Shown here piece by piece: positions 1 through 64,000 of a stretch of 64,000 nucleotides of DNA; within the stretch, counting starts at the first letter, position 1, and each line of letters starts with the position of its first letter. Position numbers and translations under genes: made by a program. This stretch comes from Microbacteriaceae bacterium PS02333 (GTDB lineage: Bacteria; Actinomycetota; Actinomycetes; Actinomycetales; Microbacteriaceae): assembly GCA_029959665.1 (NCBI GenBank), contig JASCOI010000005.1, forward strand, positions 1 to 64,000. Reading direction: 5' to 3'. The notes under the pieces are model-generated. The model was not told where the DNA came from and did no database searches. It saw only the letters and a list, made by a program, of their open reading frames with translations.

Positions 1-2
1 AC

Positions 3-491
3 GCGCTCTACACGACCCCGAACGACGTCGAGCGGGTCGTCGACGCGCTCGGCCTCGGCGACAAGGGCCGCTGGATCGCCGCGCTGACGTTCGGCAACGT
101 GCACGGTGTCTACAAGCCCGGCAACGTCAAGCTCCGTCCGGAACTCCTCGGCGAGATCCAGGCCGCCGTCGCCGCCAAGCACGGCACCGGCGAGAACCCG
201 CTCGACCTCGTCTTCCACGGCGGCTCCGGCTCGACCGACGACGAGATCCACGAGGCCGTCCGCAACGGCGTCATCAAGATGAACATCGACACGGACACGC
301 AGTACGCGTTCACGCGCTCGATCGCCGACTCGATGTTCCGGGGCTACGAGGGTGTGCTCAAGGTCGACGGCGAGGTCGGCAACAAGAAGCAGTACGACCC
401 GCGCGCCTGGGGCAAGGTCGCCGAGACCGCCCTCGCTCGAGAGGTCATCGAGTTCACGCAGGTTCTCGGCTCCGCGGGACACGCACGCTGA
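3..491 (+). CDS. fba: Class II fructose-bisphosphate aldolase, C-terminal part
   Basis: The frame is already open at the window edge, so the gene is partial at its 5' end. The 162 visible residues read as the C-terminal part of class II (zinc) fructose-bisphosphate aldolase, which cleaves or forms fructose 1,6-bisphosphate in glycolysis and gluconeogenesis in the cytoplasm. Recognisable elements are GNVHGVYKPGNVKL, the glycine-rich FHGGSGS phosphate-binding loop, and VIKMNIDTDTQYAFTR, which matches the family's NxDTD substrate-binding stretch. The tail (YDPRAWGKVAE) is also typical. It ends 42 bases before the TerC gene on the same strand. No terminator hairpin is obvious between them. Confidence 0.95.
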   Translation, partial: ALYTTPNDVERVVDALGLGDKGRWIAALTFGNVHGVYKPGNVKLRPELLGEIQAAVAAKHGTGENPLDLVFHGGSGSTDDEIHEAVRNGVIKMNIDTDTQYAFTRSIADSMFRGYEGVLKVDGEVGNKKQYDPRAWGKVAETALAREVIEFTQVLGSAGHAR

Positions 492-533
492 TCCTGCAGT
501 TGCGACGTCCACCACACAGAGAGAAGTTCCCGG

Positions 534-1556
534 ATGCCTGAGCTGCCAGTCGTATTCGAAGTTGGGTCGATGGTCGCCGTCGTGGCGATCCTCCTCGCCG
601 ACCTGGTCATCGTCGCCCGTCGACCCCGCACCCCCAGCCTTCGGGAGTCCGGCACCTGGGTCGGGATCTACGTTGGGCTGGCGCTCGTTTTCGCCGCGTT
701 CATGCTCGTGTTCGCCGGCGGGAACGCGGCGGGACAATTCGTCGCCGGCTGGTTAACCGAGTACAGCCTCAGCATCGACAACCTGTTCGTCTTCGTCATC
801 ATCATGGCGCGGTTCGCTGTCCCGAAGCCGATTCAGCAGACGGTGCTGCTGCTCGGCATCATCATCGCCCTGGTACTCCGCGGCGCGTTCATCCTGCTCG
901 GGGCGGGGCTGGTGGAGAACTTCTCGTGGATCTTCTACATCTTCGGCGCCTGGCTGATCTGGACGGCCGTCCAGCAGCTCCGCGAAGAGGACGACGACGA
1001 GCAGCAGGACAGCGCTCTGATCCGATTGCTGCGTCGACGCGTCAAGATCACCAACGACTTCGACGGTATGAAGCTCAAGACCAACGTCGAGGGAACACGG
1101 CACTTCACACCGCTCCTGATCGTGCTCATCGCGATCGGCACCACGGACCTGTTGTTCGCGCTGGACTCCATCCCCGCGATTTTTGGCATCACGCAGAGCG
1201 CGTTCATTGTGTTCACCGCCAACGTCTTCGCCTTGATGGGGCTGCGGCAGCTGTACTTCCTCCTCGGCGGGCTGCTCGAGAAGCTCGTCTACCTCAAGTA
1301 CGGGATCGCGCTCATCCTCGCGTTCATCGGCGTGAAGCTCGTCCTGCACGCCCTGCACGAGAACGAGCTCCCGTTCGTCAACGGCGGACACGGGCTCGCG
1401 TGGGCGCCGGACGTCCCCACCTGGGTCTCGCTCGTGGTGATCGTTGTCGCCATCGCGGGTGCCTCCATCGCAAGCCTCATCCGCATGCGCCATGACGGTG
1501 GTACTCCCGGTGCGGTGCCCGATCCGGTGCGCACCGACGCCGGCTCACGCCACTGA
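534..1556 (+). CDS. TerC family integral membrane protein
   Basis: A 340-residue polytopic membrane protein of the TerC/Alx family. Members are linked to tellurite resistance and to manganese and metal-ion homeostasis at the membrane. Two family signatures are visible: EYSLSIDNLFVF near residue 80 and DLLFALDSIPAIF near residue 208, each placing acidic residues inside a transmembrane helix. About eight hydrophobic segments can be counted, with an acidic cytoplasmic loop (EEDDDEQQD) between the two halves. The ATG at 534 is preceded by a purine-rich AGAGAGAAG stretch. Length is normal for the family. The exact ion transported cannot be told from sequence. Confidence 0.92.
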   Translation: MPELPVVFEVGSMVAVVAILLADLVIVARRPRTPSLRESGTWVGIYVGLALVFAAFMLVFAGGNAAGQFVAGWLTEYSLSIDNLFVFVIIMARFAVPKPIQQTVLLLGIIIALVLRGAFILLGAGLVENFSWIFYIFGAWLIWTAVQQLREEDDDEQQDSALIRLLRRRVKITNDFDGMKLKTNVEGTRHFTPLLIVLIAIGTTDLLFALDSIPAIFGITQSAFIVFTANVFALMGLRQLYFLLGGLLEKLVYLKYGIALILAFIGVKLVLHALHENELPFVNGGHGLAWAPDVPTWVSLVVIVVAIAGASIASLIRMRHDGGTPGAVPDPVRTDAGSRH

Positions 1557-1564
1557 TCGCGTCA

Positions 1565-2749
1565 GTGCCCGCTGCGAAGGCTCGGGCGTCCGTCGCGATC
1601 GCGGCCGCCGTTACGGTCGCGACAACGTTCCCCATCTCTTTTGTCGGTGTCATCGCGCCGGCAGCTGGACTCGAGCTGCATTTCGGGCCGCAGGTGGTCG
1701 GACTCATCGCAGCGGCGTACTGGGCTAGCTCCTCCGCGGTGGCGCTTTCCGCGGGCCGGCTCGTCCGCTCGGTCTCCCCTCGAGCCCTCATGCTGCTCAC
1801 CGTCCTCCTCGCTACGGTGAGCCTGGTTGGCAGCGCCGTGCTGACACCGACCTGGCACTTCCTCATCGTCTGGGCAGCGGTTGGCGGAGCATCCAACGCG
1901 CTCGGCCATCCCTCGTCGAACAGCTTGATCATCCGACACGTCCGCCAGGCTGGTCGAGCTCTGGCGTTTGGCGTGAAACAGGCCGCGATCCCGATCGCAT
2001 CAGTGATCACCGGCGCGTCGTTGCCGCTGATCGTCGCAGCCTTCGGGTGGCGGTGGGCGTTCGCTCCCGCATCAGTGCTGTGCCTGCTCCTCCTGCTGTG
2101 GATACGAGGCCTTGCGCAGGATCCACGCCATACCCGCGGTGCTGTCCACGCTCGGGCGCGGCTACCGCGAGCGGCGATGCCGTTCTTGCTCACGGTCGGG
2201 GCCACAACGCTGATCGGCTCGTTCCAGTCCAACGCGATGGGAGCGTTCATCGTGTCCGGGGCGCATCAGGTCGGCATCAGCAGTTCCGGATCCGGTGTGC
2301 TGCTGCTCGTGGCCAGCCTCACCGCCGCGGGGATGCGCACGTTCGCGGGCTGGATCGTCGGCCGAAGCCACGGAAAAGCACTCCTTGCCGTCGCAGTGTT
2401 GATGCTCAGCGGCGCGGGCGGGTTGGCGCTGATGAGCGGCCCAGCGTCCTGGCAATTCGTGGTCGGTGGCATCATCGCGTTCGCCGGAGCGTATGGCTGG
2501 CCAGGACTGATTCACTTCGTGGTGTCGGACGCCATGGGTGCGGCCACACCGGGGGCGACGCTCTTGACGCAGAGCGGCTCCTACATCGGCAGCACCTTCG
2601 GACCGGTACTTTTCGGGCTGCTGTTCGCCGTGTCCCCGACGAACACCTGGTTGGTGATGAGCGGATGCGCAGCTGTCGCCGCAGTCGTGGCACTGGCAGC
2701 GCATCGGCGATTCCGCCAGTACATGCAGTTCCCGCCGGCCGAACGCTAG
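1565..2749 (+). CDS. MFS transporter
   Basis: A 394-residue major facilitator superfamily protein with about twelve hydrophobic segments, starting at a GTG eight bases after the TerC stop, so probably cotranscribed with it. The sequence is rich in small residues, as is common for actinobacterial MFS proteins. The N-terminal half shows a possible motif-A-like loop (SAGRLVRSVSPRAL) between helices 2 and 3. The short last loop ends in a basic tail. No substrate-specific motif is recognised; drug or metabolite efflux, or a CynX/NimT-like carrier, are possible. The start is inferred from spacing and the absence of a better upstream ATG. Confidence 0.8.
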   Translation: MPAAKARASVAIAAAVTVATTFPISFVGVIAPAAGLELHFGPQVVGLIAAAYWASSSAVALSAGRLVRSVSPRALMLLTVLLATVSLVGSAVLTPTWHFLIVWAAVGGASNALGHPSSNSLIIRHVRQAGRALAFGVKQAAIPIASVITGASLPLIVAAFGWRWAFAPASVLCLLLLLWIRGLAQDPRHTRGAVHARARLPRAAMPFLLTVGATTLIGSFQSNAMGAFIVSGAHQVGISSSGSGVLLLVASLTAAGMRTFAGWIVGRSHGKALLAVAVLMLSGAGGLALMSGPASWQFVVGGIIAFAGAYGWPGLIHFVVSDAMGAATPGATLLTQSGSYIGSTFGPVLFGLLFAVSPTNTWLVMSGCAAVAAVVALAAHRRFRQYMQFPPAER

Positions 2750-3155
2750 CTGTTGCACCCCACCGCTCAGCGAATTTTGTCGTCCTGAACGCGAGCGCGT
2801 TCCTCTGCTTCGTCGTGGTGCGCGGGTCGCCGGGAGTGGACTTACCCAATCGGCTGGCAACACGGCGCGGGACTGCACTGTCAGCGGGGCGCAATCGCCT
2901 TTGCTGAGCAAGAACCGGTAGCTGTCAGCGTCGCCAACATAGCTGTTCGCTCGTTCCACTTGGCGCGGGGGCGCCTCCCGCTCAGCCGAAACCACCGTCA
3001 GCTTTGTGCATTCGGTGGAGGGCCGGGATGTACGGACTCTTCGGGGAATAGTGCCGTCGCCTCGGTCTCACCCGTACGGCATCTCGACAAGTGGCACTCT
3101 GGTCCTTACTATGAACAGCGTGGGGTGGCGGGTGCCGTCCTAGGAGGGTGGCGCG
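2750..3155 (+). other. Intergenic region before the unknown operon
   Basis: About 400 bases with no convincing gene. It must contain the promoter of the seven-gene operon that follows. A good ribosome-binding site (AGGAGG) lies just before the ATG at 3156. No strong hairpin or repeat was seen. Confidence 0.5.
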
Positions 3156-3737
3156 ATGACCGGCCGAGCAGATGACGTGCCGCAACGGCAACACGCCGCG
3201 GCAGGACACCGAGTAGCGCGAGTGCCTCTCACGCACTTCCGCGGCGAGCTTCCGAGTGACCTTCGGGAGCTGCACGTGGAAGTTCAAGAAGGCCAAGCCC
3301 TCATTCCAGGTCTCACGATGGGTATCGGCGCCCTCACTGTGCAGCGTTGGGATCCCGCCTACGCTGCCGACGGTTGGACGCTGTACGGCGCGGACCTCAC
3401 CCTCGACCAAGGTCACCCGTTCGGGTCGATGTTCTACCGCAACGACACCGACGACCGCGTGCTGCGTATCGGGGTGAAGTGGCATCCGCCGGTGCAGCAG
3501 CTGGAGTTCCCGGCCCTGCACCCGTCGAGACCGGAGCACACGTCGGACTGCACCGACGAGGAGGTCGCCGCGGTGGTGTTAGACGCGCGGAGTCGGATCG
3601 GCACTCTTGTCGCGGTCAATGCGCAGATCGGGTCGTTCGTCGCCACGACGGAGTCAGAGGACGCGATTCTCGACGCGTCCGGGCTCGGATTGGAGCGGCT
3701 GTCGGAAGACGACCCGCGGTTGGCTCGCGATGCCTGA
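3156..3737 (+). CDS. Hypothetical protein, first gene of the 3.1-7.5 kb operon
   Basis: 193 residues, no family recognised. The start is supported by AGGAGG about 8 bases upstream. The middle (around residues 80-107) reads LTLDQGHPFGSMFYRND followed by a hydrophobic strand. This matches the pattern hydrophobic-x-D-x(4)-x-G-x-x-[F/L]-x-[D/N] found in three short neighbours and in the N-terminus of the 287-residue neighbour, so the same small beta-rich domain may be present here. No signal peptide or membrane segment is seen, so it is probably cytoplasmic. It overlaps the next gene by 8 bases (GATGCCTGA), which suggests translational coupling. Function is unknown. Confidence 0.75.
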   Translation: MTGRADDVPQRQHAAAGHRVARVPLTHFRGELPSDLRELHVEVQEGQALIPGLTMGIGALTVQRWDPAYAADGWTLYGADLTLDQGHPFGSMFYRNDTDDRVLRIGVKWHPPVQQLEFPALHPSRPEHTSDCTDEEVAAVVLDARSRIGTLVAVNAQIGSFVATTESEDAILDASGLGLERLSEDDPRLARDA

Positions 3738-4044
3738 CCACCGTCCGCCGCGGTTCGAGCCGGTGCCGTTGCGGCTGCTGTCGTTGTCGGCGCAGTTCGA
3801 CGCGGTGATCTGGCCGACGGTGGCGGGAATGACGTTCACGAACTCCACCGGACCGAAGATCCTGCAACGCACCGTCAACGTCCGCACCAGCGAGGACGGG
3901 TGGGTGTTCACGCTCCTCAACGGAACGCGATTGACGGATCCTGCTGACCCGCTGCTGGAAGCAGCGACCCAGGTGATGGACGTGCTGACCGCACTGCGTG
4001 CGGCAGGCCGTGGTCCGGACGTGGTGGGGCCGGCTGATGCCTGA
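3730..4044 (+). CDS. Small hypothetical protein with the operon's shared domain
   Basis: 104 residues from the ATG at 3730, which overlaps the end of the preceding gene; a longer upstream frame exists but would run far back through that gene. Residues about 14-45 read LRLLSLSAQFD then VAGMTFTNS and a further strand, resembling the repeated small domain of this operon. A C-terminal helix (LEAATQVMDVLTALRAAG) follows. It overlaps the next gene by 8 bases. It pairs with the 346-residue AbiEi_2-like protein just as the short gene at 6254 pairs with the second such protein. The pairing suggests it binds or modulates that partner, but this is inference. No catalytic motif is visible. Confidence 0.72.
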   Translation: MPDHRPPRFEPVPLRLLSLSAQFDAVIWPTVAGMTFTNSTGPKILQRTVNVRTSEDGWVFTLLNGTRLTDPADPLLEAATQVMDVLTALRAAGRGPDVVGPADA

Positions 4045-5077
4045 CCGGCAGTGGGTGCAGGACATTCGCCACGAGCAGACGATCCTGTCGTTGCCGTTTG
4101 GGCTTGGCTACACGATCGACATCACCCAGACCCTCACCGCCCTCGCCGCTGCCGGAATGCCGGCACGGGTGGAAGCGTTCGACCGGCTCCGCTTCGACGA
4201 CGGCCGCACCGCGTTCCTCGCCACCCCGGACCCGACCACCACCATCACCGACGACGACGGTGATGGCGGCCGCGTGGACGACGTGATCCTCCTGCCCGGC
4301 GGGTCCGAAGGTGGGGTGCTGTCACTGGTCCGCCGATACCCAGACCTCGTGGTCGTGAACGGGAAGCGCGGGCGGGTGTGGGCGGACGGCCGGCAGGTGC
4401 ACGGCACGTCGATGCAGCGGGAAGCGACCCCGTGGTGGCGGACCGTGTTCGCGATCGCCCGCAGCATCGTCATGCACGGCGGCGGCACGCACGCCATCGC
4501 GGACCGCATCGGTGTTCCCTTCGAGGAGGTGCGCGCCGCGATGCCGGCCCTCGGCGTGCACGTGTTCCACACGCCTCTCGGGTGGGAAGCCACGGACCGA
4601 CTCGCACTGGTTGACTGGGCTCTCGCGGCGTACCCGGGATCCGGCGGGGCCCGCACCTGCTGGCGGCGCGACGACACCATCGACCAGCAAGCGGATGAAC
4701 TGCTTGCGCTGGGTGGGGTGATGTCGGACCGGTGGGCGGCGCAGCAGTCCGGCGTCCTCGTCTCCCCGGACCGGTTGACCGCGTTCTTTGCCGACCACCC
4801 CGACATGCAGGCGCTCGGCTACGAGCCGGCGTCGGCGAATGACGCGACGGTGAAGGTCATCATCCCGCAGGACACCACCATCCTCACCAGCGCTGAGGGG
4901 TGCTGTACGAACGACTTCATCACCGCGCATGTCCTCTACGAAGACGACTGGGTGGCCGCGAACACGGGTGCGGTGAACGGGTTGCGGCAGCTGCTGCACT
5001 TCCGATCCGACCTCGCCCACGACCTCCGCTGGCACCCCGGCAACAGCAGCGGCAACGATGACGGCGGGGCGGGCTGA
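4037..5077 (+). CDS. AbiEi_2-like antitoxin-type protein, copy 1
   Basis: 346 residues. The layout resembles AbiEi_2-type proteins (putative type IV antitoxin or transcriptional regulator). There is an N-terminal strand region (LPFGLGYTIDIT), then LVVVNGKRGRVWADGRQ at about residue 107, then a helix-turn-helix-like stretch (TVFAIARSIVMHGG to IADRIGVPFEEVRAAM). This is followed by LVDWALAAYPGSGG, then VMSDRWAAQQSG with SPDRLTAFFADH, and a C-terminal DFITAHVLYEDDW motif. The homologue at 6499 shares these landmarks in the same order (RVWIDGRQ, GLVDFAIACYPGPGG, EIITANTLLRADF). No AbiEii nucleotidyltransferase toxin lies nearby. The start overlaps the previous gene by 8 bases, and its stop overlaps the next ATG (ATGA). 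The family link is by motif layout only. Confidence 0.72.
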   Translation: MPDRQWVQDIRHEQTILSLPFGLGYTIDITQTLTALAAAGMPARVEAFDRLRFDDGRTAFLATPDPTTTITDDDGDGGRVDDVILLPGGSEGGVLSLVRRYPDLVVVNGKRGRVWADGRQVHGTSMQREATPWWRTVFAIARSIVMHGGGTHAIADRIGVPFEEVRAAMPALGVHVFHTPLGWEATDRLALVDWALAAYPGSGGARTCWRRDDTIDQQADELLALGGVMSDRWAAQQSGVLVSPDRLTAFFADHPDMQALGYEPASANDATVKVIIPQDTTILTSAEGCCTNDFITAHVLYEDDWVAANTGAVNGLRQLLHFRSDLAHDLRWHPGNSSGNDDGGAG

Positions 5078-5352
5078 TGCTGCAACTGCTGTCACTCACG
5101 CTTGCCTACGACGACACCCGGTTCTTCGGCTCCGTCATGTTCACCGACCCGGACCAGCGTGAAGAGAAGCCGGCCGTGGTCCTCATCGATCACGCCGACG
5201 AGTCGCCCTGGTTCCGTCTCATCAACGTCGAGCCGAACCGGCAGGACGCGTCGGTGTCGGAGATGGTCGAAGCGAAGCGGATCATGCGGTTCCTCCTCCG
5301 CTACACACCCGACCGCATCGGCCGCACCACCGCCGAATTCCCCAAGTCCTGA
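5077..5352 (+). CDS. Small hypothetical protein with the operon's shared domain
   Basis: 91 residues, starting in an ATGA overlap with the previous stop. The N-terminus LQLLSLTLAYDDTRFFGSVM followed by FTDPD is the clearest example of the small repeated domain. Compare LVSLHLSNDRILWGHVLLED in the next protein and LFLLNIAFDVTGVHGHVFF in the gene at 6254. The rest predicts strands and a C-terminal helix (VSEMVEAKRIMRFLLRY). No known fold or catalytic residues are recognised. A 41-base gap with a purine-rich GGAGG separates it from the next gene. Being cotranscribed with two AbiEi_2-like proteins, it may be part of a multi-subunit complex, which is speculation. Confidence 0.75.
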   Translation: MLQLLSLTLAYDDTRFFGSVMFTDPDQREEKPAVVLIDHADESPWFRLINVEPNRQDASVSEMVEAKRIMRFLLRYTPDRIGRTTAEFPKS

Positions 5353-5393
5353 CCCGACCTGCCCGCGCCCGTTCTCTCTGGAGGTTCCCGCTC

Positions 5394-6257
5394 ATGCAAC
5401 GTCTGGTGTCCCTGCACCTCTCGAACGACCGGATCCTCTGGGGGCACGTGCTCCTCGAGGACACCGACAATCCCGACGCCGGCCTGACGCAGATCCTCGT
5501 CCGTCCGGTCGATAAGGAGCCCGGGTACGAGCTCTACGACAACACCAACACGGTCCTGTCGGACCTGACGGTGCCGGCGGTGCGGGAGGCGCACCGGATC
5601 GTGCAGACCCTCCTTATCCCCGCCTCCGAGATCGCGAAGCGGGAGAAAGCGGTGCGGGCGGTGATCCACTCGGGCTACTTGGAAGGGTTCCCGGACGACA
5701 TGCCGTGGCAGTCGCAGCTGTGGATGTACGCCCGCGGGGAAGTCACCCGCGAACAGCTCAGCGCGTACGCCGATGAAGGCCGACAGATCCCCCGCCAACC
5801 CGACCACTCCGCCGTCGGCCCAGCAGACATCCCCGAGGACTGGTGGCAGACCACCCAGGCCCGCATCCGCCGGCACCTGCTCGACTCGACCCTCACCGAA
5901 GCAGAAGCCGCTGCCGCCCTGCAGATCAGCATCGACGACGTCGGTGAGCTGTTCGAGGCGAACCGGCTGCTGAGCTTCGACCTCGACGGGGAAGAACGCA
6001 TCCCCGACTGGCAACTGGTCAAGCCCGCGCTCCCCGAGCTCGGCGACCCGTCCAGTCTGTTACCCGGCCTCGACGTCCTCCTCGCGGCAGCACCGCAGCC
6101 GCTCCTCGACGCCGCAGCGATGACCGAGTTCATGACCACACCCCTGGACTTCCTCAGCGTCGACGACGAACCACTCACGCCACTGACCTGGCTGCTGCAA
6201 GGCCGGCCCCTCACGACGATCATCGCCCTGTTCCGCGGACGGCATTGGCGCCCATGA
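5394..6257 (+). CDS. Fusion of the shared small domain to an HTH/MbcA-Xre antitoxin-like region
   Basis: 287 residues. Residues 1-80 repeat the small domain (LVSLHLSNDRILWGHVLLED). A linker with LWMYARGEVTREQLSAYA follows. Residues about 165-210 look like a helix-turn-helix plus wing (LTEAEAAAALQISIDDVGELFEA, then FDLDGEERIPDWQLV). The last 50 residues (MTEFMTTPLDFL, then PLTPLTWLLQGRPLTTIIALF) resemble the toxin-binding tail of MbcA/ParS/Xre antitoxin-like proteins, in which a 'W-L-hydrophobic-G-D/R-x(n)-V/I' end follows a helical pair. It is preceded by GGAGG and ends in an ATGA overlap. The call is from architecture; no RES or other toxin gene is adjacent. Confidence 0.7.
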   Translation: MQRLVSLHLSNDRILWGHVLLEDTDNPDAGLTQILVRPVDKEPGYELYDNTNTVLSDLTVPAVREAHRIVQTLLIPASEIAKREKAVRAVIHSGYLEGFPDDMPWQSQLWMYARGEVTREQLSAYADEGRQIPRQPDHSAVGPADIPEDWWQTTQARIRRHLLDSTLTEAEAAAALQISIDDVGELFEANRLLSFDLDGEERIPDWQLVKPALPELGDPSSLLPGLDVLLAAAPQPLLDAAAMTEFMTTPLDFLSVDDEPLTPLTWLLQGRPLTTIIALFRGRHWRP

Positions 6258-6499
6258 GCAGCCGGCCGGACCTGTTCCTCCTCAACATCGCCTTCGACGT
6301 CACCGGCGTGCACGGGCACGTGTTCTTCCGCGACCCACCCAGCACCGTGCTGCGGCAGGTCACCATCCGCAGCACCGACACCGGCAACATCTGCGAACCA
6401 GCCCACAGCGACACCCGCGATGGGTGGGAACCGTTCCTCGAAGAGACCCGATGGCTCATCGCCCTCACCCGACCCGACGCGCCGGAAGGACGCAACTGA
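6254..6499 (+). CDS. Small hypothetical protein with the operon's shared domain
   Basis: 81 residues from the ATG at 6254, which overlaps the previous stop (ATGA); an in-frame TTG at 6245 is less likely. Residues 6-35 (LFLLNIAFDVTGVHGHVFFR, then DPPS) show the repeated small-domain pattern with the invariant-looking D and G positions. A C-terminal helix (WEPFLEETRWLIALTR) follows, like that of the 91-residue paralogue. Its stop overlaps the next start (TGATG), so it is probably coupled to the second AbiEi_2-like protein. Function is unknown. Confidence 0.72.
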   Translation: MSSRPDLFLLNIAFDVTGVHGHVFFRDPPSTVLRQVTIRSTDTGNICEPAHSDTRDGWEPFLEETRWLIALTRPDAPEGRN

Positions 6500-7527
6500 T
6501 GACGCCTGGGCTCGAATGGGTCGCCGCCGCGTACTCCGGCCGGCCGCAGATCACGATGCCGTACGGGCTCGGCGACACCACCGACCTCACCGATGCGCTC
6601 TCCGTCCTGAAGCTCGCCGGGCTTCGCGCGATCGTCGAGTCGCACGACACGATCCGCCTCGCCGACGGCCGTCGTGCACGCTTCCCAACACTCACCCAAC
6701 GCCCCCGCGACGACGACCCGAACGAGGCGGAACTGCTCCTGCTGACACCACGCACCGTCACCGCGACACAAATCGCGCTCGCGGAACAGACGACGACGGT
6801 GCTGCTGGTCGACGTCGACCGGCGCCGCGTCTGGATCGACGGCAGACAAGCCCTCGGGACGAAGGAGAGGTGGAAGGACGCCGCACCCATCTACGTCACC
6901 TTTGCCGTCGCGCGGATGCTTGCCGTCAACGGTTCCACCTTCGACCGGCTCGTGAGGGCAGGGCTGACTGCTGGCCAGGTGGATGACGCGCTCGCGCGCC
7001 TCGGGAAACGTGTGCACCGCACCGACATCGGTTGGGAGTCGCGGCAGGTCGGTGGGCTCGTGGACTTCGCGATCGCCTGCTACCCCGGACCAGGCGGCGT
7101 CAGGACCCGGTGGACTTCCGACCTGCCGCTCGTCGAGCAGGCGGAACATCTCATCAGCGCCGGCTGCCGCATCTCCGGCCGCGCCATCTCCGACCGCCCC
7201 GGCTACCCCGCCATCAGCAAACGCGAGATGCCGTACCGGCTCGTCGCGTTCGCTGAGGAAGAAGTCGACATGGCGGCACTCGGGTTTGAACCCGACACGA
7301 TCGGCTTCTCCGGCGCCGAACTCATCCGACCAGCGGACCCCACCATCTTCCTCACCGCAGCCGCCGCCGGATACCGGGACCGGACCGACGAAATCATCAC
7401 TGCAAACACGCTCCTCCGCGCCGACTTCCGCAACGACGACGACGCGGCTTCGTTGCAAGAAGTACGGGATCAGCTGCAGTTCCTCGCCGACACCGGATAC
7501 GACCTCCGCCACAATCTGCCGAGCTGA
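6499..7527 (+). CDS. AbiEi_2-like antitoxin-type protein, copy 2
   Basis: 342 residues, a diverged paralogue of the protein at 4037. Shared landmarks in order are MPYGLGDTTDLTDAL, VDVDRRRVWIDGRQALGT, a helical stretch (FAVARMLAVNGSTFDRLVRAG), GLVDFAIACYPGPGGVRTRW, CRISGRAIS, YRLVAFAEEEVDMAALGFEPDT, and a terminal EIITANTLLRADFRNDDD helix. The order matches AbiEi_2-type wHTH-plus-nucleotidyltransferase-like antitoxins, as inferred for copy 1. It is the last gene of the operon and is followed by a convergent remnant gene. Having two diverged copies in one operon, each behind a short gene, suggests duplication and specialisation. No AbiEii partner is present. Confidence 0.72.
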   Translation: MTPGLEWVAAAYSGRPQITMPYGLGDTTDLTDALSVLKLAGLRAIVESHDTIRLADGRRARFPTLTQRPRDDDPNEAELLLLTPRTVTATQIALAEQTTTVLLVDVDRRRVWIDGRQALGTKERWKDAAPIYVTFAVARMLAVNGSTFDRLVRAGLTAGQVDDALARLGKRVHRTDIGWESRQVGGLVDFAIACYPGPGGVRTRWTSDLPLVEQAEHLISAGCRISGRAISDRPGYPAISKREMPYRLVAFAEEEVDMAALGFEPDTIGFSGAELIRPADPTIFLTAAAAGYRDRTDEIITANTLLRADFRNDDDAASLQEVRDQLQFLADTGYDLRHNLPS

Positions 7528-7541
7528 CGGTGCGAGATCGA

Positions 7542-7829
7542 TCAGGTCGGAGTCGTACCAACCTGCCCTCGCTGCTTCACCGAAGTGCGCCAAACCCAAG
7601 CCGCCGGCTTGGTGTCACCGCGACCCGCCGTGTCCGGGTCGATCGCCTCGACGATGGCGGATCCGTCCGACCGAGTGCCGGCGCTCAGGAGTGACGAATC
7701 CACCGTCACGCACACCAGAGCCGCGCCGAACCGCTGCGCGAACTGCGCAGCTACTTCGACCACGGCGCAGACCTGCTCGTGCTGCACTCCGACGACGATC
7801 ACCGTCGGCCTCGTCTGGTCATCGTTCAT
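7542..7829 (-). pseudogene. Truncated universal stress protein (UspA-like)
   Basis: 95 residues. Residues 8-70 (PTVIVVGVQHEQVC, VVEVAAQFAQRFGAALVCVTVD, IVEAIDPD) match the first beta-alpha-beta unit of a UspA-type universal stress protein, the kind with a conserved IDPD segment. The family is normally 140-160 residues and ends with a G-x(2)-G-x(9)-G-S/T nucleotide loop. Here that half is missing, and the frame ends in unrelated residues next to the end of the upstream operon on the other strand. GGGAG precedes the ATG at 7829. Probably a gene cut when the neighbouring operon arrived. Confidence 0.55.
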
Positions 7830-8068
7830 CGCAGCTCCCTACCTCAGGCGCGCGGAAGCGCGACCATCTGAGATAGGGACTGTTGTGGACGGATGTCGAG
7901 GTTGGGTCCGGCAAGCCCCACTGCCGGGTCTGACGACGTCATCAGTATGCGCCCACCGGCCCGTGGGCGCCATCACCGGTCGCATCGCCTGCGAGCCCGC
8001 GAGCGCAACGACGTCGCAATAGTCATCAGCTTGCAACGAGCTGGCCACGATCCGGTATGTTCCTAGTT

Positions 8069-8593
8069 ATGACCACGTCCGACTCACTCTTGGCGTTCGT
8101 TGCGTGGGCGCGTCTTCGGGACGTCCCCCGCGTCGGCTGGCCGGTGTCATTTCTTCCCCCGCCCGGAGTGCATGTTCGGGCGACGGAACGGAACTCGACG
8201 CTGAATGTCTTCGTCACCAGTGACGACAGTGACGTGGAGTGCCTCGCTCGGCTCGACCTCGAAACTCGGGAGGTGGTCGCCAGCCCGGCCGGGGCGGCTC
8301 ACCGTCGACTGAGGCGCCTTGCGTTGCGGTTCGTCGCTGACCGAAACGCATACGACCGCCGTTGCGGGCTGGACACCACGCCGCCACCGCCGGACTTCAC
8401 GCTCACTGACGACGCTACGTGGTCGGATATGCAACTCCTCGCCATCGTGACGAAGGGCCTGTGGTACCCGCCGGACCCTGACCTGGAAGACGCGCGCACC
8501 CGCCTACATTCAATAGCTCTCGCGACACGGTTCAACCGCTATGCCGCTGCACTTCGGCAGGAGAGAGAGTATCCGCCTACTGTCTCCGGCTGA
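8069..8593 (+). CDS. Hypothetical protein
   Basis: 174 residues from the ATG at 8069; an ATG 12 bases upstream (8057) is also possible. No family is recognised. It is soluble, Arg/Asp rich, with a beta-rich N-terminal half (VHVRATERNSTLNVFVTS, then CLARLDLETREVV) and a helical C-terminal half (RLRRLALRFVADRNAYD; LHSIALATRFNRYAAAL). No signal peptide is seen. It stands alone between a truncated UspA gene and a minus-strand HTH gene. Function is unknown. Confidence 0.55.
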   Translation: MTTSDSLLAFVAWARLRDVPRVGWPVSFLPPPGVHVRATERNSTLNVFVTSDDSDVECLARLDLETREVVASPAGAAHRRLRRLALRFVADRNAYDRRCGLDTTPPPPDFTLTDDATWSDMQLLAIVTKGLWYPPDPDLEDARTRLHSIALATRFNRYAAALRQEREYPPTVSG

Positions 8594-8759
8594 CAACGAA
8601 GCGGGATGTGCAACAGGTCGGTGACGCTCGTCACGTCGGCGATGACGTGGACGGTTGAGCGGCGCACGGTCGGCCAGCGCCGCGCTGAGGGACGCACACC
8701 TGAGCATGATGAGCGGTGCGCAGCATCGCAGCGCTTGCAGCGTCTGACGCGTCTGAATC

Positions 8760-9041
8760 TCACTGTCGAGAACGAACCGGCCACAGTTGCGCATCAAGAC
8801 CATCTTCGAGGCGAGCAATGGTGTGAAGGTCAGGCCACGCGTTGCCCGTGAGGACCCGTTGCAGCGTCACGTGTCCGATGCCAGCGTCAGCAGCCACTTC
8901 GCGAAGCGTCCGACCCGCCATTGCAGCGCGAAGCTTGATGACAAATTGCCGGTCCACCTCCGCGAACCGGTCCGAGGATGGGCGCTCCGGCCAGGGAGCA
9001 GCAGTGAGCTCTGACGGCAGTGCTCGCGTAGGTCGACCCAT
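8760..9041 (-). CDS. Small XRE-type helix-turn-helix protein
   Basis: 93 residues from the ATG at 9041 (MGRPTRALPSEL); a longer frame upstream lacks coding character. The C-terminal half is a Cro/C1-type HTH: FVIKLRAAMAGRTLREVAAD followed by AGIGHVTLQRVLTGNAWPDLHTIARLED. The A-G-I-G turn and the R-V-L-x-G-x-x-W-P-D recognition-helix ending are typical of small actinobacterial antitoxin or phage-repressor-like DNA-binding proteins. It lies directly downstream of the defence-like operon on the same strand, but about 90 bases beyond the dGTPase stop. It may regulate that operon, which is inference. Confidence 0.7.
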   Translation of the reverse strand: MGRPTRALPSELTAAPWPERPSSDRFAEVDRQFVIKLRAAMAGRTLREVAADAGIGHVTLQRVLTGNAWPDLHTIARLEDGLDAQLWPVRSRQ

Positions 9042-9130
9042 GACACAAGCGTAGAGGTGACCCGCGGAGGCTGCTCCACCCGGTGACGGCCCCACACCGG
9101 TGAGGCGCGGTCCACCGACAACGTATCGCG

Positions 9131-10627
9131 CTAGACCCGCATCCAATAGTTCGGGAGGGAACCGACGTTGTCGCCGGTGAGCCGTTGGTGCAGGAGCGAT
9201 GCTTGCCGGTCGGTCAGGGAGCACATGAAGTCAACCGTCGCTCGGGCGAGCTTCCGCTCCTGCCCGCCGTAGACATCGAACTCTTTCGATCGGAGGCTGT
9301 TGGTCAGGTAGTGCTGGAAACGGGCCGGCAGTGGTCGTCGCCGGCGCCGCTCGCCCTGCGTTGCGTAGTGCTTCTTGCCGATTGTCCACAGTTCCGTGAA
9401 GAGCTCCCGGACGACTCGAGTCTGCCCAACCTGCATCAGTTCCACAGACGAGTCTCCGAGCACGTACAGCTGGGTGATGCTCTTCAAGAACGCAGCCTTC
9501 GCCCGCCCTTCGGTCGTCACGTGAAGAAAAGGCTTCCCACTCACCGAGTGAATCTGCACTGAGCATTCGGACGAAAGTTGGCGAATGAGTTCACTGGACA
9601 GGTCACGGAGGTCCTCGTGCGCAGTCGCTGACCCATCGAACTTCCCAACGCGGAGATACCCGCGGAGTTCTTCGATCAGTTCGTCGAGCCGCTCATCGCT
9701 GATCTCGTCCGACGTGATGTGCTTACGAACACTTGCGACGCCGTTCTCGTAGACCTCTCTCCAGTCTTCTGACTCGTCAAGGTCGTCGAGTTCCGTTGCG
9801 AGATCTCCGCCAGCTCGCCGGAGGAGGTTGAGCGGGATCATGCCTGTTCGGTAGAAGTCGTCAAGATCATGTACGGCGTAGGCGATGTCATCGGCCCAGT
9901 CCATGATCTGCGCCTCAAGCGACTGCCAGATGTCCTCAGCGTCGCCGTGGGGACGGATGTAACCGAGCCGGGCGAGATGAGCCTCGTAGGGTGCCTCAGT
10001 GTTGTAGTAACCCCACTTTGGCTTCCCGTGGCTCGTTGTCCGCTCGTTGCCGTGCTGCCACGGGTACTTACTGATCGCCGCGAGGGTCCGCCAGCTAAGG
10101 TTCAGGCCGTCTTCACCCTCCTTGCGGAAGCTCAGCTTGCTGACGATGCGGAACGTCTGAGCGTTACCCTCGAACGAGTCGTCAAGCAGTTGCCCGTTGT
10201 GCTTCCCCTCGCCGAGCCGCTCCTCGAGAATCTCCTGCAACGCCACCTCCGCAGCATGGCCGAACGGCGGGTGCCCGAGATCGTGCGCGAGTGCGGCCGT
10301 GTAGCAAACGGACGAGTCGAGGAGCAGCTGCTTCTCGTCGAACGCCTGGTGCTCCAGAAGGAACTTCTGCCGGAGCTGCTCGGAAAGACGCAGTGCCACC
10401 TGCGCAACCTTCAACGAGTGCGTCAGGCGATCGTGGAACACGAAGTCGACTTGCGGGGAGATCACCTGCGTGACACCAGCGAGACGCCGGAACTCCGGTG
10501 CATACAGCACCCGGTCCGCGTCACGTTCCCCGGCTGAGCGCCCTGTCGGGCCCTCGTCATCGTTCGGAAGCTGTACCGGACGCTCAGTCCCCCACTCCGC
10601 CTCAGCCGGCGGCGCAGTTTCCGTCAC
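9131..10627 (-). CDS. HD-domain dGTP triphosphohydrolase-like protein
   Basis: 498 residues. A deoxyguanosinetriphosphate triphosphohydrolase-type HD phosphohydrolase: YAPEFRRLAGVTQV, then FHDRLTHSLKVAQVA with the first metal His, then AALAHDLGHPPFGHAAE with the HD pair, and a later MDWADDIAYAVHDLDDF motif carrying another metal-binding Asp. Enzymes of this family hydrolyse dNTPs to deoxynucleosides and triphosphate, and some act against phage by depleting dNTPs. The GTG start at 10627 lies 3 bases after the preceding small gene. This gene ends a minus-strand run of ATPase and IetAS-like genes, so a defence role is plausible; housekeeping sanitation of the dNTP pool is the alternative. Confidence 0.87.
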   Translation of the reverse strand: MTETAPPAEAEWGTERPVQLPNDDEGPTGRSAGERDADRVLYAPEFRRLAGVTQVISPQVDFVFHDRLTHSLKVAQVALRLSEQLRQKFLLEHQAFDEKQLLLDSSVCYTAALAHDLGHPPFGHAAEVALQEILEERLGEGKHNGQLLDDSFEGNAQTFRIVSKLSFRKEGEDGLNLSWRTLAAISKYPWQHGNERTTSHGKPKWGYYNTEAPYEAHLARLGYIRPHGDAEDIWQSLEAQIMDWADDIAYAVHDLDDFYRTGMIPLNLLRRAGGDLATELDDLDESEDWREVYENGVASVRKHITSDEISDERLDELIEELRGYLRVGKFDGSATAHEDLRDLSSELIRQLSSECSVQIHSVSGKPFLHVTTEGRAKAAFLKSITQLYVLGDSSVELMQVGQTRVVRELFTELWTIGKKHYATQGERRRRRPLPARFQHYLTNSLRSKEFDVYGGQERKLARATVDFMCSLTDRQASLLHQRLTGDNVGSLPNYWMRV

Positions 10628-10630
10628 GCG

Positions 10631-10909
10631 TTAGCGCGTCGCGCTCGGACGAGATACGCCCTGCCCGAAGGTGTACTGCGCTTCCGCACGGGCGCGCAGG
10701 TGGCTAAGCGCTCGCTTTGCCGTCAGCGAGTCGACGCGTGCACTGGTCATGACGGTACGAAGGTACGACTCGAGGGGCACACGCTCACCGTCCTGCGGCA
10801 GCGCCTTACGCGCAGCTTCGACGGTGTTCCCCCACTGCTGACGCTCCTGCTCACCGGCAAGGCGCTCCTGTACTTCCGCTGCGGCAAGTCCGGTCAGTAG
10901 CGCTGTCAT
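10631..10909 (-). CDS. Small hypothetical protein between the ATPase and the dGTPase
   Basis: 92 residues from the ATG at 10909, preceded by an excellent AGAGGAGG ribosome site; the longer frame to 10939 would place that site inside the gene. Predicted mostly helical (LTGLAAAEVQERLAGEQERQQW, residues about 6-28), then SLTAKRALSHLRARAEAQY. No family is recognised. Only 3 bases separate its stop from the dGTPase GTG, so the two are very likely translated together, and this protein could be a regulator or partner of the dGTPase. Confidence 0.65.
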   Translation of the reverse strand: MTALLTGLAAAEVQERLAGEQERQQWGNTVEAARKALPQDGERVPLESYLRTVMTSARVDSLTAKRALSHLRARAEAQYTFGQGVSRPSATR

Positions 10910-11115
10910 GGCCCCTCCTCTGGTGGCAGAGCCCTCCAATGAGGACCCTGAAAGCGGAACACTTTGAATCTATGCGGCGAACAACCGCCAGTTGCCAGCG
11001 AAGCACATCCTGCATGTCGGAATACTGTATGCACCGCGCGCCGTCGCGCGCGCTTCGTGGTTCCAAAATTCTACGGGATGCACGCGAGGCGCGCTACCGG
11101 GGTAGCGGCGTGTCT

Positions 11116-12354
11116 CTAAAAAGTCTCCGGGATAAGTTGGTCTTCAAGGCCCTTGATGACGACGAACGGCTTCATCATCGGGTCGCGGAACCGGTAACGG
11201 ATACGACGTTCTCCGAGTCGGCGCTCCTCGAGGACGTCGATACCCTCGCTGGCGAACCGTCGTAAGTGGTTGTTCACGTGTCCAGCGTTTCGCGGCTCAC
11301 CGAGCACGGCGCTCAGCGCGCGAGCGACGTCTGTGGACGAGAACAACCCCAGGTCGTCCGCGCCGGCCAGCGCGCACGCAAGGAGCGTCGGGCCGATCCG
11401 CGCGTCAGCACGTCCGGTGACGGCAGCTGTGTAGTTCGAGCGGATTGCATGATCGGCGTCGTCAACAGCGTGAACCAGAGCACCAAAAACCGTCCGCCGC
11501 GTAATACTGTCGTCCCCTGCGCGAATAGCGACAGCGCCTGCCGCGCCGGCAAGCAGATGCGTGTAGTACGGAAAACCATCGGAGATGCGGGCAATAGCCT
11601 GCGCCGTATCACGGTCACATTGCAGCTTTTCACCCATGATCTCGGAGTAGGCGCTATATCCGCCGAGCACGATTGCCGCCAGCTCACCCATGCTCATTCG
11701 TGGCATGGCGACCTGCAGCAGATTCCTGCTGAGCGACTGATGCCCGTCAAGGAGTTGCGTGATGTCATCCGCGACTCCGATGAGCACGAGTGTCGCCGGC
11801 ACGAGACCATCCGACAGCTGCTTGATGAGATCCGAGAACGGTACTGTCAGGTCGCCACCCTGCAACCGGTCGAACTCGTCGATGATGATCATCAGGGGTA
11901 CCTGCTGAGACAGCTTCTCGACGGCGGCAGCGACCTCCCGTGGCCCAGGTCCTGACGGGTCCGGATACTCCAGCGCAAGTTCCACTTCGTGCACGGCCGC
12001 TTCCAACGACCGCTGCGCGGCGGCGTCCATGATTCGCGTCGCGCGGCGAAGTTCGCGAGCGAACGTCCTCCAGACGCTACCGAACGTGTCGCCTTGTGAG
12101 CATTGGACTCGGACAGCGATCGCTGGCCGGGTCTGCTGGAATATCTCGCGGACGATGTACGACAGGGAGGTTTTCCCTACCCCTCGTTCCCCGTAGACGA
12201 TGACGTGCCGTCCGTCTTGTGACGCCGCGTCGAGGACCTTCTCGATTTCGCGGCGACGCCCGCGGAAGAGGTTGGCGTCATGGGTGGGTGAAGACGGCCG
12301 GAAGATGCGGTGCAGGGTCACCAGCCGCGCCTGCGTTGGCGACACCTCGATCAT
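11116..12354 (-). CDS. P-loop ATPase of the AAA_16/Orc1-like type
   Basis: 412 residues from the ATG at 12354. FRGRRREIEKVLDAAS leads into a Walker A (VIVYGERGVGKTSLSYIV), and LMIIIDEFDRLQGG is the Walker B with a following sensor region (LVLIGVADD). The C-terminal 100 residues look like a winged helix (LGEPRNAGHVNNHLRRFA, then RIRYRFRDPMMKPFV), as in Orc1/Cdc6-like and STAND-like ATPases that bind DNA or sense partners. It starts 40 bases after the subtilase stop on the same strand, so it is probably part of the same transcript. About 200 bases without a clear gene follow before the small gene. A regulatory or effector ATPase in a defence operon is likely but unproven. Confidence 0.82.
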   Translation of the reverse strand: MIEVSPTQARLVTLHRIFRPSSPTHDANLFRGRRREIEKVLDAASQDGRHVIVYGERGVGKTSLSYIVREIFQQTRPAIAVRVQCSQGDTFGSVWRTFARELRRATRIMDAAAQRSLEAAVHEVELALEYPDPSGPGPREVAAAVEKLSQQVPLMIIIDEFDRLQGGDLTVPFSDLIKQLSDGLVPATLVLIGVADDITQLLDGHQSLSRNLLQVAMPRMSMGELAAIVLGGYSAYSEIMGEKLQCDRDTAQAIARISDGFPYYTHLLAGAAGAVAIRAGDDSITRRTVFGALVHAVDDADHAIRSNYTAAVTGRADARIGPTLLACALAGADDLGLFSSTDVARALSAVLGEPRNAGHVNNHLRRFASEGIDVLEERRLGERRIRYRFRDPMMKPFVVIKGLEDQLIPETF

Positions 12355-12394
12355 GGTTCTCAGTCTTACACAGGCCGCGGGCTCCCTCGTGCCG

Positions 12395-14713
12395 TCAGCT
12401 TGAGACGGCGTCCACCCGAATTTGTGCGCTGCGGATGAGCTCTTGATGCTCGATATTGACGCGCTCGAATGCCTCGACGCCGGGCGTGTAGATATCAACC
12501 GCCGGATCGAGGGATTTGAACGTCACAATGACATACACTTGCTGCTGCTGTTGTATCTCGTTCGTCATGCGTTCGGTCATTTCGAGCCGGAGCGCCCAAT
12601 CGCCGCCCGCGACACCTGACGGGTGGATCGCACGCTGCGTCTTGACCGGCGCCCACTTCCCGTCAGCCTTCTGCTGTGCCTCCCAGTTGGAGAGCGCCCG
12701 TCCTGGTCGTGTGAGTTGCTTGAACTGTTCCGTTCCGTCGTCATCGAAGCGGAACGCGCCGAAGCTTCCGCTGATGTCGTAGCGGATGGCTTCAGCGCCG
12801 AAGGCAACTTTGAGTGGGGGTGCGTAACTGATTGTTACAATCACTTCCCCGCTGAACTTTCCGTCCGGGCCGAGTAGAGGCGGCGGCACGGGAAAGGGTC
12901 GCTTGTACCAGTTGACTCCGGGCGTCATCAACACTCGATGCACAGTGGTGAGAGTGTGCTGCTCGTTGGCGAGGATGTCGAGTGTCGGCGACGGTGTTCC
13001 CCAACCGTGATACTGCCGGAACTGGCCGCTCTGCCCGATGAGGGGATCCGTGGAGCTGTTCGTGAACGCCGAGTGGACGATCAACCCCTTGACGAGTTCA
13101 GCGGTGGGTTCCGTCGCTGCGCCGTCTTCGAGTTGCGCCCAGAGGTTCGCTGCGATGGCGCTCACCGCTGGTGCGGCGAAAGAGGTACCGACGGACTCCG
13201 CGACGTGCCCGGAGGGGATGAGCGACAGGAGACCGAATCCGCCGAGGAGCTCCGCGGCGTCGCGATCGCCGCCGGCGTGACTCACTTCTGGCTTCGTCAG
13301 ATCGGCGAAGTTCGGCCCTCGGCGGGAGTAGGACGCTGGGGCACCCTCCGGGACGATGCCACCCTTGTGCGCGCGTGCTCCGACGGTGAGTGAGCGGAGC
13401 GCCTCTGCCGGGCTTGCGAGGCCGTCTCGGTACCGCCTGCCCGGACAGGGCGGCCACTCGCGGACGATGCCGCCGAAATTACCGGCTGCTTGGACGAACA
13501 GCACTCCGGCTTCATCCGAGAGGGCGTCGAGTTGCCGGGCAAACGAGCCGTACTCGGTATCCGATTCCTCGTGGCTTGCGAACGAGCAGTTCCACACCTT
13601 GATGTCGGCAGCGGAAAGGACTGCGTCTCGGACACGTTCGTACAGTTCTCCTTCGTCGATTGTTCCGCGAGGCAGAACATGCGCGTCGTACACCCGTGCC
13701 ACATCCGAGGGCAAGGCGTTACCGTTGAGCTGGGCGCCTGCCATGAGCAGGCCCGCGACAAAGGTGCCGTGCCACGGATCGGCATCGGCGGCGGCGACCG
13801 AAGTGGAACGCCCCGCAACGCCCGGTTCCAACCACGGACTTGATACGCCGGAGTCGAGCACGCCCACGACCGGGTCATCCGTGCTGGGGACCTCCACCGT
13901 GGTGTGGTCGGCGAGGTGATGCGCCGCATAACCGATCTGCGGAGTCTGATCATCGAACGGTGAGTACTCCGTGGCGAGCGCAACGGTCCGGATGCCTCGC
14001 ATCTGGTCAAACACTTCCAGCGGAGGCACCTGCCCAGCCCGCAGATACACCGTTGGCTGCCCGTGCAGCAGGCGAGGGACAACAACGTCCAGGGCGAACT
14101 CTTCACGGAAGAATGCGACGAGCTCTTCACCTGTCCCGCCCGCCGGGAGCACTGACCCGGCATCGCCGGAGAGGGGAGCGAAGCGGTCGGCTACCCAGGG
14201 GAAGAACGTCACGCGAAGCGCACGCTCGTCCCGCGCCGCTACGCGCAACAGCTCCTCCGCGTCCTCGCGCGTTTCGGCTCCGAAGGCATCGTGAACGACG
14301 TCCCACGGCGCGATCTCGTCAATCGTGGAGATGCTGAAGACGTCTACCTGGGAGCGTGCCCGTTCAATGCGCGCTGCCAGCCCCTCGAGACGACGCGCGG
14401 TTCCCGGGAGGATCAGGGTCCCGGGAGTCGTTGCACCGATCGGAGTGAGGTCGAAGTCGGCGAGTAACGAGTACGGCCGCTTTGTCTTCGCGAGCGCTCG
14501 AGGGCGGAGCTTCAGTCGAACTGGGAGCGGAGAGGCTGCACTTGCCTGCTGCTCGTCGGCAACCCGCGCCGCGGCGCCAATCGCGGATTGCAGACGAAGC
14601 CGAAGCGCTTGGTCGACTGGCACGAGCGGGTCTGCCGTCCGTCCGCTGACGCGTCGAGGTCGAAGCTCACGCTCCGCGTACGGCAGCAGGAGCGCTGGAC
14701 GTCGCTCGGGCAT
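12395..14713 (-). CDS. IetS-like subtilisin-family serine protease
   Basis: 772 residues with a complete S8 catalytic set: Asp in DPVVGVLDSGVSS (about residue 291), His in DPWHGTFVAGLL, the oxyanion Asn in VQAAGNFGG, and Ser in SVGTSFAAPAVSA (about residue 520). There is no signal peptide; a long N-terminal region of about 280 residues and a beta-rich C-terminal region flank the protease. This matches IetS, the cytoplasmic subtilase that works with the AAA ATPase IetA in the IetAS system, described first in plasmid incompatibility and later as anti-phage. Its start overlaps the ATPase gene by 47 bases. The activation trigger and the protein it cleaves are unknown. Confidence 0.88.
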   Translation of the reverse strand: MPERRPALLLPYAERELRPRRVSGRTADPLVPVDQALRLRLQSAIGAAARVADEQQASAASPLPVRLKLRPRALAKTKRPYSLLADFDLTPIGATTPGTLILPGTARRLEGLAARIERARSQVDVFSISTIDEIAPWDVVHDAFGAETREDAEELLRVAARDERALRVTFFPWVADRFAPLSGDAGSVLPAGGTGEELVAFFREEFALDVVVPRLLHGQPTVYLRAGQVPPLEVFDQMRGIRTVALATEYSPFDDQTPQIGYAAHHLADHTTVEVPSTDDPVVGVLDSGVSSPWLEPGVAGRSTSVAAADADPWHGTFVAGLLMAGAQLNGNALPSDVARVYDAHVLPRGTIDEGELYERVRDAVLSAADIKVWNCSFASHEESDTEYGSFARQLDALSDEAGVLFVQAAGNFGGIVREWPPCPGRRYRDGLASPAEALRSLTVGARAHKGGIVPEGAPASYSRRGPNFADLTKPEVSHAGGDRDAAELLGGFGLLSLIPSGHVAESVGTSFAAPAVSAIAANLWAQLEDGAATEPTAELVKGLIVHSAFTNSSTDPLIGQSGQFRQYHGWGTPSPTLDILANEQHTLTTVHRVLMTPGVNWYKRPFPVPPPLLGPDGKFSGEVIVTISYAPPLKVAFGAEAIRYDISGSFGAFRFDDDGTEQFKQLTRPGRALSNWEAQQKADGKWAPVKTQRAIHPSGVAGGDWALRLEMTERMTNEIQQQQQVYVIVTFKSLDPAVDIYTPGVEAFERVNIEHQELIRSAQIRVDAVSS

Positions 14714-15830
14714 CGTCCTCCTTCAGATGCTTGATGACCTGCCGGGTACTGATGCCCAGCACGTCACTGATGTTGCGGTGCGTGAAAACCGCGGCGCTCA
14801 GGTTGCGAAGCATCCGCACTTCATCCCCAACTCCGTCAGCGATGCCGAGTCCTTGGAATCGTGCCAGCTTACGCATGGCGTGTGGAAGCCTCAGTTTTGG
14901 GGTCATTGCGAGCACTTCAGTGCGGGCGATGTCCATCGCTAGGGTGCGGATCGTGGCTCCGGACATCCCAGCCGAGTGCTGCGCAAGCACGGCAAAGTCG
15001 TCCTCGTCGACGGCGATCATGTGCAGTGACTGCTTCCACAGCGCTTCACGCTGTGCCGGGCCTGGCAGAACTGTCTCGATCGTTGTCGCGAATCGACGCC
15101 ATACTGCCGGGTCGAGAAGCTGAGGGTGGTTGGTCGCGCCGACGAGCACGCTGCTGGTGTCGAAGGCGTCGAGGTTCTCGAGCAGGGCGATGACGACACG
15201 CTGCAACTCCCCAACTTCACGTGCGTCCGCCCGGTTCTTCGCCAGGGCGTCAAACTCGTCGAGGAACAGCACGCAGGGCTGACGCGATGCGTAGTCGAAG
15301 ACGTCTCTGATGTTCCGCGCCGTCTGCCCGAGCAGAGACGACACCAAGGCGTCGCTGCGGGTCGTGACCAGCGGTAGCTCGAGCTCGGCGGCTACTGCTC
15401 GCGCCATGGAGGTCTTGCCGGTTCCCGGAGGGCCGTGCAAGAGGAGCCGCGCTGGGATGTCGATGCCATAAGCCGCCAGACGGTCCCGCTCGCGGATGGC
15501 GCTGAGGAAACCGTTGAGGTTCTCGGAACCGGCGGCGTCGATGATCATTGGACGCAGATCCGACAGGAGTGGGTGTTCGACGTTCACGGTCGCATGCTTG
15601 GAGTCGCGGTCGGTTGGTGGGGCGGTCGCATAGGCCCCACCCACAGCGCGCGCAGACGACTTACTCAAAACGTTCCGCAGCACCTTTGCCTGACGGTGCT
15701 CTCCGGCGGCTTGCAGCTTGTCGACGAGCAATGTGGCGTAGCTGACGGCCTGCGCAGAGTCGTGACGCACGGCGCCGTCCAAGATCTTCGCGACCTCTGA
15801 GAGATGTTCGATGATACGGCTCCTGCCCAA
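14667..15830 (-). CDS. IetA-like AAA ATPase
   Basis: 387 residues. The N-terminal 60 residues are helical (RIIEHLSEVAKILDGAV, YATLLVDKLQAAGEH), as in IetA proteins. The AAA core has Walker A LLLHGPPGTGKTSMARAVA, Walker B PCVLFLDEFDALAKNR, a sensor 1 Asn in VLVGATNHP, and an arginine-finger-like RRFATTIE. The C-terminus ends with a small HTH-like stretch (NISDVLGISTRQVIKHLKE). It is coupled by overlap to the subtilase gene downstream. Together the pair is the IetAS module. The start at 15830 is TTG; no closer ATG or GTG fits the family N-terminus. The ATPase probably controls the protease. Confidence 0.87.
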   Translation of the reverse strand: MGRSRIIEHLSEVAKILDGAVRHDSAQAVSYATLLVDKLQAAGEHRQAKVLRNVLSKSSARAVGGAYATAPPTDRDSKHATVNVEHPLLSDLRPMIIDAAGSENLNGFLSAIRERDRLAAYGIDIPARLLLHGPPGTGKTSMARAVAAELELPLVTTRSDALVSSLLGQTARNIRDVFDYASRQPCVLFLDEFDALAKNRADAREVGELQRVVIALLENLDAFDTSSVLVGATNHPQLLDPAVWRRFATTIETVLPGPAQREALWKQSLHMIAVDEDDFAVLAQHSAGMSGATIRTLAMDIARTEVLAMTPKLRLPHAMRKLARFQGLGIADGVGDEVRMLRNLSAAVFTHRNISDVLGISTRQVIKHLKEDDARATSSAPAAVRGA

Positions 15831-16424
15831 TCTGCTCCGCTCCCGCAGCCCTCGAACTCGTTCGGACGCGAGCGTGATGCGCTAGCGGCTCGTTATGATT
15901 CGCAAGGCTACTATGCGGCGAACCTCCGACAGGCCAGCGCCACAGCGACGATGTCGACTGCTGATGGGCCAGAGCCGCTCATGGTTGGGCCGAGCATTGG
16001 CGAGGAAGCTGACGCAAAGCACCGCCGTGAGAGCTGCGCGCGGAACGCGGAGGGGCGCGCCACGGTGGCGGCGGCGATCGGGCGTTACGTCGCTGGTGGA
16101 GGGCGGGCTTCTGACCAAGTGTCGCCGCTCAAGCTACTTGTCTCCGTCGCGCACAACTTGTCGCCGTCCTCGCAGACGGCGTCGCCGCGGTCCTGCCCCG
16201 ACTCCAGGGCCTGCCAGCTCGCCCGACAGGTCCGTTAGACGCCCGCGCACTGCGATAACTCGCGGACCCTCTATCTGAGACGGAGGCCCGAGACGGGGCA
16301 GCACTACGTCTGAATCGTCAGCGGAGCAGTCCCCTCGGTCCTAGTCCTTAGTCCAGTTCCGCGCCGCTGACGAGTCCGATGAACGATCGGGAAGCGGGCG
16401 CCTCGTGGAGCTTGCGCAAGCGTG
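15831..16424. other. Intergenic region upstream of the IetAS-like operon
   Basis: About 590 bases. It must hold the minus-strand promoter of the IetA-like gene. Several open frames exist on both strands but none shows a family motif, a good ribosome site or consistent codon bias, so none is called. Confidence 0.4.
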
Positions 16425-17279
16425 TCAGACGAGGGCGCTGTCCGGTTCGATCTTGAACGCTTCGAATCGTCCGTCGGCGAGCACGTCTGCGATCAGCTGC
16501 CGCGACCCGGCGACGATGGTTGAGTCGGTGTCGATCTCGGTCGCGACGACCCAGGTGTGGTCCTCGGGCCACAGCAGCTGAGGGGTGTGCCCGAGCTCGA
16601 GGTACGTACCCACGCGGGCGTCGTCCATCCACGAAGGGTCCGCCAACGCCGACAGGGTCATTCCCAGCACGATGTACTCACGACGCGGCAGGTGGAGCCG
16701 CGGCCCGGCAAGGGACGCGCGGAGGGCCTCCTGCTGCACCCGGTGCTCCGCTGCCCTGCGTGCTGCGTACTCGCGGAGTTCCGCGCGCTCGGCGGCGTTC
16801 GGCGATCCGCCCTGCCACCCGACGGCCAACATCGAGCTGCCGTTCAGGTCACCCCAGCCGTCCCAGATGGCCGCCACCACGTCGAGCGGGGTGGTAGTCG
16901 CGGCCGCGAGGTGCTCCGTCAGTGCTGCGAGCTGCGTCGGGTCGAACCACCCTTCCTCGGGGAGCTCGACGCACCACCCGTCGTCGAAGACCAGCTCGGT
17001 TTCGTCGTCGCGTCCGCTCACCGCGCTCCACGCCACGTCGTGGTGCACGGTCCGTCCGGTCCTGGCTGCCACGTCGGACCACCGCCACACGCTCGACTCG
17101 AGCACCAGCGGTTCCACGTGTTCGTCGGCCGTCAACGGGTCGACCCGGTACGCGGTCAGGGGGTGCAGCAGGCGGGCATACGCCTCGAAACCGGAACCGG
17201 CCGTCCCGGCGACGGTCCCGAAGGCCTGCATGCGCGGGATCAACCAGGCGGAGCGAGCGGGTTCGGTGATTAGCTCCAT
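16425..17279 (-). CDS. Conserved actinobacterial hypothetical protein
   Basis: 284 residues, soluble, no catalytic motif recognised. It resembles a conserved uncharacterised protein common in Microbacteriaceae, with ELITEPARSAWLIPRMQ at the start, VVAAIWDGWGDLNGS near residue 140, LHLPRREYIVLGMTLSAL, and a closing LLWPEDHTWVVATEIDTDST followed by IVAGSRQLIADVL. The last part suggests a domain that ends with a binding site for another protein or a ligand, but the function is not known. The ATG at 17279 is the natural family start. It stands alone, with non-coding DNA on both sides. Confidence 0.8.
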   Translation of the reverse strand: MELITEPARSAWLIPRMQAFGTVAGTAGSGFEAYARLLHPLTAYRVDPLTADEHVEPLVLESSVWRWSDVAARTGRTVHHDVAWSAVSGRDDETELVFDDGWCVELPEEGWFDPTQLAALTEHLAAATTTPLDVVAAIWDGWGDLNGSSMLAVGWQGGSPNAAERAELREYAARRAAEHRVQQEALRASLAGPRLHLPRREYIVLGMTLSALADPSWMDDARVGTYLELGHTPQLLWPEDHTWVVATEIDTDSTIVAGSRQLIADVLADGRFEAFKIEPDSALV

Positions 17280-17751
17280 CCCGCCGATCGTAGTGCGCTG
17301 GTTGCGGGCGATAAGTCCGTAAAGTCCTGCCGTGAAGGGACGTGCTCGAAGCGAGCCGCCCCACTTTCCCGTCTCGGTGAAGGATCGTCTAATGAGACAG
17401 TCCGATGATCCTTGGCGGTCGTCGCCACGGTCCTTGACGGCGTCCGCTGGGCGAGCCTCCAGTGCGACGTCCGCCGGTCTCGAAGGCTGGGAGCAACAAG
17501 CGCCGACTCGACGGCGACGCTTGGGGACTTGGGACGCTCGAACCGCTCGGCTGTCTAGGTGAACTTCGACCGCGTTGCTTGCCCCATGACTTGCTCAGGC
17601 TCGCTCAAGCTGGCCTCGTCGGGCCCTGCGGGCTCGAACCAAACCCGCGGGCGAAGAACATCATTCGAGCGGCGCCGTAACGCGAGCCTCCAGGTCCCGC
17701 ATGCCCTCGCGAGCGCCGAGATCGTCGGTGGGGTCTTGGCCCTGAGGGCGG
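17280..17751. other. Intergenic region, no gene recognised
   Basis: About 470 bases. Only short frames without family motifs are present. A T-arm-like GGTTCGAGCCC occurs on the minus strand near 17630-17640, but no cloverleaf can be folded around it. Confidence 0.35.
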
Positions 17752-18228
17752 TCACTGCTCGGTCGGGCTGGGGCTGACGGGCTTGCCATCGGTGCCGATG
17801 ACGTACCAGTCGCCACCGTTGAGGTAGATGTTCTGCCCACGATGCTGCCCGGGCTGCTGGTCCGCGACGTACCGGTACAAGGGCCAGCCGTTATACGTGA
17901 CCACGTTCCCGCCGGACGGATCCGGCAGCGATCCGAGTCGGTCCGCCGCAACTTTCTTCAACGCCTTCGGCGTTTCCTTATCCTCGGTACGGAGGGGCGG
18001 CCACTTGCTTGCGCAAGTCCCCGTGCAGCTGACGGTCATTGCGTTGTCCGGCTTGAAGACGTAAAGGACGTCTCCCTTACCGTCGACGAGGATGTCCCCG
18101 AGTCCCTTCGCCTGCATGCTCGACACGGAGTCTGCTGCGATACCGCTGTCATTCGAGCATCCGGCGAGTGCGACGGAGCCCAGGAGGACCGTCACACCTA
18201 GGGCGGCGGTCAATAGGGGCGTTCTCAT
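17752..18228 (-). CDS. Lipoprotein with secreted repeats (PF03640-type)
   Basis: 158 residues. An N-terminal lipoprotein signal ends in the lipobox VALAGC (Cys about 24), so the protein should be anchored to the outer face of the membrane. Two repeats of the 'secreted repeat of unknown function' family follow: GDILVDGKGDVLYVFKPDN with SCTGTCASKWPPL, then VVTYNGWPLYRYVADQQPGQ with GQNIYLNGGDWYVIGTDG. The Cys pair in SCTGTC is typical. It lies 46 bases downstream of the DyP peroxidase on the same strand, and so may be cotranscribed. A redox or surface-stress role is often suggested for such pairs, but the function is unknown. Confidence 0.88.
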   Translation of the reverse strand: MRTPLLTAALGVTVLLGSVALAGCSNDSGIAADSVSSMQAKGLGDILVDGKGDVLYVFKPDNAMTVSCTGTCASKWPPLRTEDKETPKALKKVAADRLGSLPDPSGGNVVTYNGWPLYRYVADQQPGQHRGQNIYLNGGDWYVIGTDGKPVSPSPTEQ

Positions 18229-18274
18229 TGTGATCCCTTCTCAAGTCGGTTATTCGCGCACGTCGCGGTCGGCG

Positions 18275-19495
18275 TCATCCCAGGAGCGCCTTCCCGTACC
18301 AGTCGCCGGAGTGTTGGACTCCGGGCAGGATGGCAAAAAGCGCGCTTGAGGTCGCGACGGTGAAGCGGTTGAGCGCGTCGCTAGCCGCAAGGCGTTGTTG
18401 GACGGGGATGAAGCTCGTCGTCGGATCCGCCTGGTACGAGACGAAGATGAGACCGGCGTCTTCGTCACCGGGGCGCGTGCCTGTCTGGCCCGCGCTGTAG
18501 GAATAGGACCGCCGAAGCATCGCCTCGCCTGAGTCGCGGCGCGGCGTCGCGAGCCGGACGTGCGAGTCACTTGGTATGACCAGGTCTCCGCTGCTGTCCC
18601 TCGCCTCGAGGTCGACGGGGTCGTTCTCCGCCTTCGACCCGAGCGGGGCGCCGGAGCGAGCATGTCTCCCGATGGTTCGGTCCCGGCTTTCCTGTGTTTC
18701 GCCTTCCCACTTGGCGAGCAGCATCCGGAACCGCCGTACGGCGACATACGTCCCGCCCCGCATCCAGGAGGGGCCCCCTTCGTCTGCCCATACGGCGCCA
18801 CCGACGGACGCGCGACTGACCGCGATGTTGTTGGTCCCGTCGATCTGGCCCATCAGGTTGCGGCCGCTGGTACTGCTCGTGGCGGCATTGATGCCGCGGA
18901 ACCCGTTCATCTGCCATCGAGAGTCGAGGACAGATGCCGCCGCAGCTCGGACCGCGCGGACAGCGCCGCTGAGATAGATCGCGTCGTTCGAGCAGAGCTG
19001 CACGAACAGGTCGCCGTGGGAGGCCTCTGGGTCGAGGCGGTCCCCTGCGAACTCGGGGAGATCGACCAAAGGGCGGGGCCGATCGAAGCCCAGCTTGTCG
19101 AGGCCGCTGCCGCCGATGCCGACAGTCATGGTGAAGAGCCCTGGTTCAGATCCCATCGAGACAAGCGACTCGTCGGCCTCTGTGTCGCCGCGGGAGAGCT
19201 TCTCCCCGAGCCGGGTCCAGTCACGAAGTACGGATGCGAGGTTGACGCGGGTCGCCACACTGCTGAGGTCGAACGCCAGGAAGGCGCTGTGGGTCGGTGT
19301 CGCATCGGCTATCCCCGCTTGGTGGGTGCCGTAGAAATCGATGATCCGGGGTGTGGCAGCGGCAGGCTCAGCGCCTCGTGGTCTGTCGCCGTGTTGCGTC
19401 GCAGCCAGGCCGCCGGCGCCGATAGCGGCCCCGATTGCTGCTGCGCCGCCGCCGAGGAGCAGCCCGCGTCTTGTCGGTTTGCGGTCGTCGGTCAT
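18275..19495 (-). CDS. Dye-decolorizing (DyP-type) peroxidase, Tat-exported
   Basis: 406 residues from the ATG at 19495. The N-terminus has a twin-arginine signal (TRRGLLLGGGAAAIGAAIGA), so folded haem protein is exported by Tat. The DyP signature G-x-x-D-G is present as NLMGQIDGTNN, giving the distal Asp, and the proximal haem His is in IPSDSHVRLATP. The distal Arg region (LRRSYSYSAGQ) and the ending (FVSYQADPTTSFIPVQQRLA) also fit. DyP enzymes use H2O2 to oxidise dyes, phenols or haem-type substrates; some take part in iron uptake (EfeB). No EfeU or EfeO gene is nearby. An operator-like half repeat lies about 80 bases upstream (19574). Confidence 0.92.
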   Translation of the reverse strand: MTDDRKPTRRGLLLGGGAAAIGAAIGAGGLAATQHGDRPRGAEPAAATPRIIDFYGTHQAGIADATPTHSAFLAFDLSSVATRVNLASVLRDWTRLGEKLSRGDTEADESLVSMGSEPGLFTMTVGIGGSGLDKLGFDRPRPLVDLPEFAGDRLDPEASHGDLFVQLCSNDAIYLSGAVRAVRAAAASVLDSRWQMNGFRGINAATSSTSGRNLMGQIDGTNNIAVSRASVGGAVWADEGGPSWMRGGTYVAVRRFRMLLAKWEGETQESRDRTIGRHARSGAPLGSKAENDPVDLEARDSSGDLVIPSDSHVRLATPRRDSGEAMLRRSYSYSAGQTGTRPGDEDAGLIFVSYQADPTTSFIPVQQRLAASDALNRFTVATSSALFAILPGVQHSGDWYGKALLG

Positions 19496-19573
19496 GCGCG
19501 TTCGCCGTCCCTTGGACTCGATGGAGGTGTCGTTCGGCGGGCAAGTGGAAGAGGTCGCGACCCGTCGCCACAT

Positions 19574-19590
19574 GCAGTCTACCTGTAAGT
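19574..19590. promoter_or_regulatory. Operator-like sequence upstream of the DyP gene
   Basis: GCAGTCTACCTGTAAGT matches 15 of 17 bases of a sequence at 26146-26162 (ACAGTCTATCTGTAAGT), which is part of a near-perfect palindrome in the HemQ region. Both lie in front of minus-strand genes for haem or membrane proteins. A shared repressor of the TetR/MarR type is a reasonable inference. Confidence 0.4.
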
Positions 19591-19595
19591 GGCTC

Positions 19596-20226
19596 AGGTG
19601 TGATCCGCTTGGCCGACTCCATCCCGCGATCGGCCCGATCGTGGCGTCTATGCCGCGGCCGGGACCTTCGCCTCGCGGGAGTCGGATCGGTCTCGGCGCC
19701 TCAGCCGGAGCCTCGTGGCTCTCGTTGCGCCGCGACGAGCAAGGACGTCTATCGCGTCGGTCTCTTCGCCCGGGAACTCCTGATGTAGCTAATGCTCGCG
19801 TCGGCGGTCCTGAGTCCCGGATCAGGAGCGAGCTTTCACGCGTCGTTCACAGAGTGATGCCGATCGGCGACGAGCCGGTTGGTCGGTCCGAGAGGCATTC
19901 AACGCGTCGGCGACTCTTCGTCTCCACTGGAACGGCTCTCGGCAGCAAGGCCCCTCAGGACGCCCTCGAGCACGGCTCGCACGGACGGCGGCATCCGTGC
20001 GATAGGACCTCCTCCCGTTGCCGAAGTGCTGCGCCGGCCGGATGGACTACTGCCTTCTCTATCGAGAGGGCCCCGGCGCGGCGCGCGCAGTGCGAACCGG
20101 ACGGCGCTGCTTCCTCCACCGATGTCCTCGCCGGCACCTCACCGGATCCGGAGGTGCGTGACCCAGTGAACCTCCATCGACCGCGCGACGGCGGAAGAGT
20201 CGTGCCATGCCTCCTTACTCGCGTGG
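19596..20226. other. Intergenic region, no gene recognised
   Basis: About 630 bases. Frames on both strands are open for some length, but none carries motifs, a ribosome site, or a start and stop that fits neighbouring genes. It may hold remnants of a lost gene. Confidence 0.35.
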
Positions 20227-20820
20227 TCAGTCGTGTGGGGGTGGCTCGACTGCTGACTCGCCAGTGAACGACGAGACGAGACGGGCCGCGAGTCCGGCGA
20301 TCTCGTCGTCGTCGATGTCCTGCCTCTGCAGCAGGCTCCTGTAGACAGTTGGGCCGAGCGCGTCGCCGACGGCGCGCCTTGTGAGCGGGGTCGCGTGTTC
20401 GCCGTCGCCGCCCAGCGCCTGGTGGAGCCGGTCCTCGAGTAGGCCGAAGAGCCTCGCCCGCCGGAGGTCGTCTCGACTGTCGTCCTCGGCCGCATGGAGG
20501 ATCAGAGAGGCGGTGAAGCGCGCCACCGCTGGTGTCTGGAGCTCGTCGACGAGCCGACGAAGCTCTCCGGCGACCCAATCCGCAAGCGGCGGGGTGGGAT
20601 CGGCGAAGAAGGGGAGCGTGTACTCGTTCAAGGCCTCGTCGAGGATGGCGTCGACCGATGGCCAGTGTCGGTACGCGGTCGCCCTGGCGACGCCGGCGCG
20701 CTCGGCGACCGTCGCGAAGGAGACTGCTGCTGGCCCGGCCTCGCGGACGAGGTCTTGAGCGGCGGACAGTAGGCGCTCTCGGCTGGCTGCCGCTCTGGGG
20801 TCGGTGGTGCGCTGCTCCAT
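20227..20820 (-). CDS. TetR-family repressor
   Basis: 197 residues from the ATG at 20820. The N-terminal TetR HTH reads RERLLSAAQDLVREAGPAAV followed by SFATVAERAGVARATAYRHWPSVDAILDEAL, with the usual Y-R-H/Y-W recognition helix ending. The rest is a helical ligand-binding domain without a recognised inducer. It is divergent from an SDR operon. A perfect 12-3-12 palindrome lies between the two starts (20860-20886) and is the likely operator for self-regulation and control of the SDR genes. Confidence 0.88.
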   Translation of the reverse strand: MEQRTTDPRAAASRERLLSAAQDLVREAGPAAVSFATVAERAGVARATAYRHWPSVDAILDEALNEYTLPFFADPTPPLADWVAGELRRLVDELQTPAVARFTASLILHAAEDDSRDDLRRARLFGLLEDRLHQALGGDGEHATPLTRRAVGDALGPTVYRSLLQRQDIDDDEIAGLAARLVSSFTGESAVEPPPHD

Positions 20821-20859
20821 CAGGCAATCATGTGACATCTGCGCGCAGTGCTGTATCTT

Positions 20860-20886
20860 CCCTATGAGACAAAGTGTCTCATAGGG
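20860..20886. promoter_or_regulatory. Palindromic TetR operator
   Basis: CCCTATGAGACA-AAG-TGTCTCATAGGG, a perfect 12-base inverted repeat with a 3-base spacer. It lies 39 bases from the TetR start and 12 bases before the SDR start, in the divergent promoter region. Arm length and position are typical for a TetR operator. Confidence 0.85.
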
Positions 20887-20898
20887 AGAGGGCAAGCC

Positions 20899-21540
20899 AT
20901 GCGGATCGCGATCGCCGGGGCGACGGGAGCCGTCGGACGGCTCCTCACTACTCAAGCGCTAGAAGCCGGGCATGAGGTCGTCGCCCTCGTCCGGCGCCCG
21001 GAAGCCGTCTCCGCCCGGCCGGGACTCGTTGCCAAGCGCGTCGACTTCGGCCCGGACCGTCCCGTCGCGATGGACGCGTTCGATGGAGTTGAGGCCGTCG
21101 TCTCCTGCCTCGGTAACACCCTCCGTGGCGCGGGCAGTCGGAACAAGTTCCTCGCGTCCGCCCACCGCTCGCTCCTCGCTGCCGCTCGAGAGGCCGACGT
21201 GTCCCGATTCGTCACGATGCTGAGCGTGGGGGCGGGACCGACATTCGCTTCAAGCCCCTTGGCGGTCCGCGTGCTCCTCCGCGCGACGATGCGGGCGGAG
21301 TTCCGAGACCTCGATGCAGTCGTCGATGCGGTGCGCGCATCGGCGCTCGACTGGCGGATTGTGTTCTTCGGCGCCCTGCACGACGGTGCAGGAACCGGGA
21401 AGTGGACGATCGAGCAGGGCTTCGTCCGTCCGCGACGGTATCGGATTGCGCGTGCCGACCTTGCCGAGGCCCTCCTTCGGACGGCTAAGGACCACGGCGC
21501 GCAACGCACGCCCCTCGTCATCAGCGGAGCGACGCGATGA
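20899..21540 (+). CDS. NAD(P)-binding NmrA/atypical SDR oxidoreductase
   Basis: 213 residues from the ATG at 20899. The Rossmann fingerprint G-A-T-G-A-V-G near residue 8 (MRIAIAGATGAVGRLL) marks an atypical SDR of the NAD(P)-binding, NmrA-like type. VALVRRPEAV and VSCLGNTL are family-typical, and the C-terminus (IARADLAEALLRTAKD) resembles the helix before the last strand in this family. It is the first gene after the TetR palindrome and overlaps the next SDR by 4 bases (ATGA). A GGGAG ribosome site lies upstream. The substrate is unknown; a quinone, aldehyde or NADPH-sensing role is possible. Confidence 0.82.
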   Translation: MRIAIAGATGAVGRLLTTQALEAGHEVVALVRRPEAVSARPGLVAKRVDFGPDRPVAMDAFDGVEAVVSCLGNTLRGAGSRNKFLASAHRSLLAAAREADVSRFVTMLSVGAGPTFASSPLAVRVLLRATMRAEFRDLDAVVDAVRASALDWRIVFFGALHDGAGTGKWTIEQGFVRPRRYRIARADLAEALLRTAKDHGAQRTPLVISGATR

Positions 21541-22358
21541 TCGGCTCGCCGTCTGACACCGCAGCGACGGTGGTCACGGGGGCGAGTTCCGGAATCGGCG
21601 CTGCCCTCGCCCGCCGGCTGGCCGGCGACGGAGAGCATCTCATCCTCCTCGGGCGGGACCGATCGCGACTATTCGGGCTGCGTGACGAACTGCGAGCTCA
21701 CGCAGTGACAGTCGACTTCGCGGACTTCGGCAGTGTCCGCCGAGCGGCGGCCGAGGTGCTCAGCGCCAGCGGTCCCGTGAGGCGACTCTTCTCGAACGCA
21801 GGGGCCGCTATCGGCAGCCGTGAGCGGACCGTCGACGGGCACGAGCCGAACCTCCAAGTCAACGCACTCGGTCCGCTCCTATTCGAATCCCTCCTGCACG
21901 ACGCGCTAGTCGCCGGCGCTGGTCGGGTCATCGCGACGTCCTCCCGGTCGCACCTCGGAGCCTCACTGTCCCGCTCTGACCTGGCGTCTACGCTCGAGGA
22001 CCGTAGTGGGCGTGCTCACGACCGCTACGCACGAGCGAAGCTCGCGCAACTGCTGGCACACCAGGCCCGCCGGATGGACCCGAGCTGGCCTGAGACCTAC
22101 GACGTGCACCCGGGGCTGGTGGCATCGGACTTCGGCCGGTACCTCGGCCGTACCGGCGGTCTGCTCAAGGTGCTTGCGACCCCGGTTCTCCGTTCGCCGG
22201 CCGCAGCTGCCGGGACGCTGGCCCGCATATCCAGAGACGAGCGACTCGCTGCGACGTACTTCCATCGGGATCGGCCGCACGAGCCGTCCGCGCTCGTCGG
22301 TGACGCCGCTCTTGCTCAGGATGTCCTCGGGTTCGTCGAACGGATGACGACTCGCTGA
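21537..22358 (+). CDS. Short-chain dehydrogenase/reductase
   Basis: 273 residues. A classical SDR fold: cofactor loop TGASSGIGAALARRL, structural SNAGAAIG, substrate Ser in ATSSRSHLG, and a catalytic Y-x-x-x-K in YARAKLAQLLA. The usual second half (VHPGLVASDFGRYLG) resembles SDRs of the retinol-dehydrogenase/WW-oxidoreductase type. It is cotranscribed with the preceding NmrA-like gene under the TetR palindrome. It probably reduces a carbonyl, with the substrate unknown. Confidence 0.86.
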   Translation: MIGSPSDTAATVVTGASSGIGAALARRLAGDGEHLILLGRDRSRLFGLRDELRAHAVTVDFADFGSVRRAAAEVLSASGPVRRLFSNAGAAIGSRERTVDGHEPNLQVNALGPLLFESLLHDALVAGAGRVIATSSRSHLGASLSRSDLASTLEDRSGRAHDRYARAKLAQLLAHQARRMDPSWPETYDVHPGLVASDFGRYLGRTGGLLKVLATPVLRSPAAAAGTLARISRDERLAATYFHRDRPHEPSALVGDAALAQDVLGFVERMTTR

Positions 22359-22450
22359 GGCGTCCAGGTTCGACGAACGCTCCGACCTGACGTCCACCTG
22401 AAAGTGCCCCTAGACTGACGAATCATTCGATCGTGGTCATGGGAGCGGAG

Positions 22451-22921
22451 ATGGCGGAATCACAGCAGCTCACCGAGGCGCGTCTGCCGTTGAGCCCGCT
22501 CATGGTGATGGTCCTCAACGGGCGCTCTCTTGAGGCGCGGCTACAGGACCACCTTCAAGAACAGGGCCTCTCGATGCGGCGGCTCGGCCTGCTCGGGCAT
22601 CTGAAGGCTTCGCCCGGCATCTCGTTCAGCGGCTTGGCGCGGCGCGCGGGCATCCGCGTACAGAGCCTTCAGCCCATCGTCGCAGGAATGCTCTCCGATG
22701 GCCTCGTCCGGACCGTTGGAGGTGTCGGCCAGGGAAAGGCGGCTGTCCTCGAGCTGACCGACGCCGGCGTCGACGCGCTTCGCGCAGTGGGCGCGACGGT
22801 CGCGGCACTCGAGGAGGAGATCTTCGTCGGCGAGGCGTGGGGCTCGCTCGCCGCAGCGCTACGGAAGGTGGGTGAAGAGGAGTTCACGCGGCTTTCCGCC
22901 GCGCGGCGCGCCGCGTCCTGA
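22451..22921 (+). CDS. MarR-family transcriptional regulator
   Basis: 156 residues from the ATG at 22451, preceded by GGAG; earlier in-frame starts (GTG 22433, ATG 22439) lack a better site. A winged helix reads GLLGHLKASPGISFSGLARR, then AGIRVQSLQPIVAGMLSDGLV, then RTVGGVGQGKAAVLELTDAGVDAL for the wing, all MarR-like. The C-terminal dimerisation helix follows (FVGEAWGSLAAALRKVG). It lies 92 bases downstream of the SDR, so may sense the same chemical stress. It is convergent with the CtaA gene. Confidence 0.83.
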   Translation: MAESQQLTEARLPLSPLMVMVLNGRSLEARLQDHLQEQGLSMRRLGLLGHLKASPGISFSGLARRAGIRVQSLQPIVAGMLSDGLVRTVGGVGQGKAAVLELTDAGVDALRAVGATVAALEEEIFVGEAWGSLAAALRKVGEEEFTRLSAARRAAS

Positions 22922-22939
22922 TGTACGCTGCGGGGCTGA

Positions 22940-23878
22940 TCAGCGATCCGCGACAACGACGCCAGGGCGTTCGACATCCACCGGCCTCCGAGAAGCGGAC
23001 CGGATCCGGACGGCGCCGATCCATACGAGCGTCGAGCCGAGCAGGTGTGTGATGACCAGGAGCGCCGGCAGATTCGTGATCGCCTGCACCAGGCCGATCA
23101 GTCCTTGCGCGAGGAACACGACCATGAACAGGAGAACTCTCGTCTCAAGCGAGCGGCAGCGGTTGCGTCGCGAAACGACCCAGAGGGACAGAGTCAGACC
23201 GAGACTGGCGAGGGCAGCTGCGGCGTGTAGGACGGTGACGGCCGCCCACGGGAACGGCATCCGGATCACATCGGCGGAATCGCCGGCGTGAGGCCCGGTG
23301 CCCGTCACAAGCGTTCCGAGTAGTACGACCACGGCCGTCGCCCCGACTACCAGGTCGGCGAGCAGCAGCGCGCTGCGCGGCAGGCGCGCCTCCTGCGAGT
23401 GGCCCGGGCGCGTCCGCTCCCAGGTGACGGTCGCGACGGTCAACAGCGCCGTCGCCGCGACGAAATGCGCAGCAACGAGGTAGGGGCTGAGCCGCGCCAG
23501 CACCGTGACGCCCCCGAGGACCGCGTTGAGCACGACAATCCAGAACTGTGCCCACGCCCATCGGGTGAGGCGGGGAGACGGTGCGGACTGCAGTCGGGCG
23601 GCGATGATGACCGCCCCTACCGCGGCGCACAGCACGCCCGTCAGGAGCCTGTTGGCGAACTCCACTAGAGCGTGCAGGCCCATCTCAGGGGTCGGGCCGA
23701 GGGACCCACCCGCACAGGTAGGCCAGTCCGGGCATCCCAGCCCCGACCCCGTCACGCGGACGATTCCTCCGCCGACGACGATCAGGACTGCCATGAGGAG
23801 GGATACGAGCGCGGTGCCGCGCAACACGACGGAACCCAGCGTGACGTGATCCGCGAGCCAGGCCAGGGGCGTGGTCAT
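22940..23878 (-). CDS. ctaA: Haem A synthase (COX15/CtaA family)
   Basis: 312 residues from the ATG at 23878. About eight transmembrane helices are visible, with the first family signature VVGGGIVRVTGSGLGCPDWP followed by TCAGG near residues 30-52, and conserved haem-ligand His residues in MGLHALVEFANRLLTG, LVAAHFVAATALL, VTVLHAAAAL and LVITHLLGSTLVW. The enzyme converts haem O to haem A for cytochrome aa3 oxidase. It starts 43 bases after the rhodanese gene, so the two may form an operon. The gene looks intact. Confidence 0.93.
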   Translation of the reverse strand: MTTPLAWLADHVTLGSVVLRGTALVSLLMAVLIVVGGGIVRVTGSGLGCPDWPTCAGGSLGPTPEMGLHALVEFANRLLTGVLCAAVGAVIIAARLQSAPSPRLTRWAWAQFWIVVLNAVLGGVTVLARLSPYLVAAHFVAATALLTVATVTWERTRPGHSQEARLPRSALLLADLVVGATAVVVLLGTLVTGTGPHAGDSADVIRMPFPWAAVTVLHAAAALASLGLTLSLWVVSRRNRCRSLETRVLLFMVVFLAQGLIGLVQAITNLPALLVITHLLGSTLVWIGAVRIRSASRRPVDVERPGVVVADR

Positions 23879-23921
23879 GAGGGCCTTCCGATCCCGCCGC
23901 ATCCGCGGCGAGGTACTGGGT

Positions 23922-24266
23922 TCAGTCGTGCGTGTTCCCGCTGACGAGGGCCCCGCCGATCGACCGCCATTCGATGAGGCCCCTGCTGAGGTTGGCGCTC
24001 TCGAAGCCCATCTCGGCGAGTAGGTTTGCGGCAGCGGCGGAGACGATGCCACCGGTACAGAACGTGATGAGCAGGCGGTCCTCTGGCAGTTCTTCCCAGC
24101 GTGCCGGGATCTCGCCGACGGGCAGGTGCAGCGCTCCCGGTACGTGGCTGCTCCGCCACTCCGGGTAGCCGCGCACGTCGACCATCAGCGCACCCTGTTG
24201 GAGCAGGTCGACTGCTTCCGGCGCGGTGAGCGTCCTCGGTCGGTGCAGATAGTGCCGCAGGCTCAT
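23922..24266 (-). CDS. Rhodanese-like domain protein
   Basis: 114 residues from the ATG at 24266, preceded by GAGGAGGG. A single rhodanese domain: LMVDVRGYPEWRSSHVPGAL, then LLITFCTGGIVSAAAANLLAEMGF with the active-site Cys in the CTGG loop, and a closing LSRGLIEWRSIGG. It can transfer sulfane sulfur or act as a thiol redox protein. The gene lies just ahead of haem A synthase on the same strand. Length is normal for single-domain rhodaneses. Confidence 0.88.
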   Translation of the reverse strand: MSLRHYLHRPRTLTAPEAVDLLQQGALMVDVRGYPEWRSSHVPGALHLPVGEIPARWEELPEDRLLITFCTGGIVSAAAANLLAEMGFESANLSRGLIEWRSIGGALVSGNTHD

Positions 24267-24324
24267 GCCGCGTCCCTCCTCGGCGACTGGGCTCGGCGCT
24301 GTCGCCGGGCGTGCTTCCGGTGTG

Positions 24325-25395
24325 TCATGCCAGTGCCAGTCGGACCGCACGTGCAGCATCGAGGGAGGCGCGCCGGAAGGCGCCTCCAAGGCCAGCGAAT
24401 GACAGGTACCCGTGCACGAGGTCCCCGTGTTCGACATGCTCGACGTCGACGCCAGCTGTGGCAAGGCGTCGCGCGAACTCCTCGCCCTCGTCTTTAAGCG
24501 GGTCGTAGCCGGCAGTTGCGATGTAGGTCCGCGGTAGCTGCCGCGACGGCTTCCGGTAGAGCGGCGACATGCGCGGATCGGTGCGGTCCTGACCGCTCGC
24601 ATAGGCGTTGTAGAACCAGTCGATGTCGGGATCGGTGAGCAGGAGGTTCTGACCGAGTTGACGTCGGGACGCGGTCTTCTCCGCCAGGTCCGTCGCTGGA
24701 AACAAGAGCATCTGAAACGCAGGTCTGACCTCGTCGCCAACCAGGTCTGCAGAGGCGACCGCGCTCAGGGTGGCCCCTGCCGAGTCGCCGCCGATGCCGA
24801 TACGCGACCGATCGACCCCGAGCGCGTCAGCATTCTCGACGGACCATCGGAACGCCGCGACAACGTCGTCAACTCCGGCAGGGAACGGGTGCTCGGGAGC
24901 GAGGCGGTAGTCGATCGAGAGGACCGGTACGTGGGAGTGGTGGGCGAGGAACTGCGCAGCGTAGTCGTAGGTGGCGACGTCGCCGATCGCCCAGCCGCCT
25001 CCGTGAGCGAAGAGCAGCATGCCGTGCCCCGGGGCGAGCTCTTGTGGCGTGTAGAAGCGCGCGGCGATCGGTCGGCCGCCGCCTGCGATGGTTGTCGCTC
25101 GCTGCGCGACAGGGAGCTTTGGGCCGCGCAGTCCGTTGGCTGCTGCGCGAAGCGCTTGCCGGGACTCCGGTCCTGAGCCGTTGACGACCATCCGTACTCC
25201 CATGCGCGAGCTGACCGCCGCGAATGCGAGCGCCCTGCGGTCCAGCGGCTCGCCCTGCGCCGGAGGGACGCTCGGCGCGATCCGACGAGCTGCCCACCGC
25301 GGCACCGAGACCATCGCGCGCAGCACCGCGCCCTGAACTAGGTCGGCCGTTGAGCGTCGATAGGGCTCGACCGGAAGCCACTCGATATCAGACAT
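24325..25395 (-). CDS. HSL-family alpha/beta hydrolase (esterase)
   Basis: 356 residues from the ATG at 25395, which overlaps the end of the DUF3817 gene. The hormone-sensitive-lipase signature is complete: HGGG in LLFAHGGGWAIGDVATYD, nucleophile Ser in IGIGGDSAGATLSA (GDSAG), Asp in YDPLKDEGEEFA and His in HGDLVHGYLSF. It is a carboxylesterase or lipase for short acyl esters, with no signal peptide, so it is cytosolic or membrane-associated. A long N-terminal cap region is present, as in many HSL esterases. Confidence 0.9.
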   Translation of the reverse strand: MSDIEWLPVEPYRRSTADLVQGAVLRAMVSVPRWAARRIAPSVPPAQGEPLDRRALAFAAVSSRMGVRMVVNGSGPESRQALRAAANGLRGPKLPVAQRATTIAGGGRPIAARFYTPQELAPGHGMLLFAHGGGWAIGDVATYDYAAQFLAHHSHVPVLSIDYRLAPEHPFPAGVDDVVAAFRWSVENADALGVDRSRIGIGGDSAGATLSAVASADLVGDEVRPAFQMLLFPATDLAEKTASRRQLGQNLLLTDPDIDWFYNAYASGQDRTDPRMSPLYRKPSRQLPRTYIATAGYDPLKDEGEEFARRLATAGVDVEHVEHGDLVHGYLSFAGLGGAFRRASLDAARAVRLALA

Positions 25396-25663
25396 TAGTC
25401 GTGCCTTTTGCGCGCCGAGCTCCGACAGCCGCGAAGATCCCGCCAAGCACCGGGATGAGGCTCAGCAGCCGGGTACCCCAACGCAGACCAGGCGTGAAGA
25501 GACCAATCAAGACGACCACGAGGTAGACGGCGCCGTGAATGGGGCCGATCGCTCGCGCCACCATGGGCTGGTGAACGGTTGCGAGGTTCACGAGCAGCAC
25601 GCCGAGCGTGAGGATCTCGAGAGCGGCGAGTACGACGAAGACGAGGAACAGCGGACGGCGCAT
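25388..25663 (-). CDS. DUF3817-type small membrane protein
   Basis: 91 residues with three hydrophobic segments (LFLVFVVLAALEILTLGVLL; IHGAVYLVVVLIGLF; LLSLIPVLGGIFAAVG) and a short basic C-terminus, as in DUF3817 integral membrane proteins. It overlaps the next gene by 8 bases and the preceding membrane gene by 3 bases (ATGA type), so it is part of a tightly packed minus-strand operon. No function is assigned to the family. Confidence 0.78.
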   Translation of the reverse strand: MRRPLFLVFVVLAALEILTLGVLLVNLATVHQPMVARAIGPIHGAVYLVVVLIGLFTPGLRWGTRLLSLIPVLGGIFAAVGARRAKGTTNV

Positions 25664-26115
25664 CAGCGACCAGCTCCCGGCTGCGTGACCATGAGGATCA
25701 CCACGACGACCCAGAGCAGATTGAAGATTCCAACGAAGCCTCCTAAGGCACTGATTTGTTTGCGGCTTGCGGGAGCTGCCAAGGTTCCGGCTTGCATCGG
25801 GACGATGCGGACCGCCAGGATCACGCCGGCAATCGCGGTCAGGACCATCGCGCTAATCAGCCAGATCTCGGTGAACCGGTTGCCGATGATGGCAAGTGCG
25901 ATTCCGGCGGCCGGAACGATGAGAGCGAGGAGCCCGTAGACGCGGCAGATCCGGTGGAGGATCTGCGCAACTGCGAGCGACCTGGGGTGCCGGCTCGACA
26001 CACTCTCGCCTTCACGGACCGGCACGTAGCCGGGGAAGAGCGAGGTGGCCACCGCTGATGGTCCGACGAAGAGGATGCCGGCGACGAGATGGATGACGAG
26101 AAGAACTTGCGTCAC
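25663..26115 (-). CDS. Alternative: DUF2269-like four-helix membrane protein from an internal start
   Basis: If translated on its own, this part starts at GTG 26115 behind GAAAGG and gives 150 residues with four membrane helices, the usual size of DUF2269-like proteins. A palindrome (26142-26162) lies 27 bases upstream, as expected for an operator over a promoter. The ending overlaps the DUF3817 start. I favour independent initiation over a functional fusion, but the missing hemQ stop has to be explained. Confidence 0.55.
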   Translation of the reverse strand: MTQVLLVIHLVAGILFVGPSAVATSLFPGYVPVREGESVSSRHPRSLAVAQILHRICRVYGLLALIVPAAGIALAIIGNRFTEIWLISAMVLTAIAGVILAVRIVPMQAGTLAAPASRKQISALGGFVGIFNLLWVVVVILMVTQPGAGR

Positions 26116-26958
26116 GGGTGACCTTTCGTTTGCTGACCGACACTTACAGTCTATCTGTAAGTTCGAGTCGGAGGCGATCGCCGCGGGAAAGGGCGGACGT
26201 CCTGGCCGCCTCGGCGGCAGCGTCCTCTCCAGTTGAGAGAGGACCTCCGGTAGCTCCGCAGTCGAGATGCGACGGCCGGTGAAGAACGGCACCTCTTCGC
26301 GGACGTGGCGACGAGCTTCGGTGGACCGGAGGTCGCGCATCATGTCGACGAGGTCCACGAGGTCCGGACTCTCGAGCGGTAGGATCCATTCGTAGTCACC
26401 AAGAGCAAAAGATGCGACGGTGTTGGTCAGGATCCTCCGGTACTTCCCGCCGGTGACGCCGTGGTCTCGGAGCATCTGGGCGCGCTCGTCCTCCGGGAGG
26501 AGGTACCACTCGTATGAACGTACGAACGGGTAGACCGTGATCCACGCTTCGGGGTCCTTCCCGCGCAGGAATGCCGGCGTATGACGCTTCTTGAACTCGG
26601 CCTCGCGGTGCATACCCATCGCGTTCCAGGCGGGTTCGGCGTGGTCGAAGAGGACTGTGCGTCGGATTAAGCGGAGCGCTGCTTGCAGCTGCTGGGCATC
26701 GTCTCCGTGGAGCCAGACCATGACGTCTGCATCTGCCCGGAATCCGGACACGTCATAGAACCCGCGGAAGGTGACTGAGCTGTGGGCGCCGCTGACTGCT
26801 TCGTCCAATTCGTCGACCGCCGCGATTCCTGAGCGCCGGCCCTCGCCCCGCGGTCGCCTGAAGACTGCCCACAAGGTGTAGGCGGTCATCAGGTTCGGGT
26901 CCTCTTCATTGCCCTGCGTCGGGAGAGGTGTTGGCGTGGTGGAAGGGGTGGCGGTCAT
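25663..26958 (-). CDS. hemQ: HemQ (coproheme decarboxylase) frame fused in-frame to a DUF2269-like membrane protein
   Basis: 431 residues. Residues 1-235 are a typical HemQ/chlorite-dismutase-like protein: YTLWAVFRRP, VMVWLHGDD, VTVYPFVRSYEWYLLPE-type segment, then MLRDHGVTGGKYRRI with the likely haem-ligand His, and a closing FFTGRRISTAELPEVLSQLE. It would convert coproheme to haem b. Normal HemQ ends here, but no stop follows. The frame continues through about 45 non-conserved residues, including an operator-like repeat, into a four-helix membrane protein (VLLVIHLVAGILFVGPSAVA) of the DUF2269 type. A lost hemQ stop, a real fusion, or two genes with an internal GTG start (26115) are all possible. 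The ATG at 26958 follows AAGGAA. Confidence 0.8.
   Translation of the reverse strand: MTATPSTTPTPLPTQGNEEDPNLMTAYTLWAVFRRPRGEGRRSGIAAVDELDEAVSGAHSSVTFRGFYDVSGFRADADVMVWLHGDDAQQLQAALRLIRRTVLFDHAEPAWNAMGMHREAEFKKRHTPAFLRGKDPEAWITVYPFVRSYEWYLLPEDERAQMLRDHGVTGGKYRRILTNTVASFALGDYEWILPLESPDLVDLVDMMRDLRSTEARRHVREEVPFFTGRRISTAELPEVLSQLERTLPPRRPGRPPFPAAIASDSNLQIDCKCRSANERSPVTQVLLVIHLVAGILFVGPSAVATSLFPGYVPVREGESVSSRHPRSLAVAQILHRICRVYGLLALIVPAAGIALAIIGNRFTEIWLISAMVLTAIAGVILAVRIVPMQAGTLAAPASRKQISALGGFVGIFNLLWVVVVILMVTQPGAGR
26142..26162. promoter_or_regulatory. Palindromic operator-like sequence inside the HemQ-membrane protein frame
   Basis: ACTTACAG-TCTAT-CTGTAAGT is a perfect 8-base inverted repeat with a 5-base spacer. 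It sits just upstream of the GTG at 26115, and its 17-base core recurs with two changes in front of the DyP gene (19574-19590). This argues that the stretch is regulatory DNA rather than a protein linker. Confidence 0.65.
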
Positions 26959-28175
26959 GGCTGTTCCTTAATGTCTTTCTGGGGGTTGGCGACGGCGGAC
27001 TCGGGACTGCTGCCGGCGGCAGCCCAGTCCGGTTGGAAAGAAGGCGGCTCCGGCCGCTGCCTCTGTGACAAGTGCGCCAGAAGTGCGACCAGGATGGCGG
27101 CGAGGATGGTCGCCGTGTAGGCGAGTGCGGCGCCTTCGAGGCCGAGGGGTTCGACGAGGAGTCCGGCGGCGATGGTCGGCACCCCGTATGTCAGGTAGCC
27201 GACCAGGAATACCGATGAGAACAGGCTCGCTCGTTCGTGGAGCGACGTCAACGGAGTCAGCGTCCGGAGCGTGCCGGCGAATGCGCCGCCGAACCCGACT
27301 CCGGCGAGGAAGCCTCCGGCAAGGAGCAGTGGGAAGTCGACAGCCCAGATTCCCGCGCCCTCGAGTGCTAGGCCCGCGAAGACGACCGAGAACCCGGCTG
27401 TCAGGAGGTGGCGGGTCGGGAGACGGGGGGCGAGGAGGACTGCAGATGCCGACGCGGCGAGTGGCTGCACCGCTACGACGAGACCGTTAATGATGCCGCC
27501 GTTCAAGCCGAATTCCTCGTGTGTGATGGAAGCGGAGAGTCCGAGCATCAATCCCGCGGCCATCCAGATGCCGATCAGTCCCGGTGTCAGCGCGACGAAC
27601 GGACGCGCGGCAGCTACGCCCACGCCGAGACGTGGCACAAGAGAAGCCACTGCGCCCGGCCGACGACTCACTGTCTCTGAGCCGAATGCCAGCACGGCGA
27701 GGGCCGCGACGAAGATGACGAGTGCAGTCGTGAAGACGAGCGTCGGTGCGGCGGCGGCGTACTCGACCGCGATGCCCGTCAGGAGCGCTCCCGCGCCGAG
27801 GCCGCCGAGCAGCGCGATGCTCACCAGTGTCGCTGCCGCTGCTTTGAGCCTTGGAGGGGCGACTTCGGAGACGTAGGCGCTGAAGGTGCTCGTCGCCGCA
27901 CCGGTCGCGGCGCCTTGCACTGCACGGGCGACAATCAGGTCGAGGATGTTGTGACGGGACTGCTCAGGGGTAGGCAGTTGTCTCATGTCGGCGTCGAATG
28001 CCGGACGCTGGGTCGTCGACGTCCTTGCATCATCGCTCACGCTGTCGCTGCACGCACGGGTGCGCAAGCAGGACTGGGCGAGTTCCGGCGCCCCGACGGT
28101 ACGGGTGTTTCTGACCGGGGCCGCGCTGATCGAGAAAGAGCCGCCGTCCGGTGAGGGGCGGCGGCTCGTGGACAC
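26955..28175 (-). pseudogene. MFS transporter lacking its N-terminal helices
   Basis: The frame gives 406 residues, but the first 80 are non-hydrophobic and without family character. MFS similarity starts at about residue 82 (DLIVARAVQGAATGAATSTF, the family's fourth-helix region). So helices 1-3 with motif A are missing, and the breakpoint is near 27930. The remaining nine or so helices look intact. A GC-rich hairpin (28138-28167) falls inside the frame's first codons, supporting a non-coding origin for that part. Its stop overlaps the hemQ ATG, so it was probably once the head of this operon. It was probably a drug or metabolite exporter, now non-functional. Confidence 0.65.
28138..28167 (-). 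terminator. GC-rich hairpin, possible terminator
   Basis: GAGCCGCCG at 28138-28146 pairs perfectly with CGGCGGCTC at 28159-28167, with a further GTCC/GGGG-type partial pairing in the loop. It has the shape of a Rho-independent terminator without a clear T run, and may close transcription coming from the degraded region on either strand. Confidence 0.45.
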
Positions 28176-28338
28176 CGGGATGTGTCCGTGACGCCGGGGA
28201 GGCGTCGTCGCAGTTGGCTCGGGACGGGGAACGTTCCGAATTGCCTGCTGTTGCAGCCTATCGACGCACGCGACGCAGGCAGACCCCTCCCTGCGAGTGA
28301 TGGTTCGTCGGAGCGGGCTCCTGTGGAGAGTCGGACCA

Positions 28339-28526
28339 AACCCCCTGTTCGGGGGTTCCGACTGAGTCCGGTCGTTCTCGACCCGTTACAGGGTGTGTCC
28401 GCGTCGCTGACCCGAACTCTGGCGCGGGCACATCCACCCAAACCGTTCCACCGCGTGTGCCGAACAAGACGCGTAACGGGTCAGGGGAAGCCCCGTCCGG
28501 ATCTGTTCGGGTCAGATCCGGACGGG
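28339..28526. repeat. Cluster of inverted repeats
   Basis: Three perfect inverted repeats occur within 190 bases. AACCCCC/GGGGGTT flanks TGTTC at 28339-28357. GACCCGTTAC (28380-28389) pairs with GTAACGGGTC (28473-28482). CCCGTCCGGATCTG (28492-28505) and CAGATCCGGACGGG (28513-28526) flank TTCGGGT. No gene with recognisable motifs overlaps them. They may mark a structured RNA, an integration or origin site, or a mobile-element end. Confidence 0.55.
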
Positions 28527-28806
28527 ACCCTGCCCGTTTCTGCCTGAACGCTCCCCGGGGGCGCTGTCTGGATAGTTCGTAGCTGCGGCCGGACAAGCCG
28601 GTCAGATGTCGCGAGGATGGTGCGACGGCTGAAGGAGCGGTGATGGTTGATTCGTCGTAAAAGAGCGAACCCGGCGTCACTCCGGTACGCGTGCTGACGC
28701 TGAAGGGTCTGCGGCTGCGGGCGAAGCGAGGTCAGTACGCGGACGAGTTCAGTTCCGCGTCGCCGCTGACCGACTTCTTCGCGCACACCAGCAACTCGGA
28801 CCGTTC

Positions 28807-28968
28807 TCAGCGCGGTCGGGTGCGGTGAAGCTGACGCAGTGATGTGCCTGAGGCCGCGTCGTTCCAGGATGCCTTCGACCAGTTCGTGATGCCTTCGTGG
28901 TCTCCCGAGTGGCCGGCCTCGAGACGGCACTGCCACCGGTCGAACGTGCTGGCACATCGGGAGGGCAT
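28807..28968 (-). CDS. Cys2-His2-type microprotein
   Basis: 53 residues from the ATG at 28968. The start reads MPSRCASTFDRWQC, then RLEAGHSGDHEGITNW. The spacing C-x8-C-x5-H-x3-H is that of a small zinc-binding module. A second microprotein with the identical spacing (C-AGRFHGWQ-C-ERRAG-H-RGP-H) is encoded on the opposite strand starting 76 bases away. The tail is basic and poorly defined. No known family could be assigned; similar C..C..GH.G.H motifs are seen in small actinobacterial and phage proteins. A GAAGG lies upstream. Confidence 0.5.
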   Translation of the reverse strand: MPSRCASTFDRWQCRLEAGHSGDHEGITNWSKASWNDAASGTSLRQLHRTRPR

Positions 28969-29044
28969 CCGTTGACCTTCGAGCAGGGCCGGGTTCCGGA
29001 CATGCTGAGTCCGCGCTCCGCGGACGTTGATTACCGTCCGCACG

Positions 29045-29221
29045 ATGATCGAACCCTGTGCTGGGAGGTTCCACGGGTGGCAGTGCGAGCGACGCGCGGG
29101 TCATCGGGGGCCGCATGAGGCGAATCGTGATGGCGGGCGTGTCCGTTGGGCGGCTGGACAGACGAAATTGGGGAGCGAGCGGTCGTTCCTTCGGGAACTC
29201 CTGCAGTCGCTTGAGGAGTGA
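29045..29221 (+). CDS. Cys2-His2-type microprotein, divergent paralogue
   Basis: 58 residues from the ATG at 29045 (MIEPCAGRFHGWQC, then ERRAGHRGPHEANRD, then WAAGQTKLGSERSFLREL and a final LLQSLEE helix). The Cys/His spacing is identical to that of the minus-strand gene at 28807-28968. The C-terminal third is a predicted amphipathic helix absent from the other copy. The two genes are divergent, sharing a 76-base promoter region. A zinc-stabilised nucleic-acid- or protein-binding role is inferred only from the motif. Confidence 0.5.
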   Translation: MIEPCAGRFHGWQCERRAGHRGPHEANRDGGRVRWAAGQTKLGSERSFLRELLQSLEE

Positions 29222-29385
29222 GCGGAGCCGACGCCGGTCGTGCCCGGATGCCCCCATCTCACGGTGACGGCGGCGGCTCCTGGAACGCAAGGGAAACGTT
29301 CGTCCTCAACTCCGCACAGGGGTGCACTGTCGAGGTAGCGCCACACTATGGTGCAAGACGCAACCTGCGCTCTACTGTTCGTCAC

Positions 29386-29757
29386 ATGAGCGCAAATCGT
29401 GATCTCGAGCGCGCAGGGATCGAACTCGCTGCGCACCGGCCGGGGGTTGCTGCAGCACTGACGTTCATCGCGGAGCACTTCCAAGAGCCCATCACGACCG
29501 AGCAGATCGCGGACGCCGGCAACTACGCGCAGCGCGGGCTGCAGGACGCCTTTCGCCGAGACCTCCACCGGACGCCGACGGACCTCATCATCGAGCTCCG
29601 GCTCCGAGCGGCCAGGGACGCTCTGACTGATCGACGTGGGCCGCGAACGGTGAGGCAAGCCGCGTTGCAGGCTGGCGCGTTGCACGCTGGCAGATTCTCA
29701 GTGCGATACCGCAATCTCTTCGGCGAGACACCCAGACAAACCCTGCAACGTCGTTGA
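29386..29757 (+). CDS. AraC-type HTH domain protein (short)
   Basis: 123 residues from the ATG at 29386. Nearly the entire protein is an AraC/XylS double helix-turn-helix domain: ALTFIAEHFQEPITTEQIAD, NYAQRGLQDAFRRDLHRTP, LIIELRLRAARDAL, and the second motif GALHAGRFSVRYRNLFGETP. The usual N-terminal sensing domain of 150-200 residues is missing. It may be a short regulator or a fragment of a larger AraC protein. It ends overlapping a frame that carries an ANTAR-like tail. Confidence 0.75.
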   Translation: MSANRDLERAGIELAAHRPGVAAALTFIAEHFQEPITTEQIADAGNYAQRGLQDAFRRDLHRTPTDLIIELRLRAARDALTDRRGPRTVRQAALQAGALHAGRFSVRYRNLFGETPRQTLQRR

Positions 29758-30095
29758 TAACGACGGGGGCGCGTCTTCCTGAGGGACACACCCCCGCCGC
29801 CGAACGCTCTCCCCCGGATCAGGGAGGGGGCGATCTGGCCGGTAACCAGCCGGCTACAACCCACGCTCTCACATCGATCTCGTTCCCGAATGGAAGTATC
29901 CGGATACTGTCGAATACCTTGACTGACGCTCATCATCGTGTGAGATTCGGAAGGGGTTGGGCAGTGCGTGATCAGGGGTTGTCCGGCCCTTCGGGCGCTG
30001 CGCTCCGGCCTCACCAACCGTCGAGTACAGCGCCCGACTCTTCTCCGCGGCCTTCCATTCATTTGGCCGGCGGTCTCGTCGCTCGGCGAGCCCAG

Positions 30096-30239
30096 CCAGA
30101 GCAGCTGCACGCAGCACTCGAGAGCTTGACGGTTATCGAGCAAGCGGAGGGGCCGCTCGTGGGCCGGAACGGCGCGGGACCCGGGACCGCGTTCAGGCTG
30201 CTGCGCGACCATGCGCGGCGAAATCGGCTCCCGGGCTGA
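30096..30239 (+). pseudogene. ANTAR-domain remnant
   Basis: The last 45 residues of an open frame (29754-30239) read PEQLHAALESLTVIEQAEGP then VGRNGAGPGTAFRLLRDHARR. This matches the ANTAR RNA-binding domain, which has L-x-x-A-L-x-x-R-x-V-I-E-Q-A-K-G and A-F-x-L-L-R. The upstream part of the frame has no GAF or receiver domain and looks non-coding. It is probably the tail of a lost GAF-ANTAR or receiver-ANTAR antiterminator. Confidence 0.5.
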
Positions 30240-30589
30240 GGTCGCGCTGGCCGTCCTCGCCGAACAGGTCAGTACCGGCCATCGCCTTCTAATATCCGAG
30301 TGGCAGATAGCGACGGTCAGCCACGTCGCCCTTCAAAGAGTAAGCAGCGCCCGCATGTCGTCGACCGCTGGCTTTGCAGCCAAGAGGCGGGCCATGCCAA
30401 CGAGAACGAGCGCAGCTCCGGGCGGGACCGATCCGCGTGAAACGATCGGGCCTCGGGCAAAAGCCTCGTCAGACTCAAAGGCCTGACCAGGTCGCTCCCG
30501 CTGGAGACTGGCGGTAGCCGGTTCGTCGGCGGGTAGGCCGCGTCGCGTTGGAGGTGCTATCACCGTGTTCGTGTTGTTGGGCTCCCGTC
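30240..30589. other. Intergenic region, no gene recognised
   Basis: About 350 bases of apparently decayed DNA between an ANTAR remnant and the end of a large surface protein gene. No motif, repeat or terminator stands out. Confidence 0.35.
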
Positions 30590-32764
30590 TTATCGTTCAC
30601 GGTGCCGACGTCGCGAGCGGACCAGCAGCGATGCGAGTGTCCCGATGGCCAGGGCGGTAACCGCTGCCCCTGCAGTGAGCAGCATAGAGCGGCCGTTGAT
30701 GCCTGTGAACGCGAGCTCACCGGGATCGGGAGTCGAGTCGGCGTCTCCGTTGCCTCCGGATTCCCCGGGCGTCGTGGTTGGTGGCGGGGCTGGGCGAGGG
30801 GTTTGTGTGGGGGACGGTGTCACCGCCGTGCACGTGACGCTGTTGTTGAGCTGGTAGGCGTTCTCCGCGGCGCCGAGCGTGACGGCGGCGGGGAGGGTCG
30901 AGGCGACGACCTCGCCGGCAGCAGTGCGGAGGACGGCGGTGTCGAGGATGCAGCCGTCGGCGTCGAGTTCGGTCGCTTCGGCGATCGCGACCGTGTCACC
31001 GATCTGGTAGCCGTCGCGTGGCTGCCCGAAGGGTTGCGGCGTGGGCGCAGCGAGGCCTGGGCCGCTGAGTGTGAGGCGTGCGCGAAGGTCAGCTGGCTGC
31101 GACCCGTCCGGGTAGTCGACGCCGTCAACGGTCCAGGTCTTCGCGACCGTGACAGTCGCGCCTTTCGGTGGACGGTTGTAGACCACGCAGCTGACGGCTG
31201 CGGCGGCCGGAACGTTCACAGAGAACCCGGTAGCGCCGTCGGAACTGGTCGGTACGAATTCGCCTGTAGTCAGATCGGTGCAAGTAGCATTCTGCCCGTT
31301 TTGCGTGACGAGTGTGTAGCCGGGCTGCTGCCGTTCCGCGACCCGCACCGCTGACGCGGTCGCACCACTCGGTGGAGTGAGTGCAAAGGACACCGATCCG
31401 GTGCCGTCGTCCGTTGTCGTTGCCGACGGACGGTCCACGAGGGTCCCGGCTGAGGCGGGAGCAGCATCGAAGGTCCACCCTGCGCCGGCAGGTGTCGCAC
31501 CGGTCGTGTCCTCGCCGGTCGTTCCGGCGGAGACGATCTGCTTCACGACGGAGAGGCTGCCGGTGCAGTTCGCGAGGGCGAGCTCGCGCAGGTCTGTTGC
31601 CGCACCGGCGTAGTCGGCGGTCTGGAAGAAGTCCGCGGTCCGGGCGTTGCTGCCAGTGAAGGGGATGGGACCGGAGATCGCGGCGAGGTTCAACCCACTG
31701 ATGCCACTCACGCCTGCGCCGACCCCGAAGGACACGATGCGGGTGTCGTCCGCTTTGACGGCGTTGGCTGAGAACACGGCAGCTTCTACGTCGGTGAAGT
31801 GTGTATTCGTGCCGTCGCCGTGGGTAGCTCCCCAGCGATCAGGGTTACCGTCAGTGAGCACGATCACGGCGTCGTAGTGCTCTTGAGCAGTGGCGACCTG
31901 TTGCAGCGCCTGGTCCCAGTTGGTGCCAGTCCCGAGCCCCCAATCTGCGTACTGCGCCTCGAAGGCATCCGCTCCTGCCTGGGTAGACACCGATCGTAGT
32001 TCGGGGTGGTTCGTGTCGACCGTGCCGGTGGTCTGCTGTGCGCTCGGGGACTGTCGGGAGAAGCTGAAAGCGGCCATACGCGACGGAGTCCCGACGAGCG
32101 CATCGGTGAACGTGTCCGCGGCCTGTTTGAGTTGCGGGAGCGCGGCACCCACCGATGCGGACAGGTCCATCACGATCGCAATGTCGGAACCGCACCGAGC
32201 CGTCAGGTCCGGGTTCACACGCGACTGCTGCCACACGCCGTTGGAGCGTGTCAGGGAACTGTTGGAGCCGGAGAACATGAAGTCGCTGCTCGAACGATAT
32301 GTCTGGCCGGCGCGCAGGACCGGGGTCTGGAATCGGTACTCTGACGCCGTCGAAGTCGACCCGCTCGCCGGACCGGTCCGTAGCGAAGTGTTGACTGTCC
32401 ACCCGGGTGGCGCCGCTATTTGCCGCACCCATGGAGCAGTCCCGAGTGTCGCGCCGTCGACGGTGAACGAGCAGTCTCCATCGGCGTCGCTGAGACAGGT
32501 CTCCGTCGGGGCCGAGCCGTCCTCGGTTGCGAACAGACCCAACGCGACCCCGGGCAGCGGCGCGACGGTGTCATCCGAGACACGGTCCCCTCCGGTCTTC
32601 ACGGTGACCACTGCGGTGTCCGTGGTTGGCGTCGGCACCACGGCTGACGCGGTCAGCGCCGGTGCGATCGTCAAGGTGGCTGTGACCAGTCCACCGATGG
32701 CGATGCCGACGAGACGTCCTCTAGTCCTCGGCAGGCTAAGGCCTCCGGTGGTGGGGGTCCGCAC
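30590..32764 (-). CDS. Wall-anchored surface protein with VWA and SpaA-like domains (LAFTG)
   Basis: 724 residues from GTG 32764, behind GAGGAAAACC; the frame extends further upstream but only through the antisense of the next gene. A signal peptide (VGIAIGGLVTATLTIAPALTASA) leads to a region with a prealbumin/SpaA-like domain. A VWA domain follows with MIDAS DLSAS (IAIVMDLSASVGAALPQLK) and the VLTDGNPDRWG loop. Further SpaA/Cna-B-like beta domains (VKQIVSAGTTG; VTVAKTWTVDG) precede a Pro-rich linker, LAFTG sorting signal, membrane helix and RSRRRHRER tail. LAxTG fits a class E sortase. This resembles a pilus tip or adhesin. No sortase is nearby. Confidence 0.88.
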   Translation of the reverse strand: MRTPTTGGLSLPRTRGRLVGIAIGGLVTATLTIAPALTASAVVPTPTTDTAVVTVKTGGDRVSDDTVAPLPGVALGLFATEDGSAPTETCLSDADGDCSFTVDGATLGTAPWVRQIAAPPGWTVNTSLRTGPASGSTSTASEYRFQTPVLRAGQTYRSSSDFMFSGSNSSLTRSNGVWQQSRVNPDLTARCGSDIAIVMDLSASVGAALPQLKQAADTFTDALVGTPSRMAAFSFSRQSPSAQQTTGTVDTNHPELRSVSTQAGADAFEAQYADWGLGTGTNWDQALQQVATAQEHYDAVIVLTDGNPDRWGATHGDGTNTHFTDVEAAVFSANAVKADDTRIVSFGVGAGVSGISGLNLAAISGPIPFTGSNARTADFFQTADYAGAATDLRELALANCTGSLSVVKQIVSAGTTGEDTTGATPAGAGWTFDAAPASAGTLVDRPSATTTDDGTGSVSFALTPPSGATASAVRVAERQQPGYTLVTQNGQNATCTDLTTGEFVPTSSDGATGFSVNVPAAAAVSCVVYNRPPKGATVTVAKTWTVDGVDYPDGSQPADLRARLTLSGPGLAAPTPQPFGQPRDGYQIGDTVAIAEATELDADGCILDTAVLRTAAGEVVASTLPAAVTLGAAENAYQLNNSVTCTAVTPSPTQTPRPAPPPTTTPGESGGNGDADSTPDPGELAFTGINGRSMLLTAGAAVTALAIGTLASLLVRSRRRHRER

Positions 32765-32772
32765 GGTTTTCC

Positions 32773-33357
32773 TCACCGCAGCAGGGTGCGCAGCTGGACT
32801 GCACGGATCAGAGCGACGATACCGAGGAGGATCAGGGTCCCCGCGGTGAAGGCCAGCAGCCAGACCGCAGACCAGACTGGGGTCACCGCGACGATCAGCC
32901 CCGCGACGATACTGAGTGCCGCGAAGACGATCGACCACGTGCGGCCGGGACCGCGGCTTTCCGTGAGGGCGAAGACACCCTCGATGATCCAGCCGATACC
33001 GATCACCGTCGTTGCCACAATCACCAGGGTCGCAGCGGCAATGCTCAGGTTGCGGAGCGCGATCACCCCAATCGCGAGCAGCAGCAGCCCGAGGACGATG
33101 CCGAGCACTCTGTGCCCTACCGCGGCGGAAGGGCTCAAGATTGCGCTCACGATCCGCACCACGCCTGCGACCGCGAAGTAAATCCCAAGGGCTGCAGCGA
33201 CAATCACGATCGAACGAGCGGGCGATACCAGCAGAACGACACCGATGATGATCGCGACTACACCACTGACCACAAACGCAATCTGGAACACTTTCGTGGC
33301 CGAACGTTCCAATCGATTCCAATCGACGTTCAGTCCGTCAGACGTCGTTTCCACCAT
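32773..33357 (-). CDS. HdeD/DUF308-family membrane protein
   Basis: 194 residues with six hydrophobic helices (IAFVVSGVVAIIIGVVLLVS; SIVIVAAALGIYFAVAGVV; VLGIVLGLLLLAIGVIAL; TLVIVATTVIGIGWIIEGVF; IVFAALSIVAGLIVAVTPVW; LLAFTAGTLILLGIVALI). This is the HdeD (DUF308) arrangement of three repeated two-helix units, each with conserved Gly residues. Family members are associated with acid resistance, but the biochemistry is unknown. It ends 8 bases before the start of the wall-anchored VWA protein on the same strand, so they are probably cotranscribed. Confidence 0.87.
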   Translation of the reverse strand: MVETTSDGLNVDWNRLERSATKVFQIAFVVSGVVAIIIGVVLLVSPARSIVIVAAALGIYFAVAGVVRIVSAILSPSAAVGHRVLGIVLGLLLLAIGVIALRNLSIAAATLVIVATTVIGIGWIIEGVFALTESRGPGRTWSIVFAALSIVAGLIVAVTPVWSAVWLLAFTAGTLILLGIVALIRAVQLRTLLR

Positions 33358-33433
33358 GCGCGCATCCCCTCGGCGACGATAAACCGATCCTCACCTCTTC
33401 GCTCGACTTCGTCAACCACCCGCGGGAGCTAGC

Positions 33434-34506
33434 TGTACTCGGCCGTGACGTTGGTGACACTTCGGGTCTTGTGACGTGACGAGGCCTCCTGGCTTGATGG
33501 AGCTGTTGAGTTCAACCATCGCCAGGAGGCCTCTGTGTCCCACGCTAATGCCCGTTTGACGGTGCACGGACGGCGATTGCTCGTCGCTCGGGTCATTCAG
33601 GACCACCGTCCCGTCGCCCATGTCGCCAAGGAGCTCGGCGTCTCGCGGCAGTGCGCGCACCGATGGGTGCGCCGGTTCCGCGCCGAAGGGACCGCCGGAC
33701 TGTCGGACCGGTCGAGCCGACCGCGCCGGATGCCGACGAAGACGACACCGGAACGTGAGGCCACCGTCCTCGCGGCACGGGGCCGGCTCCGGTTCGGCCC
33801 CGCTCGGCTCTCGGCCGAGACCGGCGTCCCCGCACGAACCATCTCCCGGATCCTCGTCCGTCATCGGATCCCGCCCCTGGCATGGTTGGACCCGATCACC
33901 GGAGTGCTGATCCGCTCATCCCGGTTGACCACGAACCGGTACGAGCACGAGCATCCCGGCGACCTGGTCCACATCGATGTGAAGAAACTCGGCCGGATCC
34001 CGGACGGCGGTGGTTGGCGAGCACACGGACGCAGCGAAGAGGTTCGCGGTCGTGGGATCGGATACGACTACGTCCACGCCGCGGTCGATGACCACACCCG
34101 GCTCGCCTACGCGGAGATCCACCCCGACGAGAAAGGCGCCACGGCTGCTGGGTTCCTCATGCGAGCCGCGGCCTACTTCGCCAGCCACGGCATCCCACGG
34201 GTTGCGCGGGTGCTCTCCGACAACGCCCTCGCCTACCGAAACTCGGCCGCGTTCAAGGGCGCAGTTGCGACGCTGGGCGCACGTCAGAAGTTCATCAAGC
34301 CGCACTGCCCCTGGCAGAACGGGAAAGTCGAACGCTTCAACCGGACGCTCGCAGCCGAGTGGGCCTACCGGCAACCCTTCACCAGCAACCAAGCCCGAGC
34401 CAAAGCCCTTGCGCCATGGCTTGAGCACTACAACACTGGCCAGATCCACTCAAGCCACGGGCTCACGCCCGCAGCCCGAGTGTCACCAACCTGATGGCTC
34501 AGTACA
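33434..34506 (+). mobile_element. Complete IS481-type insertion sequence
   Basis: 1073 bases. The ends start TGTACT and close AGTACA, with inverted terminal repeats of about 35 bases (shared core GGTTGGTGACAC in the right arm against CGTTGGTGACAC in the left). The transposase is intact (33535-34494). It is flanked by GCTAGC (33428-33433) and TCTAGC (34507-34512), five of six bases identical and both of the NCTAGN form known as the target of IS481. This looks like a true insertion with a target duplication. Confidence 0.88.
33535..34494 (+). CDS. IS481-family transposase
   Basis: 319 residues from a GTG. The N-terminal HTH is VAHVAKELGVSRQCAHRWVRRF. The DDE integrase-type catalytic core shows D in DLVHIDVKKLG, D in ARVLSDNALAYRN and E in NGKVERFNRTLAAEWAYR, with the W-Q-N-G-K motif just ahead of the last Glu. 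All are typical of IS481-type transposases of about 320 residues. The protein would cut and paste its own element. It has no frameshift and could be active. Confidence 0.93.
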   Translation: MSHANARLTVHGRRLLVARVIQDHRPVAHVAKELGVSRQCAHRWVRRFRAEGTAGLSDRSSRPRRMPTKTTPEREATVLAARGRLRFGPARLSAETGVPARTISRILVRHRIPPLAWLDPITGVLIRSSRLTTNRYEHEHPGDLVHIDVKKLGRIPDGGGWRAHGRSEEVRGRGIGYDYVHAAVDDHTRLAYAEIHPDEKGATAAGFLMRAAAYFASHGIPRVARVLSDNALAYRNSAAFKGAVATLGARQKFIKPHCPWQNGKVERFNRTLAAEWAYRQPFTSNQARAKALAPWLEHYNTGQIHSSHGLTPAARVSPT

Positions 34507-34753
34507 TCTAGCGCTGACGGGAGACAGGCGCTCGTCGTCAGCGTCGCCAAGAGCGAAGGTGACAAACATGACTCTTGCGGCGCAGCTTCCAGCTGAGGGC
34601 GCTCGTCCACCACATCGACGCCCCAGCCCGTCGTGACACGCCTGATCACTGGTGTTCGCCACCGTGCATGTCCCCGGTGCGCTCATCGGCGGGCGCCCCT
34701 GCCCAGCACCGCGTTCGGGATGACCTTCCTCGTCCTCGCCGGAACCCGGTTAG

Positions 34754-35011
34754 TACTGTGTACGACGCGCGACAGGCGCGATCTGGTGGGCGATACTCGC
34801 TCTCGCCGTTAGGGACTGGTGGCGCCACCTCAGCTCCGGCTCCGCAGGCACCACCGCCAACGTCACCACCGACGTGCCCGGCGCTGTTGGCCCGCTCGGG
34901 ATCGCCCTCGCGATCCTCACTCTCATCGGTTTCATCAGCGTCATCCGAGAAGACCGGCGGCCCCGACGAGCGCTCCACGCAACTCTCACAGAGAGAGATA
35001 CCGCGGCGTGA
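34754..35011 (+). pseudogene. Membrane-protein remnant without a start codon
   Basis: An open frame (stop TGA at 35009-35011) reads AIWWAILALAVRDWWRHL, then VPGAVGPLGIALAILTLIGF followed by ISVIREDRRPRR. That gives two membrane helices and a basic tail. Upstream the frame meets a stop at 34751 before any ATG, GTG or TTG. Its 5' part is probably lost; the IS481-type element 250 bases away may be related. Confidence 0.35.
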
Positions 35012-35031
35012 ACGTTGCAGCTCAGACAATG

Positions 35032-35334
35032 TCACCGATGGCTGCGGAGCGCCCACCAGAGCATGACTAGACCCCCGACAACGGCCACAAGACCGAGCAG
35101 CATCCACACGGTGCTGCTCGACAGCAGAGCCTCCACGCCCGCGGGCACTGACCCGAAGCGGACAAGCCGCGCTTGTGCGGCAAACCGCTGCAATAGCCCC
35201 ACCAAGACGCCAGTGAACCCTGCCGCTGTGAGGCCTACTCCCACAACAAGTCGCCACCACCCGGCACCTGACCACGCTTTACCGCCCCCCGATCGTCTCG
35301 GTGCTGCTTGGAGCACGGCGTCATCCTTCCGCAT
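35032..35334 (-). CDS. Small membrane protein of unknown function
   Basis: 100 residues from the ATG at 35334. Two hydrophobic helices (WWRLVVGVGLTAAGFTGVLV and TVWMLLGLVAVVGGLVMLW) are separated by a short polar loop, and a basic stretch precedes the first helix. No family is recognised. It stands in the IS-scarred region, convergent with a remnant membrane-protein frame on the plus strand. Confidence 0.5.
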   Translation of the reverse strand: MRKDDAVLQAAPRRSGGGKAWSGAGWWRLVVGVGLTAAGFTGVLVGLLQRFAAQARLVRFGSVPAGVEALLSSSTVWMLLGLVAVVGGLVMLWWALRSHR

Positions 35335-35407
35335 GTCTGGCGGTCTTCTACCGACAGGGCTATCCTCGCCGACGAATCCGGTTTGAGCGACCCCCTGATT
35401 TCCGGGG

Positions 35408-35599
35408 TTGGCGCCCGTAGCGGCAAGGCGCGACCCCATCGGCACCGGCGTCATCAACCAACACCGGCTCGTTTACGCGGTCACCTTTACCATCGGCACG
35501 GAGAACGTTGTGCTCAAGGGGATCGGCGAGGAGAACACGTTGGCTGAGTTCGCCGAAGCATTCCGTGCACTCAAGGCCGACGGTTGGGACGTCGACTGA
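35408..35599 (+). CDS. Small hypothetical protein
   Basis: 63 residues. The frame begins with a TTG and has no ATG or GTG closer to its conserved-looking part (VYAVTFTIGTENVVLKGIGE followed by ENTLAEFAEAFRALKADGWD). That part resembles a small folded alpha/beta domain with coding-like composition. The start is uncertain. No homologue can be named and the surroundings are decayed. Confidence 0.35.
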   Translation: MAPVAARRDPIGTGVINQHRLVYAVTFTIGTENVVLKGIGEENTLAEFAEAFRALKADGWDVD

Positions 35600-35717
35600 C
35601 CGTCCCGTCCTCGCTGTCGTAGCGCAGTAACGAAGAAGCAGACGCACGATCGGGCGACGCGGGACGACCGAGTAGGCCGTCGACGGAACTGCCCGCGACG
35701 AACAGGCAAGGAGAAAT

Positions 35718-35960
35718 CGCAAGGAGAGCACTGTCACAGGCGCGACAAATGGCATCGGCGCATCCGTATCGCTGCGGCTTGCGGAAGCGCCACTCGCGCG
35801 GGGTGAGGAGGCTTGGATCGCCGTCGCCGGGCAAGAACCGAACGCTCGGCAGGACGAAGTCGTCCAGGCCATCCGGTCGTCTGCGATTGGCTTGCACACA
35901 TCGGCCGACAGCGGATCCCTAGCTGGTCACCTGCCTCGAAGAGCGAGGAAGCTCGAGTAG
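35718..35960 (+). pseudogene. N-terminal SDR remnant
   Basis: A frame without a start codon reads VTGATNGIGASVSLRLAEA, the Rossmann T-G-x3-G-I-G fingerprint of a short-chain dehydrogenase, followed by WIAVAGQEPNARQDEVVQAI, the second beta-alpha unit. It ends in a TAG at 35958-35960 that touches the next gene's GTG. Only about 70 residues remain of the usual 250. Confidence 0.45.
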
Positions 35961-36277
35961 TGCAAGCGAACATCGAATCGGTGACGGTGCACGGCCGAAC
36001 CCAGGACCGTGACTCCGACCTCGACCATGTACAGCAGTTCGAAGTTGAGACCGACACAGGACACCGTTACGTGGTGACCTGCGAGGGCCCACCCTTCGGA
36101 TCTCCTTCGGACTGGAAGGTGACGAGCCCCGGTAATGGTCACCTAGTCGGCAGTGTCCGCTTGCTCGGCGCAAGCATGCCCGGCGCGGCCAACTATGGCT
36201 ACAAGAAAGCCGGTGCGCTCCTCGCGGGCGGTAAGCAGTTCGATCTGTGGAACGCGGTGCAGTCCCTGTTGCAGTGA
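35960..36277 (+). CDS. Hypothetical protein
   Basis: 105 residues from GTG 35960, preceded by GAGGAAG about 7 bases upstream; a longer frame upstream has no coding character. Sequence VVQANIESVTVHGRTQDRDSD, then HRYVVTCEGPPFGSPSDWKV, then LLGASMPGAANYGYKKAGALLA. It looks like a small soluble beta-rich protein with a Gly/Ala-rich C-terminus. No family is recognised. It may be the only intact gene between the SDR remnant and the ASCH protein. Confidence 0.5.
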   Translation: MQANIESVTVHGRTQDRDSDLDHVQQFEVETDTGHRYVVTCEGPPFGSPSDWKVTSPGNGHLVGSVRLLGASMPGAANYGYKKAGALLAGGKQFDLWNAVQSLLQ

Positions 36278-36433
36278 TGCCTCTCTGCTGGTCGGGCATG
36301 CAACCAGCACTCGGCCGCCTGCGGCGCTGTTGAGCGTGTTCGACCCTTCTATAGGTGATGTCAAGCGGGCCCGTGGTGGCCGATCGATTGTGAGGCGTCC
36401 GCGGTCGGGCTCGAGCTAGGCCAGAGTGGAACT

Positions 36434-36784
36434 ATGGTGAACGCAGCTCGGAACACGATCCACTTCCATCGAAAGCACTACGACGCGATGGTGAGTGGTG
36501 CGAAGGTGACGACTGTCCGGTGGAACGAGTCCGTGCCGGTAGGCGCAGCGATCTTCGTCTTCGACGAGCACCCGACCGCGGTCCCGATTGCCGGCACGGT
36601 TGACGCAGTGCAGCGCTACCGGCTCGATACGCTCACTGCCGAGCAGGCGCAACAGCCCCCGGGAACGGACATGCAGCTTTTCGGGCGACAGCTGCGAGAG
36701 AACTACTACCCAGAGATGCCTGACAATGCGGTCGTCGAAGTGGCGGAACCGACTGTCGAACTTCCCCACCCGTCTGGACAATGA
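36434..36784 (+). CDS. ASCH-domain protein
   Basis: 116 residues from an ATG. IHFHRKHYDAMVSGAKVTTV followed by RWNESVPVGAAIFVFDEHP is the start of an ASCH domain: F-x(6)-I/M-x-S-G-x-K-x-T-T-I/V-R, then a P-G/V-x-G-loop. AGTVDAVQRYRLDTLTAEQA continues the family pattern. ASCH proteins are small RNA- or nucleic-acid-associated domains, and some hydrolyse N4-acetylcytidine-type modifications. The last residues (ELPHPSGQ) run to the edge of an IS110-type remnant, so the natural C-terminus may be slightly altered. Confidence 0.72.
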   Translation: MVNAARNTIHFHRKHYDAMVSGAKVTTVRWNESVPVGAAIFVFDEHPTAVPIAGTVDAVQRYRLDTLTAEQAQQPPGTDMQLFGRQLRENYYPEMPDNAVVEVAEPTVELPHPSGQ

Positions 36785-36789
36785 TCTGA

Positions 36790-37217
36790 CCCCGTCGAGG
36801 TGTCGGTAGATCTGTCGGGCGATGTAGCGCTTGAGCATGCGCCTGGTCTCTCTCGTGGTTTTCCCTTCGGCGAGTCGGCGTTGCTTGTAGGAGCGGGTGT
36901 CCGGGTCATATGAGAGTCGGACGCGTGCGACGGTCTCGAGCGCGGAATTCAGCAGTCGGTCGCCGTGCCGGTTCAGTCGGTGTCGGTTGGTGTTGCCGCT
37001 GGAGGCGGGGAACGGGGCCGCGCCCGCGAGGGACGTGAACGCGGCTTTGCTGCGGACTCGGCCGACATGCGAGTACGCGGTGAGGAACACGGCGGCTGAG
37101 ACGGGGCCGACGCCGGCGATGTTCAGCACCGACGGCGCGAGAGCGGACACGTGCAGTCGGAGCGCGTCGTAGTTCGCTTCAAGCTTGCCGGTGAGGTCGA
37201 TGACGTCGCGGGCGAGG
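36790..37217 (-). mobile_element. IS110-type transposase C-terminal remnant
   Basis: On the minus strand the reading frame shows GEDSPARDVIDLTGKLEANY-like start, then LNIAGVGPVSAAVFLTAYSH, AFTSLAGAAPFPASSGNTNR, and RRMLKRYIARQIYRHL. This is the transposase_20 half of an IS110-family recombinase (the Ser-containing C-terminal domain). The N-terminal DEDD domain is missing. One edge meets the ASCH gene and the other the first codons of an aldo/keto reductase. The frame stays open across the antisense of the ASCH gene. Confidence 0.75.
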
Positions 37218-37225
37218 ACTCACCC

Positions 37226-38212
37226 GTGAAGTACACCCGCCTCGGTAACTCCGGACTGAAGGTCAGCAGCATCGCGCTCGGCTGCATGAGCTTCGGTGAC
37301 CCCGCCAGCGGCCACCTGCAGTGGTCCCTCCCGAAGGACGACGCGCTGCCGTACTTCCGGCAGGCCCTCGACCTCGGCATCACCTTTTGGGACACCGCGA
37401 ACGTCTACTCTTACGGCGACTCCGAGCGCATCGTCGGTGAAGCGATCCGCCAGTTCGCCAACCGGGACGAGATCGTGGTCGCGACCAAGGCGCACTTCTC
37501 CGACAAGCCCGGCACCGGTCCGGGCCTGCACGTCGCCGGCCTGTCGCGCAAGGCGATCATGCAGCAGATCGACGCCTCGCTGACCCGCCTCGGCACCGAC
37601 TACGTCGACCTGTACCAGATCCTCCGCTTCGACTCGGAGACCCCGATCGAGGAGACGATGGAAGCCCTTCACGACGTCGTCAAGGCCGGCAAGGCCCGCT
37701 ACATCGGCGCGTCCGCGATGTGGACGTGGCAGTTCGCCAACATGCAGCACACCGCGGACCTGCACGGCTGGACCCGGTTCGTGTCGATGCAGGACCAGTG
37801 CTCCCTGCTCTACCGGGAAGAAGAGCGTGAGATGTTCGGCCTCCTCGCCGACCAGGGTGTCGGCAGCATCCTCTACAGCCCCCTCGCCAAGGGCCGCGTC
37901 GCGCGCCCCGCCGGCGAGCAGACCAAGCGCTCCTCCGACGACCCGGTGGGTAACAGCTTCTTTGCCGACACGGAGCGTGACCGCCCCGTCATCGACGCAG
38001 TGCAGCAGATCGCTGAGGCCCGCAACGTGCCGATGGCGCAGATCGCGATGGCATGGGTCCTCAACAACCCCGTCGTGAGTGCACCGATCATCGGCGCGAC
38101 GAAGCCGCACCACCTCGACGACGCTGCCGCCGCGGTCGACATCGAGCTCACTCCCGACGAGGTCGCCGCACTCGAGGAGCACTACACGGTCCGACCCGCC
38201 GGCGGCTTCTGA
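37226..38212 (+). CDS. Aldo/keto reductase
   Basis: 328 residues from GTG 37226 (VKYTRLGNSGLKVSSIALGC), the exact position of the related gene at 39761. AKR motifs are present: DLGITFWDTANVYSYGDSERIVG with the catalytic Asp/Tyr pair, VVATKAHFSD with the catalytic Lys, LTRLGTDYVDLYQILRFD, where His of the usual Q-x-H motif is replaced by L-R, then PIIGATKPHHLDDA. The catalytic His is usually in the Y-Q-I-H-R motif, so this change (YQILRF) deserves a look. The DNA immediately upstream is the IS110-type remnant, so its native promoter appears lost. It is cotranscribed with a cupin. Confidence 0.9.
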   Translation: MKYTRLGNSGLKVSSIALGCMSFGDPASGHLQWSLPKDDALPYFRQALDLGITFWDTANVYSYGDSERIVGEAIRQFANRDEIVVATKAHFSDKPGTGPGLHVAGLSRKAIMQQIDASLTRLGTDYVDLYQILRFDSETPIEETMEALHDVVKAGKARYIGASAMWTWQFANMQHTADLHGWTRFVSMQDQCSLLYREEEREMFGLLADQGVGSILYSPLAKGRVARPAGEQTKRSSDDPVGNSFFADTERDRPVIDAVQQIAEARNVPMAQIAMAWVLNNPVVSAPIIGATKPHHLDDAAAAVDIELTPDEVAALEEHYTVRPAGGF

Positions 38213-38247
38213 CCGGGACTCCCAGAAAACCAGCGAAGGACCAACCC

Positions 38248-38681
38248 ATGCCCGACACCCAGTTCGATCAGCCTTTCCCGCTCGGAGAACCCAACGACGC
38301 CCTCGCCGAGTACTTCACCGGTCAGAGCTACGTCGCCGCCCTCACCGTGGGGCCGCTCGTCGTCAGCAACGTCACGTTCGAGCCCAGCTGCCGGAACAAC
38401 TGGCACATCCACCACGGAACAGGCGGTGGCGGCGACCAGACCCTCCTCTGCACCGCCGGCTCCGGCTGGTACCAAGCCGAGGGTTCCGACCCGGTCAGCA
38501 TGACCCCCGGCACCACCGTCCGCGTCCCCGCCGGAACGAAGCACTGGCACGGAGCGAAGGCCGACTCCTGGTTCTCCCACCTGGCGTTCATCACCCCGGC
38601 ACCGACGTCCGCAACGAATGGCTCGAACCCGTCGACGATGCCGCATACGCGGGTCTTCCCTCTCGGAAGTCCACAGGATGA
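38248..38681 (+). pseudogene. Cupin-domain protein, frameshifted near the C-terminus
   Basis: The ATG at 38248 follows GAAGGA. The protein is a small cupin: CRNNWHIHHGTGGGGDQTLL, GSGWYQAEGSDPVSMTPGTTVRVPAGTKHWHGAK, with metal-ligand His residues in both boxes. Its paralogue at 55560 ends AFITPGADARNEWLEPVDDG. Here the frame changes near 38600 (ATCACCCCGGCACC): zero frame runs on to 38814, while the correct continuation (DVRNEWLEPVDDAAYAG) lies in the next frame, ending at 38681. One G seems to be missing. Either the last 30 residues are lost, or it is a sequencing error. Confidence 0.8.
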
Positions 38682-38736
38682 GCGACCAGCCGCGTGCGGT
38701 CTAGCCAACGACGCAGTCGTACGCGGAACCCGACCG

Positions 38737-39609
38737 TTACGATGTCACGGGGCTGGCGGCTGGCAGCTCGGTTGCCCAACTTGCCAGCATGCTCAGTGCC
38801 TCCGCGGATGGTGAGCGCGGCTCGGCGAGGTAGGTCACGATCACTATGCCGTCGCTGGATGGCAGGGTGAGTGTCTCGAACGAGAGCGTCATCGGACCGA
38901 CCACGGGGTGGTTGATCCGTTTGGTGCCGGTCACGTGCGTGCGGACGGTGTGCCCACCCCACCAGGTCCGGAACTCGGTGCTGCGGGTTGCGAGTTCCCC
39001 GACGAGTGCCATCAGTGCACGGTCGGTCGGGTCCTGTCCGGCGAGGAGCCGCAGCGCGGACACGGCTTCGCGGGCGCTGGTCTCCCAGTCCGGATAGAAC
39101 GTCTTTGCCCGCTCGTCGAGGAACAGGTACCGGGCGCCGTTCAACGGTGCCGCGCCGGCGGGGAACAGGTCGGGGAACAGTGCGCGACCGAGCGCGTTCG
39201 AGGCCGCCGAGGTTGTCACGCGGTTCATCGCCACCGCGGGCACGTCCCGCATCGTGTCGAGCAGCTGCGCCACCAACGGTGACACCGCCGCTGCCGGCTT
39301 CGTCTGCCGCGTCCGTCGGGTGCCGCCCGCGGCCGCACGGGCGAGGTCGAACAGGTGCGCGGACTCTGCGTCGTCGAGCTGCAACGCGCGGACGAGAGCG
39401 TAGAGGACGGACTCGGACACACCGCTGAGGTCGCCGCGTTCCATCCGCGTGTAGTACGCGGTGCTAACTCCCGCGAGCTGCGCGACTTCCTCCCGGCGCA
39501 GACCGGGCACGCGTCGCTCACCGCCGAAGGTCGTCAAGCTGGCGCGCTCCGGTGTGATGCGGGCGCGCAGGGCTGTGAGGAACTGCTGCACGTCGTTCAC
39601 GGAGGGCAT
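38737..39609 (-). CDS. XRE-family regulator with MmyB-like ligand-binding domain
   Basis: 290 residues from the ATG at 39609. The N-terminal HTH (RRVPGLRREEVAQLAGVSTA followed by YYTRMERGDLSGVSESVLYAL) is the classical R-x-L/x-G-L-R-R-E-E-V-A type. The second domain (LDTMRDVPAVAMNR, ALFPDLFPAGAAPLNGARYLFLD-type stretch, and LVGELATRSTEFRTWWGGHTVR) matches the MmyB-like regulator ligand-binding domain, thought to bind fatty-acid-like ligands. It is divergent from an aldo/keto reductase and probably controls it. A related protein is at 59198. Confidence 0.9.
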   Translation of the reverse strand: MPSVNDVQQFLTALRARITPERASLTTFGGERRVPGLRREEVAQLAGVSTAYYTRMERGDLSGVSESVLYALVRALQLDDAESAHLFDLARAAAGGTRRTRQTKPAAAVSPLVAQLLDTMRDVPAVAMNRVTTSAASNALGRALFPDLFPAGAAPLNGARYLFLDERAKTFYPDWETSAREAVSALRLLAGQDPTDRALMALVGELATRSTEFRTWWGGHTVRTHVTGTKRINHPVVGPMTLSFETLTLPSSDGIVIVTYLAEPRSPSAEALSMLASWATELPAASPVTS

Positions 39610-39760
39610 ACCCGCGACGGTAGACCCTCGATGAGGGCTCCTGGGAGTCACTGGTGTTCGCTCCCAGACGTCTGCCTGGGGGCTAACGCTGGTGGCTCCC
39701 ACCCGGACCGATCACGAACCTACGGTGATCCCACTCGACCACTTTCTAAGGAGCACCACC

Positions 39761-40741
39761 GTGGAGTACACCCGTCTCGGCACATCCGGCCTCAAGGTCA
39801 GCCGGCTCACCCTCGGCTGCATGAGCTTCGGCACCCCCAACGACTTCCAGCCCTGGGCCCTCGACGACGCCGCCGCGGCACCGTTCTTCAAGCAGGCCGT
39901 CGAACTCGGTATCACCACCTGGGACACCGCCAACGTCTACGGAGGCGGCTGCTCCGAGGAGATCGTCGGCCGCGCCATCCGCGAGTACGCCTCCCGCGAG
40001 CAGATCGTCCTCGCGACGAAGATGTACTGGCCGATGTCGCAGAACGCCGGCGGCGGCGGACTCAGCCGGAAGGCGATCCTCGAGCAGGTCGACGGATCGC
40101 TGACCCGCCTCGGCACCGACTACGTCGACCTCATGCAGATCCACCGCTTCGACCCCGACGTCCCCGTCGAAGAGACCATGGAAGCGCTCCACGACGTCGT
40201 CAAGGCCGGGAAGATCCGCTACATCGGCGCCTCGTCAATGTGGGCGTGGCAGTTCGCCAAGATGCAGACCGCTGCCGAGCTGCACGGCTGGACGAAGTTC
40301 GTGTCCATGCAGGACCAGTACAACCTCCTCCAGCGCGAGGAAGAGCGCGAGATGCAAGGCCTCCTCGCAGACCAGGGCGTCGGCAACCTGATCTGGTCGC
40401 CCCTCAACGGCGGCACCGTCGCACGCCCGTGGGGTGACACCAGCAGCACCCGTGCAGCGTCGACGCCGCCCACCGACCAGTTCGGTCGGCCCCTGTTCCA
40501 GGAATCTGACAAGGCAATCGTCGACGCGGTCGAGCGCATCGCCGCCGACCACAGCGTCTCGATGGCAACCGTGGGCCTCGCCTGGACCTTGAAGAACCCC
40601 GTCGTCGACTCCCCGATCGTCGGCGCGACGAAGGAGAAGCACCTCACCGACGCCGTCGCCGCGCTCGACCTCACTCTCTCCGACGACGAGATCGCCGCAC
40701 TCGACAGCCCGTACACCCCCCGCGAGCCGACCTTCTTCTAA
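39761..40741 (+). CDS. Aldo/keto reductase
   Basis: 326 residues from GTG 39761, behind AAGGAG. It is a close relative of the gene at 37226, with the full AKR set: LGCMSFGTPNDFQPWALDD, TWDTANVYGGGCSEEIVG (Asp, Tyr), IVLATKMYWPM (Lys), LTRLGTDYVDLMQIHRFDP with the catalytic His present, and SPIVGATKEKHLTDA for NADPH binding. It probably reduces aldehydes or ketones with NADPH. It is divergent from the MmyB-like regulator and followed by a strong terminator hairpin (40759-40795). Confidence 0.93.
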   Translation: MEYTRLGTSGLKVSRLTLGCMSFGTPNDFQPWALDDAAAAPFFKQAVELGITTWDTANVYGGGCSEEIVGRAIREYASREQIVLATKMYWPMSQNAGGGGLSRKAILEQVDGSLTRLGTDYVDLMQIHRFDPDVPVEETMEALHDVVKAGKIRYIGASSMWAWQFAKMQTAAELHGWTKFVSMQDQYNLLQREEEREMQGLLADQGVGNLIWSPLNGGTVARPWGDTSSTRAASTPPTDQFGRPLFQESDKAIVDAVERIAADHSVSMATVGLAWTLKNPVVDSPIVGATKEKHLTDAVAALDLTLSDDEIAALDSPYTPREPTFF

Positions 40742-40758
40742 CCACCGGCTCTACCACC

Positions 40759-40795
40759 GACGCGGGCACCGGACCATTCCTGCGGTGCCCGCGTC
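40759..40795 (+). terminator. Rho-independent terminator-like hairpin
   Basis: GACGCGGGCACCG (40759-40771) pairs perfectly with CGGTGCCCGCGTC (40783-40795) across an 11-base loop. It lies 18 bases after the aldo/keto reductase stop. No strong T run follows, as is usual in high-GC actinobacteria. Confidence 0.8.
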
Positions 40796-40846
40796 GTCAT
40801 CTGCCGCCGACGGGAGCCGTCTCAATAGCCGATCGGCGCACGGCGA

Positions 40847-40999
40847 TCAGGAGCGGTCTGGGCTGGATCTACCGCTCGTTGCTGAGGCTTCTGCTTCGAG
40901 CTCAGTAGCCGACAACTGCGTCGCGAAGGACTCATCGAGTGCTTCGCAGACCCAGTCGAGGGCGCTCTGCTCGTTGAGGGCCTGATCACATGTGCTCAT
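40847..40999 (-). CDS. Small acidic hypothetical protein
   Basis: 50 residues from an ATG (MSTCDQALNEQSALDWVCEA, then LDESFATQLSATELEAEASA). GGTGGGG lies a few bases upstream. It is acidic, with an apparent helix in the middle. No family is recognised. It lies 39 bases before the DJ-1-type gene on the same strand and might be a peptide of the same transcription unit. Confidence 0.35.
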   Translation of the reverse strand: MSTCDQALNEQSALDWVCEALDESFATQLSATELEAEASATSGRSSPDRS

Positions 41000-41038
41000 G
41001 TCCCCACCGTCCGCAACGTTGCCTGGACGGCGTCTCGG

Positions 41039-41881
41039 TTACCGCTGCGGGTAGGCGCGGAGTTCTTCCTCGAGTGGGGCGAGGAAGTCGCGGGACAGGT
41101 CGGTGAGCGCGGCGCCGGCATGCTGGGGTGTGCCGGTGTTGAAGGGCGGTTCGGGTGCGTATTCGGCGCCGAGGACGGCGAAGCGGGCGAAGGTGTCGCC
41201 GCAGAGATATGCGACGAGTCGGATGGCGAGGTCCATGCCGGCGGTGACGCCGGCGGCGGTGAGGTGATTGCCATCTTCGACGACGCGCTCGTCGACGTCG
41301 GTGGCGCCGTAGCCGGGGAGGAGGTGCCGGACGGACCAGTGCGAGGTCGCACGCTGACCCTTGAGGAGTCCGGCTGCTGCGAGGGCGATCGATCCGGAGC
41401 AGACGCTAGTGACGTACTGGGCGTCTTCGCTGAGCCGACGGAGCTCGGCCAGAGCATGGGTGTCGCGGACGAGGACCCCGGTGTCGCCGCCGGGGACGAG
41501 GAGCACCGCGAGCGGCGTCTGGACCTCGGCAAGGGTGATCGTCGGGATGAGGGGAGCACCGCTGCCGCTGGATACCGGGGCGAGGGTGTCGCCGGTGGTG
41601 GCGAGGTGCACGGTCGCGCCGGTGCCGGCGAGGAAGTGGAACGGTCCGACAACGTCGAGAAGCTCAAACCCTGGGTGCAGGACGATCACGATCGTCTTGT
41701 CGGTGGCGAAGCGCACATCGGGGAGGGCGGCGAGGGTGTGGTGCGCGGCGATGGATCGGTCGATGGCGGCCTGCTTCACCGGGTCGTCAGAGGCGGTGAA
41801 CAAGGTGCTGGCGCTGTCGGCGGGCATGCTCGTGTGCCCGGGCAGGTCAACAGCGTCAGTGCCCGCGGGGCAGTCGTGCAT
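41039..41881 (-). CDS. DJ-1/PfpI-family protein
   Basis: 280 residues with a DJ-1/PfpI (class I glutamine amidotransferase-like) domain: IVIVLHPGFELLDVVGPFHF, VLLVPGGDTGVLVRD, and the nucleophile elbow VTSVCSGSIALAAAGLL with Cys, then ATSHWSVRHLLPGYGA. The arrangement resembles isonitrile hydratase-type or AraC-linked DJ-1 proteins lacking the HTH. An extra 60-residue N-terminal region is present. It is the last gene of the minus-strand metal operon. The role in metal uptake is unclear; glyoxalase or chaperone activity is possible. Confidence 0.82.
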   Translation of the reverse strand: MHDCPAGTDAVDLPGHTSMPADSASTLFTASDDPVKQAAIDRSIAAHHTLAALPDVRFATDKTIVIVLHPGFELLDVVGPFHFLAGTGATVHLATTGDTLAPVSSGSGAPLIPTITLAEVQTPLAVLLVPGGDTGVLVRDTHALAELRRLSEDAQYVTSVCSGSIALAAAGLLKGQRATSHWSVRHLLPGYGATDVDERVVEDGNHLTAAGVTAGMDLAIRLVAYLCGDTFARFAVLGAEYAPEPPFNTGTPQHAGAALTDLSRDFLAPLEEELRAYPQR

Positions 41882-41926
41882 CGGGTTCTCCTCGTTCGTG
41901 ATCGATGGGCCGGGGCCGGGGTGGTG

Positions 41927-42706
41927 TCAGTTGTCGGCGTAGACGAGCTGGAGTCGTCCGGTGAGGGGATTGGTGAGGGTGTCGGCGTGGACGCCGAAGA
42001 CTTGGTGCAGTAGCGGCGGCGTGAGCACCTTGCCGGGTGGTCCTGCTGCGATGACGCGGCCGTGCTCGAGCATGACGATCTCGTCGCAGTACGCGGCGGC
42101 AAGGTTGAGGTCGTGCAACGTCACCAGGGTCGTGATGTGCAGGTTCCGGACGAGGGTAAGTAGCTGCAGCTGGTGGCGGATGTCGAGGTGGTTCGTCGGT
42201 TCGTCGAGGACCAGGATCTGCGGCTCCTGCGCCAGCGCCCGAGCGAGCTGCACGCGTTGGCGTTCCCCGCCGGAGAGCGTGCTGACATCCCGGTCCGCGA
42301 AGCCGGTCACCCCGGCCGCTGCCATGGCCCGGTCGACTGCGTCGCGATCGTCCGCGCGCCCCCCGCCGAGGAGTCGGCCGTGTGGAAGACGGCCGGTGGC
42401 GACGCAGTCGGCGACGGTGAGCTCGAGGTCTGCGGGACTGTCCTGCACGACGGCCGCGGTGATCGTCGCGGCGTCACGTGCTGGCATCGCCCACACGTCC
42501 GCACCAGCGGCGTGCACCAGTCCTTCCGCGGGACGGAGCATCCGGTAGACGGTGCGAAGCAGCGTGGACTTTCCGCTCCCGTTCGGACCGACAAGCCCGA
42601 CGACGTTGGCGCTCGCACCGAGAGTGACCTGGTCGATGATCCGGCGGCCGGCGAGATCGACGCTGACGCCGTCGATTTGCAGCGCGGCGGGCTCGGTGGT
42701 GGTCAT
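41927..42706 (-). CDS. FecE-type ABC transporter ATPase
   Basis: 259 residues from the ATG at 42706, which overlaps the permease stop (ATGA). Walker A GLVGPNGSGKSTLLRTVYRM, signature LSGGERQRVQLARAL, Walker B ILVLDEPTNHLDI, and switch His in LVTLHDLNLAAAY are all in place. It is the cytoplasmic ATPase of an iron-chelate, haem or cobalamin-type importer with the two genes upstream. The frame continues beyond the start through the permease antisense, but that part is not real. Confidence 0.95.
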   Translation of the reverse strand: MTTTEPAALQIDGVSVDLAGRRIIDQVTLGASANVVGLVGPNGSGKSTLLRTVYRMLRPAEGLVHAAGADVWAMPARDAATITAAVVQDSPADLELTVADCVATGRLPHGRLLGGGRADDRDAVDRAMAAAGVTGFADRDVSTLSGGERQRVQLARALAQEPQILVLDEPTNHLDIRHQLQLLTLVRNLHITTLVTLHDLNLAAAYCDEIVMLEHGRVIAAGPPGKVLTPPLLHQVFGVHADTLTNPLTGRLQLVYADN

Positions 42707-43770
42707 CGCTCGATCCGTCCGGCGCGGCGGAGGAGGAAGAGGAAGAAGGGTGCGCCGACGACCGCGGTGAGGAGCCCCACCGGGACTTCTGTGGGGGCGA
42801 GGACGAGTCGGGCGCCAATGTCGACGACGACGAGGAGCAGCCCGCCGGCGAGAGCGGAGGCTGGCAGCACCCACCGGTGGTCGGAGCCGATGACCATCCG
42901 CACCGCGTGGGGAACGACGAGGCCAACGAAGCCGATCGCGCCGCTGACGGCGACGACGACGCCGACGAGGAGCGAGGTGATGATGAACAGCACCAGTCGG
43001 ACCCGGCCGACGTCGACGCCAAGGCTCGCGGCGGTCTCGTCGCCGGTGAGGAACGCGTTCAGGATCGGCGCCATCAACACCAGGACGACCGTCGAGGCGA
43101 CGACGACGAGCGTCGGAATCCCGAGGTCGTCCCACGTCGCCGCGGCGAGGCTCCCGGCAAGCCACGACAGCACCTGCCCGACGCCTTGATTGGTGCCGCT
43201 GGAGCGGAGGACGAGGTAGCTCGTGATCGAGCTCAGCAGGTAGGACAGCGCGACGCCGGCGAGGACGAGCCGGTTCGGGGTGACCCGGCCGCCCTGCTGC
43301 GCGAGGATGAAGACCAGCACCGTAGTGATGAACGCGCCGACGAACGCCGCGACCGGCGTCGACACGGCAGCGACCGCACCGGCGGTGAGGGTGAGCGCGG
43401 CGACGGCCGCGACGGATGCGCCGGAGGAGACACCGAACACGAACGGGTCCGCGAGTGGGTTCCGGACGACGGCTTGGAGGACGGCGCCGGCGACGGCGAG
43501 AGCGGCGCCGACGACGAAGCCGAGGAGCGCTCTCGGGAGCCGGAACACCCACACAATCTGATCGTTCAACCCACCAGTCCCGGGTCCGGTCCAGGGAAGC
43601 AGATGGGTCCGGATGACGTCGAGGACGGTCAGGGGGGCGATGCCGACACTGCCGACGACGACGGAGAGCACCACCGCGACGATGGACGCGATCAGGAGCA
43701 CCACGATCAGGAGCCGCGGGCGACGGGGAGCCCGTCGCCGCGGCTTCTGACGGATGGCTGCCTGGGTCAC
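42703..43770 (-). CDS. FecCD-family ABC transporter permease
   Basis: 355 residues starting at GTG 43770, which overlaps the binding-protein stop. About ten transmembrane helices are seen, with FecCD features: RLPRALLGFVVGAALAVAGA, VLQAVVRNPLADPFVFGVSS, GASVAAVAALTL, GIPTLVVVAST, and the ATPase-coupling loop GAIGFVGLVVPHAVRMVIG. It forms the membrane channel of a type II ABC importer for iron-siderophore, haem or cobalamin-like chelates. Confidence 0.95.
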   Translation of the reverse strand: MTQAAIRQKPRRRAPRRPRLLIVVLLIASIVAVVLSVVVGSVGIAPLTVLDVIRTHLLPWTGPGTGGLNDQIVWVFRLPRALLGFVVGAALAVAGAVLQAVVRNPLADPFVFGVSSGASVAAVAALTLTAGAVAAVSTPVAAFVGAFITTVLVFILAQQGGRVTPNRLVLAGVALSYLLSSITSYLVLRSSGTNQGVGQVLSWLAGSLAAATWDDLGIPTLVVVASTVVLVLMAPILNAFLTGDETAASLGVDVGRVRLVLFIITSLLVGVVVAVSGAIGFVGLVVPHAVRMVIGSDHRWVLPASALAGGLLLVVVDIGARLVLAPTEVPVGLLTAVVGAPFFLFLLRRAGRIER

Positions 43771-44795
43771 GAGGTGGGGACCGGCAGGTCCAAGCCGGGG
43801 TGGATCGCATTGGCGATCTTCGTCAACCCGACCATGACGGAGATCGACGAGTCCGTCTCCTGCGTGGGCACCTCACTGATCCGTCCGGCCTTGACCGCGG
43901 GCAGGTCGGGGAAGTTCTTCTCCAGGAACGCCTTCTGCGTGGCGAAGTCCTGCCCCGGGAACGTGCCGACGAGGATCACGTCCGCGTCAGAGGCGGCGAA
44001 CGCTTCCTTGCTGACGTACACGGAGTCCTTCGCGAACACGTTCTTCCCACCTGCGGTACTGATCAGGTCGTCGTAGATCCCACCCGCGAGGACGATCACT
44101 GGACCGGTCCCACCGTTGAAGTACGCCGTCTTGACGGTGCGCTTGCCCTTGACCGCGGCGACGACCTTCTGCTCCTGCGCGTCGAGCCGGCCGATCACTC
44201 GGTCCGCCTTCTTCGACGCGCCGAAAATGGTGCCGTAGTCGCGGAGGGTGGTCTTCACCGAGTCGATGTTCCACGTCTTCGTCGACTGCGAATCGGTTGA
44301 TTTGCAGAGATTCGCACCGTAGACGGTGGTGCCGGTCTGCTCGAGATGTTCCACGGACGCGTACCCCTGCTTGGTGTCGAACGCGAATCCGTCGAGGACC
44401 TGCCCGGTGACGAAGTCGGGCCGCTCGCTCAGCAGCACCTCCTTCGATGGGAACCCCATGCTGCTGCCGATCTCCTTCAGCCCCTTCGCCTGCTTCACGA
44501 CCGAGTCCGGGTACGGGGCGTATGCGCCCTGCACCGCGACGATTCTGTCCCGCAGGCCGAGCGCAAGGAGCGCTTCCGTGTTCGACTGCCACAGGCTCAC
44601 CACCCGCTTCGGCTCCTCGGTGACGGTGAGCGTCCGGCCGCAGTTCTCGACCGTCACCGGGTACCCGTCCGACGCCTTCCCGCTCGAGGATGTGGACGTG
44701 GTCGGTGTGCTGGTGCCGGCGCAGGCGGTGACCAGCAGCAGGAGCGCGGCGGCGGCTCCGGTGCCGGTGATGAGACGTCGGACGGTCGGGCGCAT
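43767..44795 (-). CDS. ABC transporter substrate-binding lipoprotein (TroA/FhuD-like)
   Basis: 342 residues. The lipoprotein signal ends in LLLLVTAC (Cys about 25). The bilobed periplasmic-binding fold of the FepB/FhuD type is indicated by YPVTVENCGRTLTVTEEPKR, VVSLWQSNTEALLALGL, LLSERPDFVTGQVLDGFAF, and ADVILVGTFPGQ near the end. It delivers a metal chelate to the FecCD permease encoded just downstream. Microbacterial relatives bind haem, siderophores or possibly copper chelators; the substrate cannot be read from sequence. Confidence 0.92.
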   Translation of the reverse strand: MRPTVRRLITGTGAAAALLLLVTACAGTSTPTTSTSSSGKASDGYPVTVENCGRTLTVTEEPKRVVSLWQSNTEALLALGLRDRIVAVQGAYAPYPDSVVKQAKGLKEIGSSMGFPSKEVLLSERPDFVTGQVLDGFAFDTKQGYASVEHLEQTGTTVYGANLCKSTDSQSTKTWNIDSVKTTLRDYGTIFGASKKADRVIGRLDAQEQKVVAAVKGKRTVKTAYFNGGTGPVIVLAGGIYDDLISTAGGKNVFAKDSVYVSKEAFAASDADVILVGTFPGQDFATQKAFLEKNFPDLPAVKAGRISEVPTQETDSSISVMVGLTKIANAIHPGLDLPVPTS

Positions 44796-44852
44796 GCGGC
44801 GCTCCTTCGAGCTGGGAGTGGTGCCGCCGACGGAAGTCGACGGCAGGCTGGA

Positions 44853-46337
44853 CTACTTGCTGGGTGCTGCAGGAGTGCGCGGCGTGGCGGTGCGGCTCGT
44901 GATGAGGACGTCGATGACGACGAAGGCGAGGAGGGTGACGCCGAGCGCGGGTAGGAACGCGCCGATGACGATCGCGCCGACTGCGACGAGTCCGGACCCC
45001 CACCACGGCGCCCGGACCAGCGCACCCGCGGCCGGGGCCTTCCCGACGCGCTTTCCCGTGGGGCGGCGCTTCCACCACATGACGTAGCCGAAGACGACCA
45101 TCGCGGCGATGCCGAGTGCGGTGACGAACAGCAGGATCTGGTTCGGCAGCCCCCACATCGTGCCCATGTGTGTGTCGATGCCCCACCGGGTGAGCTTGGC
45201 GGGGATGGAGAAGGTGTCGAAGTTCGTCTCGGACACCACGCTCATGTCCCGCGGGTCGATCGCGACGGAGTTCACCGCGGTCGGGTAGGACCGCTTGATC
45301 TCCGCGACCGTCCAAGCCTGGTCCGCGGCCGCCGGCGGGCTGATCTGCAGCTCGGACGAGTGGATGTTCGCGCCCTTCGCCGCCGCTAGGACCTCATCGA
45401 ACAGCGCCGGGGTGACGGTCGCCGGTTCCGCATCGGACGCGGTGGCGCTGCTGCCGTGGTGAGCGGCGTGCTCACCGCCGGCAGCTGCCGTGTCTGACCC
45501 GCTGAGGGTGGTGGTCAGGGCGGGGGTGCCCCAGCTGAGCGCGTTGCGGAGCTGGTCGACGTTGCCGCCGCCGTACTGGGACCAGGTGATCCCCGTCGCG
45601 GAGAGGAACAGCGCCCCGAGGAGTAGCCACACCCCGGTGGAGGCGTGCCAAGAGAACACCCTGCGGTAGCCGCGGACACCACGTGCGGGACTGACCATGT
45701 CGCGCTTGGCGCGCGTCTTCCGGATCCGGATCACCCACAGGCCGAGACCCGCCAGGGCGACGACACCGAGCCAGGACGCGGCGGTCTCGGAGTAGAGCCG
45801 GCCGATGTCGCCGAGGAACAGGGACCGGTGGAACGTGTCGACCCAGGTGCGGAACGGCAACGCCCCGGAGGTGCCGTAGACGAGGAGGTCGCCGCGGACC
45901 TCAGCGGTACCGGGGTCGACGAAGATCGCACGGTTCTGCGAGTCCATCAGCCCCGCTTCGGCGTACATCACCCGGGTCGTGGCGCCCTGCTGGGGCGCTG
46001 GGCGGACCGCGGTTATGGTGTCCTCGGGGTGGTGTTTGCTGATGTAGGCCTGCGCGGCGTCGATCTGGTCCGCGAGCGGCTTCGCGGCAGCAGTCGAAGG
46101 GGCGGTGAGCTCGTGCCGGTACATGCCCTGCTCGATCGTCGGACCGAGCGCGTACGCGGCGCCGGAGAGCGCGGCGATGAGGATGAACGGTCCGATGAAG
46201 AGCCCGGCGTAGAAGTGCAGGCGCAGCAGGAACTGACCGAACCAGCCACGCTGCGGGTTCCGCGGCGGCCGGGCAGACGATGGTGCGTTGGTCTCGGTCG
46301 CGGGGACGGTGGTGGGACGGTTGTGGGTGGTGGTCAT
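44853..46337 (-). CDS. PepSY-domain transmembrane protein
   Basis: 494 residues with at least four membrane helices. The N-terminal one reads LHFYAGLFIGPFILIAALSG and is the PepSY_TM start. HRSLFLGDIGRLYSE and FSWHASTGVWLLLGALFLSATG carry conserved His residues, as in the PiuB/iron-reductase-like group. A His-rich insert (GGEHAAHHGSS) and PepSY-like repeats lie outside the membrane. Two C-terminal helices end the protein. It lies just ahead of an iron-type ABC importer, so it probably helps reduce or pass metal at the surface. It is the second gene after the BlaI box. Confidence 0.9.
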   Translation of the reverse strand: MTTTHNRPTTVPATETNAPSSARPPRNPQRGWFGQFLLRLHFYAGLFIGPFILIAALSGAAYALGPTIEQGMYRHELTAPSTAAAKPLADQIDAAQAYISKHHPEDTITAVRPAPQQGATTRVMYAEAGLMDSQNRAIFVDPGTAEVRGDLLVYGTSGALPFRTWVDTFHRSLFLGDIGRLYSETAASWLGVVALAGLGLWVIRIRKTRAKRDMVSPARGVRGYRRVFSWHASTGVWLLLGALFLSATGITWSQYGGGNVDQLRNALSWGTPALTTTLSGSDTAAAGGEHAAHHGSSATASDAEPATVTPALFDEVLAAAKGANIHSSELQISPPAAADQAWTVAEIKRSYPTAVNSVAIDPRDMSVVSETNFDTFSIPAKLTRWGIDTHMGTMWGLPNQILLFVTALGIAAMVVFGYVMWWKRRPTGKRVGKAPAAGALVRAPWWGSGLVAVGAIVIGAFLPALGVTLLAFVVIDVLITSRTATPRTPAAPSK

Positions 46338-46352
46338 GGCTCTTCTCGGTCC

Positions 46353-46973
46353 TCAGCTCGTGGGGATGAACGCGAGCGCCATGCCGGCACTCATCAGCAG
46401 CAAGAGCACGCCGTCCAGGCGCGCCAGGGGGTGTTGCCGGACTCGGGCGGAAGCGATCAACCGCACCAGCAGCCAGACGGTCGCGGCCGCGAACACGACG
46501 ACGAGGATCCAGGAGGTCGGTGTCCACCCGGACCAGAAGCCGTGCATGCTGCGCCCGCCGGAACCCATGTCCATCTCTGGCATCGACATCGCCGCACCGC
46601 CGGCCATCGGCAGCATCATCATGCCCATGACGACCATCGCTGCCATCATCACCACGTGGTAGCCCAGCACCAGCCGTCCCGAACCGCCCGGCCCGTGATG
46701 CTCGTGGCTGCCGTACCGGCCGTTACCGAGGGTGAGGACGAGGTAGAACAGGGACGCGACGGCGAACACGATGATCTGGAGCGTCGGTGGCGCGAGCGTC
46801 ATCCCCCACGACCACGGCATCGCCAGCATCGCGATGCTCATCAGCACGTGGAAGACATCGCTCACCCGCGAGATGCCGGTGCTGCCGGGGCGGAACGCGA
46901 AGCCAAGGTACCCGAGCGCTGTCACGGTGAACAGCACCGTGAGGAGCGCGGACAGCGGCAGGCTGTGTGACAC
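46353..46973 (-). CDS. DUF5134-like Met/His-rich membrane protein
   Basis: 206 residues, about six helices, with Met- and His-rich segments: VVMMAAMVVMGMMMLPMAGG then AAMSMPEMDMGSGGRSMHG, and GSHEHHGPGG. Such residues suggest copper binding in the membrane or extracytoplasmic loops. DUF5134-like proteins are common next to copper genes in actinobacteria. It is the first gene of the minus-strand operon and starts 41 bases from a perfect palindromic box. Function is inferred from composition and context. Confidence 0.78.
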   Translation of the reverse strand: MSHSLPLSALLTVLFTVTALGYLGFAFRPGSTGISRVSDVFHVLMSIAMLAMPWSWGMTLAPPTLQIIVFAVASLFYLVLTLGNGRYGSHEHHGPGGSGRLVLGYHVVMMAAMVVMGMMMLPMAGGAAMSMPEMDMGSGGRSMHGFWSGWTPTSWILVVVFAAATVWLLVRLIASARVRQHPLARLDGVLLLLMSAGMALAFIPTS

Positions 46974-47013
46974 GAAGGGAACCTCTCGTCGAAAGCGGCG
47001 CGGGCGGCGTCAC

Positions 47014-47028
47014 TCTACAAGTTGTAGA
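47014..47028. promoter_or_regulatory. BlaI/CopY-type operator, minus-strand operon
   Basis: TCTACAAGTTGTAGA is a perfect palindrome, 41 bases ahead of the DUF5134-like gene. It shares the TCTAC...GTAGA arms with the two boxes in front of blaI and copZ. It is the best candidate operator for the metal-import operon. Confidence 0.78.
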
Positions 47029-47035
47029 AGCAGGT

Positions 47036-47052
47036 TTCTACTTTATGTAGAA
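47036..47052. promoter_or_regulatory. BlaI/CopY-type operator in front of blaI
   Basis: TTCTAC-TTTAT-GTAGAA, a perfect 6-5-6 inverted repeat, ends 33 bases before the blaI ATG. The same arms and spacer length recur at 48345. It probably mediates autoregulation of the BlaI-type repressor. Confidence 0.8.
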
Positions 47053-47085
47053 TCAGCGCATGGTTGAGACGGTCGGAGCGCGCTC

Positions 47086-47505
47086 ATGAGTCCTCGACGG
47101 GCACACGGCTCCCTCGAGGCGAGCGTGCTGCAGCTGCTCTGGGCGCAGGGCACCCCGCAGACCGGTCGGCAGATCCGGGACGCGCTCGCTGAGGACGGTG
47201 ACCCGCTGGCCTCGACCACGGTGTTGACGGTGCTTGCCCGGCTCGAGAAGAAGGGCCTCGTCGAACGGGACCCGGCATCGAAGGCGTACCAGACGACGAA
47301 GGCGGACCCGGCCCGGACGGCGGATTCGATGACGGAAGTCCTCGACCGGTCCAGCGACCGCACCGCAGTCCTGCAACGCTTCACCGGCGCACTCGGAGCG
47401 GAGGACTTGCACGTGCTGCGCGCCGCCCTCGACAAGGCGGCCTTCGTCAGTGCCGGAAGTCAGGGTCGACCGCGCGATCGCGTGATGGGAGAATCGGTGG
47501 CGTGA
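47086..47505 (+). CDS. BlaI/MecI/CopY-family repressor
   Basis: 139 residues. A winged-helix N-terminus (LEASVLQLLWAQGTPQTGRQ followed by IRDALAEDG, then ASTTVLTVLARLEKKGLVER) with the typical T-x-x-T-V-L-x-x-L-x-R-L-x-x-K-G recognition region. The C-terminal half is a dimerisation helix. It is divergent from a DUF5134-like gene and followed at once by an M56 peptidase gene with an overlapping start, the classical repressor-sensor pair layout of BlaI/BlaR1. Three TTCTAC/GTAGAA boxes in the surroundings are its likely targets. The inducer may be copper, given the neighbours. Confidence 0.9.
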   Translation: MSPRRAHGSLEASVLQLLWAQGTPQTGRQIRDALAEDGDPLASTTVLTVLARLEKKGLVERDPASKAYQTTKADPARTADSMTEVLDRSSDRTAVLQRFTGALGAEDLHVLRAALDKAAFVSAGSQGRPRDRVMGESVA

Positions 47506-48314
47506 TCACCGTTCTCGCCCTCGTGGTGGTCGCGGTGGTGGTCACGCTGCTCGCGCCGATCATCCTCACCCGCGGAACCTGGTGGCTGCACCGCCCGCAG
47601 CTCGCCCTCCGCCTCTGGCTGAGTGCGTTGATGATCGCTGCGACCTCCCTGCTGCTGAGCGTCGGCATCGCTGCCATCATCGTGGCAACGAACACGCACG
47701 CCCACGGCGTCGGTGCCCCCGCCGCAGGTCTCTTCGCCTGGTGCGGCCTCGGCGTCGCCGGCGGTGTTGCCGCGCTCCTCGCCGCGAACGCGGAACCGAT
47801 CTCAGCCGCGAAGCGCCGCACCGACGTCGCCGTGACGCTCCTCGTCGCCCGCTCCACAGTCCGCACCGAGCGCATCGGCGGCCAAGAAATCGCCTACCTG
47901 CAGACAGCGGATCCGATCGCGTGCTCGACCGCTGACGGCCGCGTGCTGATCTCCACCGGCGTCGAGGACGCCATGCCTGAGGCGTGCGTCCGCGCAGTGA
48001 TCGAGCACGAACGCGCTCACGTCCTCGGCCGACACGACTTCATCGCCCGGGTCGCAGCGCTGAATGCTGCCGCGTTCCCCCGACTCCGGACCGCCCGAGA
48101 GTTTCGGAAGACCGTCGCACTGCTGATCGAACTCGTCGCCGACGACGCCGCAGCCCGCGTCTGCGGGCCCGCGACCGTCTGCAACGCGCTGACCCTGATG
48201 GGCCGCATCGACCCGAACCCGGGCCTTGAGCTCCGCGCCGCGCGACTGGCTGCCGCTCCCGTCACGACCTGGCCGCATCGCCGCCAACTTTCCCCGGTCG
48301 CACGGTCCCGCTAA
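47502..48314 (+). CDS. M56-family zinc metallopeptidase
   Basis: 270 residues. Three N-terminal membrane helices (VLALVVVAVVVTLLAPIIL; LWLSALMIAATSLLLSVGIA; LFAWCGLGVAGGVAALL) precede a cytoplasmic peptidase region with HEXXH in AVIEHERAHVLGRHDFIARV, then a downstream ELVADDAAAR with the third zinc ligand. It is a BlaR1-like M56 peptidase without the sensor domain. With the BlaI-type repressor upstream (GTGA overlap), it probably destroys the repressor or an accessory protein in response to a signal. Confidence 0.88.
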   Translation: MITVLALVVVAVVVTLLAPIILTRGTWWLHRPQLALRLWLSALMIAATSLLLSVGIAAIIVATNTHAHGVGAPAAGLFAWCGLGVAGGVAALLAANAEPISAAKRRTDVAVTLLVARSTVRTERIGGQEIAYLQTADPIACSTADGRVLISTGVEDAMPEACVRAVIEHERAHVLGRHDFIARVAALNAAAFPRLRTAREFRKTVALLIELVADDAAARVCGPATVCNALTLMGRIDPNPGLELRAARLAAAPVTTWPHRRQLSPVARSR

Positions 48315-48344
48315 CCCTGACTCTCGGGCAGGACTCGCGCGCCC

Positions 48345-48361
48345 TTCTACGTTTTGTAGAA
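48345..48361. promoter_or_regulatory. BlaI/CopY-type operator in front of copZ
   Basis: TTCTAC-GTTTT-GTAGAA, a perfect 6-5-6 inverted repeat that ends 7 bases before the copZ ATG. It is the third site of the same type in 1.4 kb. It overlaps the expected ribosome-binding region, so repression would be tight. Confidence 0.8.
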
Positions 48362-48368
48362 TGGACGT

Positions 48369-48578
48369 ATGGAGCGCTTCGAGTACCACGTCGTCGGGAT
48401 GACCTGCGAGCACTGCGAACGCCGCGTCACCGGTGAAGTCGAAGCGATCGCCGGCGTCCAATCCGTCACCGCAGACGCCGAAACCGGCCTCGTCGTCGTC
48501 ACCGCTGCAGCCCAGCCGGATGCTGCCGCAGTCGCGGAAGCCGTCGACGAGGCGGGTTACGAGCTCGCCAGTGCCTAA
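48369..48578 (+). CDS. copZ: Copper chaperone CopZ-like (HMA domain)
   Basis: 69 residues, a single heavy-metal-associated domain with the metal site GMTCEHCERRVTGEVEAIAG (CxxC). The ferredoxin-like fold is completed by VTADAETGLVVVTAAAQP and AVAEAVDEAGYEL. It binds Cu(I) and hands it to the P-type ATPase CopA encoded downstream. It overlaps the next gene by 8 bases, making translational coupling likely. Confidence 0.93.
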   Translation: MERFEYHVVGMTCEHCERRVTGEVEAIAGVQSVTADAETGLVVVTAAAQPDAAAVAEAVDEAGYELASA

Positions 48579-50664
48579 CACCCAGGCCACACTCGACCGG
48601 TCGACGGTCGTCGCCGCGGACCGACTGGGCACGGTGCTGCGTGCACTGCCGTGGGTCGGGGCTGTCGTCGCGGTCGCCATCGTCGTGGTCGCGGTCGAGA
48701 TGCTCGGGTCGTCCTCGTACGACCGGTTGAGTCGTGGCTACCCGGGCATGCTCACCTCGATGCTGAGTGCCCTGCTCCGCCTCACCGCCGACATCACGGG
48801 CGGCGTCACTGTCGGCGGGCTTGCCGCTGCCGCGTTCCTGACGCCGCGCCGCTCCCGGACGGTCATCGACAACCTCCGCGACCTCCGCCTGGTCCGCCCC
48901 GCAGCCACCGTGTGGCTGATCGCCGCGGTCCTGCTGGTTCCCGTGGACGCTGCAGACGCGGGCGGCCAGCCGCTGACGAAGCTCCTCACCCCGGGCGCGA
49001 TCGGCTACCTCGTGCAGGCCAGCTACCTGCCGGGCGCGTGGATCGTCGTCGCCTGCATCGCGGTGACGATCCTCGTCGCCGCGTACCTCGTCCGCAGCTG
49101 GGTCAGCACCCTCCTTCTGACAGGCATCGGGACCATCGGCCTCCTCGCACCAGTCCTCGTCACGCAGGTCCTCGTCGGCCCCAACCACGACTTCGGCGGC
49201 GACGCCGCCATGTTTGCCACCCCCGCACTCGGCATCTGGATCGGCGCAACCGCCGCCCTCACACGCCGCTGGCAGGCGAACCGGCCCGGCACCGCGACGA
49301 TCCGCCGTCACCGCATCCTCGCCGTGACCGCATGGATCACCTGGACCGCCGGGTCCGTCATCATCGCCGCCGTCGAACTCGCCGGCACCCCGCCCTGGGG
49401 GGCACCCACCGGGATCCTCTTCGCCGCGCAGCTGCTCCTCGTCGGCGCGGTCACCGGACCGATCCTGCTGCGCCGAACGTGGTTCGCCACCCGCACCGCA
49501 CCAGCCGTGCTCCTGACGGTGCTCGTCATCGCGGTGGGCATCGGGGTCGTCATGGCGCGAATCCCACCGCCGGTGTACTTCGTCCCCACCGACGGGCAGC
49601 AGCTCTTCCTCGGCTACCAGGTCAACACGCCACTCACCCCGATCACGCTGTGGACGGCCGGCCGAGTGAACATCCTCTTCCTCCTCATGTCGATCGTCGG
49701 CATCGCCGCGTACGCGGCCGCTGTCGTCAGGCTCCGGAGGCGCGGAGATCACTGGTCGACCGGACGCACGAGCGCGTGGATGCTGGGCTGGGTGTCGGTG
49801 ATCATCACCACCTCATCCGGCGTCGGCCCGTACTCGTCAGCGTCGTTCGCGGTGCACATGGGCCTGCACATGAGCCTGAACATGCTCGGCCCACTGCTCC
49901 TCGTCCTCGGCGGCCCCATCACCCTGTTCCTCCGCGCCACCACCGCGCACCGCCGCGACGCCTTCGCCGGCCCCCACGAGTGGCTCGTCGCGCTGACGCA
50001 CTCGAAGCTGCTGCGCGTCACGTACAACCCGATGTACGTCCTCGCCGTGTTCGTGGGGTCCTACTACGCGATCTACCTCACCCCGTTCTTCGACTGGGCA
50101 ATGCGGTACCACTGGGCGCACCAGGCGATGACACTGCACTACCTCGCCATCGGGTACGTCTTCTACGCCCTCATCATCGGCGTCGACGCGCCACCCCGAC
50201 CCCTGCCGCACATCGGCAAGCTCGGCCTGGTGCTGGCAGCGATGCCGTTCCACGCGTTCTTCGGCGTCGTCGTCATGACCAGCGACACCCTGCTCGCCGG
50301 CACGTACTTCCGGTACCTCGACGTGCCGTGGATCGGCAGCCTCGCCCACGACCAGTACGTCGCCGGCGGGGTTGCCTGGGCCGCCGGCGAGCTGCCGCTG
50401 ATCGTCGTTGTGATCGCTCTCGTCACCCAATGGGCCAAGCAAGACACCCGACAGGCCAAGCGCATCGACCGGCACGCCGACCGGGGCCTCGACGACGACT
50501 ACGAGCAGTACAACGCCATGCTCAACAAACTCACCACCCGCGACGCCGCAGCCCTACCGCAGCCCGCCGCGCGGCGATCCTCCGGCCCAGCGCCTGCATC
50601 CGAGCATGAGGGCGCCGACGACCGGCCGACGCTGACCGTCACCGATCACCGGGAGCAGCCGTGA
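48571..50664 (+). CDS. CopD-CtaG fusion, copper-related membrane protein
   Basis: 697 residues from GTG 48571, about sixteen membrane helices. The N-terminal half (TADITGGVTVGGLAAAAFLT, VWLIAAVLLVPVDAADAGGQ, SYLPGAWIVVACIAVTILVA) resembles CopD/YcnJ copper resistance D. The C-terminal half (SASFAVHMGLHMSLNMLGPL, LLVLGGPITLFLRA, NPMYVLAVFVGSYYAIYLTP, WAHQAMTLHYLAIGYVFYAL) is CtaG/caa3 assembly-like with conserved His residues. This fused form is common in actinobacteria. It probably moves or stores copper for cytochrome oxidase or detoxification. Both ends overlap neighbouring genes. Confidence 0.93.
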   Translation: MPNTQATLDRSTVVAADRLGTVLRALPWVGAVVAVAIVVVAVEMLGSSSYDRLSRGYPGMLTSMLSALLRLTADITGGVTVGGLAAAAFLTPRRSRTVIDNLRDLRLVRPAATVWLIAAVLLVPVDAADAGGQPLTKLLTPGAIGYLVQASYLPGAWIVVACIAVTILVAAYLVRSWVSTLLLTGIGTIGLLAPVLVTQVLVGPNHDFGGDAAMFATPALGIWIGATAALTRRWQANRPGTATIRRHRILAVTAWITWTAGSVIIAAVELAGTPPWGAPTGILFAAQLLLVGAVTGPILLRRTWFATRTAPAVLLTVLVIAVGIGVVMARIPPPVYFVPTDGQQLFLGYQVNTPLTPITLWTAGRVNILFLLMSIVGIAAYAAAVVRLRRRGDHWSTGRTSAWMLGWVSVIITTSSGVGPYSSASFAVHMGLHMSLNMLGPLLLVLGGPITLFLRATTAHRRDAFAGPHEWLVALTHSKLLRVTYNPMYVLAVFVGSYYAIYLTPFFDWAMRYHWAHQAMTLHYLAIGYVFYALIIGVDAPPRPLPHIGKLGLVLAAMPFHAFFGVVVMTSDTLLAGTYFRYLDVPWIGSLAHDQYVAGGVAWAAGELPLIVVVIALVTQWAKQDTRQAKRIDRHADRGLDDDYEQYNAMLNKLTTRDAAALPQPAARRSSGPAPASEHEGADDRPTLTVTDHREQP

Positions 50665-52916
50665 CCACCACCATCCCATCCCGCACCGACCAGCAGACTG
50701 AGCAGCGGCTCGAGCTCGACATCGGCGGGATGACCTGCTCCGCCTGCGCCAACGCCATCGAACGTAAACTCGGCAAACTCGACGGCGTCACCGCATCCGT
50801 GAACTTCGCCACCGAACGCGCCACCGTCGCCGGCCTCGGACCCGGCGACGCCGCGACCGCGATCGCGCAGGTCGAACGCGCCGGCTACACCGCCGCCGTC
50901 CACACCCCGGGCGATGACGCCTGGTCCGCCCGCGCCGCCGAGACCCGCACCACGACACTTCGCCGCCGCCTCACCGTTGCGGCGCTGCTGACGATCCCGC
51001 TGTGCGACATCACGATCATCCTCGCCCTGGTGCCGGCCTGGCGGTTCCCGGGCTGGCAGGCGCTCTGCGTGCTCCTCGCTGTCCCGATCGTGATGTGGGC
51101 GGCATGGCCGTTCCACAAGGCCACGCTTCGGGGGCTGCGGCACCGCAGCACCAGCATGGACACCCTCGTGTCCCTCGGCGCCGTCGTGTCCTTCGGCTGG
51201 GCCCTCTGGACCCTCCTCGTCGACCCCGCCACCACCCCCGGGTACTGGCTCGGGTTCGGGAAGACCCCCGCCGGGGCGGACTCGATCTACCTCGACGTCG
51301 CCGCCGGTATGGTCACCTTCCAGCTCGCCGGACGCTACTTCGAAAGCCGCAGCCGCCGCCGCGCCGCCGACGTCCTCGAAGCCATCGGCGACCTCGGCGT
51401 CACCGAAGCACAACTCCTCGTGGGCGGTGAAGAGCGCACCGTCCCACTCAGCGCCGTCCGGGTGAAGGACCTCGTCGTCGTCCGCCCCGGCGGCAGGATC
51501 CCCGTCGACGGCACCGTCACCGACGGCGCGGCAACCCTCGACGTGTCCGCGATGACCGGCGAGTCCGTGCCGGTCGAGGCCACCGCCGGGACTGCTGTCA
51601 TCGGCGGAACCCTCGTGCAGGGCGGCAGGCTGATCATCCGAGCCGACGCCGTCGGCACACGCACCCGTCTCGCTCAGATGGCCGCCGTCGCCGACGACGC
51701 CCAACGCCGCAAGGCGGCCGTGCAACGCACCGTCGATCGGGTCACGAGCGTCTTCGTGCCCGTCGTGATCGGCATCGCGGCCCTCGTCGCGGCCGGCTGG
51801 CTCATCAGCGGCGCCGAAGCCGGCACCGCGATCGCGAACGGCGTCGCCGTCCTCATCATCGCCTGCCCGTGCGCACTCGGTCTGGCGACGCCGACCGCGC
51901 TCATGGTCGGCGTCGGCCGTGGCGGCCAACTCGGCGTTCTCATCAAGGGCCCCGACGCCCTCGAAGCCAGCGGCCGCATCGACACCGTCGTCCTCGACAA
52001 GACCGGCACCCTCACCACCGGCCGGATGACGCTCACCGCCATCGACACCTTCACCACCGACGCTGACACAGCTCTTGCCCTCGCCGGCGCCCTCGAAGCA
52101 GCATCCGAACACCCCATCGGGAAGGCGATCACCACCGCAGCCAGCGCCCGGTTCGGCACGCTCGAACCGGTCGCGGACTTCACCGCGCACGCCGGACTCG
52201 GCGCAGCCGGTACGGTCGGTGCCCGCACGTGCGCGATCGGTCGGTCCGAGCTGCTCAAGACCGCGGGCGTGACCGTCGACGAACGGGTCGCCGCGATCGT
52301 CACGGAACGCGAAGCATCCGGCGCGACGGTCGTACTCCTCGCCGTCGACGGTGGGGTGGCCGCAGCGCTCACTGTCCAAGACACCCTGCGCTCCGGCGCG
52401 ACTGAGGCCGTCGCGCAGCTGCGCGCTCTTGGACTCCGGACCATCTTGCTCTCCGGAGACTCAATGACAACAGCCGCCGCTGTCGGTGCGGAGGTCGGCA
52501 TTGACGAGGTCATCGCCCGTGTCCTGCCCGACGAGAAAGCCGAACGCGTCGCCCGACTGCAAGCGGACGGGCACCACGTCGCCATGGTCGGCGACGGCGT
52601 CAACGACTCCGCCGCACTCGCCACCGCAACCCTCGGGGTCGCGGTGGTGCAGGGCACCGACATCGCTATGAAGGCCGCCGACGTCATCATCGTCCGCGAG
52701 GACCTCCGTGCCGTCGTCGACGCAGTCCAGCTCTCCCGCGCCACTCTCCGCACCATCCGGATCAACCTCGTCTGGGCGTTCGGGTACAACATCGCCGCCA
52801 TCCCACTCGCTGCAGCGGGCCTGCTCAACCCACTCATCGCCGCCGCGGCGATGGCGCTGTCATCGACGTTGGTCGTTTCGAATAGCCTTCGGCTCCGATC
52901 CTTCCGGCGGTCCTAG
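50661..52916 (+). CDS. copA: Copper-translocating P1B-type ATPase CopA
   Basis: 751 residues. An N-terminal HMA domain has GMTCSACANAIERKLG; eight helices include the ion-channel CPC in AVLIIACPCALGLATPTALM. The catalytic Asp is in VVLDKTGTLTTGRMTL, TGES is in SAMTGESVPVEA, and HP in AASEHPIGKAI plus GDGVNDSAALA complete the P1B set. CPC with these flanking residues predicts Cu(I) export from the cytoplasm. It overlaps the CopD-CtaG stop (ATGA-type) and is the last gene of the copper operon. Confidence 0.96.
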   Translation: MTTTIPSRTDQQTEQRLELDIGGMTCSACANAIERKLGKLDGVTASVNFATERATVAGLGPGDAATAIAQVERAGYTAAVHTPGDDAWSARAAETRTTTLRRRLTVAALLTIPLCDITIILALVPAWRFPGWQALCVLLAVPIVMWAAWPFHKATLRGLRHRSTSMDTLVSLGAVVSFGWALWTLLVDPATTPGYWLGFGKTPAGADSIYLDVAAGMVTFQLAGRYFESRSRRRAADVLEAIGDLGVTEAQLLVGGEERTVPLSAVRVKDLVVVRPGGRIPVDGTVTDGAATLDVSAMTGESVPVEATAGTAVIGGTLVQGGRLIIRADAVGTRTRLAQMAAVADDAQRRKAAVQRTVDRVTSVFVPVVIGIAALVAAGWLISGAEAGTAIANGVAVLIIACPCALGLATPTALMVGVGRGGQLGVLIKGPDALEASGRIDTVVLDKTGTLTTGRMTLTAIDTFTTDADTALALAGALEAASEHPIGKAITTAASARFGTLEPVADFTAHAGLGAAGTVGARTCAIGRSELLKTAGVTVDERVAAIVTEREASGATVVLLAVDGGVAAALTVQDTLRSGATEAVAQLRALGLRTILLSGDSMTTAAAVGAEVGIDEVIARVLPDEKAERVARLQADGHHVAMVGDGVNDSAALATATLGVAVVQGTDIAMKAADVIIVREDLRAVVDAVQLSRATLRTIRINLVWAFGYNIAAIPLAAAGLLNPLIAAAAMALSSTLVVSNSLRLRSFRRS

Positions 52917-52963
52917 TACCCCGACGCCGGGCGGGGTCGAGTGCCGTGCCGTGGGCGCGTCGC

Positions 52964-53932
52964 CTACGGGCGGAAGAGGTTGCGGAAACGTGGTGGGAGA
53001 ACCAGCCCTGCTGGAGGCTGCCAGCGGAGGTCCGGCACGTTGCCGCGGTCGGCTGCGAACGAGAGCGCACCGAAGTGCATCTTCAAGGCGGCATCGAGGG
53101 CCATGTTGGTCACCGCGGGGTTCACCGTGAAACGAGCCGACACCACTGGCGAAACGCCGTCATCCTCAAGGCGCTCGACCGTAGAAAGCATGAGGCTACG
53201 TGACGCTGACGGATGCGTAAGCCCGCTCACGAGCAGCCACGTCCCACGGGCGAGGCTTTCCTTCACACCTGTTGCTGATGCAGCCTCTCGGATTAACGGC
53301 CCGGTTCCCGGGTAGGACTGCTGGAACGGGGAGTCGGGAAATCCGGCCGTTGCCGAGACCTCGCGGAGCTGCTTCTTCCGGGCGCGGATCTCGTGTCGGT
53401 TGCGCTTGAGATTCTTGACTTTCCTTCGGTGTTCCTCCGTGGTGTCGTCCGGATCGTCCGCCAACGCAGCGACCGCTGCGGCGTCGTCATAGTTCACCTC
53501 CGATCAGCGGCAGATCAGAGAACGCCGACGGCGCGCTTCGGCATCCGCGGGTGCGAGCAACCACACCGCCTGAGCGGCTGACTCCAGAGCCGTGCGGAGC
53601 ATGGAGTAGTGCGCTGCCATCGGATACTGCAGGCCACCAGTGCTGGAATCGGTCAGCAGCAGGCGTGTTGACCGAAGCGCGTCGAGGGACAGCGACAGCG
53701 CGTGACCGATCAGGTGGGAAGTGTGAAACGGAGCCAGAACTTCGCCGTCAGCTGCGAGGTCAGAGCCAGGGGCAGCGAGGTTGTGGTGCATCCGCCCACC
53801 GAACTGCGCCTCGATCGCACTCACGAGCTCGAGCTGCCATTCCGTGCGTTCGTACGCCTCGGCGTCCCCTGCTTGCGATCCCACATTTGCACTATGCCGG
53901 TCACCAACGACATCGCCCGGAGTGGGGCGCAA
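52964..53932 (-). pseudogene. Uncharacterised protein gene broken by an in-frame TGA
   Basis: Two adjacent minus-strand frames (53932-53504 and 53497-52964) are in the same phase and separated only by a TGA at 53504-53506 (SLICR-stop-SEVNYDDA). Joined, they match the intact gene at 54001 along its length: HTSHLIGHALSLSLDALRST against ISQLARMSLIAAGEHLRLAL, and YSMLRTALESAAQAVWLLAP against FTVLRGALVGASQAVWILTP. The second part resembles the closing WREMSADAHVLGW region (MALDAALKMHFGAL). A CGA to TGA change would explain it. Restart behind GGAGG at GTG 53497 is possible. The start is TTG or GTG near 53932. Function is unknown. Confidence 0.6.
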
Positions 53933-54000
53933 TGCGTGCCCGGCAGCCGGTCGGTTGCCGGAACGACGCAGAAGGGCGCGTCTGCCCTCGTGTTGCTACG

Positions 54001-54813
54001 GTGCCACTCGTGGCGGTTTCTGAGGCGCAACGAGCAGCTCTGACGCAGATGCTTGGTTCCGAGCCGAGCCTCGATCGATGGAGGTTAAGAGCCCGGCGCC
54101 TGGAAGAGCCGGAACGAGGAAGCGAGCTAGCGCTGGATGATGAAGTCTTCCCGCGCATGCCAATCAGCCAGCTCGCACGGATGTCCCTGATCGCGGCCGG
54201 TGAGCATCTGCGCCTTGCGCTTGACGGCGTCAAAGCGAGGCAGCTGTATCCATCGTCGCATTTCACTGTGCTTCGAGGGGCGCTGGTCGGCGCATCGCAG
54301 GCTGTCTGGATCCTAACGCCCGAAGATCGGCCTGCTCGCCGCGAGCGAGGCTTGATGATCCTGTCTGAGATGTACGTGCAGATGGATAAGTACTACAGGT
54401 TTCTCGGTGACACGCAGCTTGAGACAGAAGATCGCGTCCGGCTCGCTGACCAGCAGTCATGGTTGAATGAGCGTCAGGGTGACGTCGCCTCGGTCAGGTC
54501 GACAAACGCGGTTCTCAACCTCACTGACGTGATCGGACTCGCCGCTGATCATGTGTTTCTGGAAGCCTCGAAGCGCGACGCAACGCGTCGTGTCTGGCGC
54601 GAGATGAGCGCTGACGCGCACGTTCTTGGCTGGTCACTGCTTCAGCGAACGAACTTCGGGCCAGCCGATCGCCGCACGGGCGTCGGCGAAGGGACTGCGC
54701 CTGGGAGTCCAGAGCGACTGGCCGAGCCATTTTTAGCGTCCTACGGACTACTACGGCATGGCTGGTCGTTGTTCGATCGTCGCTGCGAAGAGCCTTCAGG
54801 GACTTCGAGTTGA
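54001..54813 (+). CDS. Uncharacterised helical protein, intact paralogue
   Basis: 270 residues from GTG 54001 (or GTG 54010). It is largely helical, with no catalytic motif recognised. MPISQLARMSLIAAGEHLRL followed by ALDGVKARQLYPSSHF and TVLRGALVGASQAVWILTPE is the most conserved block, shared with the broken gene on the opposite strand. The C-terminal part has DVIGLAADHVFLEASKRDAT, WREMSADAHVLGWSLLQR and a final LLRHGWSLFDRRC. The two genes are divergent, 68 bases apart, and related. No membrane segment or signal is seen. Confidence 0.65.
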   Translation: MPLVAVSEAQRAALTQMLGSEPSLDRWRLRARRLEEPERGSELALDDEVFPRMPISQLARMSLIAAGEHLRLALDGVKARQLYPSSHFTVLRGALVGASQAVWILTPEDRPARRERGLMILSEMYVQMDKYYRFLGDTQLETEDRVRLADQQSWLNERQGDVASVRSTNAVLNLTDVIGLAADHVFLEASKRDATRRVWREMSADAHVLGWSLLQRTNFGPADRRTGVGEGTAPGSPERLAEPFLASYGLLRHGWSLFDRRCEEPSGTSS

Positions 54814-55559
54814 CGTCCGATAGCGGTCGTCGGCCGGTCGCTCCACGTCCAAACTGCTCAGACCTACCGAGTTGCGTCCACCTGAGGAGCCCGGTTTCAC
54901 ATAGGTGGTCCGCTACCGGTCTCGTTGCCCGTGCCTTATCCGGCCGCGCCGCATACGCCGGTGCCTCCTCTCACACTTCACCTCATGAGTCATCGTCGTT
55001 TGGGTCGTTGGGTGCCGCCGCAGCCGTTCTCGTTGGACGAGGCGGCGCGAGGGACAGAGGTACGTGAGCTTGAGCAGCCGCTGCCGCTATAAGCCTGGTT
55101 CAGCTTCCGGACACGCCATTCGTCGCGACGACGGAGTCGCTTCGAGCATGACTCCTGACGCTGTCTGGGTGGAAGCGGGTCGTGGCGAGACGAAGCTCGC
55201 GAGGCGCAGTTCGGTCAAGCACCGAGACACGGGACCTCAACCCTCATCAGCCCGGCACCTGCAACAGGGATAGCTGAGGAGCGTGTTGACAATTCTCCCT
55301 CTGACCGGGGCCTTACTGCAGGCGACGAGAAGCTCTGCAAAAGTGAGGCGACAGCCAGGCTGCAATCCGCGGCATCATGCGGTGAGACGCGACACTTTGT
55401 GACGACGCTCACACCAGCGCCGATTGCTTGTCTCCTTCGCACGCTTGCTCGATGTCGGAGCGGCCAGCGCCTCGGCAGGGAGGTGTTCCAGGGGTACACG
55501 TGCGGCGATCCGCGGCTCAGGCTGCGGGGGCCCCGACATGCCATCGCTACATGTCGTGC
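54814..55559. other. Long intergenic region, no gene recognised
   Basis: About 750 bases. Open frames on both strands lack motifs or ribosome sites; a 35-residue frame (54985-55092) is too short to support. Probably decayed DNA between the copper and aldo/keto reductase modules. Confidence 0.4.
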
Positions 55560-55994
55560 CTACGCTGCTGAGGTGTCCGGCAGCTGCCCGTACTTTCCAT
55601 CGTCGACGGGCTCGAGCCACTCGTTGCGGGCGTCGGCGCCGGGGGTGATGAACGCGATGTGCGAGAACCAGGAGTCGGCTTTCGCGCCGTGCCAGTGCTT
55701 GGTGCCAGCAGGGACGCGGATTGTGGTGCCGGGGGTCATGCTGATGGGGTCGGTGCCGTCGGCTTGGTACCAGCCGGATCCGGCGGTGCACAGCAGGATC
55801 TGGTCGCCGCCGCCGTCTGAGCCGTGGTGGATGTGCCAGTTGTTCCGGCAGGCGGGCTCGAAGGTGACGTTGCTGACGGTGACGGTGCCGCCGTCGGTGA
55901 GGGGTGCGAGGTAGCTCTGCCCGGTGAAGTACTGCGCGAACGCGTCGTTCTTCTCTCCGAGGGGGAAGGGCTGGTCGAAGCTGGTGTCGGTCAT
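55560..55994 (-). CDS. Cupin-domain protein
   Basis: 144 residues. An intact copy of the frameshifted gene at 38248: SYLAPLTDGGTVTVSNVTFE, CRNNWHIHHGSDGGGDQILL with cupin box 1 His residues, and GSGWYQADGTDPISMTPGTT, then RVPAGTKHWHGAKADSWFSH with box 2 His. The end is FITPGADARNEWLEPVDDG. Small metal-dependent cupins of this kind are found with carboxymuconolactone decarboxylase-like proteins. The stop of the CMD gene overlaps its ATG, so they are translated together. Confidence 0.9.
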   Translation of the reverse strand: MTDTSFDQPFPLGEKNDAFAQYFTGQSYLAPLTDGGTVTVSNVTFEPACRNNWHIHHGSDGGGDQILLCTAGSGWYQADGTDPISMTPGTTIRVPAGTKHWHGAKADSWFSHIAFITPGADARNEWLEPVDDGKYGQLPDTSAA

Positions 55995-56770
55995 GCGGTG
56001 GGCTCCTTCGTGGGGTCTGCGGGGGCGGCGTCGTTGACGACGGCGAGGCCGTTGAGGGTGCGGGGGTACCCGATGAACGGGACGAGGACGGTGAGGACGT
56101 CGAGGAGATCCTTGCGGGTGTTGCCGACGGTGAGGTTGCCGGCGACGTGGCCGCGGACCTGTGCGTCGGCGCCGCCGAGCGCGACGAGCATCGCGAAGGT
56201 CAGGAGTTCGCGGGTTCGGAGGCTGAGCCCGTCGCGGGCGACGGTGTCGCCGAAGCAGTTGCCAGAGAGGAACCGTTGGAAGTGGACGGTGTCGGCGGGC
56301 GCGTTGTCGTACATGCTGTCGACGCGGTCAGCGCCGACGATCTGCCCCTGCACGTCGCGGCCGTGCTCCATCCGCGTCGCCGGCGACGTGGTGCTCTGCT
56401 CGGGCAGTGGCAACGCAACACCGCGCTCGAGGAGGACGTCGTTGGTGATGGTGAGGAAGTCGATGGTGCGGGCGACGCCGACGTAGGCGACGGCCTGGTA
56501 GACGACCTCCTTGACCTCGACGGGGGTGACGTCGTTGTCGAGCGCTGCGCCGAGGAGGACGCGGAACTCGGTCTGCGCGCCGACCGCGATCGTCGCGCCG
56601 AGCTGGACGAGGAGCCGGTCAGGCCGGGTGATTGAAACGTCACGGAGGGTTTCGTCGAAGGCGAAGTCATCGAAGTACGCGACGAACCCGGGGTCGGTCT
56701 GGGCGAAGGTCGACGTGCGGTTCGGGAAGAGCTGGTCGTGCTCACGCTGAGCGGCTGAGTTCGCTGGCAT
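55991..56770 (-). CDS. Carboxymuconolactone decarboxylase-family protein, two domains
   Basis: 259 residues with two CMD domains. Domain 1 covers about residues 30-110 (LLVQLGATIAVGAQTEFRVL, then EVKEVVYQAVAYVGVARTID). Domain 2 covers about 160-245 (LSGNCFGDTVARDGLSLRTR, ELLTFAMLVALGGADAQVRG, HVAGNLTVGNTRKDLLDVL). The AhpD-type CxxC is absent, so simple alkyl-hydroperoxidase activity is unlikely. Such two-domain proteins occur with cupins and aldo/keto reductases, probably processing lactones or related metabolites. It is divergent from the aldo/keto reductase at 56893. Confidence 0.9.
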   Translation of the reverse strand: MPANSAAQREHDQLFPNRTSTFAQTDPGFVAYFDDFAFDETLRDVSITRPDRLLVQLGATIAVGAQTEFRVLLGAALDNDVTPVEVKEVVYQAVAYVGVARTIDFLTITNDVLLERGVALPLPEQSTTSPATRMEHGRDVQGQIVGADRVDSMYDNAPADTVHFQRFLSGNCFGDTVARDGLSLRTRELLTFAMLVALGGADAQVRGHVAGNLTVGNTRKDLLDVLTVLVPFIGYPRTLNGLAVVNDAAPADPTKEPTA

Positions 56771-56892
56771 GGCTTCGACGGTACGACCGGGCTTGGTGCG
56801 GTGACAGGGGATGTTCTTACCTCCTCCGCTGGTACGCCCGTCCGTAGCGTGAAGTGCATCGGCCGCCGGGTGGTGGCCGCGGAGAGGAAAGC

Positions 56893-57909
56893 ATGGAGTA
56901 CCGCCAACTCGGACGCACCGGCGTCCAGGTCAGCCCCCTCGCGCTCGGGACGATGATGTTCGGACCGTGGGGCAACGAGGACGTCGACGACTCGATCCGG
57001 ATCATCCACCGAGCGCTCGACGCCGGCATCAACTTCGTCGACACCGCCGACGTGTACTCGTCGGGTGCGTCCGAGGAGATCGTCGGGAAGGCACTCCAGG
57101 GGCGCCGCGACGACGTCGTGCTCGCCACGAAGTTCTTCATGCCGATGGACGACGCACCGAACCACTCCGGCGGCTCGCGCCGCTGGATCATGCAGGAGGT
57201 GGAGAACTCCCTCCGCCGTCTCGGCACGGACTACATCGACCTGTACCAGGTGCACCGTCCCTCGCCGACGATGGACGTCGAGGAGACCCTCAGCGCGCTG
57301 ACCGATCTCGTCCGTCAGGGCAAGGTCCGCACCATCGGGTCGTCGTCGTACGCCGGCAGCGAGATCGTCGAGGCGCAGGTCGTGTCCGAGCGGCGCGGCT
57401 ACGAGCGGTTCCGCACCGAGCAGCCGCCGTACTCGATCCTCGTCCGCGGCATCGAGGAGGACGTCCTCCCGACCGTGCAGCGCTACGGGATGGGCACCCT
57501 GGTCTACAGCCCGCTCGCGGGCGGCTGGCTGACCGGACGGTGGCGGAAGGACCAGCCGGGGAAGCCGACATCCGCGGCACGTCCGTCGGCACGGTTCGAC
57601 ATGTCGACGCCGGCGAACCAGCGCAAGCTGGACGTCGTCGAGGATCTCGCGCGGCTCGCTGAGGCGAACGACCTGACCCTGATCGACATGTCGATCGCGT
57701 GGGCGATCAACCACCCGGGGGTCACGTCCGCGATCATCGGACCGCGCACGATGGAGCAGCTCGAGTCCCAGATCACCGCCGCAGACGTGACCCTGTCGAT
57801 GGAGATCCTCGACGCCATCGACGCGATCGTCGCCCCGGGCGTCACCATCAACCCGGACGACAACAGCTACGGGCAGCACACGCTCACCGCGACGGCGCGA
57901 CGCCGATGA
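56893..57909 (+). CDS. Aldo/keto reductase
   Basis: 338 residues from the ATG at 56893, behind GAGAGGAAA. It belongs to the AKR superfamily of the YajO/Tas type: MEYRQLGRTGVQVSPLALGT, INFVDTADVYSSGASEEIVG (Asp, Tyr), VVLATKFFMPM (Lys), LRRLGTDYIDLYQVHRPSPT (His), and SAIIGPRTMEQLESQ for NADPH. It is more distant from the 37226 and 39761 copies. It is the first gene of an operon with an NmrA-like reductase (ATGA overlap), and divergent from the CMD/cupin pair. Confidence 0.94.
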   Translation: MEYRQLGRTGVQVSPLALGTMMFGPWGNEDVDDSIRIIHRALDAGINFVDTADVYSSGASEEIVGKALQGRRDDVVLATKFFMPMDDAPNHSGGSRRWIMQEVENSLRRLGTDYIDLYQVHRPSPTMDVEETLSALTDLVRQGKVRTIGSSSYAGSEIVEAQVVSERRGYERFRTEQPPYSILVRGIEEDVLPTVQRYGMGTLVYSPLAGGWLTGRWRKDQPGKPTSAARPSARFDMSTPANQRKLDVVEDLARLAEANDLTLIDMSIAWAINHPGVTSAIIGPRTMEQLESQITAADVTLSMEILDAIDAIVAPGVTINPDDNSYGQHTLTATARRR

Positions 57910-58781
57910 GCGAGCAGCTGACCGTCCTCGTCGTCGGTGCCACCGGCAGCGTCGGCCGCCACGTCGTCGCCGAAGCGGTGCGCCAGGGGCACACGGTGCG
58001 GGCGTTGGTGCGGGACCCGGCCCGCGCGGGGCGGGGGGGCCCGGCCGGGGGCCGGGGGGGCGGGGGCCGCCCCCCAGCCCGGCCCCCGGGGGGTGGGCGG
58101 GGGTCTTTGTTAAACCCCGGCGGGGGGGGGGGGGGGGGGCGGCCCCGGCCGGGGGGGGGGCGGCTCGACCCGGCCGCGGAACTCGTCGTCGGCGACCTCA
58201 CCCATGCCGAGACACTGGTCGATGCCGTCGTCGGGATCGACGCGGTCGTCTTCACGCAGGGCGCCGCGTACGGCAGCAGCGACGCCGAAGCGGTCGACTA
58301 CGGTGCGGTCCGGAACATCCTGCAGGTCCTCGACGGCCGGCCGGCGCGGATCGCGCTGATGACCAGCATCGGGGTCACCGTCCGCGGGACCACGCACGAC
58401 TGGAAGCGCCGCAGCGAACGGCTCGTCCGCGCCAGCGGCAACCGGTACACGATCGTCCGGCCGGGCTGGTTCGACTACAACAACGCCGACCAGCTGCAGA
58501 TCACCTTCCTGCAAGGCGACACCCGGCACGCCGGCAGCCCCGCCGACGGCGTCATCGCCCGCCACCAGATCGCCCGCGTCCTCGTCGACGCATTGACCAC
58601 CCCGTCGGCGGACCACAAGACCCTCGAGCTCGTCGCCGAGCGTGGCCCCGAACAGGCCGACCTCGGCCCGGTGTTCGCCGAACTCGACGCAGACAGTGGG
58701 ATGGACGGTGTCCGCGACCAGGACAACCAGCCGGTCGACCGGGAGCCTCGGCACGTCCAGCGCGAGCTTGACGCGGTCTGA
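57906..58781 (+). CDS. NmrA-like NAD(P)-binding protein with a suspicious G-rich insert
   Basis: 291 residues as read. The N-terminal Rossmann motif is LTVLVVGATGSVGRHVVAEA, and the first strand-loop region ends VRALVRDPARA. About 45 residues of Gly/Pro/Arg (from bases 58020-58170) then interrupt the fold before LVVGDLTHAETLVDAVVGID resumes the family pattern, followed by ALMTSIGVTV and YTIVRPGWFDYNNADQL. The insert keeps the frame open, but its homopolymer-like base content is unlike any neighbour; see the separate entry. Without it the protein would be a normal 245-residue NmrA/SDR-type reductase or sensor. Confidence 0.8.
   Translation: MSEQLTVLVVGATGSVGRHVVAEAVRQGHTVRALVRDPARAGRGGPAGGRGGGGRPPARPPGGGRGSLLNPGGGGGGGRPRPGGGRLDPAAELVVGDLTHAETLVDAVVGIDAVVFTQGAAYGSSDAEAVDYGAVRNILQVLDGRPARIALMTSIGVTVRGTTHDWKRRSERLVRASGNRYTIVRPGWFDYNNADQLQITFLQGDTRHAGSPADGVIARHQIARVLVDALTTPSADHKTLELVAERGPEQADLGPVFAELDADSGMDGVRDQDNQPVDREPRHVQRELDAV
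58020..58170. repeat. Low-complexity G/C tract, probable assembly artefact
   Basis: About 150 bases composed almost entirely of runs of G and C, including an 18-base G run near 58119-58138 and a lone TTTGTTAAACCCC. It lies inside the NmrA-like gene between two normal stretches. Such runs are typical of no-signal or low-quality base calls rather than of genomic DNA. Confidence 0.7.
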
Positions 58782-58787
58782 GGCGAC

Positions 58788-59141
58788 GTGAGTACCCCGA
58801 CGACCGCCACCGCGGTGTGGGATGTGATCCGCGCCGCGATGGTCTCCGCTGACACGGACACGCTGAGCGACGTCCTGGCGGAGTCGTTCACGTTGACGCA
58901 CATGACCGGCTTCGTGCAGTCCCACTCGGATTGGCTCGCTGCGATCGACACCGCCGACATGCAGTACCACCGCATCGTCGACGTCGACCTCGTTGCCAGC
59001 CCGGACGGTGATGCGGTGACGGTCCGCACCCGGACCGACGCCACGATCTGGGGCGGACGCGGGCAGTGGCCGCTGCAACTACGGATCGACGTCGACGTCC
59101 GGCGGCAGGTGGCGACGCGGATGATCGCAACGACCTGGTGA
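58788..59141 (+). CDS. SnoaL/NTF2-like protein
   Basis: 117 residues from GTG 58788. It has an NTF2-like cone fold of the SnoaL/DUF4440 kind: AVWDVIRAAMVSADTDTLSD, then VLAESFTLTHMTGFVQSHSD with the first barrel strand, AAIDTADMQYHRIVDVDLVA, and VTVRTRTDATIWGGRGQWPL. It starts 6 bases after the NmrA-like stop, so is in the same operon. These proteins bind or isomerise small polar molecules; the substrate is unknown. A strong bidirectional hairpin follows. Confidence 0.87.
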   Translation: MSTPTTATAVWDVIRAAMVSADTDTLSDVLAESFTLTHMTGFVQSHSDWLAAIDTADMQYHRIVDVDLVASPDGDAVTVRTRTDATIWGGRGQWPLQLRIDVDVRRQVATRMIATTW

Positions 59142-59152
59142 AGGTGTACGTG

Positions 59153-59195
59153 AACGAGAGGACGGCCGGTGCAGTGCACCGGCCCTCCTCTCGTT
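59153..59195. terminator. Bidirectional terminator hairpin
   Basis: AACGAGAGGACGGCCGGTGC (59153-59172) pairs with the 20-base right arm at 59176-59195, one mismatch, loop AGT. It lies between the SnoaL-like gene and the convergent XRE gene and ends with TT on both sides. Confidence 0.9.
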
Positions 59196-59197
59196 GT

Positions 59198-60064
59198 CTA
59201 CGCGTCCTGCCGCTCGGCGGCTTCCGTGGTGGCCGTGAGGCTCGCCAGCAGTCGCAGCCGTTCCTCGGACGGGGAGCCCGGTTCGGTGCCGTACACGATG
59301 AGCGTGAGGCCGACGTCGGTGGAGAGTTCCATCGCCTCGTAGGTGAGGTCGAGTTCGCCGACCTCGGGGTGGTGCATCCGCTTGGCGCCGTTGAGGTGCC
59401 GCATCACGCTGTGCGCAGCCCACAGCTGCCGGAACACGTCGCTGCGGGTGGAGAGCTCCCCGATCAGGTCGGTCAGGCCCTTGTCGTACGGGCTGCGGGC
59501 GGCCTCGGCACGGAGGACGGCGACCATGTCCGCCGCGACGCTGTCCCAGTCGACCCAGAAGTCCTTGCCGCGCGGGTCGAGGAACGCGAACCGGGCCGTG
59601 TTCGGCGTCCCCGCGGGCTCGAGGAACAGCGGCGCGTACAGGGCACGGGCGAGGCTGTTGCCGGCGAGGAAGTCGGAGCGGCCGTTCCGGACCCACGCGG
59701 GCACGGTCATGCTGTCGAGCATCCGCTGCACGTTGGGTCGGACCCGTGAGGTCGGGGTCTTCCGACGCGTCGTCGCGGAGGCGTTCTGCGCCCGGGCGAG
59801 GTCGAACAGGTGCGCGTGCTCGGCGTCATCCAGTCGGAGCGCGCGAGACAGGGACTCCAGGACGCTCTCGGAGACGCCGGTGAGGTTCCCGCGCTCGAGG
59901 CGGATGTAGTAGTCGACGCTCATCCCGCTGATCAACGCCAGCTCCTCACGCCGCAGGCCCTTCACCCGGCGGGAACCGCCGAAGTCCGGCAGGCCGGCCT
60001 GCTGCGGCGTGATGCGTTCGCGGCGGGTCCGGAGGAAGTCGCGGACCTCGGATGTGCTGTCCAT
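59198..60064 (-). CDS. XRE-family regulator with MmyB-like ligand-binding domain
   Basis: 288 residues, a paralogue of the gene at 38737. The HTH is RRVKGLRREELALISGMSVD followed by YYIRLERGNLTGVSESVLESL. The ligand-binding domain shows MLDSMTVPAWVRNGRSDFLA, LARALYAPLF, DWDSVAADMVAVLRAEAARS and LWAAHSVMRHLNGAKRMHHP, the family's H/K-rich end. It is convergent with the SnoaL-like gene and divergent from the zinc alcohol dehydrogenase, which it may control. Confidence 0.92.
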   Translation of the reverse strand: MDSTSEVRDFLRTRRERITPQQAGLPDFGGSRRVKGLRREELALISGMSVDYYIRLERGNLTGVSESVLESLSRALRLDDAEHAHLFDLARAQNASATTRRKTPTSRVRPNVQRMLDSMTVPAWVRNGRSDFLAGNSLARALYAPLFLEPAGTPNTARFAFLDPRGKDFWVDWDSVAADMVAVLRAEAARSPYDKGLTDLIGELSTRSDVFRQLWAAHSVMRHLNGAKRMHHPEVGELDLTYEAMELSTDVGLTLIVYGTEPGSPSEERLRLLASLTATTEAAERQDA

Positions 60065-60184
60065 GGGACCACGCTACGACGCAGCACTGGGCTGGAGCAG
60101 GGGTTGCTGGTACCCGGAAGAGCAGCACCTCCCGCGCCCGCGCGTGAGGACGTTGGCTAGGAGCATCCACGAAAGGAGCTCCAC

Positions 60185-61219
60185 GTGCGAGCCACACTGA
60201 TGTACGGCGCGGGCGACGTCCGCGTCGAGACCGTCCCGAACCCCACCATCACCGAACCCACCGACGCGATCGTCAAGATCGTCGCCGGCTGCATCTGCGG
60301 CAGCGACCTCTGGCCGTACGGGTCGATGAAGCAGTCCGACGAGGGTGCCCGGATGGGCCACGAGTTCGTCGGCACCGTCACCGAGGTCGGCGCGGACGTC
60401 ACCGACGTCAAGGTCGGTGACTTCGTCATCGCACCGTTCGTCGCCTCCGACGGCACGTGCGAGTTCTGCCAGGAGGGCCTGCAGACCTCCTGCCGTCACG
60501 GAGCGCACTGGGGCTCCGACGGCGTCGACGGCGGCCAGGGCGAGCAGGTTCGCGTCCCGCAGGCCGACGGCACCCTCGTCGTCGTCCCCGCCGGGTTCGA
60601 CGAAGCCCTCATCCCCTCGCTGCTGAGCCTCTCCGACGTCATGTCGACCGGCTACCACGCCGCGAAGACCGGTGGCGTCGCCCCGGGCAAGACCGTCACC
60701 GTCATCGGTGACGGCGCTGTGGGCCTGTCCGCAGTGCTCTCGGCGAAGATCCTCGGCGCCGACCGGATCATCCTGATGGGCCGCCACCAGTCCCGCACCG
60801 ACCTCGGCCGCGAGTTCGGCGCCACCGACGTCGTCGCCGAGCGCGGCGACGAGGGCGTTGCGAAGGTCAAGGAGTTCACCGGCGGTGACGGCACCCACGT
60901 CGTCCTCGAAGCGGTCGGCCTGAAGCCGGCGCTCGAGACCGCGTTCGCGGTCGTCCGCGACGGCGGCGTCATCAGCCGCGTCGGCGCCCCGCAGTTCGAA
61001 GAAGTCCCGTTCGGCTTCGGCGAGTTCATGCGCAACGTCACCCTCACCGGCGGCGTCGCACCGGCCCGGGCCTACATCCCCGAGCTGCTGCCGCAGGTCC
61101 TCGACGGTTCGATCGAGCCCGGCAAGGTCTTCGACCGCGCCGTCGACCTCGACGGTGTGCCCGCCGGGTACCAGGCAATGGCCGACCGTGAAGCACTCAA
61201 GGTCCTCGTCCGCCCGTAA
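60185..61219 (+). CDS. Zinc-dependent alcohol dehydrogenase (MDR superfamily)
   Basis: 344 residues from GTG 60185, behind GAAAGGAG. Catalytic zinc residues are in GCICGSDLWPYG (Cys) and RMGHEFVGTVTEVG (His, Glu); structural-zinc Cys residues are in DGTCEFCQEGLQTSC. The NAD(P) site is VTVIGDGAVGLSAVLSAKIL. It resembles glutathione-independent formaldehyde or alcohol dehydrogenases of the Adh_N/ADH_zinc type. It is divergent from the MmyB-like regulator. A terminator hairpin (61233-61266) follows at once. Confidence 0.94.
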   Translation: MRATLMYGAGDVRVETVPNPTITEPTDAIVKIVAGCICGSDLWPYGSMKQSDEGARMGHEFVGTVTEVGADVTDVKVGDFVIAPFVASDGTCEFCQEGLQTSCRHGAHWGSDGVDGGQGEQVRVPQADGTLVVVPAGFDEALIPSLLSLSDVMSTGYHAAKTGGVAPGKTVTVIGDGAVGLSAVLSAKILGADRIILMGRHQSRTDLGREFGATDVVAERGDEGVAKVKEFTGGDGTHVVLEAVGLKPALETAFAVVRDGGVISRVGAPQFEEVPFGFGEFMRNVTLTGGVAPARAYIPELLPQVLDGSIEPGKVFDRAVDLDGVPAGYQAMADREALKVLVRP

Positions 61220-61232
61220 CACCGCCGCGCAC

Positions 61233-61266
61233 CGAAGGCCCGACGCCGTTTGGCGGCGGGCCTTCG
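61233..61266 (+). terminator. Terminator hairpin after the alcohol dehydrogenase
   Basis: CGAAGGCCCGACGCC (61233-61247) and GGCGGCGGGCCTTCG (61252-61266) pair with one mismatch over a four-base GTTT loop, 13 bases after the stop codon. Confidence 0.9.
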
Positions 61267-61364
61267 ATGCGCCTTCGGCCGGAGTCGGACAGAGAGGGTA
61301 GTAGCGCTGGAACAGGGGATGACAGCCCCTGTCAGCGGCTGCCGATCAGGGCTTCCATCGTGGT

Positions 61365-62786
61365 GTGAGCACCGACACCCTGCAGCCGAGCACCGGCACG
61401 AACCGGACCGCCGTCCACAAGACCGCGATCCTCGCGATCATCCTGGTCAGCTACTTCATGCTGATCCTCGACAACTCGATCATCTTCACCGGGTTGCCCA
61501 CGATCCAGCGCAGCATGCACTTCACCCAGACCGGGCTGACGTGGGTGCAGGACGCCTACACGCTCACCTTCGGCGGGGCGCTCCTGCTCGGCGCTCGCGC
61601 CGGCGACATCCTCGGCCGGCGCCGCATGTTCATCATCGGCCTCGTGCTCTTCACGCTCGCCTCTGGCCTGGTCGGCGCGTCTCCCGCAGGCTGGTGGATG
61701 ATCGCCGCGCGTGCCCTGCAGGGCATCGGCTCCGCGATCCTCGCGCCCACCGCGCTGTCGCTGATCACGAGCACCTTCGAAGCCGGCCGGGAGCGTGCCC
61801 GCGCCGTCGCGCTGTACTCCGCCGTCGCGGGCATCGGCGCAAGCCTCGGCATGGTCGTCGGTGGAGTCCTCGCCGACCTCGTGTCCTGGCGCGCCGGCTT
61901 CTACCTCAACCTCCCGATCGGTGTGCTCATGCTGATCCTCGGCAGCCGCTACCTAGTGGAAACCAAGCGCGCGCCCGGCCGGTTCGACATCGTCGGCGCC
62001 GTGACCGCGACCGCCGGCATGGGCGCGCTGATCTTCGGCGTCATCGAGTCCTCCACCCGCGGGTGGGGCTCCCCGGTCACCATCACCGCGATCGCGCTTG
62101 GTGTGGTCCTGCTAGCCGTCCTCGTCCTGAACGAGTGGAAGGCGGAGCAGCCGATCATGCCGCTGCGGCTCTTCCGCAGCCGCACCCGGTCCAGCGCGTA
62201 CGCGATCCGGTTCCTCTACCTCGGCGCGATGATGGGGTTCTTCTTCTTCACCACCCAGTTCGTGCAGGAAGTGTTCGGCTGGTCGCCGCTGCAGGCGGGA
62301 CTGGGGTTCCTGCCGATGAGCGTCGTCAACTTCGCCGTCGCGATCGCGGTTCCGCGCCTGCTGCACCGGATGCCGGCCGCGTGGGTGCTCCTCGCCGGCG
62401 TCGTCCTCACCGGAATCGGCATGTGGTGGCTGGCGCAGGTGCAGGCCGACTCCACCTACCTCGCCAGCGTGGCCCTGCCGATGATCATCATCGGTGCCGG
62501 GCAGGGCTTGGCGTTCGCTCCGTTGACCAGCTTCGGCATTCACGGCGCAACCAGCAGCGACGCCGGCGCCGCGTCAGGGCTGGTGAACACTGCGCACCAG
62601 CTCGGCAGCTCCCTCGGCCTGGCGGTCCTCGTCGCGATCAGCACCGCCACCGCAGCCGGCACCGGGACCGCAGCCGTCGTCGCACGTACCGGTTCCGCGC
62701 TCACCGCAGCGACCGGCCTCCTCGTCCTCGGCGCCATCATCAGCGCCCTCCTCACGTTCCGACACTCAACAACCGACGAGCGCTGA
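61365..62786 (+). CDS. DHA2-type MFS drug exporter
   Basis: 473 residues from GTG 61365. About fourteen helices; the DHA2 signature is present in the first part (LDNSIIFTGLPTIQRSMHFT, TWVQDAYTLTFGGALLLGAR followed by AGDILGRRRMFIIG as motif A, and SAVAGIGASLGMVVGGVLAD as motif C). The length is right for the EmrB/QacA family, which exports cationic dyes and drugs by proton antiport. A TetR-family regulator on the opposite strand, 206 bases beyond its end, is convergent; it more likely controls the gene after it. Confidence 0.94.
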   Translation: MSTDTLQPSTGTNRTAVHKTAILAIILVSYFMLILDNSIIFTGLPTIQRSMHFTQTGLTWVQDAYTLTFGGALLLGARAGDILGRRRMFIIGLVLFTLASGLVGASPAGWWMIAARALQGIGSAILAPTALSLITSTFEAGRERARAVALYSAVAGIGASLGMVVGGVLADLVSWRAGFYLNLPIGVLMLILGSRYLVETKRAPGRFDIVGAVTATAGMGALIFGVIESSTRGWGSPVTITAIALGVVLLAVLVLNEWKAEQPIMPLRLFRSRTRSSAYAIRFLYLGAMMGFFFFTTQFVQEVFGWSPLQAGLGFLPMSVVNFAVAIAVPRLLHRMPAAWVLLAGVVLTGIGMWWLAQVQADSTYLASVALPMIIIGAGQGLAFAPLTSFGIHGATSSDAGAASGLVNTAHQLGSSLGLAVLVAISTATAAGTGTAAVVARTGSALTAATGLLVLGAIISALLTFRHSTTDER

Positions 62787-62992
62787 CCGCCGCATCGTCG
62801 GTGCGCTGGCGTCGCTTCGCGTCGTATCGGGAGACACGACGATGGAGCAGCTGCACGGATCGACAATTTCGTCCTGATCCAAGGTGTCCGGCTGAGGATC
62901 GTCTACTGAGACGGTCCGCTGTCCGTCGTCCGACTGCTCAGAACGCCCTCCACGATCCAGCACGCAAGGGTTACCACGAGACGCGCGGTCGG

Positions 62993-63583
62993 CTATCCGG
63001 CGTCGTGCAGTGGGTGAGCGCCGTCTGGCCGGAGCCCGTCGAAGATCAGGTCGAGGTAGCGCCGCCAGAGGTCCGGCTGAGCGTTGCCCAGAAGCGCGAC
63101 AGCGTGCGACGGCGCACACATGAGAGCCGCCACGTCCACGGCGATCACATCGAGACGCACGTTCCCGTCGGCCTGTGCCCGCTCGACAAGCGCCTCGATC
63201 GTCGTGAAGAGTCGGTCTCGCTGCTCGCGGAGCCGCGCGTTCTCATCGCCGGCCCTCATCAAGAACTCGACCTGCTGTTCCTGGCGGCGTTCCGACGCGG
63301 CGGCCATGAACGCCAGGAGCCCATCGCCGGAGTCCGAGGCTTCGAGCAATCCCCGCCCGATTCCGTCGAGCTCGTCGACCTGGTCCGCAACGAGGGCGGC
63401 GAACAGGTCGCCCTTGCTCGCGAAATGCCGGAAGAAGGTCCCTTTCCCGACGCCCGCTCGGACGGTGATGTCCGCGACAGCGACATCGAAACCACGCTCC
63501 GCGGTGAGCTGCTCTGCCGCGTCCAACAGTGCTCGACGATTGCGCACAGCATCGGCCCGCAGGGTTCGTTCGGCCGTGGGCAT
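62993..63583 (-). CDS. TetR-family repressor
   Basis: 196 residues from the ATG at 63583. The HTH reads NRRALLDAAEQLTAERGFDV, then ADITVRAGVGKGTFFRHFAS followed by KGDLFAALVADQV, with the G-K-G-T-F-F-R-H-F recognition element. The rest is a helical C-terminal domain of the SbtR/TetR_C type (LMCAPSHAVALLGNAQPDLW). It is divergent from an SDR gene, with a perfect AAACGGACC/GGTCCGTTT palindrome between them. Confidence 0.92.
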   Translation of the reverse strand: MPTAERTLRADAVRNRRALLDAAEQLTAERGFDVAVADITVRAGVGKGTFFRHFASKGDLFAALVADQVDELDGIGRGLLEASDSGDGLLAFMAAASERRQEQQVEFLMRAGDENARLREQRDRLFTTIEALVERAQADGNVRLDVIAVDVAALMCAPSHAVALLGNAQPDLWRRYLDLIFDGLRPDGAHPLHDAG

Positions 63584-63633
63584 GTCGACACCCTACACAA
63601 CTTGACCACCCGGTCCGCTTCTGTCAGAGTGGC

Positions 63634-63655
63634 AAACGGACCGCATGGTCCGTTT
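63634..63655. promoter_or_regulatory. Palindromic TetR operator
   Basis: AAACGGACC-GCAT-GGTCCGTTT is a perfect 9-base inverted repeat with a 4-base spacer, between the TetR start (63583) and the SDR start (63671). An extra CGGTCCG half-site lies about 15 bases to its left. Confidence 0.87.
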
Positions 63656-63670
63656 ACGAATGAGGTGCTC

Positions 63671-64000
63671 GTGTCGGAACAAAAAATCGCCGTCGTCACC
63701 GGCGCGGCGCGCGGGGTCGGGGCCGCTACAGTGCACCGGCTCACGGCACGGGGGTTCCACGTCATCGCCGGTGTTCGGAAGCCCGCAGACGTCGACCGGT
63801 TCGCGCAAGCGGGTGTGGAGGCGGCTCTGCTCGACATCACCCAGCATGCCGACATCGACCGACTCGTCGAACGCGTCGAGAACGATCCGCAGGGACGACG
63901 ACTCGGTGCCCTGGTGAACAACGCGGCCGTCGCGCTCAACGCTCCCGCCGAGATCGTTCCCATGCCGGCATGGCGCTCAAATTTCGAGACGAACTTCTTC
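63671..64000 (+). CDS. Short-chain dehydrogenase/reductase, N-terminal part
   Basis: 110 residues, cut by the window end. Start GTG 63671 (GTG 63665 also possible) behind GAGG. The cofactor fingerprint VVTGAARGVGAATVHRL and ALVNNAAVALNAP for the N-N-A-G-type structural motif mark a classical SDR. VIAGVRKPADVDRFAQAGVE and ALLDITQHADIDRLVERVE give the second Rossmann unit with its Asp. It is expected to be repressed by the divergent TetR protein. Confidence 0.92.
   Translation, partial: MSEQKIAVVTGAARGVGAATVHRLTARGFHVIAGVRKPADVDRFAQAGVEAALLDITQHADIDRLVERVENDPQGRRLGALVNNAAVALNAPAEIVPMPAWRSNFETNFF

Follow-up and report, generated by a model that had tools for sequence, protein, structure and literature searches.

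A mobile seven-gene operon of Curtobacterium with homologues of AbiEi_2-type and VbhA-type antitoxins and no recognisable toxin

Seven genes, g1 to g7, occupy positions 3156–7527 on the + strand of the 64,000-nucleotide stretch of DNA analysed here (the window), which comes from a Curtobacterium genome, and are tightly coupled into a single unit. Two of their products, g3 and g7, appear to descend from AbiEi_2-type antitoxins, a third, g5, combines a VbhA-type Fic-antitoxin module with a winged helix, and none of the seven was identified as a toxin. Considering that two kinds of antitoxin occur here without a recognisable toxin, the cassette may disarm the toxins of other elements and not form a toxin–antitoxin (TA) pair of its own. 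We put the probability that g1–g7 are a mobile, toxin-less multi-antitoxin cassette neutralising the toxins of other elements at about 35%, which makes this a tentative reading. The initial annotation had proposed an undescribed defence or TA-like system, and the data fit a toxin-less cassette derived from antitoxins at least as well. Full-text literature searches returned no paper recognisably describing the seven-gene operon.

The genes, all on the + strand, are g1 (3156..3737, 193 aa), g2 (3730..4044, 104 aa), g3 (4037..5077, 346 aa), g4 (5077..5352, 91 aa), g5 (5394..6257, 287 aa), g6 (6254..6499, 81 aa) and g7 (6499..7527, 342 aa). From g1 to g4 they overlap by 8, 8 and 1 bases, a 41-base gap separates g4 from g5, and the last two overlaps are 4 and 1 bases, so that the arrangement described earlier, seven overlapping or near-overlapping genes in one unit, was recovered in full; most of 22 other copies have these junctions or similar ones. 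A predicted sigma-70-like promoter, TCGACA-N17-TACTAT (3084..3112, + strand), lies just 5′ of g1, with one such element found versus 0.2 expected in shuffled sequences. Because of this single upstream promoter and the gene overlaps, g1–g7 are presumably transcribed as a single unit. In L012, L015, L017 and L022, too, g1 is preceded by a TACTAT box, whose −35 element is similar or weaker (5 of 24 loci, window included); the remaining loci did not show one upstream of g1.

The paralogues g3 and g7 are 34–35% identical, and their relationship to AbiEi emerged from a two-step profile chain. The g3/g7 set (A3) aligned with toxin-paired relatives (A9) over 293 columns (E 5.2e-42), and these relatives aligned in turn with bona fide PF09952 proteins (A8) over 287 columns (97.7%, E 1.3e-12). 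A3 comprised 38 rows, excluding the C99 copies, the broken rows of L014 (g7) and L031, and the near-copies L018, L019 and L021 (g7) and L018–L020 (g3); A9 had 15 rows, without L084 and L085; and A8 held the 14 PF09952 places, out of 25, at which a script recovered an intact frame. As controls, a LysR-type winged-helix set matched the toxin-paired relatives over only 45 HTH columns (64%) and the PF09952 proteins at 0.1%, and unrelated sets scored 0.1–0.6%, one of them 0.2%. Direct comparison of g3/g7 with the PF09952 proteins gave a weak match (25.8%, E 7e-4), not above the level that a winged helix by itself reaches, and the AbiEi Pfam models matched 0 of the 38 members at E ≤ 10. AbiEii-type neighbours adjoin 12 of 14 fetched relatives. 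At superfamily level the AbiEi_2-like layout claimed by the initial annotation stands on the transitive chain and on these neighbours, and not on direct comparison: g3 and g7 can be assigned to the AbiEi_2 superfamily, with predicted homology over most of their length that is transitive only.

The structure model of g7 contains a winged helix at residues 131–181 (6889..7041, + strand), for which a second structural search returned MarR-type and other winged helices at Z 6.0 at best; by the search tool's own note a Z below 8, here as for g5 below, can be chance. Foldseek gave no match to the g7 model at E ≤ 0.001, no AbiEi structure was among the matches listed for it, an absence that carries no weight, and in a PDB sequence search the g3/g7 profile gave chance-level matches only. 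Model and alignments together indicate a winged helix followed by an AbiEi C-terminal domain, the C-terminal label coming from the alignments alone and the winged helix of g3 being assigned by homology. In the tree, one branch (support 89/79, present in 90% of bootstrap trees) separates off the 22 toxin-less rows, which sit within the toxin-paired ones, and the operon's branch probably lost its nucleotidyltransferase toxin once. A single loss has moderate support in the tree, which includes several long branches.

The partner gene of the relatives matches the genes next to PF09952 proteins (97.7% over 172 columns, E 1.6e-12; three controls reached 0.08–2.9%), and PF08843 weakly matched 5 of 9 partner proteins. 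The toxin set (A7) had 9 rows, four of them short at the start, and left out L080 (the same plasmid as L130), L081 and L084; a PDB sequence search with the toxin profile gave chance-level matches only. Two nucleotidyltransferase profiles found the enzyme in 18 of 19 control stretches, the exception (L079) belonging to the toxin-less group, and in 0 of 27 stretches with the operon or g7-like genes. The absence of AbiEii noted in the initial annotation was borne out for the operon by curated libraries (Pfam, NCBIfam, PADLOC) and for the flanks by the nucleotidyltransferase profiles, and searches with partner-family sequences did not find the family in this genome. Of the 31 genus genomes in which the operon was matched, 27 likewise lack it. 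Strong AbiEii-like matches occur in 4 of 66 genus genomes; the operon is matched in 4/7 genomes with a nucleotidyltransferase match at E ≤ 0.001, or in 3/3 with strong ones, numbers too small to judge. As a predictor of the operon, presence of an AbiEii-type toxin was rejected, no clear association being seen.

The second antitoxin lineage resides in g5. Its VbhA module (residues 74–131; 5613..5786, + strand) scored 23.3 bits against PF18495 (E 6.5e-5), below the cut-off of 25.9 and the sole match of the seven proteins in curated libraries; a standalone VbhA relative scored 40.4 bits. Over 61 columns the module shares 51% identity with a standalone VbhA whose gene overlaps one for Fic. The g5 model matched VbhA 3zcb_B (Z 6.0), BiaA 5nh2_B (Z 5.5) and 5eu0_B (Z 5.1) at ranks 1, 4 and 5, over a low-pLDDT stretch, the model being poor outside residues 1–75 (pLDDT 53). 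Foldseek gave no match to it at E ≤ 0.001, and a PDB sequence search with the g5 profile placed a repeat protein first, on the HTH region (E 4.6e-4), and BiaA second (E 0.041). Within the module, SGYLEG (residues 93–98; 5670..5687, + strand) conforms to SxxxEG, and PMC3667792 describes SxxxE as the Fic inhibition motif. S93, E97 and G98 are unchanged in 16/16 aligned Curtobacterium operon copies (A4; 16 rows, excluding the C99 copy, the broken L014, L015, L016 and L031, and the near-copies L018 and L019). The divergent operons L110, L111 and L112 lack the motif, so that Fic inhibition is no constant of the wider family.

On either side of the module, g5 has an N-terminal beta-beta-beta-beta-alpha domain (residues 1–75; 5394..5618, + strand), the confident part of the model and SpoVG/polo-box-like at Z 5.8 at best, and a winged helix of BldC/Xis/MerR type (residues 164–212; 5883..6029, + strand) that matched Xis 4j2n_A (Z 5.5) and BldC 6amk_A (Z 5.1). 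Rv2175c_wHTH matched three g5 relatives below cut-off (E 5.6e-4, 0.017 and 0.2). The evidence supports a VbhA-type Fic-antitoxin module joined to a BldC/Xis-type winged helix. Of the earlier description of g5 as an HTH with an MbcA/Xre-like tail, the HTH proved real, of BldC/Xis/Rv2175c type; the tail found no support, no Pfam, NCBIfam or PADLOC model for it matching g5 and no such Pfam model matching the relatives.

No Fic gene was found in the operon. Across the 27 stretches with the operon or g7-like genes a single Fic motif was found; it belongs to a protein of L006 that by eye resembles class II. This genome's three Fic genes were rejected as cognate partners, two appearing self-inhibited and one Doc-like by eye, and neither the operon and its flanks nor the rest of this genome yielded a toxin of either partner family (AbiEii-type or class I Fic). 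Close homologues (79–100% identity) of the VbhA-overlapping Fic occur in 4 of 66 genus genomes. Among genomes searched for both, the operon was matched in 4/7 with a Fic match above 80 bits versus 31/60 overall, and Fic presence, showing no clear association, was discarded as a predictor. Orphan VbhA genes also reside on the Curtobacterium plasmids D40 (in tandem) and pCPAA3, with no Fic motif in their 3-kb flanks.

If g1–g7 are a toxin-less cassette, g3 and g7, which appear to descend from AbiEi_2-type antitoxins of a toxin-paired family and to have lost the nucleotidyltransferase partner, probably once, would counteract AbiEii-type nucleotidyltransferase toxins. The VbhA-type module of g5, with its inhibitory SxxxEG and attached winged helix, would sit in the active site of class I Fic AMPylases. 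Together, g1 and the small domains may hold these parts in a single complex with a further role in regulating transcription. For the carrier, the gain could be anti-addiction, or resistance to Abi/TA systems of competing plasmids, phages or the host. Among the points against such a cassette, it would have no obvious need for g1 and the small domains if it consisted purely of antitoxins, and the operon's distribution does not follow that of Fic or nucleotidyltransferase toxins. That the assembled complex is a self-contained mobile pan-antitoxin machine, disarming both AbiEii-type nucleotidyltransferases and Fic AMPylases, strikes us as rather improbable; if true, the carrier element would escape plasmid addiction and abortive infection. 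To our knowledge no multi-class, multi-subunit anti-toxin system has been described, and literature searches gave none.

The small genes bear on whether the operon instead encodes a genuine TA or abortive-infection system that has escaped recognition. In that case the toxin would be g1, g2, g4 or g6, or toxicity would arise from the assembled complex, and it would be held in check by the AbiEi-like and VbhA parts. We regard this as possible, if doubtful. It would accord with the overlapping genes, with the patchy, mobile distribution typical of defence genes, with the TA and Abi cargo known from Tn7-like transposons (PMC8649781), and with the presence of g1 in every multi-gene version of the operon read, though a family search did not find it in G051, which has g3 and g5. 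Against it, g1 shows by eye no conserved catalytic set across aligned divergent members, for which reason we dropped it as an enzyme candidate; and g1, g2, g4 and g6 have no Pfam, PADLOC or NCBIfam match. Moreover, g4, a small beta-alpha domain, is paralogous in profile comparison to the N-terminal domain of g5 (96% probability) and to g6 (73%), so these three appear to share one small domain, an unlikely set of separate toxins. The optional g2, found in 13/21 named operon loci, is weakly related to g4 (25%) and perhaps shares the domain; it is bounded by an 11-base direct repeat, GATGCCTGACC, at 3729-3739 and 4036-4046. This domain and the VbhA module of g5 had been overlooked in the initial annotation. 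Should a small gene prove to be a toxin, the operon would represent a new TA type; either outcome, this or an anti-addiction cassette, would explain how AbiEi homologues persist without AbiEii.

A somewhat unlikely alternative is that the antitoxins have come to serve mobile elements as a transcriptional regulatory complex. The small domains, along with the winged helices of g3, g5 and g7, would then bind DNA or control the element, and no toxin would be neutralised. Three winged-helix proteins in one operon (g3 by homology) would suit such a role, as would the autorepressor function of AbiEi (PMC3985639), the absence of the VbhA motif in divergent versions and two recurrent neighbours. The first, d1 (8057..8593, + strand, 178 aa), is a possible accessory gene that has no Pfam match and, counting the copy in the window, adjoins operon versions in seven cases, two of these in another genus; the second, d2 (8763..9038, − strand), encodes an XRE-type HTH protein (PF13560/PF01381) with homologues in L006, L011, L013 and L022. 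However, DNA binding does not require the SxxxEG that is invariant in Curtobacterium, and comparison of the regions upstream of g1 across operon copies revealed no shared operator, homology ending near the g1 start. A HEPN-like neighbour of L006 was set aside as a single occurrence.

The seven genes move together and are maintained by selection. About two fifths of the Curtobacterium species sampled have the operon, which was matched in 31/60 genus genomes and matched at full length (E<1e-100) in 26/60, is often multi-copy, and keeps identical gene order in 21/24 named loci; L018–L021, about 99% identical, were counted as one event. Since homology stops near the operon borders while most flanks differ between loci, it behaves as a 4.3-kb mobile cassette. 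Neither viral contigs (searched for relatives of g3/g7) nor phage records (searched for g5) gave a match. The initial annotation had named a housekeeping neighbourhood, folds unrelated to AbiEi or HTH, and missing co-occurrence as outcomes that would speak against it; we saw no conserved housekeeping flank, a MarR-type winged helix in the g7 model, and strong co-occurrence of the operon genes in other genomes. A decaying, functionless remnant of fused TA systems, as broken frames in g3, g5 or g7 in 4/21 named copies (L014, L015, L016, L031) and g7 tail remnants downstream of some copies might suggest, is very improbable and already largely refuted by purifying selection on all seven genes (median dN/dS 0.14–0.46), by conserved order and junctions and by the many full-length matches.

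Compared with AbiE type IV TA systems, the operon shares the g3/g7 layout and homology to AbiEi_2 (PF09952) through relatives that adjoin an AbiEii-type nucleotidyltransferase gene, but it has no toxin, two diverged antitoxins, five further genes and no direct Pfam match. Like class I FicTA modules (VbhA-VbhT, BiaA-Bep), g5 has a VbhA module with SxxxEG, here internal, fused to the beta domain and winged helix and lacking a Fic gene. Residues 164–212 resemble Rv2175c/BldC/Xis proteins, yet form one domain of a larger fusion, and the Rv2175c label is weak. Antitoxin genes without a toxin on mobile DNA recall orphan antitoxins and anti-addiction modules, an idea already in print (PMC7354431, PMC11541004), although the orphans in the parts of those papers drawn on here are single genes, whereas this operon combines two unrelated antitoxin classes within seven conserved genes. 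According to PMC7354431, orphan antitoxins are common and anti-addiction as their common use remains to be demonstrated; two unrelated antitoxin lineages fixed in a moving operon that shed its toxin make the question directly testable with same-genus toxins. The cassette also resembles Tn7-like cargo, in that its neighbours in L014 are a TniB gene together with TnsA-like and rve genes, homologues of which adjoin it in L016 and L023, but such neighbours occur in only 3/21 named loci.

The operon of seven plus-strand genes (g1 to g7, window 3156-7527) may be a multi-antitoxin cassette, a reading to which we assign a probability of roughly 35%. Homology, motif conservation, mobility and selection were established for the operon; its proteins would form a complex, the cassette would neutralise toxins and the carrier would benefit. 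Among the matches listed from full-text literature (without most subscription journals and without preprints), judged by title or abstract start, no such operon was described.

The paralogues g3 and g7 (34-35% identity) had been called AbiEi_2-like in the initial annotation. AbiEi models matched 0 of 38 members of their family, relatives of which were found in 38 of 398 genomes and 18 of 85 genera in a family-wide search. A nucleotidyltransferase (NTase)-like gene was adjacent or overlapping in 12 of 14 fetched relative neighbourhoods and was not found in the other two, L076 and L079 (L numbers denote individual DNA stretches). Compared by eye, this neighbour has GG, DxD, K-x6-R and D motifs that resemble the AbiEii toxin motifs described in an excerpt of PMC3985639; the AbiEii-type model PF08843 matched weakly in 5/9 and PADLOC called AbiEii in 1/4. 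For profile comparison, reference proteins of PF09952 (AbiEi_2) came from 23/246 phylum genomes, with 14/25 places used. The toxin-paired relatives matched them at 97.7% (E 1.3e-12, 287 columns), and g3/g7 matched the relatives at 100% (E 5.2e-42, 293 columns). A three-row LysR-type winged-helix control reached 64% (E 6.4e-5) against the relatives, confined to 45 HTH columns, so that the chain from g3/g7 through the relatives to PF09952 holds by its length. The same control gave 0.1% against PF09952 and 0.2% against g3/g7, and unrelated control sets gave 0.6% and 0.1%. Given the winged-helix scores, the direct comparison of g3/g7 with PF09952 (25.8%, E 7e-4, 202 columns) would not hold alone, and thus the AbiEi_2 likeness stands through the toxin-paired relatives and not by direct comparison or model match. 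Between the partner toxins and the proteins encoded next to PF09952 members, the match was 97.7% (E 1.6e-12, 172 columns; three controls 0.08-2.9%).

In a tree of the family, a single branch (89/79, 90% of bootstrap trees) sets the 22 toxin-less rows apart and nests them among the toxin-paired ones; its support is moderate, and several long branches leave the exact position uncertain. The AbiEii-type toxin was probably lost in the operon lineage. The NTase was not found in five reshuffled versions: L076, in which separate genes carry the parts of g5 and lie together with small domains, g1-like genes and one AbiEi-like gene, and the other arrangements L079, L110, L111 and L112. An AbiEi_2-like/NTase pair also occurs on three conjugative Rhodococcus plasmids examined (L128, L129, L133), annotated as no more than hypothetical proteins or with the NTase left unannotated; the NTase of L133 lies in two frames.

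The fusion protein g5 begins with a beta-beta-beta-beta-alpha domain (residues 1-75, the confident part of the model) of the same family as the small-domain genes g4 and g6, perhaps also g2. Residues 74-131 are a Fic-antitoxin module. They matched PF18495 (VbhA) at E 6.5e-5, below cut-off, and a PDB sequence search with g5 gave BiaA at E 0.041; a structural second look placed VbhA/BiaA at ranks 1, 4 and 5 (Z 6.0, 5.5, 5.1), in a region mostly of pLDDT <50 and at Z <8, which can be chance. In three Curtobacterium genomes the module profile retrieved 63-aa standalone VbhA genes (E 2e-16 to 8e-14), each overlapping the gene of a 197-200-aa Fic (recognised by PF02661 in L115, by motif in the other two); identity of the module to the VbhA of L115 is 51% over 61 columns. 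The SxxxE motif, inhibitory in Fic antitoxins according to an excerpt of PMC3667792, is invariant in 16/16 copies of g5 and was not found in the divergent versions L110, L111 and L112. Residues 164-212 of g5 are similar to Xis and BldC. Orphan VbhA genes, including one tandem pair, lie on the Curtobacterium megaplasmids D40 (L131 2813-3168) and pCPAA3 (L132 2968-3204), with no Fic motif found in their 3-kb flanks.

The operon and its flanks were found to contain no partner of AbiEii type and no class I Fic, which bears out the initial annotation as regards AbiEii. The window's genome (G000, genus Curtobacterium, 4.17 Mb in 322 contigs) matched neither the NTase partner profile nor the Fic of L115; by eye, two of its three Fic genes have their own inhibitory motif and one is Doc-like. 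Across 66 genus genomes, NTase matches occur in 8 (4 strong) and Fic matches >80 bits likewise in 8, identity being 79-100% in four. Where genomes were searched for both, an operon match accompanied 4/7 Fic (>80 bits) and 4/7 NTase matches (3/3 strong), versus 31/60 overall, showing no clear association. A toxin-antitoxin system is only a little less probable a reading of the operon than the multi-antitoxin cassette, and a regulator somewhat less probable again.

The proposed antitoxin cassette is mobile. Scanning 84,980 species genomes by pattern turned up 24 loci, of which 23 bear the label Curtobacterium and one 'Microbacteriaceae bacterium' (L018-L021 are near-copies of one event). The order g1-(g2)-g3-g4-g5-g6-g7 is constant in 21; one of the others is cut by a contig end and two have a divergent g7-like gene. 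DNA similarity covers about 22 other loci across the operon and drops to 0-4 in most flanking bins, with boundaries near the g1 start and g7 stop and some right flank common to a subset. C. pusillum AA3 carries the operon three times, once with g5 broken; in the window's genome there are two copies (contigs C278 and C99) and, on C263, a divergent gene standing alone. Some g3/g7 match, fragments included, was obtained in 31 of 60 genus genomes, and a full-length one at E<1e-100 in 26, 24 of these with at least two matches. Tn7-like genes adjoin the operon in 3/21 loci (L014, L016, L023), TniB of L014 scoring above its cut-off and rve and a TnsA-like model below theirs; a Mu-transposase C-domain gene lies near the operon in L011, with a homologue in L013. 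Frames are broken in 4/21 named copies (L014, L015, L016, L031).

Median dN/dS against other copies was 0.20, 0.30, 0.23, 0.41, 0.22, 0.46 and 0.14 for g1 to g7. Behind a promoter-like site (3084-3112), the genes overlap by 8, 8, 1, 4 and 1 bases, with a single 41-base gap before g5, and these junctions are the same or similar in most of 22 other multi-gene copies listed. Because copies without g2 (L029 excepted) join g1 to g3 through that same 8-base overlap and an 11-base direct repeat flanks g2 in the window (3729-3739, 4036-4046), g2 looks like an in/out cassette. Upstream lies what we take to be an MFS-like transporter gene; downstream are a presumably dGTPase-like gene, d1 (seven homologues, the window's own included) and the XRE gene d2.

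The right flank recurs: L011, L018-L021 and L030 share DNA with the window, where a minus-strand ORF (7542-7829) without Pfam match looks by eye like the beginning of a universal stress protein, and the right flanks of L025, L026 and L029 share DNA among themselves and with L011. This flank is possibly an insertion hotspot. In L018 (12388-12509), L025 (14954-15119) and the near-copies L019-L021, the final 120-165 bases of g7 occur a second time, 0.9-3.4 kb downstream of the intact operon, and the flank that follows is partly common to the right flank of other loci; these are likely remnants of an older operon copy at the same site. A small protein family adjoins several operon versions (L022 11719-12042, L034 9628-10206, L110 8243-8806, L017 11611-11922, L111 4470-5591), and a 190-aa protein whose R..HH..H stretch is HEPN-like occurs once, downstream of the second operon copy (L006 9340-9912).
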